Assembly (NCBI RefSeq): GCF_021917145.1
Contig: NC_061074.1
Span: 9,860,384-9,924,383, forward strand
Source: Hypomesus transpacificus
Taxonomy: Eukaryota; Chordata; Actinopteri; Osmeriformes; Osmeridae
Direction: 5' to 3'
Length of the DNA: 64,000 nt
The notes under the pieces are model-generated. The model did not search any database. It was not told the DNA's origin and saw nothing but the letters and a program-made list of their open reading frames with translations. This document shows, piece by piece, positions 1 through 64,000 of the stretch. Both the position numbers and the translations under genes were made by a program. Every line of letters begins with the position of its first letter. Position 1 is the first letter of the stretch.

Positions 1-339
1 AGTAAAACTTTCCTCACTTTATTCAGTGGTACTGTATCAGAATTACTACTTTTTAGATTGTACTATTAAGACTGAAGCAATGCTTCAAACCTCTATTGAA
101 GATTGGAACATCTAAGGTAAGTGTAAATACTAAGTTTGAACTCCATAGTTGTACAAATCAATTGTGTTAATCATGTGTATAAGAAATCAAAGTTGTAAAG
201 GGAATTTTAACAGTTTCTGTAGGATTTCATTTTCACAAAGGGTTTCATATTGTCCTGTGTTAGAAACTGAATGTTCAGAGGAAACTCTTAAATTCCTTGG
301 TTTATTTGAACATGTATTCATCAATGCCAACCTGTCCTA
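1..339. other. Flank left of mir-21, probably vmp1 3' region or pri-mir-21
   Basis: No coding exon is recognised. A 67-codon open frame at 149-352 overlaps the miRNA and resembles nothing known. By synteny with other vertebrates this should be the vmp1 3' end or its downstream transcript, which is inference only. Confidence 0.4.
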
Positions 340-416
340 TCCTGTCAGCTAGCTTATCAGACTGGTGTTGGCTGTCTGTATATCATGGCAACAACAGTCT
401 GTAAGCTGGCTGAAGT
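340..416 (+). ncRNA. mir21: mir-21 microRNA precursor hairpin
   Basis: The 5p arm at 350-372 begins TAGCTTATCAGACTGG and has the complete miR-21 seed; as remembered it equals the zebrafish mature form, which has GG where mammals have GA. The 3p (star) arm lies at about 389-410 (CAACAACAGTCTGTAAGC). The two arms pair over about 27 bp around a short loop at 373-388. miR-21 is a Dicer product that represses many targets post-transcriptionally. In vertebrates it sits just past the last exons of vmp1 and facing tubd1; tubd1 is present here in the expected convergent orientation, so vmp1 should lie to the left of the window. Confidence 0.95.
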
Positions 417-531
417 TTTGGGTAAAGACCATCTCAAACGCCAAGTTGTTCTGTTAAAGTTGTGAACTAGAATGTGTTTTGCTGCTCTTTGACAATGTTA
501 TTGTGTGTGTTACTCTGATTTAGCTGTCCTT

Positions 532-537
532 AATAAA
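532..537 (+). terminator. Polyadenylation signal downstream of mir-21
   Basis: AATAAA on the plus strand lies about 120 bp after the mir-21 hairpin, followed by GT-rich sequence. It probably ends the vmp1/pri-mir-21 transcript. It faces the minus-strand tubd1 signal about 225 bp away. Confidence 0.5.
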
Positions 538-759
538 GTATTGGCCAGGATGTAATATAAATTCGACGGCTTTGACTTTTTCCTCAGAATATGAAATGCA
601 TATCCATGTTGTCTGTTTGTGGGAGCGGTTATAGGCTGGCTTCTTCAGACAAGCAGCTCATCGTTAAACTTCTACACAGCAGCACTCAACTCCTGATTAC
701 ACCTTTTATATTGACACCCCAATGGTATTCAGGAAAAGCAATGCCATTTTAAAGTCAAG

Positions 760-765
760 TTTATT
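760..765 (-). terminator. Polyadenylation signal for tubd1
   Basis: AATAAA on the minus strand (TTTATT on plus), about 475 bp beyond the tubd1 stop codon. It is the clearest signal in the expected 3' UTR. Confidence 0.45.
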
Positions 766-950
766 ATTCACAAAATTGTATTTATACATTCAAATTTATA
801 TTCTTAAAATTCCCCATTATTATATATGTATTCTTATAACTGTACACACAATTACATGGTACTCCATTACATTACTCCATTGAAGGGTAAACATGTTTTT
901 CCATCCCAAGTGTTATGTCCTTTCTTGGCCCAGCATGAGTGATCTCATCC

Positions 951-1283
951 TTCCCAGCAGCTAGCATCCCAGCTGACTGTAGCTGGAGATGACTTGTTCC
1001 AGCTAGCTGACTGTAGCTGGAGATGACTTATTCCAGCTAGCATCCCAGCTGACTGTAGCTGGAGATGACTTGTTCCAGCTAGCATCATAGCTGACTGTAG
1101 CTGGAGATGACTTATTCCAGCTAGCATCCCAGCTGACTGTAGCTGGAGATGACTTATTCCAGCTAGCTGACTGTAGCTGGAGATGACTTGTTCCAGCTAG
1201 CATCCCAGCTGACTGTAGCTGGAGATGACTTGTTCCAGCTAGCATCCCAGCTGACTGTAGCTGGAGATGACTTGTTCCAGAGA
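951..1283. repeat. Minisatellite, ~42-bp unit, 8 copies, at the end of tubd1
   Basis: Eight copies of a unit of about 42 bp (some shortened to about 33 bp by loss of the GGGATGCTAG part) run from 951 into the last tubd1 coding exon. On the minus strand each unit reads like the tubd1 C-terminal codons ([10 protein letters not shown]) followed by a TAG. The copy nearest the gene is the real coding end. Confidence 0.9.
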
Positions 1284-4200
1284 TGTGAAGCTGTCAAGGA
1301 AATCCTCCTCAGAGATGCCAAACTTGGTATACTGGTGAATGTAGGCCCTGCAGAAGTCACAATGTGGGTTACTATGGGAACTACACCCCCCCCCCCCCCC
1401 CCACCCGGTTTACTGTCCAGTCAGGTGTATATGGTTTTATCAAACGGACATTCATTAAGAAAACGTCTCCTCCTTTCGATCTGGAAGCTCACCTGGAGGC
1501 GAACATGTTCCAGGCCTTCCCCACCATGTTATCCAGAGGGCCCAGGAGAGCCTGGCTGTTGCTGACCAGCGTAGCACACTTCTCGTACCTGTTGAAGGGG
1601 ACAGGTGTTTTCCACGTGCTGAAAGCCTCCTCTGCTGGAAGCCAAGGGGAATATAAGGCTGCTTCTTGAAATCCACCTTGAGAAGACAAAAGCTGTTCAG
1701 TAGTGGCCCTGACATCACAGTTTACAAGTTTGACTATAAACTGAAAACAGAGTATATATATATATGGCAGTGTGAGATCTGATTCCCGCTTGTGTCATCA
1801 TTGCTGAATTAACGAAATGTTATATAACATTTCGTTAATTCAGCAATGATGACATATGATATATATACAGTGCGCTCCAAAAGTATTGGAACAGTGAGGC
1901 CAATTCCTTTATTTTTGCTGTAGACTGAAAACATTTGGGCTTGACATCAAACGATGAATGTGAAACCAGAGATCAACGTTTCAGCTTTTATTTCCAGGTA
2001 TTTACATCAGGATCTGATGCACAAATTAGAAAATATCACCTTTTTGTTCGAACCCACCCATTTGTCACGTGAGCAAAAGTATTGGAACATGTGACTGACA
2101 GGTGTGTTTTGTTGCCCAGGTGTGTCCTATTACATACATTATTCAATCAATAAATACCACTGAATGTCTACACTCAGGTTCAGATTGGGTAAGATAGGTT
2201 TTGTCTATGCAGACTGTATTCAGAGGTGAAAACAACATGAAAACCAGAGCGCTGTCTTTGGGTGAAAAACAAGCAATTGTGAGTCTTAGAGAAGATGGAA
2301 AATCAATCAGAGCCATTGCAGAAACATTGGCCATAGCCAGTACAACCATTTGGAATGTCCTGAAGAAGAAGAAAACTACTGGTGTACTAAGTAACAGATG
2401 TCGAACAGGTAGACCAAGGAAAACATCAGCAGTTGATGACAGAAACATTGTGAGAGCTGTAAAGAAAGACCCTAAAACAACTGTTAGTGAGATCAGCAAC
2501 AACCTCCAGATGGCAGGAGTGAAGGTATCACTATCTACTGTTCGCAGAAGACTTCATGAACAAAAGTACAAGGGCTACACCAGAAGATGCAAACCACTCA
2601 TTAGCAAGAAGAATAGGAAGGCCAGGCTGGAATTTGCCAAAAAGTACAGAGATGAACCTCAAAAATTCTGGGACAAAGTTTTATGGACTGATGAGACAAA
2701 GATTAACTTTTACCAAAGTGATGGAAAGGCTAAAGTTTGGAGAAAGAAAGGAACTGCTCATGATCCCAAACACACAAGCTCATCTGTGAAACACGGTGGA
2801 GGTAATGTCATGGCTTGGGCTTGCATGGCTTCTTCTAGGACGGGCTCATAAATCTTCATTGAGGATGTAACACATGATGGCAGCAGCAAAATGAACTCGG
2901 AAGTCTACAGAAACATTTTGTCTGCCAATTTAAGGAAAGATGCAACCAAACTGATTGGCAGAGCCTTCATCATGCAGCAAGATAACGACCCAAAACACAC
3001 TGCCAAAACAACAAAGGAGTTCATCAGGGGCAAGAAATGGAAGGTATTAGACTGGCCAAGTCAATCTCCAGACTTAAACCCTATAGAGCATGCATTTTAC
3101 CTGCTTAAGAGGAGACTGAAGGGAGGAACCCCACAAAACAAACAACAACTGAAAGAGGCTGCAGTGAAAGCCTGGGAAAGCATCAAAAAGGAAGAATGCA
3201 AAAGTTTGGTGACGTCAATGGGTCACAGACTTGCTGCAGTTATTGAAAGCAAAGGATTTGCAACTAAATATTAAGTCTTATTCACTTAAATATGTTTTAA
3301 GTATATCTGTTCCAATACTTTTGCTCACATGACAAATGGGTGGATTCAAACAAAATGTGATATTTTCTTAGTTGTGCATCAGATCCTGATGTAAATACCT
3401 GGAAATAAAAGCTGAAACGTTGATCTCTGGTCTCACGTTCATTATTTGATGTCAAGCCCAAATGTTTTCAGTCTACAGCAAAAATAAAGGAATTCGCCTC
3501 ACTGTTCCAATACTTTTGGAGGGCACTGTATATGTATATATAACATTTCGTTAATTCAGCAATGATGACACAAGCGGGAATCAGATCTCACACTGCCATA
3601 TGGCAGCTTGACTAAAAAAAATCTTAATCGACCAGAAAATCGACTAGTCGACTAAGTGGGGACAGCCCTAGTATACACTATACTGTATACATACATTGTG
3701 TTTATTGAACCCTGTAGTTGTCAAGGTTACTCACCTGTCTCTGCGCTGTACACGTCTTTCCCCCGCAAAATGAGCAGATTGGCCACAGATGGGTTAAATC
3801 CCTGCCTAATGTGGCTCCTAGACCTATCACGACCCATGCCAGGGAGGACTGGGGCTTGCACCTGCCAATCAATACCTTGAAGAGGACAGAACCATAAAAA
3901 CAAGGAAAACTTTCATCATCATGCTGTTTACACACAGGCTCTACAAGAGGCTAATGCTTTGCTGGTCCGACTTGCCTTCCTCCATCTTGGTATTTGCTAT
4001 GAGCATCTGACGCAGGTGTTTGAGCAGGCCAAGCCAGGAGAATATGCTGTAGGCCATGGAGGAGCTGGCCATCTGGGGGATGGTAGACACGCTCAACAGC
4101 TTGTACTCTGGGTGACAAACCAGGCTGCTCATCAGGTCCCCTAGGAAGAGAAACACACAGTAACACCCTGCACGTGTGTGTGGTGTGTGTGTGGGATGTG

Positions 4201-4566
4201 TGTGGTGTGTGTGTGGGATGTGGTGTATCCCCCCCTTCCTACTCCTCACCCAGGGGATTCCGTCCGTAGACGCCGTGGGACTCCCCAGTGAGAGCAGGCT
4301 GTAGAACGCTGCCCAGCTGGTGAGCAATGACTCTGTTGACGTCACCGAACGATATGTGTTTGATGTTCATGAGCTGCGAGCAGATTTTGTGCACAGTGTC
4401 GTTCTCGTGAACCAGGAGGGCGTCGGAGAGCTGGTAGAGGTGAGACAAGGTGAGGACCGAGTTGTAGTTCTGGACTATCACCTGCACAGACAACAGCAAC
4501 AAGAAGTACATGATCAAATACATGGAAGTGTATGATTCAAAAGCTACCTGAATGATCTTTTCAAAC

Positions 4567-4617
<51 letters not shown>

Positions 4618-5333
4618 AACCTCTCCAGTGCCATAAGGCCAGGTCAGGTGATTGAGAATGAAGGAGTTTGGGTAGGCGTCTCTGAGACATTGAGTAGCAT
4701 ATGTGCCCACGCCAGACCCTGTGCCCCCTGCTACACTCATCATGACCATGAACCCAGCTAGTCTGTCACAGAGCTCCACCTCTCTCCGAACCAGGTCTTC
4801 CATCACCTCCTTGTGATGAGGGCCGTGGACACAGTACCTGTTACAATGAAAACAAATGAGCAAGTAACACAGCAGCAATAACCTGGTTTTACTCACAAGA
4901 CAGTTCAGTCAGTCATGGTATCTTTCCACCCTTACCCGTTGGCCCAGTTGTTTCCGGAGCCCTGCTTCTGACTAAATTGAGACTGGTCGTCGTATCTCCA
5001 TCTCCCCGACTTAGCAGCTTTGGCTACACTCTGCGTGATGACTTTTGGCTCCATGTCAATGAGAACAGCCCGTGCCACCAGGTCTGAGGAGGAACGCAAC
5101 GACAACGATATTTTAATGAAGCGCACTAGTACGGCACCTATGTTGTGTAGTTATGCTTTTAGGAACTGAATAGTCATTCTACCTCCATTTGTCGTCTCAT
5201 TGAAGAAGCGTTCACGACTGCATTCACTGTACACTTTTCTTTGAACGTCGCTAGCGTCGTTGCTAATCACGTCAAACAACTCGTGCCCTACTTGGTTACC
5301 ACACTGTCCAAGTTGTAATGTCACGACTGACAT
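1239..5333 (-). CDS. tubd1: Tubulin delta chain
   Basis: Delta-tubulin acts at centrioles and basal bodies, where it supports triplet microtubule formation. Eight coding exons on the minus strand: 5333-5183, 5083-4936, 4837-4621, 4481-4250, 4140-3976, 3875-3735, 1676-1493, 1347-1239, totalling 448 aa (human is about 453). The start reads [16 protein letters not shown]. The GTP-binding signature GGTGSGVG is in exon 3, and exon 4 has the family-typical [20 protein letters not shown]. The C-terminal part has VSNSQ and [10 protein letters not shown]. Reading phases agree at every junction. The exon 5 donor is GC rather than GT (GGAAG|GCAAG), and using it keeps frame and homology. Intron 6 holds a Tc1 element. 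The stop lies inside the first unit of a minisatellite, adding Gly-Cys after the usual ending. The gene is head-to-head with rps6kb1, as in mammals. Confidence 0.95.
1386..1402. repeat. Poly-C tract in tubd1 intron 7
   Basis: A run of about 16 C on the plus strand lies about 40 bp upstream, in tubd1 sense, of the last exon. It is poly-G in the transcript. Confidence 0.8.
1866..3530 (+). mobile_element. Tc1/mariner-family transposon inserted at TA
   Basis: The element is bounded by TA dinucleotides at 1866-1867 and 3529-3530, with ends CAGTGC and GCACTG. Terminal inverted repeats are about 220 bp long (roughly 1868-2089 and 3308-3528) and carry the inner repeat of the IR/DR layout (GCAAAAGTATTGGAACA and its complement). 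It lies in tubd1 intron 6, antisense to the gene. The arms are nearly identical, which suggests recent insertion. Confidence 0.95.
2237..3274 (+). pseudogene. Tc1 transposase with one in-frame stop
   Basis: This is a DDE-type transposase of Tc1 type. The N-terminal part has paired-like helix-turn-helix segments ([20 protein letters not shown]) and a GRPRKTSA linker. The first catalytic Asp is in WTDET, the second in DNDPKHTA, and the final Glu is in PIEH. The frame is open from ATG 2237 to 2848, has one TAA at 2849-2851 after TGS, and continues in the same frame to the stop at 3272-3274. It has no frameshift, so a single base change appears to have inactivated it. An upstream in-frame ATG at 2201 is less likely to be the start. 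Confidence 0.9.
3605..3672. mobile_element. hAT-like transposon terminus fragment
   Basis: Read on the minus strand, the segment begins CTAGGGCTGTCCCCACTTAG and continues with TAGTCGACTAGTCGA. This resembles hAT non-autonomous ends common in fish. It directly abuts the palindromic element; a matching second end was not found. Family assignment is from memory. Confidence 0.45.
4569..4614. repeat. (GA)n microsatellite beside the tubd1 exon 3 donor
   Basis: About 23 GA units lie 6 bp beyond the minus-strand donor of tubd1 exon 3, so the intron starts GTTAGTC and then a CT run. Confidence 0.9.
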
Positions 5334-5610
5334 TGTTATAGCCTTGTATTAACTCGCCAGGTAAATGAGGGCGAACTGTCATTTGACTCGAGATAAGTTC
5401 ACAGCTGAAGGAAAGTGTGCACGAAACGCTCGAAATCGGCGCCTTTCCTGCATCACACCAGCGGGTCAGTACTATGCCTGCCTTGTTGGTGAAGTTGTGC
5501 GCATGCCCCTTGTAGTAGCCGGTTATGGCGGCGATGTGTGTTTGTCCATGAGGTGGGGAGCGCGAGATATTCTCACGGACTGAGCGAGCAACGACTCACT
5601 AAACGCAGGT
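5334..5610. promoter_or_regulatory. Bidirectional promoter region between tubd1 and rps6kb1
   Basis: Only 277 bp separate the two start codons, which read outward. No TATA box is apparent. An ATGGCGGC motif at 5525-5532 fits a YY1-type site, and CpGs occur. Mammals keep the same head-to-head arrangement, which supports a shared promoter; transcription start sites were not determined. Confidence 0.6.
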
Positions 5611-11029
<5,419 letters not shown>

Positions 11030-11661
11030 CCGGTCGTCTTGAGGAAATAGGTTGCTTTTGTTGTTTTTCTTTTCTTGATATTCTTCCAGTTTTATTATTT
11101 TTTTTTTTTCTCAAGAAAAATGATAAAGGACCCTAGAGATTACGAAACTCTAACACACACACACACACACTACCTGCGGTCAGGTTGAGGTTGTGTCCTC
11201 CGAGGCCTGAGCCGCAGCACCGCTCCGCAGACCACGGCTCACTTGACCTTTGAACCCTCACCAAGACCCCTAGTAGGACCCGGGTTCCGGGATCTGGCAT
11301 CACTCTGGACCTTCGACCGTTTTGTATGAACACCCTGTCATACCACTTTACCAGGAAATGAATGATGAATATGAATCATCAAATGACTTATCACAGTTAT
11401 CCACACTAAATGGCAGTGTCTGTTAGACATCCAAAGTGCTTCGATTTAGACAACGACGACAACCATGGCTTCCGCCAAAATCTTGGGAGATTTTACAGTA
11501 TTTCTCATCAACTGCTTCCTTGCTACGTATGAATGAAATCATATGAATTATTGATAATTGATCAGAAAATAGATGATTTGGATGCGATCGGAAGTTAGCT
11601 TTATGTCTTATGTATTTTACAAAAGGGATGCATCTACTGTGCTATGTATCAATGATGGATC

Positions 11662-11679
11662 AATAAAAGCCTCAATAAA
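11662..11679 (+). terminator. Polyadenylation signals for rps6kb1
   Basis: Two AATAAA hexamers (11662-11667 and 11674-11679) lie about 640 bp after the rps6kb1 stop, implying a short 3' UTR. Confidence 0.6.
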
Positions 11680-11699
11680 ATAAAGAAACACATTCTTTA

Positions 11700-13600
11700 C
11701 CCATGTTCTGTTTGACTTGTGTGGGAATGTGTCTATGGTGCTTAATGTACACCAGAGCTGCAGATCATCAGTTGGATGGACGGGTGAGGTCCATTCCACT
11801 GTAAGCTTAGTGTCTTCTTGTTTAAAGTTTATGCAACATCTGGTCTTTTGCCCACCAACAGTTGGTTATGGTGTTGTTAATACTTGAAAGAACCCTTCTG
11901 ATTGGGTAACTTGGTAAATGTAACCAGATTCAAGTTTACAACTACTGACTGGCATTCTTGTCCCTGCATGTGTTTGCCTAGAAAGGGTTACTTTCCCTCT
12001 TGTTCTTCACAGCACAAGCAGCACCAGTGAGAACCTGCCATGGGGGGAATGTAACACGCCGTTGTCATATTTCTCAATTGTGGTCAAATATCCGATCACA
12101 CAGGAGTTCTGTGCCTGGTTCTGGCTTCGAAACCCGCTGTGAAGCCTGCCCTGTCTGGAAGAGGTTCTACTGTGGTCAAACAAGATCAGGAACTCAAACG
12201 ACAACAAAAAACATGCAAACTGTCAAATTGGTTTGACAGTATAGACCTTCCATCCTAAAAAAAAAAAAAACTGAGCAATTCAACTTGTGCGCATGTTCAT
12301 TTTATAACATATAAGATTTGTATTGAATCGATTTTTAAGTACTACATCTGGGAAACGTCGGTATAAAAGTCCATCAGAACATTTTACAGCACTTTTACTA
12401 CATTATTTACATCTCCAAGTACAGTCGGCAGCCACCTTGTTTTAGGACTCCAGACTACTGCCCCTCATCTTGGGGACATTTGAACTCTCCATCAGGCTGA
12501 CAAACTCCAGGGACAATTTGCTGCCCCCTATCGAATTGTATATGGAATTTACACAAAATAGACAAATTGGACATTGGAATTCACACTAAAACAGTGTTAA
12601 TTGAATGATCTTAACCATTGTTTTTGGTCTCTTGTTGCAGGCTCTGTAATTCTCCAGACCAACGATCAGTAAGGTTTGATTCTGAAGCAGAGAGAAAGTG
12701 ACAACAAACGGAACATGTCCTCGTGAAGGATAATGGGGCACCTTAGAATAAGGATTCGATGAATCTTACCTAATTTGAGATAACAATGCACGCTCAAAAT
12801 AATCCCACATCTCCTTCAATAATCAGATCCTAAAACATAAAACACATTCAGTACAATCAAATAATAGTATAAAATCTAAATGAAACTCAAATCATAAATA
12901 CAAAGAAAAAAATCTAGAACAGAAGGCTGGTAGAAAAGGTCACTTGACATTCTTACTAAAGTTAACTACAGTACTGGCACATAAACATGTGAAAGGACAT
13001 GTGCACAAATCAGAAGTTGCAAAAAACAAAGTGTAGCCCAATTAAAAACTTAAAATCAAATCAGTTGTAGATCCAACCTTCACATATGGGGGTTGACCTG
13101 CTCTGAAACTGCCAGAACTGTTTAGTGTTCCTTTTGGGGGGAAGGAACCACTCCTGAAGAACAATACTACCCCCCTTCTGACCGTTCATCATTTGGAGTA
13201 GGAAACCAGATTTGATCCTTGCTTTTCTATCAAAAGCAGAAACCGAGAATAAACCCGGAAAAAAAACTAACGCTCTCAAGCACATTCTCTACCACACAAT
13301 CAAACCAAAAAGGCCCATTTCACTGATCTCGCTTGAACCATGTTTTTTTTTTTTTTTCTCTCAAACAGAACCTCAGACATCTCCCTGCTAGATAAAAATA
13401 ATACCAATATAGTCAATAACATGTCTCATAGACACAGATCAAATCTGATTAAGGAGAAGGATTGTGAAATCAATCTCTCCTGACATCAAGACAAATCTGA
13501 CCCACCACATCCAGGCCTGTTGCCAATGTATTGCATCTTATGTATTTAAGCTGTAGTATCCATGCTGTTGAATGCCCTTTCAAAAATCTGACAAAGACCC
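11700..13600. other. Intergenic region between rps6kb1 and slc33a1
   Basis: This is AT-rich DNA between two convergent genes. No exon, RNA gene or clear transposon was recognised. Part may be slc33a1 3' UTR. It is the junction of the 17q23-like and 3q25-like blocks. Confidence 0.5.
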
Positions 13601-13773
13601 AAGACTCCGCCCTCTCCTCACAGCCTTTGAAGAACAGAGAGAGGCACAGATGATTGGCCAGACGTCACAAGTGACGGCAGATTGCCATGACGAAGCAGCC
13701 CCTCCCTCGGACGTCTGATTGGTTCCTTTGCGCGGCCTTTCGGCCTCACGGTGACGTTAGGGAAATGGGCGCA

Positions 13774-14083
13774 ACAGACGCATGGGTCATGAAGTGTACT
13801 GCTGAGGGGAAGAGGGGAGATGATGCGAGCCACACAGACGCATGGGTCATAAAGTGTACTGCTGAGGGGAAGAGGGGAGATGATGCGAGCCACACAGACG
13901 CATGGGTCATAAAGTGTACTGCTGAGGGGAAGAGGGGAGATGATGCGAGCCACACAGACGCATGGGTCATAAAGTGTACTGCTGAGGGGAGGAGGGGAGA
14001 TGATGCGAGCCACACAGACGCATGGGTCATAAAGTGTACTGCTGAGGGGAGGAGGGGAGATGATGCGAGCCACACAGATGCAG
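13774..14083. repeat. 60-bp tandem repeat, 5 copies, 3' of slc33a1
   Basis: Five nearly identical 60-bp units contain GACGCATGGGTCATAAAGTG and GGGGAGATGATGCGAGC. Sixty is a multiple of three and the unit lacks stops in several frames, so long false open frames appear on both strands. The array lies 140-450 bp beyond the slc33a1 stop, probably in its 3' UTR. Confidence 0.95.
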
Positions 14084-14219
14084 AAGGGACATCCTGTACA
14101 ACCCCCTTCCAACAGGAGTCGGAGCAGCGGTCAGGCCATTTTGGGTCCATGTTGATTCAAGTTCTTAAGAGTTCATTGAGGGCAGTGGGGGGGAGGGAGG
14201 GAGGGGGAGTGATGGGCTA

Positions 14220-15081
14220 TCATTGGTTGATTCTGCACCTCCACGCTGCGGGGCTCTGGTCCTGGAGTCGTTTCAGCTTGTTGCCGAGCACCACCCACCA
14301 GGCCAGTCCAATCAGCACGCACACCACCGACTCCACGTAGAAACCGTCCAACGTCGTCACGCACACGCCTCCCTCCTTGGTGCACAGCTGAGAGAGCGAG
14401 AGAGAGCGAGAGAGAGCGAGAGAGCGAAGATGGCTTCATGACAACATACTTCAATGTTTCTTGAAGGGTATTAGACTCACACTAACAGAAATGTTCCACC
14501 CACCCCAACACCCACCCCCACTCACCCCTGCCTCTTCTGGGGAGCCGCAGGTCTGCAGGGGGGCTCCCTGACACTCCTTGCTGGTGAGCGGGTCCACCAT
14601 CCACAGGGCCAGCGTGGACGGCCAGTTGCTGCCCAGGTTGGTCAGCGTGTTCAGGAGGGTCATGTAGGTGCCGCCGATCCTGGGGTCGCTCACCTTGGCA
14701 TGGAACGCCATTAAGGCTACGTACATGCTGTACAGTGACACCTGGTGGAGAGGAGAGAAATGGCACAAGATGGAGCGCTGTTACAACATGTTTTACTTGT
14801 CTGAAAACAAACAGGCAGAGAGCATAGCTTTGGTAAAGGGGGGGGGGGGGGGAGAGAAATAGCAAAGCAGAAAGGAGGGTAGTGTTACCTGATGTAGGGC
14901 ATAGCTGAACAGCACCACACCATAGTAGTACACAGGATATCCACTGTCCTGTTTCACACTGGGTGTCCACCACACCAACCCAGCATAGCTTAGGCCTATC
15001 AACAGCCTGGACCCAAAACACACACACACACACACATTTACACATCAAGTCATCGACTGAAAGGACTGTTTGTGTGTGTGT

Positions 15082-15122
<41 letters not shown>

Positions 15123-17157
15123 ACCTGTAAGGATAGGCCTTGTAGAAGATGTCCAGTGGTCTGGGTCCAGCAGTGTACTTGTGTATGATGAGAGGCAGGA
15201 GGATCTGTAAGGGCACCATGGGTACAGCCAGCAGAGCCAGCTGCTCCTTGGGAACGCCTGCCTCCACCAGCTTCAGACCCGTTACTGCATCTGCTGCTGA
15301 AAACCCAATCTGGATCACACACACACACACATTAATAGATAACCCTTTCTGGACTACACACACACACACATTAGAGAACCCAATTTGGATTACAAACACA
15401 AAAAACTGACAGCCGCACGTACACGGTCAGATCAGCTTGCCATACCTTAGCCGTTAGCAGCAAGCAGCAGAATGTAAACACTGTGGGCATCTTGATGATG
15501 GACAGAAGCTGCTTGTAGGTTTCCATGACGCCGTGGGTCTCTTCCTGGACCTGCCTCTTGCCCCGGATGCGAACGTTCTCGCTCTTAAAGATGGCCACCA
15601 GCGTGGTGGACACCAGGAACACCATGCCCCAGAAATACAGGAAGTCTGCACGGGAACCAATCCCAGACGAGGAGCGAATGAACACAACATTCAAACAAAC
15701 TGTGGGTCACGATCACTACTTATTCATGAGTGAGTATCCCTACTAGTATATCTTCCTGGCCACTTTCTTCCGCCACCCCCATTATGCAAAACTGCATCAC
15801 ATTTTGAATATCTAACAAAGTTAATCTCTCTCTGTCTCTCTGTCTCTCTGTCTCTCTGTCTCTCTCTCTCTCAGTCTCTCTCTCTCTCTCTCTCAGTCTC
15901 TCTCTCTCTCTCTCTCTCTACCTACCAGACAGAGTGACGATGCCCGTGTCTTTGGGCTCCATCCTCAGGTACTTGTTGCAGAAGTCTGCAGACTCCAGCG
16001 CCAGGAAGAGGACGTTCCCCAGGAAGTACCCGGCGGTCTGGCCCACCGAGTTACAGGTGGAGGCGTAGCCCACGTTCTCCCTGGACAGCATGGTCAGAGC
16101 CCAGCCGTCTACCGCTATGTCCTGGGGAGGGCCACACACAACCATGTCAGAGTCAGAGGGGGGGGGGGGGGGGGGGGGGGGGGGTGTCAGGACAGGAGGG
16201 AGCTTAAAGACCACTGCTGTCACTGTGTGTGTGAGTGTGTGCGTGTGTGTGTGTACCTGGGTGGCTGCCAGGAAGGCCAGCATGAAGAACACCACAGTGA
16301 GAGTCAGCACGTCAGGGCCGTGGCTTTGGTCGCTCTGCAGCAGTGAGTCCACAGTGAAGGACAGCCAGAGCATGAAGAGGCCCAACAGGTACTGAGTAGG
16401 CACAAGCCACGACTTCCTGTTAATGAGGGGGGAAGGGAGGTGGGGAGGGAGGGGGGCAAGGAGGGAGGAAGGAAGGGGAGAGAATGTGAGGGAGCAATCC
16501 CAGATTTCAGACCAGTGGTCTTAAACCCTGGTCCCTCAAGGCCCACAGTCCTGTATATTTTATGTGTTTCCCTGCTTCAACACACCTGATTCAGATGAAT
16601 GCTTCTTATCAGGCTTCTACAGCACTAGATAATTACCCATTAGGATCAGGTGCAGGAGCAGGGAAACATTTCAAACATGCAGGGCCAGGGGGTCCCTGAG
16701 GACTTTCAGACTATTTGAAAACTTGTCGACAAGATTTCAACCATTTGATGGCATCCAACCTGCGTCCGAACTTGCTGAGGTAGAGCGCGTCCACCAGCGG
16801 AGCCCACAGCAGCTTCACGCTGAAGGGCCAGAACACGAAGCTGAAGAACGCCTGGTCCTTGTAGCTCACGTTCTTGGTCTGCAGGATCAGGGGGATGCTG
16901 CCGGCCAACCCCAGGGGGATCCCCTGGAGGACGTAGAGGAAGAGGAGGAGAGACACGTTTCCCAGCTCTCCATGGATCCCCGGACGCACCTTCGGCCGGC
17001 CGTTATCCTCCGAGTCCGAACCCCGCAGGAGCCCCTCCCCTTCCTCTTCGGGTGCGGTGCTCCATCCTCTCTCTTCCTCCCTCATGTCCAATCCGCTGGC
17101 GCCCGCCAGCTTCCGCTGACGCCCGTTCTTATGTGTGTCCAGGTCAGAGGGCTCCAT
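14220..17157 (-). CDS. slc33a1: Acetyl-coenzyme A transporter 1 (SLC33A1/AT-1)
   Basis: Multi-pass ER membrane transporter that moves acetyl-CoA into the ER lumen for acetylation of proteins and gangliosides. Eight coding exons on the minus strand: 17157-16760, 16416-16257, 16121-15926, 15645-15446, 15309-15125, 15006-14889, 14741-14526, 14387-14220; 546 aa (human 549). Recognisable segments include LQGIPLGLAGSIPLILQTKN, the near-invariant DIAVDGWALTMLSRENVGYA with GQTAGYFLGNVLFLALESAD, and GFSAADAVTGLKLVEAGVPK. It belongs to the major facilitator superfamily with 11-12 membrane segments. The acidic, charged N-terminus (first ~70 residues) is variable, as in other species. ATG 17157 sits in a good initiation context. 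It is divergently oriented to gmps with 3.3 kb between the start codons. All phases agree. Confidence 0.96.
15084..15122. repeat. (GT)n microsatellite at the slc33a1 exon 5 donor
   Basis: About 19 GT units on plus (CA in the transcript) begin within 5 bp of the minus-strand exon 5 donor at 15124-15123. Confidence 0.85.
15826..15920. repeat. (TCTC)n tract next to slc33a1 exon 3
   Basis: TC-rich tract with TCTCTG interruptions on plus, starting directly after the exon 3 donor in gene sense, where it reads as GA. Confidence 0.85.
16158..16184. repeat. 27-base poly-G run in slc33a1 intron 2
   Basis: An uninterrupted run of 27 G on plus (C in the transcript). It could form a quadruplex and is prone to length error in assembly. 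Confidence 0.85.
16510..16708. mobile_element. Palindromic MITE in slc33a1 intron 1
   Basis: The left half (GTCCCTCAAGGCCCACAG, TGTTTCCCTGCTTCAACA) is mirrored by the right half (GCAGGAGCAGGGAAACAT, GGGTCCCTGAGGAC) as an imperfect inverted repeat of about 90 bp per arm. Fold-back repeats with this sequence are common in fish genomes. It has no coding capacity. Confidence 0.75.
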
Positions 17158-20100
17158 GGTGGAGCGGTGGGCGTCAAGCCTGCAATGCCCTCAGGAAACC
17201 TGGAAGAACGAGGTTAAGACAGAGAATTGAAGGAACCAGATAGGCGTAAACCACTGTGGCTAAACCTAACTGTTGAGTACAGCTATAATCCTGGTACTTA
17301 CTAAACCTTGTAAATCAGAGTATTTTTATATCTTTAGAGAAGGAAGAAACTGTTACTTGTGGTGCAGCTATTGTAGCCTACTTGATTCAGCTCGAGGCTA
17401 AAGAACAAAAAAGTGAAGAAAAGGCACATCCAGGAGCTAAAAAGGCTGCTACTCAACTTGTCAATCTCAGATGTAGCTGCCTTGACCAACACAACACAAC
17501 ACAACCTCAAATAGAACGACTCGAAATAGAAATCAAGCAAGCAATCAAGCATATGGACGGTCAAACTCGTATTACGCACAGTCATGATGATAACATAAAA
17601 GGAAATGTATGACAATTATTCTTATAAGTGCGATTCAAAGTGCAATTTAAGGAAACGTCAGTTTGAAAGCGACACATCACTGGCCAGCAAAACAAAGAAT
17701 ATCAATTTAACTTGACACAGTACAATCAAACATCAAAAGGTGATGATAAGGCTAAGCATGATAGATAAGATGTCAGCATGCATACCTGCTTGTTCTGCTT
17801 GCATTACATGCGACATGCCAAACAAAATAATAAATGATTCATTAATTAAATCAATGACTAATGCCCAAATATAGCCTCTTCTTAATTAAAATGAGGATGG
17901 AATTGCGTTTTTAATGCCATAAAATCCAATTTATAGATACCGTTCAGGCTTCAACCGGTTAGCAACGTCAATAGCAAACCAACCAACAACAGAGAGCAGA
18001 GGGTCGAATGCTAAGGAAGTGATGTTGTGTCACGTACAAATGGGTCCGAAAACTTCAGCTGACGTGTCAAAAGTAAATGAATCTGAGTTCCGCACAGAAG
18101 ACGTCACTGCTTTTCGCTCTGGCCTGACCCACCTGGTACATGGAAATGCATACATCTAGTTGCTGTTCTTAGATGACACATTTTATAATACCATCATCCC
18201 CTCCAAGCTAACCACCAAACTCCTCTCCCTCTGTCTTGACCATTCTCTCTGGAACTGGACTCTGGACTTCATGATTAGCAGACCTCTGTCCACCCCAACC
18301 CTCAGTACAGTTGTTAAATAGAGGAAAATTACAGTTGATAAATAAGGAAACTGTTAAATATCACCTTTCAAGCATGATGTTGGATCTTTCAGACAGGACA
18401 ACTAGTGGTCTGACTGGGCTATTACATTCACAGGGAACCTAAGGAGAGACAGTCAGATGCACCTTTCATGGATCATTCTTAATCACGTCAACAGAAGAGT
18501 TGTGTTTCCTTGTAGGTTTAGTCATTATTAACAAAGTGAGACATGGTTTACAACATGACTCAAGTTCAAATGGTTTTGAAGACAAGACAGTGTCATACTT
18601 ATGAATGAGGACCGCGTCCTCGCATTGCATGCGGGAACCTCCATCGTCCAAACTGTAATAATGAATTACACCGATTGCACGACTGATGTGGACAGTATGA
18701 ATGTGTTTGCGTTAAGTGAAAATACATGACAGTACTGCGAGAGAGGAAACCAACACCACTATGTTTCACATGCCTTGTCTTCACAAAACAAGACTGTTTC
18801 TAACAGACCCTTCCAGGCCCAGTCTAAGACTGTGAGAGCTGGAACATCCGCAAGATGGTTTGCAATGCATCCCAATGATTAACCTGGGGTCGTCCTCCAT
18901 ACTATCATGGCTAATGACTGACTGCATGCTTTGCTGTGTCACAGCTATAAGGCCCATGTGAAACTGGTTAAACCCCCTGGAAGCATGTGACCAGGCAGCC
19001 ACACTGGGGTGAATCATGTGACTCAAGCATTAGTTCTGCACTGTAACACAATGAGTCAATGTTTTTATATACAACCAGTTGTGTGGTGAGTGTGTGCACG
19101 TGTGTGCATTTGTGTATCTGTTCAATATTCGTTTTGAAATCTGTCCGTGATATTATTTCATATCATCCACTATGATTCATTGAAGTTCATCAGCCCCTCA
19201 AAGCAGAATATATACATATAAGTCCCTAATCTCAATTTAAATAGTAAATTCTCTGGCATCTGAATATATTTGAGATATAAAAATTTGACCTTTCAGATGA
19301 AACTGCAAGGGAAAACTACATGATAGTAGTAGTAGAACATTAAGTTTCAGAACATCACAGGAATGTATCGCTGCTGTCAGATCCGTATATCACAGAAATG
19401 TATCTCTTTGCTGTCAGATTCCTCTTGTTTATCAGTCTGTGCTGTCCAAGTAGTAACATTCGCAAGATGTCCAGATCAAATGTATCTTTAAGAACTATAA
19501 TGAGATCTATATGGAACCAACTTCTGTTGTTACAGATGGATAGTGTGTAATAACGTCCAATTTCGAAAATGACTCTCTTAACCCTTCATGGTTGGGTTTC
19601 CCGTTAATGTTTCCCAGACAGAGATATGAGGGGGACAGGTAAGCCATTTCCTTTAGACTGACTCCATAATCCGTTGCTGGGTCAATTTTCCCCTCTGTTC
19701 TGCGTCTATCGACCCAGAGACTAATCCAAAATAACTTGCTCTACCTCTGCAGAAGAGTGAGAGAGACGAGGGGGGGGAGAGGGAAGGAGAGACAATTTTC
19801 CCTCATTTGTTCTTTTGCCAGAAAATTTGTATTCCTAAATATTTTCGGACCTGTGTTTTGGTAAAAACCCATGACTAGTACCCTTCTATTCACCACCTTC
19901 AGTACTCCGCCACACTAAAGAGACAGGACAGTTTCAGGGCAGAGGGGCCCCATGGGAACATGGAGGTCAGGTGCCATGTTTCTGTCACATTACATAGTCA
20001 AAGAAAGCACGTAGTCCACACATGTAGGCCTACTATGGATCCAGAATTACTATGGATCCAGAATTGTATGCATAATGGTAGTTTTCTATACTTTTGAGCA

Positions 20101-20465
20101 AAAATGAGGACATTTAACTTATAATGATCAGATGTAATAAATGAAATAACTACGTAGGATATATGCAGCAATTGCAGACAGGGATGTTTCTAACAGGGTC
20201 AAACTCCTCCTATCTTGTTCACAAACTTCTTTTTTAACTCCTCCCTTGGAACCTAAATTCATAGGCAAATTCAGTTCCCACGCAGAATTTATTTTCTTTG
20301 GGGAGACAGTGAAATACACTATTACCGGCGCAGTGAAAGTAGCACGAACCGTTTACGACAGTAGTCGGCGTTGACCCAGTGTCTGGTTCGCTCTATCTGC
20401 TACGCACGATATCTGGAAGATCGAGAAGGGGAGAGTTCGTTCCACTACACACTCTACAGTTATCC
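17158..20465. other. Intergenic region between divergent slc33a1 and gmps
   Basis: Holds the promoters and 5' UTRs of both genes. Apart from a decayed LINE fragment near 18.2 kb no coding or RNA feature was recognised. TATA boxes were not evident. Confidence 0.6.
18157..18300 (+). mobile_element. Decayed non-LTR retrotransposon (reverse transcriptase fragment)
   Basis: Translation on plus from about 18160 contains FLDDTFYNTIIPSKL then TTKLLSLCLDHSLWNW and LDFMISRP. This matches the reverse-transcriptase block of fish LINEs of the Rex/CR1-L2 type, as remembered. Only about 45 residues survive with no flanking frame, so it is a short relic. Confidence 0.7.
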
Positions 20466-23400
20466 ATGGCTCTGTGCAACGGGGATAGCAAGGTCAGTTG
20501 CAATGGCCAACCTTATTGGTGCCATACTAAGCTACATCTACATCTATGGCGATTGTACTGCATTGGATGATAGTTGTGTTGCCCGATGTCGGGACGTGGA
20601 CGCTGGGATAGTCCCTGGTTAATTACGGCCTATGTGTTTCCAGCTAACTTGCAGAATGCAGGGGTTGTGTCTTTCCGCATGCCTGTTGCCTTGTCTTGTG
20701 TGAGCTGCAGACATATCATTAACTAGTAGCTAGTATACTGTCTGTTCCGGATTTGAATATAGGAACTAGAATTATTGCCAGCCAGATATGGAGCTAAGCT
20801 AGCTCGTTAAGTTCAGCATTCGCTTGCTCCGTCCCTTTGCCTACTGTACTATTAGCTAGCCAGGGCTACTCACACTAGCCGCCGGTGATTGCTACACCGC
20901 GTGGAGCTAGCTAGTAGTTAGCATCAATAAAGCCAGCGCGACTGAATGCCCGTTTGCATGGCATGCAATGACAGAATGGAAATAAAACTTTTGTAGCTCT
21001 GTTCTTGCGTGACACAATCGAGGTTTCTTGCTAGAGGCTATGTTTGAGGTTGTCTTAGAAACCTACCCAAATCGTAACTGTTTAGTATTTTTGGTCGTGA
21101 CTAATGATGTGTTGTTATGTTGTCTTGTCATGATGCTTGCTAGCTGGCTAGCTACAGTACATTGACTGGACGCAAACTGTGAATACATGGATTAAAACGT
21201 CAGGTTGTTGATGGCAGCAGCATCATTTTATATTTACTCTGGACATCATCACTGTCCCATGCAGTGGACTGTTCTTCAGTTGCGAATGTGAGATGTTTTT
21301 TCATATTTTTCTATAATTGACAAGTGTATCACACAAACCACGTGGGGGCATGTTGCACTTTCCGTGAAGTAAGAGTTGAATGCCTGTTAGGAATGAGAGG
21401 TGATTGGGAGAATGGATAGTGATGGGGATATTGCAGTGAAAGAATACTGGTTCTATCCGCATAAATATGAAAAACCTCATACTTCTTGTTGGCGACATCA
21501 TAATAACCTATTGGGTAACACTGTTAACGTCGTGTAAACAATGTACTCAACTTACGTGTGTACTGTTTATTCATATAAACAGCTTGACCCCACTGTTACA
21601 TTGGTGTCTTGAGTCCTTGTACATGGAAGGTTACCTGATCTTCTGCATATTCAATATTACTGTGTGACTGTTGCTCATGTGATTAACTATACCGATGGCT
21701 CGCACGTATACCCTAGCCCTGCAGCTCACGTGTCCCTAATTGCGTTACCCTTATAATCAATCCCATTCCTCAGTTTCAAGATGGAAGAGTCTGGCACCGT
21801 CATGAGAATCTGTGTGTGTTTAATAAAGGGGCCACAGCCTCAAAAGAATACAGTCAGTAGGTCTTGCTGCAACTGATTGTGGTGTAGTTAGTGAAACAGC
21901 CTTGTGACTTTGTGGTGTTATTTACATTGACATTTGCATTTATTCATGCGATTTTGAATAAATGCAACATTTTTCTCAAAAGCAACTTCCAAGAGAGAGC
22001 TTTACAAAAAATTCATAGGTCAATGATAATAAACAAGGAAATGGCCCCCAAAACATTGCAGGTAGCCAAAACATGAAGCATACATTGTGAAAAGCAAATA
22101 AGTGCCAATGGGAAGAAACACAAGAGCATGTAGTTAAACAAATTAAACAACATGAACCTCAAAAGTGCAAGAGTCTACCTGTAGGAAAGCAAGCAACAAT
22201 AATATAATTTACAGGGCGTACAAGTAGTTAAACCAGTAACTACAGTGTTATACACTGATGATGATGATGGAGCTTGTGTGTAGCTGTCCATCTGTGTTCC
22301 TTTCAGCATGGACCTCATAGTGACAGAGCTGTATCTCATCAGTTTTACCTGATGCATGGTGCTTCACCGTGGCTCTGAGTGTAAACGTGAGTGTGTGTGG
22401 TGTGTGTTCCTCAGCTGGAGATCAGCACGGAGCCTCAGAACGGGTCGTGTGAGGGCGCGGTGGTGATCCTGGACGCGGGGGCCCAGTATGGCAAGGTGAT
22501 CGACAGACGGGTCCGAGAGCTGTTCGTCCGCTCCGAGATCCTCCCCCTAGAGACGCCGGCCTTTGCCATCAGAGAGCAGGGCTTCAGGTGAAGACGCCAG
22601 CACACGGGTTCTGAACACACACACAGGTTCTGAACACACACACACAGGTTCTGAACACACACAGACACAGGTTCTGAACACACACACACGAGTTCTGAAT
22701 ACACACACACAGGCTCTGAACACACACACACGGGTTCTGAACACACACTCACAGGTTCTGAACACACAAACACACACAAGCTGTATCTGTGAAGTTAGTC
22801 TTTTACGCTCCGCTTCCATTGTGTCATTTTCGTCTGGTTTCTTGGTTAATTTTAACATTCTCTTGCTTCTCTCTGTCTTGCTCCTCACCTCGCTGTCCCA
22901 GGGCTATCATCATTTCAGGCGGACCCAATTCAGTGTATGCAGAAGATGCCCCCTGGTTTGACCCTGCGATTTTCACTATTGGGAAGCCTGTCCTTGGTAT
23001 CTGCTATGGCATGCAGGTATTTGTACACACTAAAACAAACCAGGGTTACCTTAGTAAATCTATACGTTTTGTAGTCCAAATTGCTATCAAGTGTGTCTAG
23101 AAACAAATTTTCAGCTAAACCTGAACTAATGTCTTAATGTTGTCTATTTTGTGGCCTCCAGTTGATGAATAAAGTTTTAATGTTGTCTATTTTGTCGTCT
23201 CCAGATAATGAATAAAGTTTTAATGTTGTCTATTTTGTCGTCTCCAGATGATGAATAAAGTTTTTGGTGGCACGGTCCACAGAAAGAGTGTCAGAGAGGA
23301 TGGCGTGTTCAACATAGGGCTGGACAGCTCCTGTTCTCTGTTCAGGTGAGCTTGTCAAGCTGCTCCTACTAAAACAGTCATCACCGCTCCCCCCACAGAC

Positions 23401-26400
23401 TACTACTGTAGCTGACGGTCTCTTCAAACTGGTTATGTTCATTCACAACTAACATCCACTCTAATTCTGTACAGACCCATAGTTACTTGTGTTTCAGTTA
23501 TGTTTAAGGCCATAGCATGGAACAAGTTGGTAAAGGAATAGACTCATTTAGAAAGGTTACACCCTAACCACATCAAGAGGGGGAAATGGTCAAAGAGAAG
23601 AGTTGGACAGGGAATGGCAACAAGAGTTTCTGGTCAGTTGAGCTACACGCTTTCTACGCAAACTGAAGAAAAATTCCATCCCAGTCAGGTTTTCCTTTCT
23701 GGTCACACACTCCAGGAGCTGAAATCAGAAGCACTCTGTGGTTACACACACACACTCACACACGCTCACCAGACACTCAGACATTTTACACCCACACACA
23801 CCTCAGTCTGACCCCAGTGTGTGCTCCTTGCTTCTCTGCTCTCAGGGGGCTCCAGAAGGAGGAGCTCGTGCTGTTGACCCATGGAGACAGTGTGGACAAA
23901 GTGGCCGACGGCTTCAAGGTGGTAGCCCAGTCAGGAAGCATCATCGCTGGTAAGGAGGCGTGGACAGTCCCTGTAGGGAATCCCTGGAGACCCCCCCCCC
24001 CTCCCCTCATCTTAACCCTTAAGTTTATCTAAGGGGATATACAGTCTATGAACCTCTCCAAACCCCGCCCCTGCCTGCTGCCCCCTGCGGTGTGCCTGCA
24101 GGTATTGCCAACGAGCAGAAGAAGCTGTACGGAACCCAGTTTCACCCAGAAGTGGACCTGACGGAGCGAGGCATGGAGATTCTGCGCAACTTCCTGTTTG
24201 AGATTGCCGGCTGCACGAGTAACTTCACCGTTGAGAACCGCGAGCAGTCATGCATCAAGGAGATTCAGGAGAAGGTGGACAAGTCCAAAGTGCTGGTGAG
24301 GAGCCACAGTGTGTGTTCACGTGTCTTAAGTGGCCTCGCGGTGGCAATCAAAGGAACTTTAATGTGTTTGCTGGCTTCAGGAATGGGGGGGTTTTATGTA
24401 AAGATTAGAAATGTGCGTATAGTAATCGTCTCTCCGTAGATTGTGAGCGATGCCGCTGCAGAACTTACAAAGCCAAACAGGAAGCAGGGAGATAAACTGT
24501 GCTATTAAACACTCCAATTAAACCCCTCTCTGCTTAAACATGGAAACATTGACTAAGTGGGCCCCTTCTCAAGGGAGTCATTGAGTGAGAGGAACACACA
24601 CCAAAATAGTGTTAGGAAACGGGTCTCTAAACCAGACTCCCTTTGTGCTCCAACCGACAGCCCTGCTGGCACGACCAATAGCGCACCCAACCACAACAAA
24701 TACTGGCATTCAACTGTCCATACCCTCACCCAATCACGTCCTTCGATCTGTTGACTGACATTCTCATGCTCCGCTTGCCTTTCTCCCGCCCCCACCCCCC
24801 AGGTGCTGCTGAGTGGGGGGGTGGACTCCACAGTGTGCACAGCCCTGCTGAACAAGGCCCTGCCCCAGGAGCAGGTGATTGCCGTGCACATCGACAACGG
24901 CTTCATGAGGAAGAGGGAGAGCCAGAGCGTGGAGGAGGCACTCACTAAACTGGGCATCAAACTGAAAGGTGAGAGTGTTCTGGATGAGGCACGTACCGTA
25001 GAGGCTGAGGCCCTAACACAGAGGCCTGGGTTCGATTCCGGCTCCTTTCTTTCTGCATGTCTTCCCCGCTCTCTCTCCCATGCATTTCCTGTCTCTCTGG
25101 AACTATATCTATCAAATAAAGCCACAAAAAAAAGGCAAAACATGTATAAAAAAGAAAGAGAAGTCTTAGAAATGTTCCCTTGTCCATCCCCCCCCTCTCA
25201 CTTTTCTCCTTGTGTTCTGTCCCTCCAGTGGTGAACGCTGCACACACCTTCTACAACGGCACAACCACCCTGCCCATCTCTGAGGAAGACCGGACCCCAC
25301 GGAAACGCATCAGCAAGACCCTCAACATGACCACCAACCCAGAGGAGAAGAGGAAGATCATCGGGGACACCTTCGTCAAGGTAGGAAGAACCTCCCCGTG
25401 GTTCCCTGTCCTCAGTCACATGTCTGCCCTCCATCTCTGCCCTCCATCTCTGCCCTCCATCTCTACCCTCCATGTCTGCCCTCCATCTCTGCCCTCCTAT
25501 CTCCCCCTTCTGCCCCGCCTGGTTTGTTTGTCCAATCCGTCGTCATTGTTAATCTGACTTCCTGCTTTGGGATGATTGGCGCATGCAGGTGGCCAATGAG
25601 GTGATCGGGGAGATGAACCTGAAGCCGGAGGAGGTGTTCCTGGCTCAGGGCACGCTGAGGCCCGACCTCATCGAGAGCGCGTCCGTCCTCGCCAGCGGCA
25701 AGGCTGAGGTCATCAAGACGCACCACAACGACACCGAGCTCATACGCAAGCTCCGAGATGAGGTGGGCCCCCGTACTCACACACACACACACCCTCACAC
25801 ACTCAAATCATTCAACTTTTCGGTAAAGTTTCTTTCGCTGGCTCATCCGCCATCATCCTCCCTTCCCAGGGAAAGGTAATCGAGCCACTGAAGGACTTCC
25901 ACAAGGATGAGGTCCGGGCGCTGGGCCGGGAGCTGGGCCTGCCTGAGGAGATCGTCTCCCGACACCCCTTCCCTGGTCAGGACCGCACACACACTCACTG
26001 AGAGGTTTGGAGGAAGTTCTAGCTCACACTCACACTAAAAGCCCCTACCCTTTCCCCTTGCAGGTCCTGGTCTTGCCATCCGTGTCATCTGTGCAGACGA
26101 GCCCTACATCTGCAAAGACTTTGCAGAGACCAACAACATCCTGAAAATCATCACAGACTTCTCTGCCAGTGTCAAAAAGGTCAGGGGTCACTTTGAGGTC
26201 AACAGTGATTGGCTGAGAGTTGTAGAGTTAGTCAGTCAGTCCTCAGGCCCTGTCAGTTCCAATGGACCTCTGGTTACAGAAGCTACACACACACACACAC
26301 ACGGGCAAGACTTCTGACCAAAGTATGCACTTACACATGGATTAAACCGTGTTTTTTTTCTTTTCTTTCTCTCCCTGTGGGCTTGTCGTTCGCTCTGTCC

Positions 26401-26742
26401 GTCCAGCCACACACGTTGCTGCAGAGAGTCAAGTCGTGTATATCGGACGATGAGGAGGAGAAGCTCATGCAGATCACCAGCCTTCATTCACTCAACGCCT
26501 TCCTCCTGCCAATCAAAACAGTCGGAGTGCAGGTAAGATCTCAGATTAAGAAAGATCTTGAGTACATACTTGGGTCATTTCCTTTGTAGGTAAAAAGAAA
26601 AAGAGAGAGTGCTAAGGTTAACTGGCAGTGGCATTTCCAGAACAGAATGTTCCTCCTACTGTTGGTTTAGCACCACCTCATTACTCTTAACAGTGTGGTG
26701 AGCACACCCTTCCCCACCACAGCCTCCCCATTGAAAATAAGT

Positions 26743-26783
<41 letters not shown>

Positions 26784-29659
26784 GTGTTTCTCTCTCTGTG
26801 TGTATCTGTGTTTTTGTCTGCCTGTGGTTTGGCTCCGGAACTATTTTTTTCCCTCCCTCCAGTTCCCTCACATAAACACATGACCGTCAGTTCTGTCTTC
26901 CACACATACTTTTTACTTCCTGTGACTGAGCCCAGCTAGCTAACAGTGAAGACACAGGCCATTCCAGCCTCCCACTCCACTCAGCCAGGTGACACTGACG
27001 GCTCTGTCTCACTGACTTCCTGTCTGAAGCTAAATAGGACCAAATCCACCCTATCCAGACCTGAGGCCAAACCGCAGAGAAGACGCACGCGTTGTTTTGG
27101 TCTGCTGGGTGTGTGGGAGGTAGTCGCAGATTATCACGGCTAAAATAGTTTGTTTATTTGACGTTTTACGACGGAAAAGTTGACAGACTTCTCCAAGGGG
27201 GAATTCTTATGTCTGTCTGGTGCAGAAATGTGCGTGATGGTTCGAAGTCTCTTGACTGTGTGTTTGGTTCTAAGTCTCTTGACTGTGTGTTTGGTTCTAA
27301 GTCTCTTGACTGTGTGTTTGGTTCTAAGTCTCTTGACTGTGTGTTTGGTTCTAGGTCTCTTGACTGTGTGTTTGGTTCGAAGTCTCTTGACTGTGTGTTT
27401 GGTTCTAGGTCTCTTGACTGTGTGTTTGGTTCTAGGTCTCTTGACTGTGTGTTTGGTTCTAGGTCTCTTGACTGTGTGTTTGGTTCTAGGTCTCTTGACT
27501 GTGTGTTTGGTTCGAAGTCTCTTGACTGTGTGTTTGGTTCTAGGTCTCTTGACTGTGTGTTTGGTTCTAGGTCTCTTGACTGTGTGTTTGGTTCTAGGTC
27601 TCTTGACTGTGTGTTTGGTTCTAGGTCTCTTGACTGTGTGTTTGGTTCTAGGTCTCTTGACTGTGTGTTTGGTTCTAGGTCTCTTGACTGTGTGTTTGGT
27701 TCTAGGTCTCTTGACTGTGTGTTTGGTTCTAGGTCTCTTGACTGTGTGTTTGGTTCTAGGTCTCTTGACTGTGTGTCTGGTTCCCCCTGCAGGGAGACTG
27801 CCGCTCCTACAGTTATGTGTGTGGCGTCACCAGTAAAGAGGCTCCACACTGGGAATCTCTCATGTTCCTCGCCAGACTCATCCCTCGCATGTGCCACACC
27901 ATCAACAGGTACACACACACACACACACACATGGACAAGCTTCTTGGTGATTCACTGCAATAAGGTGTTATTCCTTTAATGTGACTTTTGCCCATTTATT
28001 AGCTGGGTTCAAATCTTTAATCCCATAATTTTGTTAAATGTCATTTATCCAGGAAATAGAGATTAAAATCTTTTTTTTGCAGGGGTGTTCTGGCATAGAA
28101 GGGCATCAACAAACAAATTTAAAACACACAACACAACATAAGGAAATTACAAACACACCAACCATATCATCCAGCACCAATAAATAACCAAATAAATACA
28201 GCTGCAATAAAAAAAATCGCTATTTCAAAAGCATTGACAGCTAGATAAGCCCTCCCTCCAAAATATTCAATACAGGACAAGTGCTTCTCACACAACCCAT
28301 GTATCCCACACCCCCTAGAGATTCTGTGCACTGTTTCGTAAGTCACTTTGGATAAAACCTCTGCTAAATGTAGACGCACACATACCCTTTCCAGCTGAGT
28401 GTTTGACCCGAGCTTGTGTTCCGTCTCTCTCCAGGGTGGTGTACGTGTTCGGCTCTCACGTCAAGGAGCCCCCCACTGACATCACCCCCACCTTCCTGAC
28501 CACGGGCGTTCTCAGCACACTCCGTCAGGCAGACTTCGTCGCTCACTCCATCCTCAGGGAGTCTGGTAAGGCGTCACGGAACACGGTCATTGTGTGATGC
28601 TCCTTTTGGAAGATAGTTTTTTTTCTTCTCGATAACCGACTCTCGTTAACAACCATTAACCGACAAGACTAAATATATAGAATCGATGAGTGTGTGAACC
28701 GATTTCACAAAATACCAACATACGTTCTTTTCCTCCGTAAGGGGTTGATTTTTGAACTAAAACTGATAAACAAAATGAAAACACATTGAATCCGAGAGCG
28801 TCGACAGCGCTGGCTGTACCTACATTGGAGGCTAGGACAACACGGAAGTACAATTTAGTTTGCTGCTGCTCAACAACAAAAAGAACGATGGCCAAAGTAG
28901 CAGAACGTTGCTAGATTTGTCACAAGTTGCTAGATTTTTTTTGGTCACTAAGGCGACATTGTCGCTAAATTGACAACACTTTTTAACCGATAGTATTAAC
29001 CGGTAAACATTCGTATGGTCGGTTAACAGTTTCACCGTTAGCGTAATTATGAGCATCGTTAGTTTGATCTCTTCTTTCTGTACGCGACAATATCACCTTT
29101 TATATATTGTTGTTTTGCTCTGTGTTTATAGAAAAGCTTTGCACTGCGTGAACTCATCACTCTTTATTTTTACCTCCTGTCCCCCTAATCTCCAGGCTAC
29201 TCTGGGAAGATCAGTCAGATGCCGATCATTCTGACCCCGCTGCACTTTGACCGAGACCCCCAGCAGAAACAGCCTTCCTGTCGACGCTCCGTGGTCGTCA
29301 GAACCTTCATCACCAGCGACTTTATGACCGGAATCCCTGCCACGCCTGGCAACCACATCCCAGAGGAGGTACAGCCTGGCCTAAGCACCACGCCACTTAA
29401 CCTCGCTGCCACGCGTTTTGCCTAGCAACGATGCGTTTTAAGAGGTTTTAACGTGACCCATCGGCATCTTACTTTAGTAATCCTATAGCCTGTAGAGAGT
29501 GTGTGGCATGTTTGTGTTCATCTTCTTACATGTCTTTCTCTGTCTGTTTCTTGCCAGGTGGTGCTCAAGATGGTTAATGAGATCAAGAAGATCCCAGGAA
29601 TCTCCAGAGTGATGTTTGACCTGACTTCCAAACCTCCGGGCACCACAGAGTGGGAGTAG
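20466..29659 (+). CDS. gmps: GMP synthase (glutamine-hydrolysing)
   Basis: Cytosolic enzyme converting XMP, ATP and glutamine to GMP in de novo guanine nucleotide synthesis. Sixteen coding exons: 20466-20492, 22415-22587, 22902-23016, 23248-23345, 23846-23949, 24102-24295, 24803-24968, 25229-25380, 25589-25762, 25870-25975, 26064-26179, 26407-26532, 27793-27908, 28435-28565, 29196-29368, 29558-29659; 690 aa (human 693). The class I glutaminase domain has its catalytic Cys in GICYGMQ and the His-Glu pair in FHPE. The ATP-pyrophosphatase domain has the P-loop LLSGGVDST, then [10 protein letters not shown]. The C-terminal dimerisation domain ends KPPGTTEWE. The first coding exon encodes only MALCNGDSK, as in mammals. 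The exon 4 acceptor is triplicated and the exon 13 acceptor abuts a 20-copy minisatellite. Confidence 0.97.
21930..22070 (-). repeat. SINE/LINE-tail repeat in gmps intron 1 (inverted)
   Basis: Contains AAAAGCAACTTCCAAGAGAG and AGCTTTACAAAAAATTCATA, the inverse of the 59.39-59.46 kb copy. Both resemble the widespread fish tail TGGATAAAAGCGTCTGCTAA. Confidence 0.6.
22607..22780. repeat. GGTTCTGAACACACACAC tandem array in gmps intron 2
   Basis: About nine units of 18-22 bp begin about 20 bp after the exon 2 donor. Confidence 0.85.
23135..23263 (+). repeat. 43-bp triplication including the gmps exon 4 acceptor
   Basis: Three tandem 43-bp units begin at 23135, 23178 and 23221. Each contains TTGTCTATTTTGT, a CCAG and the first 14 or so exon bases (ATGATGAATAAAGT or a near match). 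Only the third unit leads into an open exon. Confidence 0.92.
25000..25140 (+). repeat. tRNA-derived SINE of a second family, gmps intron 7
   Basis: Has a B-box-like GGCCTGGGTTCGATTCCGGC and a body with CTGCATGTCTTCCCCGCTCT. The tail is CAAATAAAGCCACAAAAAA. It lies in sense orientation just after the exon 7 donor. Confidence 0.7.
25428..25505. repeat. Short CCATCTCTGCCCT array in gmps intron 8
   Basis: About six units of 12-13 bp, located about 50 bp after the exon 8 donor. Confidence 0.7.
26740..26820. repeat. (TC)n microsatellite in gmps intron 12
   Basis: A TC run followed by degenerate TCTGTGTTTC sequence. Confidence 0.8.
27239..27783 (+). repeat. 27-bp minisatellite, ~20 copies, ending at the gmps exon 13 acceptor
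   Basis: Units read TCTCTTGACTGTGTGTTTGG plus TTCTAGG or TTCGAAG. The last unit merges into TTCCCCCTGCAG, the true acceptor at 27781-27792. The 27-bp length gives false open frames of over 200 codons on both strands. Confidence 0.95.
28330..28372 (+). repeat. SINE tail fragment in gmps intron 13
   Basis: Contains CACTTTGGATAAAACCTCTG and CTAAATGTAG, a degraded copy of the shared SINE tail. Confidence 0.45.
28610..29045. mobile_element. Probable degraded DNA transposon in gmps intron 14
   Basis: The left edge has GATAACCGACTCTCGTTAAC and the right edge GTATGGTCGGTTAACAG, roughly inverted relative to each other. No transposase frame is present. Assignment is tentative. Confidence 0.35.
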
Positions 29660-32627
29660 AACCAACCAGAACCTCCACGGAGGACTGAGGTAGAAGGGCC
29701 TGGGCCGTTGAGCTCCTAGCTTACTCTTCTCATCCTCCTCCCCTCCTCTTTCCCCAATCCCCCACCCTCCCCCCTCCACCCCAACACTCCAATGGCCTGC
29801 TCTGCCCCTCACCCTACTCTCTAGAACATTCCCATGGAAGGCAAGCAGTACTGTGACCAGCGCACACATGAAGCCACTACTTTGCTAGCCCCCTCCATCA
29901 CCTTTTTGTCGTTGGGACGAGGGGTTGTAATATTGTTGTTTTTGATCACATGATGACTGCATTGTTTTCTGGATCCATGCTCGACAATGCATCGTTATTT
30001 TGTCTTGTTTTGGAGTTGAAGCTTGGCTTCCTGTTTAGAAGCTAGCCGTTAAAAGGTCAAAGTTTAAAGGTCAGGAAGGTTAGGAAGTGAATCAGAACAC
30101 AGTGTGCCTCAGATGAGAAGAATTAAATAAGAAATTGAATAAGACAACCAGGAGAAGAAAAGGTACAAAAATACAGGCCTGTGATTAAAAGTGCATCGAT
30201 TACTTTTGCCTTTTTTGAATCTTTTCTAATTGTAGTTCAAGTTCAGACTTGTTTTCCCCAGGTCAGTTTCGACCCATCTTCATCTCTTCTGCACCTGTAT
30301 ACTGTGCAGGGTGGCAGGGTGGCTTGTCCAACATCATTAATCAGAAAAACCTATGTGATCAATTTTTAGACATTGTTTTTGCCAAATGTAAAGAAGCTCT
30401 GTTGACATCAATATCTGGGTTCTCTGAAGTTAAGAGACATATTTTGTGAAGCTAAACCCTTATTGTTAAGCTCTATTTGAACAGGTGTCAACAGATGGAC
30501 GAGTGGTTAAGTATCACAGATGTGCAACTGTACAGGAGGACCCCAAAATGGTGGCTGGCCTGTTATGTGCCTGTTTCTTTCTGTTGTAACCTTTCTTTTT
30601 TTTAACACATGAAATAATCTGGACTCACTCATCTGAGCGGGCGATAAAATAAATAGTTCCATGCTGCAATATATATGGTTTTTAAGATGAACAAAAATGA
30701 CATGAGGACCGACGGAAGAATAAATGTGAAAATAGTGTAGAAACGATAACCATAATTGTATGAATTTCGTCTTTGTTGTCACCTCCATCATCTGGCAACC
30801 TCTACATGGTGTAGGAGCAACTTTTGCACATTTTCTTGTGACCCATAAAGCCTGGGTGCTTAGTACTTTCAGTTCAGAAGTTAACAAGGAACCTTCACCA
30901 AGTATCCCTTTCTACAGTGTCAAAGTTAGTATTTTTATCTACCACCCCATCTTGAAAGTTTTGCCACTTCCAGACTCCTGTAGGAGCAAGGCATTCCCAC
31001 CTAATAACTTGGCTCTGTGTAAACTGTTTAACAGCCTGGCTCGACCACAGCAAGCCCAGGGCACTGGTTTAACTAAGGCTGTTGTCTTCAGGATCCCACA
31101 CACAAACCATAAGTCCTCATTTAATACATCTTAATGTGATTAAATCAGTACCATTTATTTGTATTTATTGTCTGTGCACCTCTCATCCTTACAATCTTAT
31201 TTCCTCATATGGGGCAAAATATCCAATGCAAATTGAATTTGTTTCTTTAACCGTCTTAATTGCAACTTTGTCCGTCGTCTTTTCCTCTGTGTTGCCTTCT
31301 TGCGTGTGTATTTTAAAATACATATGTCTACTTGGAAAACAACAGCTTAAGCTTATTAGACATTTAATTTTGTAGTTCAATTTTATTGCAATATTGAAAT
31401 AAGATTAAGTTATGCAATTATATATCATGTTCATTTTTGTTGTTTGTTTCGATGCTCATTACCCTTAGTAACGTGCCTCAAACCAAGCCACCGCATGCAG
31501 TTTCAACGGAAATTTGTATAATGAAAAACTGAGCTTTAATAAAGAAGTCCACGTTGAATTTCTTTTTGTGTGATATAATTTACTTTTGTCGATTGAATAA
31601 ATTACATAGCATTCTTTGCAGTGTCTGTCTTAAACTTTCTGCTATGAACGTCAGCCTAGCGTGTTAAACACGTTTTAAACTAATATAAGCCTAGTTGTTA
31701 ATTTAAGAGCATTAGTTCTCATCGATTTCTTTCGAGTTGGAATTGAAAAGTAGCACAAGTTGTGCAGACAGGCTGGGTGGGAACAGTAAATTATCTCTGA
31801 GAATATCACAGTGGGAATTTTTAATCACACCTGTATAAAAGCGACTTTATTGAATTTGATTCGGCCCTGTTTGTGCGCAACCATACCCCTCTGGGGACCT
31901 CCCAGGTCGGGTTCAGGTGTTCACCCCCCTGCTGATTGAGGGACAAGCGGAGGCAAGCTCAGTCACTCATCAACACACCCGACCCAAGAGGCCCTGCACT
32001 GGTAGATACTGTATCTATACTGTTAATAAGCTACATGCAACAATTACGTCCACTGATCACTCAAGCTTAGTGCTCTTGGGAATCGCCACACGCAACTGCC
32101 AATTTACTATGGCCCAGTGGCGGTTTTTGTTATGTAGCATCCTCAGTACAGCTAATTAATCGTCCCACATATTGATAGTATTTTTATCTAGTTTTTGAGT
32201 TTACCGATATGTTTAGACTGCAAAAGGAGCTGGAGAGCGGGCTTGTCTCGCGCCTCTAACTCTAGTCTTTACTGTTCTATGAAACCGTAGCTACAGTAAA
32301 TGCCTCAAGTTATGGCTATATTTCTAATCCAGTCCAGACACTGGCCAGGGGTCACGCAATTGTTTGACCTTAATTTTGCTTCCCTCAGACTGCTCGGTAG
32401 TTCCCGTTTCACACGCTAAACGAGGCGCCGTTTAATCAAACAAGCGAATAGGCATTCACTGTCATCTGGGAGGACAGTCATGGAGTGTGTTGAAGGCTGT
32501 TTTCTGCAGTTTGTGCAGTAGGACTCCCCAGAGGCCTAGTGAAGGCACCTGTCACACAAGCAGCTCTCTATTCTCTCTTGTGTCCTTCACAGTACCAGCT
32601 CCCTGACTCTTCAACAACAACCAGGGC
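29660..32627. other. gmps 3' UTR and intergenic region before the V2R gene
   Basis: From 29660 to about 31560 this is probably gmps 3' UTR, ending at an AATAAA at 31538-31543. The remaining ~1.1 kb should hold the V2R promoter. No other gene was recognised. A 124-codon frame at 30760-31134 lacks similarity. Confidence 0.6.
31538..31543 (+). terminator. Polyadenylation signal, probably for gmps
   Basis: AATAAA about 1.9 kb after the gmps stop. Nearer ATTAAA/AATAAG-type variants exist, so a shorter UTR is possible. Confidence 0.45.
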
Positions 32628-35600
32628 ATGGATATTACTGGTATACATTCTAAAAGTCCGTTGTTTTTCGGAGTATGCGCCTTTCTTCACTTTTACGCGT
32701 CTGTCTCGGCGGAATCTAGCTGCAAACTGAAGGCCAAATTCAACCTTCACGGTTACACAAATGTAGTGAAGAAAAAGGTGGTTGTTGGGGGAATGTTTGC
32801 CGTTCACCAGACTGTCGCCTCAACCCCGACAAACACCTCGTCCGTACCCCTTTCCCTGGGATGCGAGGGGTGAGTAGAGACTGTTTTCATGGTGCCCTTT
32901 GTTAACCTGCATCTGTAGGCTATCCACTGCAGAATACCCTAATATTTAAATGTGGGGTAAGACCTTTATGGTAATGTAAAAATACAATAAAATGCTAGCC
33001 TATTAACATGTAGCCTATGAGTGATTAGGCGATTTAAAATGATTCCATGCACTCGCACATTCAACTATAAGCCTACGGAGGTCAATATTTACGGTTGTTG
33101 GCATCCGTGTTGTAAAGGGAATGATGTAGCCTATGATGTAAATAAATGTAAGCCTTTTCATCAACACCGATGATTGTGAATGGGCCCTCTGTTTCGCTGC
33201 CTGTAACCGTAAAACTAAAAAAAAAAGTTAGTTATATTAGCGACCTCTAGTGGGTATTTTATGTTACGACTCAGATGACGAAAATAAACCCATAGTTCTT
33301 TCAAACAGTTTCAACTTCAGGACGTTCCGCTGGACTCAAACGATGCTCTTCGCCATCGATGAAATAAACAAGCGGAAAGACCTCCTTCCTAACACAGACT
33401 TGGGATACGTTATCTACGACTCGTGCTTCACCATTTCCAAGGCAGTCGAGGGCACGCTCACCTACCTAACGGGGCAGGAAGAGGCCGTGCCCAACTACCG
33501 CTGTGGCTCTGGGCCGCCGCTGGCAGCACTGGTGGGGGCGGGGGGGTCCGATCTGTCCATCGCCACCGCCAGGATACTGGGGCTCTACCACTTCCCTCAG
33601 GTTGTGTGTGTGTGTGAGAGAAAGAGAGCCTGATGTACTTGTTTGATGTGTTTTAATGTGTGTCTTCTGCGCTACACAACAAATCACAAGGACATTACAA
33701 CAGTCTCAGAGGACATTACATGTTTCTACTAATACTACTGCAGCAAGATGGAGAGGGGTCTTTTATTTTGACTGTATTCCGTCCTCTCTCGCCCCCCTGT
33801 CTCGCCCCCGTCTCCTCCCTGTAGGTGAGTTACTGCTCTTCGTGCTCAGCCCTGGAGAGTAAGTTCCAGTTCCCCACCTTCCTGAGGACCATCCCCAACG
33901 ACGTCCACCAATCGGAGGCCATGGCTCGCCTGGTGCTGCACTTCGGGTGGACCTGGGTGGGCACCATCGCCGCGGACGACGACTACGGCAAGTACGGCAT
34001 CAAGGCCTTCAAGGAGCAGGTGGAGGAGGCGGGGGTTTGCATCTCCTTCTCTGAGACTCTGCCCAAGGTGAGGAGGTTCTACTGTTTCAGTCCTCCCCCC
34101 ACCCCATCCCTCTTTTCCCGCCAAAACCACACACGCGCGTTCTTTCTCCCTCGTTTTCATTCGCTGGCAGAACCCTCATTGGCCGGGTTTCCCAGATTCA
34201 TTTAGAAGGTCTTAACGCTAAGAGCTTCTTAGGAGCGTTTTAAAAACGCTCTAGAACGCTCTTAGAACGCTCCTAAGAAGCTCTTAGCGTTAAGAGCTTC
34301 TTAACGTATCTGGGAAACCCGGCCATTGTAAATATCAAGGTCAACGTGCTTTTTACACTTTCCCGAATCCTCTCCTCCTCTGTCCGTCCGTCCGCCAGGT
34401 GAGCTCTCCTGAGGACATCAGACGTATCGTGGACACGGTGGTGGAGTCCACCGCCAAGATCATCGTGGTGTTCTCGTCGGACGTGGACCTGAGTCCCCTG
34501 GTGCAGGAGCTGCTGCGGCACAACGTCACCAACCGCACCTGGGTCGCCAGCGAGGCCTGGGTCACCTCCGCTCTCATCAACCAGCCCGGGGTGAGGGGGG
34601 CGGGGCTGACACAGGGGGGTCGGGGGTGGAGGCAAGGTGAGGGCGTCGACCTTGGCTGAAAAAGCCAGTGAGGAGAGTGAGGGGTCATTCTTCAGAGGAA
34701 CTCAACTATGCTGTGAGTGTGTGTGTGCGTGAAGGGGGGGGTCAGATGGCTGAGCGGTTAGGGAGTCGGGCTAGTAATCAGAAGGTTGCCGGTTCGATTC
34801 TAGGCTGTGCAAAAAGGCATTTCACCTTACTTGCCTCAGGGGGAATGTCCCTGTACTTACTATAACTTGCTCTGGATAAGAGCGTCTGCTAAATGACTAA
34901 ATGTGCAGGTCAGCTCTGTGCTGGGCGGCACCCTGGGGTTCGGGCTGCGGCGTGCTGAGATCCCCGGCCTCCAGCGCTACCTCCTGGACCTGGACCCCTA
35001 CGACCACTCCCTCTCAGAAGAGTTCTGGCAGAAGGTGTGTACAACATCACCACTCACCTGGACGTCTGTGACGTCTTCCAGATCCCCGACTCACCATTGA
35101 CACAACACTAGACCTGCATCCTAACTGACCTACCCAGAACTATGAAGAGGACGCCCTGGTAGTATCTAGTATGTTTGTGTGTGTCCTTCAGGTGTTCAAC
35201 TGCACGCTAGACTATGGGCTGGCTATGAAGAAGGCCAAGGAGCTGGCCAGGGCGGCGGGGGCTAACGGGACCCTGTACAGGAGTGTGAGGGGGCTGCCTG
35301 AAGGGCTGTGCACTGGCAAGGAGACTCTGGAACGCCTCAATAACACTTACACCGATGTGTCCCAGCTACGCATCACATACAGGTAGGCACACTCTACACT
35401 GCATCACATACAGGTAGGCACACTCTACACTGCATCACATTCAGGTAGGCACACTCTACACTGCATCACATACAGGTAGGCACACACTACACTGCATCAC
35501 ATACAGGTAGGCACACACTACACTGCATCACATACAGGTAGGCACACTCTACACTGCATCACATACAGTTAGGCACACACTCTACACTGCATCACATACA

Positions 35601-38600
35601 GGTAGGCACACACTCGACACTGCATCACATACAGGTAGGCACACACTCTACACTGCATCACATACAGGTAGGCACACATTCTACTCTGCATCACATACAG
35701 GTAGGCACACACTCGACACTGCATCACATACAGGTAGGCACACACTCGACACTGCATCACATACAGGTAGGCACACACTCTACACTGCATCACATATAGG
35801 TAGGCAAACACACTACACTGCATAACATACAGGTAGGCACACACTCTACACTGCATCACATACAGGTAGGCACACACTACACTGCATCACATACAGGTAG
35901 GCACACATTCTACACTGCATCACATACAGGTAGACACACACTCTACACTGCGGATGAGGATGAAGGGGGAAACGTGTCTAAGGCGGTCTGCAATACGTCA
36001 TCACACTTTCTGCAGTGTGGTGATGGTGATGATGATGGTGGTGGTGATGGTGTGGTGTTTCTTCAGTGTGTATAAGGCGGTGTACGCCGTGGCCCAAGCC
36101 CTGCACAACCTGGAGTACTGTGAGCCGGGCAAGGGGCCCTTCACCAATAACAGCTGCGCTGACATCAGCAACTTTGAACCCTGGCAGGTCAGAATGTGTG
36201 TGCGTGTGCCTTTGTGTACGAGTCCCATTTAAAGATGTCCTCTTCTTGCGGATATACCTTCCTCTCAAGCTCCTCCTCCTCTCTTTCCTCCAGCTGATGT
36301 ACTATCTAAAGAACGTGAACGTCACTATCCCTCACACTGGAGAGACCATAGTCTTTAACAACGGTGATGTGGACGGCTATTACGACATCCTCAACTGGCA
36401 GATCGACGGTGACGGAGAGATCTCCTACGTGTCCATTGGTCAGTACAACGGCACGGCGCCCCCAGAGGCTCGGATGACCATCAACAACGACTCCATCGTC
36501 TGGAGCAACGAAAGGCTGGAGGTGAGATGTGAGATGATCAAGGGTATCCAACAGCAGCTGTGTGTGTGTGTGTCTGGAGAGCCTGTCATGAAAAATAGTT
36601 GAAAGAAAAAACAGACATAACCAAAATGAAGACGGAAGGGGTGGCACAAACTGCAATCTCTCGGGGCCCGAAATGTGTAGCTGCACCCTGTCTCTGCATG
36701 AGTACGTGTGTGAGTGTGTATTCCGTTTCGGAATGCTCCACTGACGCCCACCCTCGTCTCCACGCCACGTTCCAGCCTCCGCGCTCCCTGTGCAGTGAGA
36801 GCTGCCAGCCAGGCACCAGGAAGGGCATCCGGCAGGGGGAGCCGGTCTGCTGCTTCGACTGCCTCCCCTGTGCTGACGGAGAGATCAGCAACTCCACCGG
36901 TACGCCGTCCTCCTGTCACTGCACCCTCCTGTCACTGCACCCCCTGTCACTGCACCCCCTGTCACTGCACTGCACCTTCCTGTCACTGCACCCCCTGTCA
37001 CTGCACTGCACCTTCCTGTCACTGCACCCCTTGTCACTGCACCTCCCTGTCACTGCACCCTCCTGTCACTGCACCCCCTGTCACTGCACCCTCCTGTCAC
37101 TGCACCCTCCTGTCACTGCACCCTCCTGTCACTGCACCCTCCTGTCACTGCAGCCCCTGTCACTGCACCCCCCTGTCACTGCACCCCCCTGTCACTGCAC
37201 CCTCTTGTCACTGCACCCTCCTGTCACTGCACCCCCCTGTCACTGCACTCCCCTGTCACTGCACCCTCCTGTCACTGCACCCTACTGTCACTGCACCCTC
37301 CTGTCACTGCACCCCCCTGTCACTGCTGCCCCCTGTCACTGCACCCTCCTGTCACTGCACCCTCCTGTCACTGCACCCTTCTGTCACTACACCCTACTGT
37401 CACTGCACCCCCCTGTTACTGCACCCTCCTGTCACTGCCCCCCCCTGTCACTGCACTGCACCCCCCTGTCACTGCATTGCACCCCTCTGTCACTGCACCC
37501 CCCTGTCACTGCACCCCCCTGTCACTGCACCCCCCTGTCACTGCACTGCACCCCCCCCCCCGTCACTGCATGTATTCTAGACTAGTTCAACAATCTGATT
37601 GAGCAGTTGAGCTGTGTGTTTTGACTTGTAAGAGGGGTTGACTTGTAGAGGTGTCCGTGACAATCCTCTCTCCTTCCTCTGTGTCCAGATGCCAGGGAGT
37701 GCATCCAGTGTACTGAGGATTACTGGTCCAACCAGGCCCGGGACTCCTGCGTGCCCAAGACCATCGAGTTCCTGGATTTCAGTGAGCCTCTCGGAATCAC
37801 CCTCATAGCCATCTCTGCCTTTGGAGCGCTGGTCACTATTGCTGTCGCCGTGAGTCACAGCACTCACTCACACACTCCTAACGCAAGCACATGCACACAC
37901 TCTCCTAAGCATAACGCATACACACACAACTCTTAACACAACACACGCATAAACCACGTGCATACTCCAAGCCCCACCCACACACACACCAAATACAACA
38001 TTTGCAGACGTTGAAGCCCCCCGTTGATTCCTCTCTTGGTAGGTGGTGTTCCTGGTCCACCTGGGCACCCCTCTGGTGAAGGCCAACGATGCCCTGCTCA
38101 GCTTCTCTCTGCTCCTCTCCCTGATGGTCACCTTCCTGTGCTCCATTGTGTTCCTGGGGGAGCCCCAGCACTGGAGCTGCATGACCAGCCAGGTGGCTCT
38201 GGCCCTGGGCTTCGCTCTCTGCCTCTCCTCCATCATGGGTGGGTAGGAGACTGTGCCTCTGTGTCTGTGTGCCTGTGTGTGTGTGTTAAAGGCAAGATTT
38301 ATAACTAGTTCATCAACACTCCATCGCTCTCTTGCTTTCTTCATTTCTCTATCTCCATCCCTGGTAATGAGCCGACGTGTCTGTTCTGCACCAGGTAAGT
38401 CGGTGGTGTTGATGCTGAGGGCCAGAGCCCTGAAGGCAGCCAGGGCCAAGGCCAAGGCCGCCTCTAAAGCTGCCGCAGAGGCTGCTGCAGCCAACACAGG
38501 CCCCGACGTCATCGTCACCAACAGCAACAACAGCAACAGCAACAACAACGACAGTGCACCCAACGGCAACCTTTACGTCGACCCGATCGGTCCTGCCCAC

Positions 38601-40130
38601 CAGAGGGCGATGTGTGTCGTGGCAACGCTTATACAAGTAAAATAACACAGTGCTGCCGTTCTCCATAGAAGGACGCTTACAAATCCAATACGTACAATGT
38701 AAACAGGCCATAGGGATCTGTATGAGTATGACATTGTAGGAACGTTTAGTTTATGTGTGTAACTTCCTGATAAAAATGCCCGTTATGAAACTCACCTAAC
38801 ATCGTTTGAAATCATGAAAAATTCACTTAGCATCTTCTTCATGGTGTTTTCTGGATCCTTTTTGAATGGAAGTTAACCGAGGTGACCTTTGACCCAGGCG
38901 GCAGCGTGCACGGTGTGGCTCATCATCCTCCCGCCGCACCCGGTGAAGAACACCGCGGCACAGAACGTCAAGATCATCCTGGAGTGTGACGAAGGCTCCA
39001 TCGTGTTCATCTGCTGCATCTTTGCCTACGACATCCTTCTGGCCCTGATTGCCTTTGTCTTCGCCTTCGTGGCGCGGAAACTGGAGGACCACTTCAGGTA
39101 GCTAACGAGCTAGCAGAGCTAGCAGAGCTAACGAGCTAGCAGAAGCTAGCAGGAGCTAGCAGGAGCTAGCAGGAGCTAGTCTTATGTACATCAAACCGTT
39201 GACCCACTGTCACAGTTATAATGGCCGGGTTTCCCAGATTAATTCTTAACGCTAACAGCTTCTTAGGAGCGTTCTCAGAGCATTCTTAGAACGCTCATAA
39301 GAAGCTCTAAGCGTTAAGAGCTTCTTAACAAATCTGGGAAACCGGCCAATGTCTGTTAGCAGGTGAGCAGTTAAGTTAGCAGTTAGTCGGCAAAGCTGTG
39401 TTGTTGGGGTGGGAAACTTTTGGTACCTCACGATTCGATTTGAATCAATTATTGGGGTCACGATTCGATTAAAAACCTATTCACGATTTTTACGAGGTAA
39501 AAAAAAAAAAACAGCATTTTGTAAAGAAATCTGAATCGCTAGCAGACTGATTCACAATTCAAATGTGTTGATTTCCCCCCCCACCCCTGCTGTGTTAGCA
39601 TGCTAGCATTGTTCTGTACTAGTGTATCCTGAATTGTTTGAACACTACAGCAATAATTAGCAACCTACGCCAGACTTAAAATTTCGATCAAAGAGTTTTA
39701 AATATTTCCGACGGTCCCCAACAGTGTGTTATTTTCCCAAAACGGTAACTAGCTAGCAACTCCAAACTTAAGGGTATAAAAACAATCCGTCACCTCTGGT
39801 TTCAGTGAGGCCAAGTGCATGACGTTCGGGATGCTGGTTTTCTTCATCGTGTGGATCTCCTTCGTGCCTGCCTACCTCAGCACACGAGGCAAGTTCATGG
39901 TGGCCGTCCAGATCTTCGCCATCCTGGCCTCCAGCTTCGGCCTGCTAGCTTGCATCTTCCTGCCCAAGGTCTACGTCCTGCTGGTGAAGCCCGAGCGCAA
40001 CACGGAGGAGATGATTCGTCCTCGCGTCAAGATACGGGACGGCTCCTCCACTGGTACCTCCGCGTCACTGACGACCACCGCTACGGAGATGAACGCCACC
40101 ACCATGTCTACAGTGGCCCTGGATGACTAG
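32628..40130 (+). CDS. vmn2r1: Class C GPCR, V2R/OlfC-type (probable vmn2r1/olfcc1)
   Basis: Putative chemosensory receptor of the CaSR/V2R family. Fourteen exons: 32628-32869, 33309-33600, 33825-34067, 34399-34590, 34909-35034, 35192-35382, 36067-36187, 36294-36521, 36776-36899, 37689-37849, 38043-38238, 38395-38636, 38898-39097, 39806-40130; 960 aa. A signal peptide ([19 protein letters not shown]) precedes the Venus-flytrap domain, with [16 protein letters not shown] and ASEAW. A nine-cysteine domain follows ([18 protein letters not shown]), then seven membrane segments; TM6-7 include [15 protein letters not shown] and [11 protein letters not shown]. Loop 2 carries a long Ala/Lys- and Asn/Ser-rich insertion. 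Canonical V2R/CaSR genes have about six exons and a single 7TM exon; here the 7TM region is split by four introns. The mouse Vmn2r1-7 cluster beside Gmps supports the symbol; protein similarity to CaSR leaves other OlfC names possible. Confidence 0.88.
34181..34324. mobile_element. Fold-back MITE in V2R intron 3
   Basis: A near-perfect palindrome begins GGCCGGGTTTCCCAGAT and ends ATCTGGGAAACCCGGCC. Arms consist of AAGAGCTTCTTAGGAGCG-type sequence and its complement. A second copy is at 39.22 kb. Confidence 0.85.
34738..34905 (+). repeat. tRNA-derived SINE ending at the V2R exon 5 acceptor
   Basis: The head has TGGCTGAGCGGTTAGGGAG and GGTTGCCGGTTCGATTC. The tail TCTGGATAAGAGCGTCTGCT then AAATGACTAAATG runs directly into TGCAG, the acceptor of exon 5 (34909). 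Same family as 9.14 kb. Confidence 0.9.
35371..35950 (+). repeat. 31-33-bp array copying the V2R exon 6 donor
   Basis: About 18 tandem units contain CATCACATACAGGTAGGCAC and then ACTCTACACTG. The first unit is the real exon end and donor (exon ends 35382). Nearly every unit repeats the perfect CAG|GTAGGC site. Confidence 0.95.
36900..37566. repeat. 15-bp CTGTCACTGCACCC array after the V2R exon 9 donor
   Basis: Roughly 40 units of CTGTCACTGCACCCN, some with an inserted CTGCA, begin within about 15 bp of the exon 9 donor and fill most of intron 9. It creates open frames of about 300 codons. Confidence 0.93.
39099..39180. repeat. GAGCTAGCAG short array after the V2R exon 13 donor
   Basis: About eight 9-11-bp units based on GAGCTAGCAG start immediately after the donor of exon 13 (GTAGCTAACG). 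Confidence 0.85.
39223..39347. mobile_element. Fold-back MITE in V2R intron 13 (second copy)
   Basis: Begins GGCCGGGTTTCCCAGATTAA and ends AATCTGGGAAACCGGCC, with internal palindromic arms. Same family as 34.18 kb, more diverged. Confidence 0.85.
39400..39590. repeat. Interspersed repeat with ACGATTCGATT motifs
   Basis: Contains TGGTACCTCACGATTCGATT and a second GGGTCACGATTCGATT. Such segments are dispersed in fish genomes, as remembered. The class is uncertain. Confidence 0.4.
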
Positions 40131-40153
40131 GGTTAGGATATCGACACACGTTC

Positions 40154-40184
<31 letters not shown>

Positions 40185-42281
40185 CATATACCCATATACA
40201 TATCAATGTCTCGCACATCATTGTATTTTGTTTGTTTCATACCAGTGGGCAGAGTGCAAATTATACAAGTACAATAGGGGGGGTCAAAAATAAAATAAAA
40301 AAATCAATCGCTGGGGTCAACTTCTTCTCCAGGGCGTAAAGTAATATTTACGATTACAGGTACGAACGATATGTAAATGTATCGACCCCCCCGACCTGTT
40401 GTTTTTACCTCATTTGGGAGGGGTCCAAGACTTAATTAGGGCGGTCAAACCCTCCCAAACCCCCGCTGTAATTCGCATCCTGCCAGTGGGAGTAATCTTC
40501 AGTTCTCAGGAAGTAAACTACATTTACATACATCCTTAGCTGCGGTACGTACTGGTAAGCAAAATGTATCTACAATTTCTAAGAAAATAACTCAAAAGTT
40601 TTCTTAGGATTTTTTAAGCAATAAATATTTTGTCAATTAATAAACTACATTTTTAATTGATCAGTAATTGATAGGGTATATTAGCTTGAGGGGGAAAGTC
40701 TTGGTTCTGTGTGGATCATTTAGAAAGCTACTGTTGTTTTCTTGTGCCTTCCCATCTTAGTTTTAGAATCATCTTTCTGTATAACAGGTGACAATGTAAG
40801 TTAACCACACTGTGAATGTCTTCATAGAAAATAAACCTCTATTGGATTCTCAGATATCACCATTGTATGTTTGTTTCTTCTTCAACTGCTACTACAATTT
40901 TTATAGAAATTTCTAAACAATAATGGATTACCTTGCTGGCCAGTAATTGTCGACGGCTAACAGACTGTTAAACTGAAAACGCTATGCTAAGATATCCACG
41001 CAAAGATTTTAGAAGCCACCTGGTTCAATAGGATCCAACTGCAGTGCCCCATCCTCAGGCCCCTCTAAACCGAACTCTCTCCCCGCCCCTGTATGGAAGC
41101 TAATCAGTGACACAATGTTTTAAATTCCCCTCTTTAAAATGTAAATATAAATGTATTTCAAGGTTTAAAAAAAAAGAAAGAAATGTGAAGAAAAAAAATC
41201 TTGCCCTCCTGCTTACACAATAAACCCCAATCTTTTCTTTCTTTCACACTATCTCTTTGTCTCTCTCAGTCTCTCTCACAGTCTTTCTCATTCTTTACCT
41301 TGCTCCCTAACTTTCCCTCTTGTCTCCCTCTCTCCTCACTTCACCTGTTTCAACTTTTACACACCATGAACCCAGTGTGGAAAGTTGTCAAGACATGCAG
41401 CTGTGTGTGTTTGTGTGTTTGTATATATGCGTGCGGAAATGCATGGTCCCACTTTCCACGAATCGGAGATGGTCGTAATTGTAATAGTCGACCTGGATCT
41501 GCCATAAATTCTGTCGTTGACAGATCAGTGATGGAATGTGCCAGGAGAATTTACAGAGGTCAACTGGTGAGCTGAACTGGATCAATGACTCTAAATCTAT
41601 TTCTGAGCATCTACCACACTCAATGCCTTATGTGTGTGAGTTTGTGTGTGTGTGTGCGTGTGTCTGTTTAGGTCTGTTTTTCAGACACATTGGAACATTG
41701 TGATCTAAGGACCTGTACACAGACGTGGCTGCTTGACACAAGATAATGTGTGTGCGTGTGTTTGTCTGTCTGTGTGTTTGTGTGTCTGTGTGTGTGCGAG
41801 CGTGTTTGTGTGTATGCGATGACTTAGCATCTGCTTACAATCTGAATGTAAACTATAATGTGAAGCATGCCAGTCACGCCTCACACATCGACAGACTCAC
41901 ACCTTTAGAGATCTGTTTCAGTGTGTGTGTGTGTGTGTGTGTGTGAATACGATCTCTGTCATGACATCAGCAGTGTTGGCAGACAGGTCCTAAATCACCC
42001 AGGCTACTGATGCTGCTCAGTCCTACTATCAGATAGGTTGGACAAAGATGTTACAGTTATCTTCTAAAATCTTTACTCCAATTTCCTGCGTTGTCCTGCA
42101 CTTTTGAAACGCGAAAAACGCTGTGTTATCCCCACACATGCCCAAACTTCCTGCCCACACAGGAAGTTGCTTCCTGACTGTCCATGCTTACATCCCTAAA
42201 TGGACCTCTGGATGATTGATAATAACATAAGACACAGTGACACATTGTAAATTAGTCTGGGAGATGCGGCCAACAAACAAG

Positions 42282-42315
42282 CACACACACACTGGGACAC
42301 ACACACACACCCACT

Positions 42316-42352
<37 letters not shown>

Positions 42353-42552
42353 GGACACACACACACACACTGGGACACACACCCACACACTGGGACACAC
42401 ACACACACACACACACACACTGGGACACACACACACACACTGGGACACACACACACACACACACACTGGGACACACACACACACACACACACTGGGACAC
42501 ACACACACACACTGGGACACACACACACACTGACACACACACACACACTGGG

Positions 42553-42592
<40 letters not shown>

Positions 42593-43030
42593 GGACACAC
42601 ACACACACACTGGGACACACACACACACACACTGGGACACACACACACACACTGGGACACACACACACACACTGGGACACACACACACACTGGGACACAC
42701 ACACACACACTGGGACACACACACACACACACACACTGGGACACACACACACACACTGGGACACACACACACACACTGACACACACACACACACACTGGG
42801 ACACACACACACACACACACACTGGGACACACACACACACACTGGGACACACACACACACACTGGGACACACACACACACACTGGGACACACACACACAC
42901 TGGGACACACACACACACACTGGGACACACACACACCCACTGGGACACACACACACACACTGGGACACACACACACACACTGGGACACACACACACCCAC
43001 TGGGACACACACACACACTGACACACACAG
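42282..43030. repeat. ~750-bp CACACA/CTGGGA compound array
   Basis: (CA)n blocks of 10-40 bp are separated by CTGGGA (once or twice CTGA) at about 40 points. Units of roughly 16-26 bp repeat in near-tandem order. It yields false Cys/Val-rich frames of about 280 codons on the minus strand. Confidence 0.95.
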
Positions 43031-43359
43031 ACACAGCACTGTTTACCGACTTACGACTTCTGAATCCCTAATGAAAGTAGAGGAAGTACAGATAAACACT
43101 TAATCGCTTAGCAACAGACACTCAAGAGCCGCAGTGTTGTCAAGGTGATCGCTGAGATGAGATCGACTGCTCTGCCCTTGTGATTAATCATTGTAGCAGC
43201 TGTGTTTGGGTGAGCTCACTTATGCGTCCTTCAACAACTTCAGTCCAAAACTTTGTCTGACCTCTTTGTGTGTTTGTGTTTAGTGCAGGTCTTTCCTACA
43301 TTCCCTCTACAATATCTGGTTAATAAAGGAGAGTATTGGCTGTCTGAGGTCCACCCTGC

Positions 43360-43492
43360 TTTAACTTGTGCCATGCCAAATGACCTTGTGTCCTTGGGCA
43401 AGGCACTTCACCCTACTTGCCTCGGGGGGTACTGTACTTACTGTAAGTTGCTCTGGATAAGAGCGTCTGCTAAATGACTTAGTGTAAACTTC
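43360..43492 (+). repeat. Truncated tRNA-SINE (3' part)
   Basis: Has TCCTTGGGCAAGGCACTTCA and the tail TGGATAAGAGCGTCTGCTAA. The tRNA-like head is missing or degraded. Same family as at 9.14 and 34.74 kb. Confidence 0.75.
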
Positions 43493-43914
43493 ACCTGACA
43501 GCTTCTTTTGTCCACCTTGTCAATGATATTCCTGTCAACCACTGGATGACACTTGGACAAGGACAGCCTTATTGAGCATTCTCATGTCATTCCCTCGAAA
43601 CACATCATTTGTTGTTTAATTTTAATGGATCTTACGGAACAAGTCAGTAATTTGAAAGAGCATGTTGTCATCTGGAGGGACCCTGTACAGTCACAGCGTC
43701 TGGGTGTTGAGGGACTGGGGTTCTGGCTGCTTCTCTCCCTGTAGATCGCTTGTTCTTTTTGACAGGTTCTCTTTAATTTTGGGAAGACATTTTTTGCACT
43801 TCTCTAACCCACACATGTACATGAACACACACACACACTTACACTCACACGTTCACACACACACAGTCCCTCAGTTGTAGCTGTCATTACCCCTGTTCAT
43901 TACGTAAAGCCTGC

Positions 43915-44048
43915 GGACTCTCTCCCTGGTCTCTCTCCCTGGTCTCCCTGGTCTCCCTCCCTGGTCTCCCTGGTCTCTCTCCCTGGTCTCCCTGGTCTCC
44001 CTCCCTGGTCTCCCTCTCTGGTCTCCCTGGTCTCCCTCCCTCCCTCCC
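43915..44048. repeat. CTCCCTGGTCTC array
   Basis: Irregular tandem repeats of CTCTCCCTGGTCTCCCTGGT. Confidence 0.85.
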
Positions 44049-44627
44049 CTCTTCATCCTTTCCCTTGCCCGTGTCTCATCTCTCGTTCTTCCTCCGCAGT
44101 GCACATCTCACAGCTCATCTTTCTCACCCTCTTCTACATTCCATCATCCCCCTTTTTTTTCTCCCCTCTCTACATCCCTTCGTTCACTGTCATCCTAAAG
44201 TATTCTATGCATGTCTAATAAAGGTGATGGTGGCTGTACAGAGATGTAAGATAGGCCAGAGCCTGTACTGGTTTGGAGGAGATATGACTGCAAGTGTGCT
44301 TATTTACAGGGTTGTAACTGTAATGTAGAGGATATTGAAACAGGAATATGCTCCTCTTCACTCTCTGTAATGGAATATGTTCCTGGTGTGTGTGTGTGTG
44401 CGTCTGCATTGATTGGTTTTCTGCGCTTGACTGAAAGTGGAGGAAATAGTGTGATAAAAAAAAGTTGCTGACCACAGATCCATCTTCTCACCGGCTTCTT
44501 TGGTTTTATCCTCCATCCAATCACCAATCACCTTTGTCACACACGAAGACGCACACACACACACGCACACAGGGGCTGCTGATGGTGACTGCCTGGTCTC
44601 CCTGTTTCTACGTTGTTTATGTCTGGC

Positions 44628-44631
<4 letters not shown>

Positions 44632-44718
<87 letters not shown>

Positions 44719-44800
44719 CCTCCCTCCCTCCCTCCCTCCCTCCCTCCCTCCCTCCCTCCCTCCCTGCCTCCCCTCCCTCCCTCCCTCCCTGCCTGCCCAG
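44632..44800. repeat. (CT)n-(CCTT/CCCT)n microsatellite
   Basis: About 80 bp of CT followed by about 80 bp of CCCT repeats, all pyrimidine on plus. Confidence 0.95.
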
Positions 44801-46023
44801 GCCAGAGCTGTTCGATCAGGTGTTGTCTTTGTGTGTGTGTGTGTGTGGGTACAGAGTGTAGAGTATCCGTGTCTAGTGAGCCAGTCCTCTCTTGACGCAC
44901 ACCTGGGGTTTCCTGGTGTCCATTGACTGAGGTTTCCTTCTCCATTACAGCAAGGTCACCCATGGAGTAGGCAGTACGGTATCTCTTTCCTTCCCACTGA
45001 CTCTCTCTACATCTCTAGCTCTCTTTGTCTCTCTATCTAGGTCTGTTTCACTTTCACCCTGTCTGTCTCTATGTATTCTTCTTTTTTGGCAGGTACATTA
45101 GTCATGTGGGTATTGTTATCGGCCGTTCAATCACTTTCACTAGATTAATGTCAAGTTTGATGATGCACAAGACATAGAGCTACTACCCACGGCGGCAGGG
45201 TAAGGCTGGTTGGGCTACAGCCACACCAAGAATTGTGTTAGCCCCACCATGAAACAAGCAAGAAAATTGTGTATGTATGACATTGAAATTCAGAGATTGA
45301 TTTGAGCACCCATGACTGTAGGAATTAATTAAATAATGTTGCAAATAACACAATTTTTTGTAACCTTGCGAAACATTGTCAAAAATATTTGTAAAACCTT
45401 TAGAAACGTTTTTTCCTCATAAAAAAAAAAACCTTCAAAACTATTTTCAAAAAATGTTTTTGTAATCTTTCGAACCCCCCCCCCCCCTCACCACCACACA
45501 CACACACACACATTTACCAGCAGGTGGGTACCATCGCATATCCCTGCCTGCCCGGGAGTCACCATGCTCTCATTACTGGTCTTAATTATTCACCGCTGAC
45601 TCAGCCTCACATTTTTCACTTGACCCTCCAGCAGGAAGTGTCTTCTTACTGCTGTCGTCCTGAGAGGCAGCGACACCAACGCAGCCACAGCCACACGTTT
45701 CACCCTTTCAATCTGTGATCAAACTGCTGTTCCCTGGTAACCCAGGTAACCCTCAATCTTCTCCTTGAACGTCAAACGTTCTAACTTCAATTAAAAAGTT
45801 TCTTCATTACCAACTGTGCTTCATGGGCTGAATCTTCTTGATGAGGGTGACTCAGGTAAATGAAGGCACGCTGGCACTGCAGGTGTACTGGCTGCTTGTA
45901 ATGCAGAATGAATCCTGAGACGTCAACGCTGTCCTCGGTGTCAGTAGACTAAACAGTGCTTCATCTGATCTTCACCTCTCGCCTTGCAAGCTGGCATTTT
46001 CATCTTCCAGCATCGTCAAGTCT

Positions 46024-46140
<117 letters not shown>

Positions 46141-47209
46141 TCCTAAATGGAGGGACTTTGCTGAACTTGTAGTACTGCCACACTGATGTTGTGCTGAGTT
46201 ACAGCTGTATGAGCCGTGTGCTCTCCACTCCCCCCCGGGCGTGACAGGAACACACATCTCTCCACACTTCCTCCCCTGGCCCAGACACCAAGCACACTTC
46301 CTCCCTGGCCCAGACACCAAGACTGAGCCAGTCCATCTGCAAAGTCCTTCCCCTCACCTTCAGATGAGACGCTTTCTGGAGTGTAATTTCCCCTCCCCCC
46401 CCCACCTCCCCTCCCCTTTATTTCTTGCAGTCAAGCAAGAAATAAAGTTATTGGGAGAAGGGTAAAACGACTCCAGGGAGAATAATGAATACTTCTAAAA
46501 AGTTGAGTGGGGAAATTTACAGACCTCATTCCGTGGCAAATGCAGCAAAAACATGTTACACACTCAAACACACACACACATACCTGCACGCACACACAGT
46601 GGGGTTGTTTGGATTAGTACCATCTGCATGGTCATTACCCTATGCGAAAGCTTTGTGCTTAAAATGGCTCCAATTACCTTGATGAAAAAGCAATGATATG
46701 ATATTGCCTCCCCAGGGCATGTTAAATGCTCCATTTTGTTCACTCTGTCTTTATGGCCACACTCATCATTTTATGGGCAGCGATTATTCTGTCTCCTTTC
46801 TGCTGTAGAGGCAGTCTGGAAAAACCAACAAGGGTTAGTGCTTTGGCCCTGTGTTGAGGCCTCGGGTGAATGTGTGTGTCTCTGTGTTTGTGTGTGTCTG
46901 TGTGTGTGAGTGTGTGTGTGGAAGCAGATGAGTGTGAAGGTGGCGTTCGTGCCTGTCCCATAGTAAAACTTTGTTCTTGTGACATGTGGAATGGTGTTAA
47001 GACTCAGACACTCAAGATGTTCGTACGGAGTAAAGATAAACTTTTAATCGTTAAAGCAGCCTCTATTAGTGTGTGTGTGTCTGAGCTGAGTTATTTTGTT
47101 AAGGGTTTGTCCCTCAAACAGTTCTGGTTTATAGGGTGGGTTCCTTGCCATGCACTTCGGTGTCTCTCTGCTAACAATGCTATGAGTGTGTGTGTGTGTG
47201 TGTGTGTGT

Positions 47210-47414
47210 TTAACCCTTGTGCTGCCTTTGGATAATTGTGAACCTTCGGGTCAATGTGACCCATCGTCGTGTTGCGACAACTTTACCGAACACAAAAATA
47301 AAGTGATGCATTTTCTTCTAACCTATGCGCTGAGGGGGTTCTGAGACAGCACAAATGTTAAAAGAACACGCTTCACTTTATATTTGTGTTCGGTAAAGTT
47401 GTTGCAAGGGTTAA
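47210..47414. mobile_element. piggyBac-like MITE with TTAA ends
   Basis: A TTAA duplicate lies at 47210-47213 and 47411-47414. Ends are CCCTTGTGC and GTTGCAAGGG. Internal inverted segments (CAACTTTACCGAACACAAA and its complement) form a long hairpin. Non-coding; TTAA targeting is typical of piggyBac relatives. Confidence 0.75.
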
Positions 47415-47946
47415 AAGATGTGCGTGTGTACTTAGGAGCTTGCGTTTGAAGTTGTGTGTGTGTGTGTTTACATTTGAGTGTGTGTGACACCCTGGCATGT
47501 CTGACTCCTTCCCCACAGGCTGGTGACGAGATAAGAAAACAGGATCCAGTTTCAGTCTGAGGACATGTGACATATATAAAAGAGGTGAGGACAGTGCAGA
47601 GAGACACATGGAGAGAGACAGAGAGGGAGACACAGACACAGAGAGAGAGGGAACGAAAGAGAGCGAGAAAGGGAGAGACAACTAAAGCTACACATGAAAA
47701 GGCGAGTAAAGAGTATAAAAAAGAGGAAGAGAGACTCAGCGAGAGATGCACGGAACCAGACAACCAACGGGGGAGAGATCAGCCTCTTAACCACCTGCAC
47801 ATTCACAACCACCGCCGATGTTACCATGACCACCTCTCCGTAGACTTTGTCAACTTCTAGAGGGGCTGTCGCTAAGGAAGCCCCCTCCCTGTCGCTAAGG
47901 AAGCCCCTTCCCTTCCGCAGTCCTCCACCTAGGGGTCCCGGCGGTC

Positions 47947-48212
47947 ATGCTCGCGGCGCGGAGCAGCGGGCCCCCTCTCCCGCCCAAGGTCCACAGGAAG
48001 CAGTCTGTGGCCTCGCTCAGCGGGTCCCGAGTCCACAGGAACTCCCAGGATGGCAGCAAGGACAGGCGCAGTTCCCTCGCCAACCAGGGGGCGCCGCAGA
48101 GACGCAAAGCAGCCATGGTCCGAGAGATGGAGACCGTCTGGTACCTGAAGACGTTGGGGCTGGGGAGGGAGGACTCGGTAGCGTGCAGGACAGGAATGCC
48201 CTACAGGTGAGT

Positions 48213-48257
<45 letters not shown>

Positions 48258-51200
48258 GGAGTGAGAGAGTGGGTGTGTTGGCGTTGTGTAGTAGACGAAT
48301 GTGTGAAATTGCAGGCCGAATATGTCCCTTTCACATCAACAAACTAAAACTGTTCTGACTGTTTAAGTGAGGCTTAAACAGACTGCCGCAGTGTGGAAAA
48401 CTTGCTGTTGGCTTTGATTCATGCTGTCAAGACTTATGGGTTTCAAGTGAGTCTCAAGTATCACATGCTGGCATTATCCAGCTGTCTCAAATACACACAC
48501 ACACTCACAATTCTACACACACTGGACAGGAAAGCCAAAGGCTTTCATCCACATCCATCTCAACCATGTGGTAATCTCCATGTGTTAACACTGGACTTGT
48601 CACGTGTGTGTCGGTGTATCTGTGTTTGTTTGTGTGTGTGTGTGTGACCGTGCGCTTGCAGCCATCTGAGTGTGAAAATATCTGCACACCAACTGAACTT
48701 GTCCTCAGTGAACATGAGTGAGCTCTGATGACAAACACGTCTTATCCCGTCTGCTGTGCGCGTGTCTTCTGCTGTGTTCTTGTGCCGCACAAGTTGAGGA
48801 TCTGCAGCCCAACGGCTATCTGGTGGCATGGAGCCTGCTCTCCCATGTAGGGCTGGCTGTTGACATGGAAATGCTGNNNNNNNNNNNNNNNNNNNNNNNN
48901 NNNNNNNNNNNNNNNNNNNNNNNNNNNNNNNNNNNNNNNNNNNNNNNNNNNNNNNNNNNNNNNNNNNNNNNNNNNNAGTCTGAACGATGTTCAATCCTTA
49001 AGTCAAGCTCCACAAAAAAGATTTATCCCTAAATGACTTTAGTAAATAGTTTAAGTCGATACAATAACCATATCTCCGACGTCCTATTCTGACAGCAGTC
49101 AAATCCTCCTCAGAATAGTTGAGCATTGTTTTACACACACCTGGCCATCCGTCAGACTGTCTCAGCCGATCAGCGCATTGTTCAACCAAGAACTTAATTA
49201 TCCTCTATGGAGAACCTGCAGGTGTATGGTCTGCGGCTCGTTTAAAATGTCTTGGCTCGTTCCCAGTTCCGCCCCAGACAATAGAAATGAAAATTGATTT
49301 TGTGTTGAAGCTCAGGGACAAAGCTAACTCCAGAGAGCTTATATTTTCCATTAAGTAGCCATACTGCCACAAAAAAAGTTTCCAAACGCGAAAATAATTG
49401 AATTATTCGTTCGAGAACGACGCTTCGGGTGTTGACGTAGAAACGTTCTGACCTTGAAGTGTGGATAACCAGGCAAGTCACTGCCTTTGTCCTTGGCTGG
49501 CGTGAGAACCAGGAAGCTGTGGAGTAGAGGACGGGGAAAACCATGCAGGCCCTGCCGGAACACCGACTTCAACCTGAGGCATCACCGTGGCACCCACACA
49601 AACACTGTCAGTCACAGGCCAGGGAGAGACATGAAGGGGAGAAAGAGAGAAGGGAACATAGATAGAGACAGAGAGAGACAGAGAGAGACAGAGAGGGACG
49701 GGAACATTGAGAGAGAGAGAGTACATATAGAAATAGAGTATGTATACCGTTTGTGTGTATATGGAAGTATATGGGGGAGGGGGAGGGGGAGGGGGAGGGG
49801 GAGGGGGAGGGGGAGGGGGAGGGGGAGGGGGAGGGGGAGGGGGAGGGGGAGGGGGACATACCTTGTTGTATAAACTGTACTGAACAAGCGGTGGATGCAG
49901 GGAGGACAGGAAGGGGTGAAGGAGGGGAGACAGACGAGGAAAGAAGTCGAGGGTATTGAGGTGAAGGACGGTAAGTTTACTTTCTGGAGTTTCAAAAGGT
50001 AATCTGAATGATGCTAACAGGATCATCAGAAACCCTCCTGGCTGTTTCCTGTTTCCTGTTTCCTGTGCTGCCATGTCGCTTTAGTTCTTTCTTCCTTTTT
50101 TTCTGCTCCTTTTCTTTCACTGTCACCTTTGATCGGATGTGTGCTCAGTGTTATATTCAGCACACACACAGACCCCTTGCCGCCCTCACCCACACCTCAC
50201 AGACACTCTCTTCACACACCCCCCACACCTCACACACACTCTTCACTCTAAACACAGACACACACACTTCAGTGAGACACACTCCACTGTGGATTGAGAG
50301 CACTGCACAACTAATTAAAGAGAGTGAAATTAATTAAGGCGATATAGAGTATAAATGACTTGTCCATAGATGGTTCTGGAAGGGACTCTCCACTGTCACA
50401 GTGTAATTAGATGATCCTCGGGATTAGACGTAATCTAGGTTGCTGTTTCATGTGATGTGGACTTTTGACTCCATTTTAATGAACTTGATGTTGATGTCGT
50501 GCGACGGCGTGTAGGAGAGGATTGTGGGTAAGTGGGGGAGAGAGTACAGCGGGGTTATGGAGTTCTCTAGAGTGTAAATTACAGAACAGAAATACTATGA
50601 GATGGTTTGGTAGAATAAATTACAGAATACATTGGAGAGGGTAACAGAGGCAGAGAGAGTGAGAGTGAGAGGGAGAGGGAAAGGGAGAGGGAGAGGGAGA
50701 GGGAGAGGGAGAGGGAGAGGGAGAGGGAGAGGGGGCAGAGGGAGAGGGGGCAGAGGGAGAGGGAGAGGGAGAGGGAGAGGGAGAGGGGGCAGAGGGAGAG
50801 GGGGCAGAGGGAGAGGGAGAGGGAGAGGGAGAGGGAGAGGGGGCAGAGGGAGAGGGGGCAGAGGGAGAGGGGGCAGAGGGAGAGGGAGAGGGAGAGGGAG
50901 AGGGAGAGGGAGAGGCAGAGGCAGAGGCAGAGGCAGAGGCAGAGGCAGAGGCAGAGGCAGAGGCAGAGGCAGAGGGAGAGGGAGAGGGAGAGGGAGAGGG
51001 AGAGGGAGAGGGAGAGGGGGCAGAGTAAGAGAGAAAGATGTTATTCCCTGTGGGAGGTGATGTTAACACCTACATAACCCGTGTACACCTGGGTTACTGT
51101 TACCCCTGGAAACCATATTATTAACACTGTAACCTACTTTCATTGGAGCTCAGCAGCTCCAGGTTATCTGTCTCTCTTCCTTTTTTCCCTCTTTGTCAAA

Positions 51201-54200
51201 GCCCCCAGCCCCTCAGGCCCTCAGCCCTCCATGATATGCTGTAACTACACCATACTGGACTGTATTTTCCAAACTGTGCTACACGCTGGTGTTGTCTTGT
51301 GAAAGGCATAGGTCAGTGGAGTGAAGGTTCTAAAGAGAAAAAAGTGAGAGAGACAGAGAGTAAGACTGGGCTGTTAGAAGCCGGTCTCAACATCACTCAG
51401 TGGGCCGGTGAGGACAACGATATGTGGGAGATAAAGGCCTTTTTACTGGATACGGGTGGCAATGTTTTTGATTTTTCGTCCAGAAAATGAAGAGGGATGA
51501 TAGCTATAAATATTTCAGTACATTTGGGGTGGGAGTGTGTGAGAGTGGCTGTTGGTCTGTGGGCGGGTCTGTGTATATTTAAAGACATCTCATGAATGGA
51601 AAAGACTTTGAGTTAGCCTTTGAATGAAGGTGTCGATTGATTTTGCAAGCAATCCTTTCCATCTCTCCATCTAATTTTTCTGAAATCTCTTTTGGTCGTT
51701 CTACCCCTCCATCCACCCCTCTCTCTTTGTTCCTGTGTCTCTCATTAGTCCGTCTCTCAACAGGGCCAACACAAACTCAGGAGGGAGACATTTAATTTCC
51801 AAGCCAATTAAAAGGCCAAATTCATTATTTTATTGAATGGAGTGGAATTAATTGTTTGATTGTGAGTGTCTAGAATAGCGAGTGTAAACCCATTAAGCTA
51901 TGCCAACAAACTGATTGCTGCCCCCTGCCGACTCATCTCTAATTAACTTTCATTCAGAGGGCAGGATGGCCATCTGTTGAATCGTGTGCCCCAGCAGATA
52001 TCAATCCCAGGGTGTGGACAGAGTGCTGGTCACAGCAGAGGGGTAGTGTGTGTAAGGCTTGTCCAGGTGATCTACTAGGTCTCTACCTCCAGGCTCGCCT
52101 CTGTTTGGCCCTGAAACAGAGCACAGCGGTGTCATCATCCTTCATGGCAGGAGCTGGGGAAAGCTACCACATCATCATTAATCGCCCCGGGCACCCGGCC
52201 TGACTCAGCGCGTCCTCGCCTCGTGCCCTACATTCTCTCAGCAGCAGCTTGGGAGATTGGGCCGCACGGTTCTGAAGTTGGGAATTTGCGACGTCCGGGA
52301 AAAACAGAGAAACTTCTTGTTCTCTCCCTGTGAGACGTTTTTAGAACTTCTCCTTCTGTTGAAAGTCTGGCATCGTTAGGCATGAAACTTTACCAGACTG
52401 AACGGTATATTTTGAAGAGATCTGTCCGCCATCCTTGGCGAGGTCTTCAGAAGACGTCGACATGTCAGATAATTCCGTGTCCTCTGATTGGTCTCAGCTC
52501 TTGATGAACACCTAGATGCACTTCTACAGGTCAATCAGATTCAAGGGGATCGATGGATGTCAGTTCTCGTGTGCCAGACTAGTGTCCCAGTTGCAGGTGA
52601 AACCAGAAGTAATCCTAAACACAACCTGTCATAGTGAGGCATAATCCTAACCCGATACCGAGCACCAGCATCCACCACCAACACAGTGATGTCAGTGTGC
52701 GGGAGTCAACAGACACACGGTTAGCAATGGCGTCCTCGTGCCTCTCCTGTCTCCCTCATCTTGTGAAAGACTCTGTGTGGTCAGGAGAGGTGAGGCTGTG
52801 AGGGGTCAGGAGAGGTGAGGCTGTGAGGGGTCAGGAGAGGTGAGGCTGTGTGGGGTCAGGAGAGGTGAGGCTGTGAGGGGTCAGGAGAGGTGAGGCTGTG
52901 TGGGGTTAGGAGAGGTGAGGCTGTGTGGGGTCAGGAGAGGTGAGGCTGTGTGGGGTCAGATGAGGCTGCGTGGGGTCAGGAGAGGTGAGGCTGTGTGTGG
53001 TCAGGAGAGGTGAGGCTGTGTGGGGTCAGGAGAGGCTGTGTGGGGTCAGGTGAGGTGAGGCTGTGTGGGGTCAGGTGAGGCTGTGTGGGGTCAGGTGAGG
53101 CTGTGTGGGGTCAGGAGGGCTGTGTGTGGTCAGGTGAGGCTGTGTGGGGTCAGGTGAGGTGAGGCTGTGTGGGGTCAGGAGAGGTGAGGCTGTGTGGGGT
53201 CAGGAGAGGTGAGGCTGTGTGGGGTCAGGAGAGGTGAGGCTGTGTGGGGTCAGGAGAGGTGAGGCTGTGTGGGGTCAGGAGAGCTGAGGCTGTGTGGGGT
53301 CAGGTGAGGCTGTGTGGGGTCAGGAGAGGTGAGGCTGTGTGTGGTCAGGAGAGGTGAGGCTCTGTGGGGTCAGGAGAGGTGAGGCTGTGTGGGGTCAGGA
53401 GAGGTGAGGCTGTGTGGGGTCAGGTGAGGCTGTGTGGGGTCAGGAGAGGTGAGGCTGTGTGTGGTCAGGAGAGGTGAGGCTGTGTGGAGTCAGGAGAGGT
53501 GAGGCTGTGTGGGGTCAGGTGAGGCTGTGTGGGGTCAGGTGAGGCTGTGTGTGGTCAGGAGAGGTGAGGCTGTGTGGGGTCAGGTGAGGTGAGGCTGTGT
53601 GGGGTCAGGTGAGGCTGTGTGGGGTCAGGTGAGGTGAGGCTGTGTGGGGTCAGGTGAGGCTGTGTGGGGTCAGGTGAGGTGAGGCTGTGTGGGGTCAGGT
53701 GAGGCTGTGTGGGGTCAGGTGAGGTGAGGCTGTGTGGGGTCAGGAGAGGCTGTGTGGGGTCAGGTGAGGCTGTGTGGGGTCAGGAGGGCTGTGTGGGGTC
53801 AGGTGAGGTGAGGAGAAGAGACAGCAAGTCCATTCACACTGTGCCACTTAGATGAGGATACATGAGAGTTGTTTTAGTCCACGTGTCTACTCTCAGTTCA
53901 GCGTGTTTCAGAGTGTGTGTCTGGTGTTGTGTTTCTCTGTGTGCATGTGTGTCTGGTGTTGTGTTTCTCTGCTTGTGTCTGGTGTTGTGTTTCTCTGTGT
54001 GTGTGTCTATTACCAAGCAAGTTTGTCTGCTTGTTTATTTCCGTGTGCTAATGTGTCACTCTCCTGTCATTCCAGTCACCATGGTCTTACTGGAAGCTGA
54101 CACGACAGGTTTGAGAGCAGGGCTGATTCCTGATTGGTCATGGCCTGACTCATGCGGTTTCTTTTTGGCTGGGATGTCAGTGGGAACGAAAAGGGTGTGT

Positions 54201-54202
54201 GT

Positions 54203-54239
<37 letters not shown>

Positions 54240-56929
54240 GGAGAGAGAGACTCTGTTTCATCTGTGTGAGGGGCAATGTCACAGCCCATCAGAAACACTC
54301 AGCATCACACGTATGGGGATCATGCAACATGACAGAACCTTGAAGGATACACACACACAAACACACACACCCACAGACTCACACACAAACACGCACGGAG
54401 GAATGAAGGCACACACACAAACACATGCATGCACTCAAGTATATGCAAAAACTCGCTCTCTCAGTCCCGCTCCCTCTCACTTAGTCCCCCTCTCTCTCTT
54501 AGTCCCTCTCTCTCTCTTAGTCCCTCTCTCTCTTTCTCTCTCTCTCTGTCTCTCTCTCTCAGTCCCCCCCTCTCTCTCTCTCTCTCTCTTAGTCCCTCTC
54601 TCTTTCTCTCTCTCTCTGTCCCTCTTTCTCTGTCCCCCCCCCCTCTCTCTCTCTCTCTTTCTCTCCCACTCTCTCTGTCTTACATTGATGACTGTCATCA
54701 TCATTGATGATAATTGCACACATCACACTCACACACACACAGACTGATTGAATGCATCTCACACTCTCAACCGAGTGTCCACGGTGTCCACGGCAACAGT
54801 GTTGTTTTCCTTTAGGGCCTGTGTCGGGTTAATGACACAGAAAATGAGATCATTACCACAACAACAGGGCTGTTAAAGTATCCATTTCACCTAGAGAGGT
54901 ACAACACACACACACACAGACTCTCTCTTTCTTTGTCTCGATAGATCTTTGTGTTTCTCTGCCTTGTCAAGTGGAACATAAACAGAACAATGGGAGACTT
55001 TATTCCTTTACATATGATACACACACACACACAATCCCCTGCTTTACAGACCCTTTTTGACTGCAATTGGAATTAAATGTCTCCCCATCCCTTTTCTTCT
55101 CTCTCTTTCCTTCGTTCATTTCTCCAGGAACCTGGGGAAGTCTGGACTCAGAGTATCCTGCTTGGGACTCGGTGAGCTTGTAAAAATACACGCACCCACA
55201 CCAGTAGCATATCCAGAATACACACACGGACACACGTGCATACACACACGCACACACACATGCGTGGTTTATAGAGATCAGTAAGTAAAACATAAGCAAT
55301 AAAAGCACTGGAAGGAAGAAGAAAAGGAGGACTGGTGGAGAAGGAGGGTCAGAGGTCAGGAGACAAGGACCCCTGTGGTTGATCACACGGTCTTCTCAGG
55401 GGTCAGGACTGAGTAGGTATCCATCTGGTTTATACTGATTAATATAAATTGTAATCCCATGTTTATAGACGCTGAGACATATTGGGAAAGAAGGAATGGA
55501 TGGATAGTCATAACAAGGACGACTGTTATATCCCTGAGTAGAAGTACTTGGATGATTGCTCACGGACAATAAAGGTGGGGAGTTTGAATAGGATGAAAGG
55601 AGAGAGGTGGATGCTGAAGAGGGTGAATAGAGGAGAGGAAGAAAGAGAGGAAGAGGGGGAGCAGTCTGGTTTGGGAGGAAGGGAGGGTTTAAGGAAGGAA
55701 GGAAGGAAGGAAGGAAGGTAGGGACCAAGGGAGGATAGGAGAGAGGATAGGGGGATGACCAAGGGGCAGTGTCTGTGCTCCCCTCCCAGGTGGGAGTGGG
55801 GGAGATAAGGTCAGCCTAATGCCAGCTGGCTGCTGCCCAGCACGGCCCTGGGCATCCCTGACAGGGTGGGTAGGCATGGAGGACATGGGGGAATGGGAGG
55901 TGGGGTGGAGGGCGTAGGGGGAGAAGAGAGAACGCCAATATCGTTCTCTGTCTCATTACAGGCAGGGAGTGATGTGTGTTCTGTGTGTGTGTGTGTATTG
56001 GATGTCATGCCAAATTTGGGAAACAGGTTGGCACACTGCTACAATAACTCAGGTCGACCAGTGTGACAATTCTACAAGCGATTAGGGTTTAACTGCTGTC
56101 TGGTACAACACACACACACACATAACTGCAGCTGCACTCACAAACACAGCACACACACACTGGCGCGTGTGCTCAACCCCTTTTAGACTTCCATGACAGA
56201 GTGCATCCATGAACACCAAGCTGTCCCTGCATTAGGACAAACAGCACTGACTGAATCTGTGGGATTCAGACTGTCGTGTCTGACCCATGCCACGACAAAG
56301 ATTCGTCCAGACACACACACACACGCACTCTCACACACACACACACACGCATAAATGCACGTGCACTCTTATGCACAACCTTTGTCTCTTAATTAAATGC
56401 CTTGTGATTAAAAGTCCCAACCTGGGAGTGTGAATGTGTGTGTGTGAACGTGTGTGCGTGTGTTAGTGATGGGCGTGTGTGTGAGTGGTGTGTGTGTGTG
56501 TGTGACCTTCAAGCCTCTCTAGTGGAGCCCCCCCCAGGTCCCTCTGTCAGTGAGCAGGGCTCAGAGGCATGACTGGCCATGGTTATTTATGATTAGCATC
56601 TCACACACACACACATTTGTTTTCCAAATCTGTATTCCTTGAGCTTCTCTTTTTCACAGTAGCAGTGTTTTGTGTGGGCGTGTATTTTAACAGTGCTTCC
56701 TGCATGATGCAGGGGGGGCTTTCACCTGCCTTGTCACCTTGGTGATCAGGGACGTACACACAAACAAAGTGGACATGGAGATGACACAATGACCTGTGTG
56801 TTCACACAGACAGACCCAAGACACTTCCACACACACACACCACAGAGACACGCACAGACATACACAGACCCAAGACACAGACTTGGTCATCTCAGCTGGA
56901 GCCCCAGCCGGCCCCTGGACACGCCCACT

Positions 56930-56981
<52 letters not shown>

Positions 56982-58349
56982 GTCTCTCTCTCTCTCTCTG
57001 TCTGTCTCTGTCTCTCTATCTCTCTCTCTCCTACAGGCACGTGGGTGACGTTCGGGGGTCAGATCACAGACGAGGTAAGACACGTAAGCCGCCGTATCCC
57101 AAGCCCCCTCCAGGTTCCCTGGGCTGCCTCTGATGGCTTCACCCGGCTGCCTCTGATGGCTTCACCCTGCTCCCTGAGCTGCCTCTGATAGCTTCACCCT
57201 GCTCCCTGAGCTGCCTCTGATAGCTTCACCCTGCTGCCTCTGATAGCTTCACCCTGCTCCCTGGGCTGCCTCTGATAGCTTCACCCTGCTCCCTGGGCTG
57301 CCTCTGATAGCTTCACCCTGCTCCCTGAGCTGCCTCTGATAGCTTCACCCTGCTCCCTGAGCTGCCTCTGATTGCTTCACCCTGCTCCCTGGGCTGCCTC
57401 TGATAGCTTCACCCTGCTCCCTGAGCTGCCTCTGATGGCTTCACCCTGCTGCCTCTGATAGCTTCACCCTGCTCCCTGGGCTGCCTCTGATGGCTTCACC
57501 TTGCTCCCTGGGCTGCCTCTGATAGCTTCACCCTGCTCCCTGAGCTGCCTCTGATGGCTTCACCCTGCTCCCTGGGCTGCCTCTGATAGCTTCACCCTGC
57601 TGCCTCTGATAGCTTCACCCTGCTGCCTCTGATAGCTTCACCCTGCTCCCTGGGCTGCCTCTGATGGCTTCACCTTGCTCCCCTGCCATGTTCCTGTCTC
57701 TGGAGTTCCACTAAAGTCACATTTCCAGAGTCCCAAACACCGCTGTGGGTGACATCTCTTCTCAGTTCTGTCTCGTTCAGAGCGGTAATGCACTTGAGTG
57801 CGTCTGTGGTTTTCAGCCGGAGGTCTGTGCTTCACCCTGAGTGGAGGAGAGGGGCCTTCTCTTCCACTTCCACACAAACACTTCATCCTCTCTTCAGTGG
57901 CGACACAGTGTGCTGTGTGTGTTTCTGTGTGTGTTTCTGTGAGTGTGTGTGTTCATAAACAAGAGTGCCTGTGACCCAAAGGGAGGTGAAAAGCTGGACT
58001 TACGTAACTGTGGAGGGCTTTGCCTCCAGTGTTGACCATAGCGTGCCATCTCAGTGTCACCTACCCCATGTAAACTCTGCAGGCTTTAGATGTTACAGGC
58101 TAACATGGATGCCCTGGTACAAAGTCACTGCCATGCCATGCTTCACAGCCTCAGCCCCCACCCGGAGTCCAGAGCGTTGGGCTCTAACCCCCTGTGTGGA
58201 TAGATCTGACAGTCTGTTACACACACGTGCATGGGAAAGCCCGGGAAGTCTAGAATACACACACACACTCACAAACCCTACCTAACAAGCCTCCAACAAG
58301 CACAAACTTTCCCTATTTCATGAGTCAGTGCTGCGTCATCTTTCTTGAG

Positions 58350-58385
<36 letters not shown>

Positions 58386-59840
58386 ATGACTACACGCCCT
58401 GTCCTCAAGTCCCCTGGGCTTCCAGCCTCAGGTCTGAGCGATGCCTCCTCTGTCCAGGCGAGGATGTTATGACTGTTCCTCTCCTCCCCCGGCCCGAACA
58501 ACCCGCCCTGCTTGACATTTACAGAGGACTACCGTCGGCCATTTTGGATGAGCAACGCATTGCAGCTGGGGAGCCTGATGTGATCCTTGTGAGACAGGCG
58601 GGGGAGGGGAGGGGGGAAGAGGGGAGGGAGGGGGGGGAGAGGGAGGGGGGGGGGGGAGGGAAGGGAAGGGGAAGAAGGGGGGCTAGGCTGTTGACATAAG
58701 TTCAAGTACTTTTTGAGGTCGGTGGCACTCCAGCACAGTGCTTTGTGACCTTGAACACAGGCTGTAAACACACAGACGTGGAACGAACAAGCCATTTGAT
58801 TCTCACGCACACACACACAGACTCACACATACACGTGCGAACACGCACAAACACACACCGGCTTTGACGTCACTAAGAGAACATTCCGGGGCAGCTTCGG
58901 GTCATGGTATGATGGTGGCACCTTGGCTTCAGTTCCTATTTTATCCTCAGTGTATAATGGTGTGTGTGTGTGTGTGTGCGCATCAGTCCCAAGGTCTGTT
59001 CTGTGAGAGGGGAGAGGTCAGCCGTGATTAGATTTTTTTTGTCGCTCTGAGACTTGTTTGATTATAAAGGATGAACAAGTTACCACATCACTGCTCCAAG
59101 ACACAGGAGGTCTCCTCTCTCTCCCTCTCTTTCTTCCCGCTAACTTTTTCTCTTTTGTTCTGTCCCTATCACTTTATTGACTCCTTCTTCAGAATCACAT
59201 CTTGAACTGCTTCTTACTCATGCACACTTTCCCTCTCTCACGGTCACCAGCCTTCACACCTCCGTAGCTTTCTCTACTTGTTTGTCTTATGGTTTCTTCC
59301 CTTTAGCACTATTTTTTGGTTGTTCACAATATGTACTTCTTGTTTTTGACTACCCGCAATGCTGTGGGGCTATCTTGTTGTTATTATCAGTGACCTATTC
59401 ACTTTGTAAAGCTCTCTCTTGGAAGTTGCTTTGGATAAAAGCGTCTGCTAAATGAATACATGTAAATGTCTCCATTCCTTTCATCTTCATTTCTCTGCAT
59501 CCCTGTCTTTCTCTCTCTCCCCTCTCTCTCCCCTCTCTCTCCCCCCTCTCTCCCCCCTCTCTCCCATCTCTCTCCTCCACTGTCTGTCTCTCTCTATCCT
59601 TTCTCTGCACCTCTCACTCCATCCCCTCTCTGTTTCCTTTCTTTCCTCTGTTTACTTTCATTTTCATAGTCTATTATTCCTCGTTTATTCTTGTGTCTCA
59701 GAGAGAGAGAGAGGGAGTCTGGGAGACGAGCCAGCTAATCTTTCAACTTTGTGTTCATTCTTTCTTAAGTAGTGTGTTCTCCTTGCTTTTGACACACACA
59801 GTTACACTCACACACACATGTTCACACTCACACACACATG

Positions 59841-59875
<35 letters not shown>

Positions 59876-62800
59876 ACCCAGCGGGTCAGATCTCGGTCCA
59901 GCTTGACACTGCAGTGTTGAGGAGAATTGACTGACTGATCCTCAGAGGAGATTGGATTAGTGAGCTTACAGACACACACACACACAGACACAGAAACACA
60001 CACTGCCGCAGAGAAAAACGATAGCAAATTCACTTAAAACCCTGTTGCAATAAAGCCATGAAAGGAAATTGAATCTGGGAACAATTCAGGCTGATGATAT
60101 ATAGACCTCACTCGGCAAGAATCAGGATAAGGTTGGCACACACACACTCACACAAACTCACCCACACAGTCACACACATACACACACACAGATTTCAGGG
60201 AAACGGAAAGGCAAGAACTGAATGGATCTCCTGGTCCACCTGAGGATATATGACTAAAGCTAACGCGTCATCCACAACTTCAAGTGTTCTCCACTCATGT
60301 TCTATATCAGTAGAACCTCCAGTCAGCCCGATGTTTACAGGCAGGAGTGGTGTTCTGTCACATACAGAATGTCAGTTCCCTGTCCTCTCAGTCTAACCAG
60401 GATCTCCAGAATATGACCACTGCTACCGTCATCCACCTGCTCAGCAGAGCCAACCCTTCACTGGTGTGACAGTGTCTCAACCTGGAGAACTACAAGTCAT
60501 CTGATCTCTGACGTGTGTGTGTGTCTCTCTCTCTTTATGTGGGTGTGTGTGTGTCTCTTTCTGTGGTTGTGTGTGTGTCTCTTTCTGTGGGTGTGTGTGT
60601 GTCTCTTTCTGTGGGTGTGTGTGTGTCTCTTTCTGTGGGTGTGTGTGTGCTCCCAGGTGGCTGAACAGCTCATGACCATCGCCTATGAAAGCGGGGTGAA
60701 CCTCTTTGACACAGCGGAGGTCTACGCTGGCGGGAAGTGAGTCCTCCACAGTGAATTCTCACTGTACATACTAACACACACACACACACACACGCTCAGT
60801 AGGCTTGACTGGGTTACAGAGAGGATGTGTTGCTGTGTTTACAGGGCTGAGGTCATTCTGGGCAACATCATCAAGAAGAAGTGTTGGAGGTAATATCTGT
60901 CTTCTGTGTGTGTTTGTGTGTGTATGTTTGTTTTTTTCATTTTCTGAATCAAGACAAGGATGTGACAAGTGCTTTGAACTAGTACATGTCAACAGTTGAC
61001 GTTCCTTTGCAAACATGAGAGCGTACACACACACACACACACAGTCGCCGCCACAAATGCCAGATGTCTCCAGTGTAGTTCTGAGAAGAGGCTCTCCTGA
61101 GGGGTACAGTATGGCTCTCCTGAGGGGTACAGTATGGCTCTCCTGAGGGGTACAGTGAGACTCTCCTGAGGGGTAGAGTATGGCTCTCCTGAGGGGTACA
61201 GTATGGCTCTCCTGAGGGGTACAGTATGGCTCTCCTGAGGGGTACAGTGAGACTCTCCTGAGGGGTACAGTGAGGCTCTCCTGAGGGGTACAGTATGGCT
61301 CTCCTGAGGGGTACAGTAAGGGCTCTCCTGAGGGGTAGAGTATGGCTCTCCTGAGGGGTACAGTATGGCTCTCCTGAGGGGTACAGTAAGGGCTCTCCTG
61401 AGGGGTACAGTGAGGCTCTCCTGAGGGGTACAGTATGGCTCTCCTGAGGGGTACAGTGAGGCTCTCCTGAGGGGTACAGTATGGCTCTCCTGAGGGGTAC
61501 AGTATGGCTCTCCTGAGGGGTACAGTGAGACTCTCCTGAGGGGTACAGTATGGCTCTCCTGAGGGGTACAGTAAGGGCTCTCCTGAGGGGTAGAGTATGG
61601 CTCTCCTGAGGGGTACAGTCAGGCTCTCCTGAGGGGTACAGTATGGCTCTCCTGAGGGGTACAGTCAGGCTCTCCTCAGGGGTACAGTCAGGCTCTCCTG
61701 AGGGGTTTCTGGAAGCTTCCAACATCCTCCAGCTCTGTTATTGATTTGTCTAGTCATATTTTCAATCGACGAGGAGTTGCTTATAAAGAAACTCACAATA
61801 CACACACACACACACACACCAAAGGCACCCCATTCCCCCATATACATCACACGTACACACATTCTAATGCATGTGTGTGTCTGTTGTCTCACGGTGTGTG
61901 TTGTGACTAATCGTTGCCTCCTGTTCTGTCATGACAGCAGGTGTTTTGCTTCTGTCTCCTGATTGTGACATTGTTCAGTCAGTTAGGAGTTGAGGGCTGC
62001 AGGTGAATGCTAATGTGTTTCCTGTCTGGGATCACAGAACCTGTCCAATGTAGGCCAACTGGAGATTCAACAGCAGGACACATACAGTCATTTAGAATGG
62101 AAACGATTGTGTGTGTGTGTGTGTGTGTTTGAGAGAGAGAGTCAGAGAGAGAGAGCGAGAACAGCGAGACAGCTTGACTTAACAAAAGAGAATCTTTAAT
62201 GGAAGCAGAAATCTATTTTATTCCTTCCTCCCCTCTCATCCTCTCTCTCACTCTCAATCTCCCTCTCTCTCCAACTCGCCATCTCTCTCACTCCCCATCT
62301 TCCTCTCTCCCTCTCTCTCCATCTCTCTCTATTTCACTCTCTCGCCATCCACCTCTATCCCAATCTACCTCTCTCTACCCCTCCTCCTCTCTCTTCCCCT
62401 CCTCCTCTCTCTTCCCCTCCTCCTCTCTCTTCCTCTTTCTACCCCTCCTCCTCTCTCTTCCCCTCCTCCTCTCTTCTTCCTCTCTCTACCCTTCCTCCTC
62501 TCTCCCCTCTCCTTTTCTCAGACGCTCCAGTCTGGTGATCACCACAAAGCTCTACTGGGGAGGAAAGTAAGTGCCCCCTCTCGTCGTCGTTTACTTCCTT
62601 CTTGTCAAAGCAGATGGAGTGTTTCTGCACCGGCCGTGCCGCATTCAATCCTTGATATTAACATCTTGTCACAAAAGCTCCTTCTGCTGACTCGGCCTGT
62701 TTCAGTGCAAACTACATCTTTCCTGTGGAGACACACACACACACACACACACACTGCTGTCAGGCTGTGCAGGGAGCGTTGTGCCATTGGGAGATGTGAT

Positions 62801-63376
62801 AAGACAGGTGTCCCTGAGAGAGCTCCGTTTCCCTCATTAAAACATCCCTCCAGCCTTCTTCAAGCACTTGATCTTCTGTCGCCTGTCTCTCCATCTCTTT
62901 CTCCCTCTCAGCGTCCCTCTCATCCCTCCATACACACGTCTGTCTGCCCTACGCAGACACTGCCACAGGACACATCCACACTACATGGTCACACAACCAC
63001 TGAACAACCGAAACTACACAAGCACACATCAGTGGAACTTTATCACGAACACACTCTCTCTCTCACACACACACACACACACCATTAGCTTTCCATTGAC
63101 AAAATAAACGTTCCTCGTGTGGGTGGTGAGAGGGAACTCAGTGGGTGTCTGTTTGTCTTAACAGAGCAGAGAACGAGAGAGGCCTGTCAAGAAAGCACAT
63201 TATTGAGGGTAAGACCTGACACACACAAATACACACTATCATGCAAGGAATCAATTATCCTCTTTACATTTGTCTCTTCCCTCCCTCAGGTCTGAAAGGT
63301 TCTCTTCAGAGAATGCAGCTGGAGTACGTGGACGTGGTTTTCGCTAACCGCCCAGACACCAACACTCCCATGGAGG
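47947..63376 (+). CDS. kcnab1: Voltage-gated K+ channel beta-1 subunit, 5' part (runs off the window)
   Basis: Cytoplasmic aldo-keto-reductase-fold subunit that binds Kv1 alpha subunits and modulates inactivation. Coding exons seen: 47947-48206, 55128-55171, 57037-57074, 60657-60736, 60845-60889, 62522-62566, 63165-63208, 63290-63376; 643 nt, continuing right. Exon 1 encodes an 86-residue N-terminus starting MLAARSSG and ending TGMPY, matching the human beta-1.3 variant at its start and end but divergent and Ser/Arg-rich between; this is the inactivation region. The core follows: [33 protein letters not shown] (catalytic Asp and Tyr), [10 protein letters not shown] (Lys) and [16 protein letters not shown]. 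Phases agree at all seven junctions. Alternative first exons were not found, but intron 1 contains the 100-N gap. Confidence 0.95.
48877..48976. other. Assembly gap (100 N)
   Basis: Exactly 100 N, the usual placeholder for a gap of unknown size. Its true length and content cannot be known from this sequence. Confidence 0.99.
49770..49856. repeat. (GGGGGA)n hexanucleotide array
   Basis: About 14 perfect units of GGGGGA, purine-only on plus. Confidence 0.95.
50660..51028. repeat. GAGGGA/GGCAGA purine-rich hexamer array
   Basis: About 370 bp of GAGGGA units with interspersed GGGGGCAGAGGGAGA blocks and a central run of about ten GGCAGA units. The plus strand is almost all purine. Confidence 0.95.
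52785..53815. repeat. ~1-kb minisatellite, ~25-bp GGGGTCAGGAGAGGTGAGGC units
   Basis: About 45 units of GGGGTCAGGAGAGGTGAGGC plus TGTGT, many shortened by loss of GAGAGGTGAG. Located in kcnab1 intron 1. Confidence 0.95.
54458..54680. repeat. CT-rich tract with CTCTTAGTCC interruptions
   Basis: Degenerate CT microsatellite with repeated CTCTTAGTCCCTCTCTCT. Confidence 0.85.
56936..57030 (+). repeat. (TC)n tract serving as kcnab1 exon 3 pyrimidine tract
   Basis: TC repeats with TCTG interruptions run to within 6 bp of the CTACAG acceptor of the 38-bp exon 3. Confidence 0.9.
57118..57690. repeat. Minisatellite after kcnab1 exon 3
   Basis: About 17 units built from GCTGCCTCTGATAGCTTCAC and CCTGCTCCCTGG, 20-34 bp each, starting about 45 bp after the exon 3 donor. 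Confidence 0.93.
58600..58682. repeat. G-rich tract in kcnab1 intron 3
   Basis: GGGGAGGGGAGGGGGGAAGA-type sequence with several long G runs. Confidence 0.85.
59385..59466 (+). repeat. SINE/LINE-tail repeat in kcnab1 intron 3
   Basis: Has TTGTAAAGCTCTCTCTTGGA and TTTGGATAAAAGCGTCTGCT then AAATGAATACATG. Inverted relative to the copy at 21.93 kb. Confidence 0.7.
60527..60652 (+). repeat. 24-bp array ending at the kcnab1 exon 4 acceptor
   Basis: Five units of GTGTGTGTGTCTCTTTCTGT plus GGGT run to GCTCCCAG, the acceptor at 60649-60656. The T/C half of each unit forms the pyrimidine tract. Confidence 0.9.
61085..61705. repeat. 23-bp minisatellite, ~27 copies, kcnab1 intron 5
   Basis: Units read CTCTCCTGAGGGGTACAGTA plus TGG, with GTGAGG, GTAAGGG and GTCAGG variants. 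An open frame of about 248 codons on minus is a by-product. Confidence 0.95.
62216..62520 (+). repeat. ~300-bp pyrimidine tract before kcnab1 exon 6
   Basis: Almost pure C/T sequence including repeats of CCCCTCCTCCTCTCTCTT. It ends in TTTTCTCAG, the exon 6 acceptor at 62519-62521. Confidence 0.93.
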
Positions 63377-64000
63377 GTGAGTCAGTCAGCCAATCATCTC
63401 TCAGCTTTGATACCAGGCAACCAATCATGTCTCGGTAAAGGCGACCTGTTCAGCCGGGTACAGTGCAGCTCCAGTCTCCCTCGTTGAGCTCAGGGTACTT
63501 TGTGACCTTGGCGATTTCCTTTCCTTTGAAACTGCACATAATGAAGGAGAAAAGAGGAGAACTGCTGGGTGAAAAGGCCTGTCTGCTCTGTGGGCTTGAC
63601 ATGACAAGTAGGAGGGTGGATGAATGAGACCTCTGACAGATATGGGTAGTCAGGAGCGGTGAACGGAGTTTAGATCTCCAGTGCTGTAGCTGAGTGCTCA
63701 ATGGTAGAGCCCTATTCTCTCAAAGACAGGACTGACTGCACACACACGTGTGCACACACACACGCACCAAACTGGAATTTTCTTTCTCCTGTCAGTTGAA
63801 AGCCCCCATTGCAAATCATCTCGCGTTAAGGGATTATCATTTCACGGTTTTTGATTATTCAAATGTCAAGTTCTCCCAAGTGGAAAAATATTTACTGATA
63901 TTTTGAAGAAAAGAAGGGATGGGAGACAGGCTGGGGATGAAAGATGAGAGAGAGAGGGAGTGATAAAGAGAGGGAGAGGGAGTGATAAAGAGAGGGAAGG
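63377..64000 (+). other. kcnab1 intron 8, start
   Basis: Intron sequence after the donor GTGAGT at 63377. Only CA and GAGA short repeats are seen; no exon was recognised before the window ends. Confidence 0.7.

Follow-up and report, generated by a model that had tools for sequence, protein, structure and literature searches.

A minisatellite that repeats the donor of exon 6 in a predicted class C receptor gene of Hypomesus transpacificus

Choice among equal 5′ splice sites is an old question, which has been studied mostly with two-site minigenes and in one human gene, F7. The question is raised in a natural form by the window analysed here, a 64,000-nucleotide stretch of the Hypomesus transpacificus genome, in which a minisatellite at the end of a receptor exon repeats the donor of that exon in nearly every unit. 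Which copy would be used, and what follows for the receptor?

The receptor gene and its repeated donor

The features are as follows; a slash marks the splice position.

32628..40130, + strand: whole receptor gene, 14 coding exons, 960 aa, 13 of 13 introns GT-AG
35192..35382, + strand: exon 6, phase 2, end ...CATACAG, set by reading frame, the AG before and the GT after
35370..35951, + strand: minisatellite, 18 units of 31 or 33 bp, consensus GCATCACATACAGGTAGGCACACACTCTACACT, from TRF and the unit cut
35370..35400, + strand: unit 1, 13 bp of exon end followed by 18 bp of intron start, with the true donor at the junction
35383..35384, + strand: true donor GT, CAG/GTAGGC
35384..35386, + strand: in-frame stop TAG, reached with any later copy (units 2-18)
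35401..35949, + strand: units 2-18, with 16 more GT donors
35556..35588, + strand: unit 7, GT lost, reads CAG/TTAGGC
35383..36066, + strand: intron 6, 684 bp long, the array accounting for 569 bp
36067..36187, + strand: exon 7, start T/GTG TAT AAG, the T completing a Ser

In the gene model built from the window sequence the open reading frame is intact over all 14 exons, and exons 6-8 match the Pfam ANF_receptor family. Among the best 60 of 159 phmmer matches to solved structures, CaSR was the top match (789 bits vs 336 for T1R2), aligned over residues 47-712 and 777-929; CaSR, T1R and mGluR were present in this set and V2R was absent from it. The product is predicted to be a class C receptor of the CaSR/V2R/T1R group with a CaSR-like ligand-binding region and seven-helix part, and it could be either the V2R named in the earlier note or a CaSR-like receptor.

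TRF called the array with a period of 33, 18.1 copies and 93% matches, and cutting at GCAT[C/A]ACAT set the borders of 18 units, with 31 bp in units 1-6 and 16 and 33 bp in the remaining eleven. The exon end at 35382 falls inside unit 1, as the earlier note had proposed in taking the exon end and donor for the first unit. The first 13 bp of the unit are the coding end R-I-T-Y, which is aligned to LRISYNVY of CaSR. An exact second copy of these 13 exonic bases, GCATCACATACAG, lies 31 bp downstream, which puts the copying of the exon end into the array beyond chance. A minisatellite at an exon edge is nothing special in itself, and the genome is rich in minisatellites; the 64-kb window holds 109 TRF rows, overlapping rows counted. 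That the array is an assembly artefact or the gene dead is most improbable, since the units differ by distinct substitutions and in two lengths, and since the 960-aa frame is intact with GT-AG at every intron; furthermore, the assembly holds 39 exact 13-mers, with the array's 14 at one place on C15 and 12 on C2 belonging to another gene.

The GT was kept in 17 of the 18 units and the exact CAG/GTAGGC in 15, while units 14 (TAG/GTAGGC) and 18 (CAG/GTAGAC) carry weaker variants. The earlier claim of about 18 equal donors thus stands as far as nearly every unit has an equal donor, and its count is to be replaced by 17 GT donors, 15 identical and two weaker. With a donor matrix, the true donor scored 8.66, fifth among the 13 donors of the gene, and its U1 duplex of -12.3 kcal/mol was the most stable of the 13. 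The score was identical in 15 of 18 copies and the duplex energy in 14 of 18, with one more within 0.1, so strength cannot tell most of the donor copies apart. Substitutions numbered 3 in 162 donor positions vs 14 in 360 positions of columns 13-32, column sets that overlap and numbers too small for a test, and these small counts in the 18 units gave no sign of selection for extra donors.

Features other than strength might still favour the first copy. hnRNP A1 at UAGG and hnRNP L at CA-rich stretches act as repressors, and the array could actively keep the first donor through an hnRNP A1-like UAGG over the later donors and hnRNP L-like CA-rich spacers. TAGG is found in 17 of 18 units and ACACAC in 12 of 18, which is consistent with this proposal; however, unit 1 also has TAGG, which would require its upstream context to differ, and the motifs arrived with the duplicated donor, making selection unnecessary. 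We regard such active protection as very unlikely.

Comparison with known repeats at splice sites

The 37-bp repeat of human F7 is known as HVR4, and its H5-H7 forms contain 5-7 units. The donor of F7 intron 7 is described as part of a series of near-identical 37-bp repeats, of which the first holds the authentic site; under normal conditions splicing is confined to this most upstream 5′ splice site, a choice ascribed to oriented scanning (PMC6627357, citing Borensztajn 2006). The variable repeat of this intron has the alleles H5, H6 and H7, and a meta-analysis gave an odds ratio for coronary disease of 0.88 (0.78-1.00) and concluded lack of association (PMC3166910). As in F7, the authentic donor and the exon end lie within the first unit of the receptor array, and copies of equal strength follow in the later units (17/18 GT, 15/18 identical 9-mers). 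Unlike the F7 repeats, the array has 18 units of 31/33 bp in an unrelated gene and sequence, and splice choice has been tested in F7 and is predicted from sequence in the receptor gene. In its layout the array matches the F7 intron 7 repeats, and it is neither unique nor unprecedented.

Two other systems are related in part. In human UBC and other tandem-repeat genes, units carry AG/GT, as do 17 of 18 units here, and one sequence is reported to serve as both 5′ and 3′ site in repeats that code for protein (PMC10809524). Introns of the UBC kind are a multiple of the unit long with both ends in the repeat; in contrast, the true acceptor of intron 6 (TTCTTCAG/T, 36066) sits 115 bp past the array end. 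Birth of intron 6 from tandem duplication of an AGGT-bearing segment was ruled out by the position of its acceptor beyond the array. In human duplicated genes, minisatellites of ~30 bp at exon-intron edges likewise bear on splicing; those were found through paralogue variation and can create new introns, whereas the receptor array lengthened an existing one (PMC2812944). Donors considered in PMC2423196 are mainly a few bases apart.

The AG/GT units could themselves be dual-specific, the product of a late donor being re-spliced from donor 1 to the AG left before exon 7, or the array being removed stepwise. Splicing of a late GT copy would leave ...CATACAG/TGTG, with an AG at the junction, and six listed unit AGs scored 5.07 vs 4.42 for the true acceptor, although the score is rough and home-made. 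Dual-specific AGGT sites used in tandem repeats are indeed described for genes such as UBC (PMC10809524), but the units here are without a pyrimidine tract (ACTGCATCACATACAG), and we give this route little chance of being right.

Reading frame and the choice of the donor copy

When the unit 1 donor was joined to exon 7, the frame continued as in the 960-aa reading frame; when each of units 2-18 was joined instead, including unit 7 without its GT, the same stop was reached after ...RITYR. Two suggestions of the earlier note were borne out by these joins, namely that later donors meet an immediate stop and that a working receptor requires the first copy. Donor 1 is presumably in use, because the 14-exon frame is intact.

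These stops would also permit a rheostat, in which some transcripts use later donors, reach the stop and undergo nonsense-mediated decay, such that copy number sets receptor output. The stop is shared by every later unit, seven more introns lie downstream of exon 7, and among units 2-18, 16 keep GT and 14 copy the true 9-base donor exactly. Human F7, with a like layout, normally uses only its most upstream copy according to PMC6627357, which leaves the further suggestion of a largely non-productive message unsupported; in addition, coronary disease, an indirect phenotype, is at best marginally associated with the variable repeat of F7 intron 7 (PMC3166910). We consider the rheostat unlikely, and tuning of receptor output by array length is possible.

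The reading that we prefer, at a probability of roughly 0.7, is that the array arose by tandem duplication over the exon edge and is tolerated, the exon-adjacent donor being used and the others leaving with the intron. A stretch of ~31 bp across the boundary of exon 6 and intron 6 would have been tandemly duplicated, and the array would then have expanded and been partly homogenised through slippage or unequal exchange. It would have grown into the intron only, because coding constraint holds the exon side fixed. The spliceosome would pick the donor closest to the exon body, as reported for F7 and as we infer for the receptor; use of donor 1 gives a 191-nt exon 6, for which exon definition could pair the donor with the exon's own 3′ splice site. 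The remaining copies would be discarded inside intron 6, and the array would persist because all copies but the one nearest the exon body leave with the intron. Both the duplication mechanism and the near-neutrality of the array are inferred in this account. The duplication is most likely harmless, and would illustrate how reliably cells choose the copy beside the exon.

Arrays at other exon edges in the assembly

The same arrangement was found at other exons of this assembly, in conserved genes. Four donor-copying arrays start at an exon end and repeat its donor:

MAP3K5-like exon (L009): unit 29 bp
septin-8-like exon (L031): unit 30-31 bp
GABRA2-like exon (L032): unit 20 bp
TGFB2-like exon (L065): unit 47 bp

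Each resembles the receptor array in its position and its repeated donor and differs from it in gene, unit length and sequence, CATACAGGTAGGC being shared with the receptor array, among the four, by the MAP3K5-like array only. The MAP3K5-like array carries CAG/GTAGG 14 times, and all 13 later copies lead to a stop. In the septin-8-like array the first donor is GAG/GTGGGG vs GAG/GTGAGG in later units, and exact copying covers fewer than 6 exonic bases; in the TGFB2-like array 24 exonic bases are copied exactly. The GABRA2-like exon is identical at 52/52 residues to a solved alpha-2 chain. Genome scans also found arrays that copy the acceptor, upstream of ATP2C1-, HDAC1/2-, MAST- and collagen-like exons.

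These acceptor arrays at real exons led us to drop the idea that arrays copy donors and not acceptors, whose rationale was that a 5′-first choice would tolerate donor copying alone. Among predicted exons (88 exons, 284 kb), the last exon base falls inside an array in five cases and the first in none, four of the five coming from the window or L009, both picked for such arrays. Arrays at both exon ends agree better with a rule that favours the exon-proximal copy than with scanning in one direction. U1 on several 5′ sites is reported to alter choice without lowering efficiency unless the sites are very close, while several occupied 3′ sites do reduce efficiency, and acceptor arrays may for this reason be less neutral than donor arrays (PMC5389562).

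In a motif-selected sample of 19 donor-motif and 20 acceptor-motif flanks, a coding exon adjoined 3/15 evaluable donor-motif arrays, vs 3/53 single motifs at predicted donors (p = 0.12), and 4/17 acceptor-motif arrays, vs 0/30 single motifs (p = 0.013); arrays were judged by eye and family searches and single motifs by a weak exon finder, a comparison that favours arrays. Arrays are only weakly enriched at exon edges. Overlapping motif triples, which are not arrays, were commoner than their reversed controls for AGGTRAG (10806 vs 2348, 4.6x), AGGTAAG (939 vs 261, 3.6x) and TTTCAGG (308 vs 41, 7.5x), and single AGGTRAG was no commoner than its reverse in a 181-kb repeat-masked sample (53 vs 68). 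In 75 arrays from 284 kb, 9 units reached a donor score of at least 8 (4 reversed, 3.4 expected from shuffles) and 11 a score of 7 (5 reversed, 6.4 from shuffles). The G-rich composition of minisatellites may explain much of the motif excess, which is suggestive only, and splice sites are not claimed here as hot spots where minisatellites arise.

A broader reading, which we hold as rather doubtful, takes splice-site-copying minisatellites as a class that, in this compact fish genome, affects donors and acceptors alike in around a hundred coding exons or more, where the exon-adjacent copy must be chosen by exon proximity over one-way scanning and leakage or output can rise with copy number. If it were true, each array would be a natural series of a few to dozens of equal sites. 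The receptor array, with its 15 identical and 2 weaker donors, and the series at both exon ends would allow donor choice to be read from standard RNA-seq across a range of copy numbers. In classic work on duplicated donors the intron-proximal copy was often preferred, which counts against tolerated duplication, as does the choice of the second donor of the MAP3K5-like array by our own exon finder. Exon finders can lengthen such exons by one unit, as in that gene.

The exon 6 array and its repeated donors

The features under study are the following.

32628..40130 (+): CaSR-like receptor gene, 14 exons joining into a single open frame of 960 aa
35370 to 35951: 18-unit minisatellite (TRF) whose first unit spans the end of exon 6 and its donor (donor 1)
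35382: end of exon 6 (...CGC ATC ACA TAC AG), in phase 2

Each internal exon of the receptor gene is preceded by AG and followed by GT, and exons 6-8 match Pfam ANF_receptor. Among the best 60 of 159 matches to solved structures, the calcium-sensing receptor came first (789 bits), far ahead of T1R2 (336 bits) and the metabotropic glutamate receptors, and V2R was absent; for this reason the name CaSR-like is preferred here, and V2R, the label of the earlier note, may also apply. In CaSR and V2R the seven helices lie in one exon, whereas here five exons (37689-40130) share the seven-helix part and the end of the cysteine-rich part.

The array with its repeated donors is real and clear, as the earlier note had read it from the sequence. 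Units 1-6 and 16 are 31 bp long and the remaining eleven 33 bp, and in each the first 13 bases are the equivalent of the exon end, followed by the donor. Scored with a position matrix, the donors of 15 units reached 8.66; lower values came from unit 14 (7.07), unit 18 (5.34) and the GT-less unit 7 (-1.3). By U1 duplex energy, 14 units stand at -12.3 kcal/mol and unit 3 at -12.2, followed by units 14 (-9.7), 18 (-9.6) and 7 (-5.6). The proposed near-equality of the donors thus holds for most units, and strength therefore does not discriminate unit 1 from most others. Of the gene's 13 donors, that of exon 6 has the most stable U1 duplex and the fifth-highest score.

When spliced from unit 1, the protein continues in line with CaSR (...HLRISYNVYLAVYSIAHA). 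Joining any of units 2-18 to exon 7 in the sequence, with unit 7 counted despite its missing GT, gives ...QLRITYR followed by TAG at 35384-35386, which bears out the immediate stop predicted for later donors. Exon 6, 191 nt long with donor 1, would then measure 222 to 738 nt. A stop with introns downstream targets a message for nonsense-mediated decay; since seven more introns follow exon 7, messages from the later donors should be such targets. Given the intact gene, donor 1 is presumably the donor in use.

Arrays at the exon edges of other genes

The assembly searched comprises 437 Mb in 376 contigs, with the window, whose genes look to us like those of a teleost, on contig C15. A search for exact matches to the 13-mer CATACAGGTAGGC gave 39 (reversed control, 5), 14 of them in the exon 6 array and 12 in a second array, on contig C2. 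The latter begins at an exon end of a MAP3K5-like gene (locus L009; Pfam MAP3K_TRAF_bd, 293.5 bits; solved MAP3K5, 265 bits), where ...SYRDIQ| is followed by 14 copies of CAG|GTAGG at steps of 29 bp except one, and all 13 later donor copies lead to a stop. Because this array was found by searching for the 13-mer, no evidential weight is given to the occurrence of this 13-mer in two unrelated genes. A simple exon finder ran the MAP3K5-like exon on to donor copy 2 (L009 5675-5872), and automated annotation of such array-edged exons may be one unit off. Another exon, further along this gene, ends in ...TACTG|GTGAGA and has a 19-copy array of 34-bp units no more than 6 bp behind it (L009 7250-7901).

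Triple AGGTRAG with gaps of 10-40 bases gave 10806 matches against 2348 for the reversed motif, and triple AGGTAAG alone 939 against 261; these counts are of overlapping matches, the 100 AGGTRAG rows listed collapsing to 9 arrays, and a rough extrapolation gives about a thousand donor-motif arrays in the assembly. Flanks were fetched for these 9 arrays and for 10 of 11 further arrays listed for AGGTAAG, and four were dropped (L037, masked; L061, all repeat; L066 and L067, ambiguous gene end). In 3 of the 15 evaluable arrays a coding exon end is the first unit, and in the other 12 no coding exon was recognised there; one of these (L060) lies, in our reading, antisense beside a teneurin-like exon. 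For the acceptor-like TTTCAGG, 308 triples were found against 41 for the reversed motif. Sequence downstream was taken for 20 of the 29 arrays listed, in listing order; three were all repeat (L042, L053, L054) and were set aside, and in 4/17 of the others a coding exon directly follows the last unit.

Coding exons edged by splice-site arrays
L031: septin-8-like exon, donor array
L032: GABRA2-like exon, donor array (52/52 residues identical)
L065: TGFB2-like exon, donor array
L041: ATP2C1-like exon, 3' splice site array directly before
L049: HDAC1/2-like exon, 3' splice site array directly before
L059: MAST-kinase-like exon (Pfam DUF1908, 8.4e-09), 3' splice site array directly before
L046: collagen-like exon by our reading of a Gly-X-Y pattern, 3' splice site array directly before

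L052 is a possible further acceptor-array exon, with no Pfam match, and L040, where a coding-like stretch begins ~30 bases past the array, was left uncounted. Minisatellites copy both ends of exons, and in donor and acceptor arrays alike the frame-keeping copy is the one adjoining the exon.

For background, 10-kb stretches were sampled at 20 evenly spaced places on contig C2 (L011-L030). In these, outside repeats, single AGGTRAG lay at predicted donors in 3/53 cases and single TTTCAGG at predicted acceptors in 0/30. Fisher's test gave p = 0.12 for donors (3/15 arrays) and p = 0.013 for acceptors (4/17 arrays), a comparison biased towards arrays because these were judged by eye and family searches and single motifs by the exon finder, which on the receptor touched 8/12 internal exons and placed both ends correctly in 4. 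No claim is made that splice sites attract minisatellites. In the same stretches, one array overlaps a predicted exon end (L030 8998-9163), with imperfect copies of it and no Pfam match for the predicted exon, and an array of nine 24-bp copies, the unit holding CAG|GTGAGA, lies at L011 99-318 (-), its upstream flank masked.

L066 and L067 are two copies of one ubiquitin-hydrolase-like gene (Pfam UCH match in L067). In this repeated gene (L066, L067 and C2:10580976), 40-bp units carry copies of the coding end ...YILFYTYR, and the AGGTAA there could be read either as a donor or as the stop codon.

Origin, donor choice and precedents

Most likely, a slip or unequal exchange duplicated ~31 bp across the exon 6 edge, and the new copy, lying inside the intron, was spliced out and free to multiply. 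The sets of identical units (1 = 2 = 6; 4 = 5 = 16; 8 = 11 = 12; 9 = 13) are the pattern expected from repeated local copying, and nothing indicates that selection maintains the extra donors. The earlier note had proposed that array length could tune receptor output; most likely the exon 6 array is tolerated, not regulatory, and its value is as one member of a series.

Donor 1 might be chosen through definition of exon 6 as a 191-nt unit, as the first-transcribed site, or by both. Exon definition makes the whole exon the object of recognition, and since the needed copy adjoins the exon at donors and acceptors, the anatomy of these few cases fits it; a purely directional scan, the explanation given for intron 7 of human coagulation factor VII (F7), agrees less well with arrays at both ends.

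F7 intron 7 is the closest precedent. Passages of one report describe exon skipping and use of downstream intronic cryptic sites when its most upstream donor, the one normally used, is weakened (PMC6627357). The intron 7 alleles H5-H7 are frequent in humans (H7 reaches 38.3% among controls), and a meta-analysis concludes that they lack association with coronary disease, with a marginal OR of 0.88 (PMC3166910). Excerpts of two further papers describe arrays of AG|GT sites used in both roles in UBC (PMC10809524) and repeats at exon-intron edges in human duplicated genes (PMC2812944). The exon 6 array belongs to a kind already known; among openly licensed papers, the literature searches listed none that describes arrays like these from a fish.

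Other arrays and elements in the window

36909-37546: 16-bp, 39-copy array in the receptor gene, starting 10 bp beyond the exon 9 end (donor CCG|GTACGC); consensus unit without a GT donor
39095-39179: third receptor-gene array, beginning with the three bases that end exon 13 (CAG|GTAGCT); units mostly CAGGAGCTAG, without GT
52774-53813: 25-bp, 45-copy array with a strong donor-like GAG|GTGAGG in the unit; no coding exon seen directly upstream
2198-3274: two adjoining open frames that, in our reading, resemble a Tc1-type transposase
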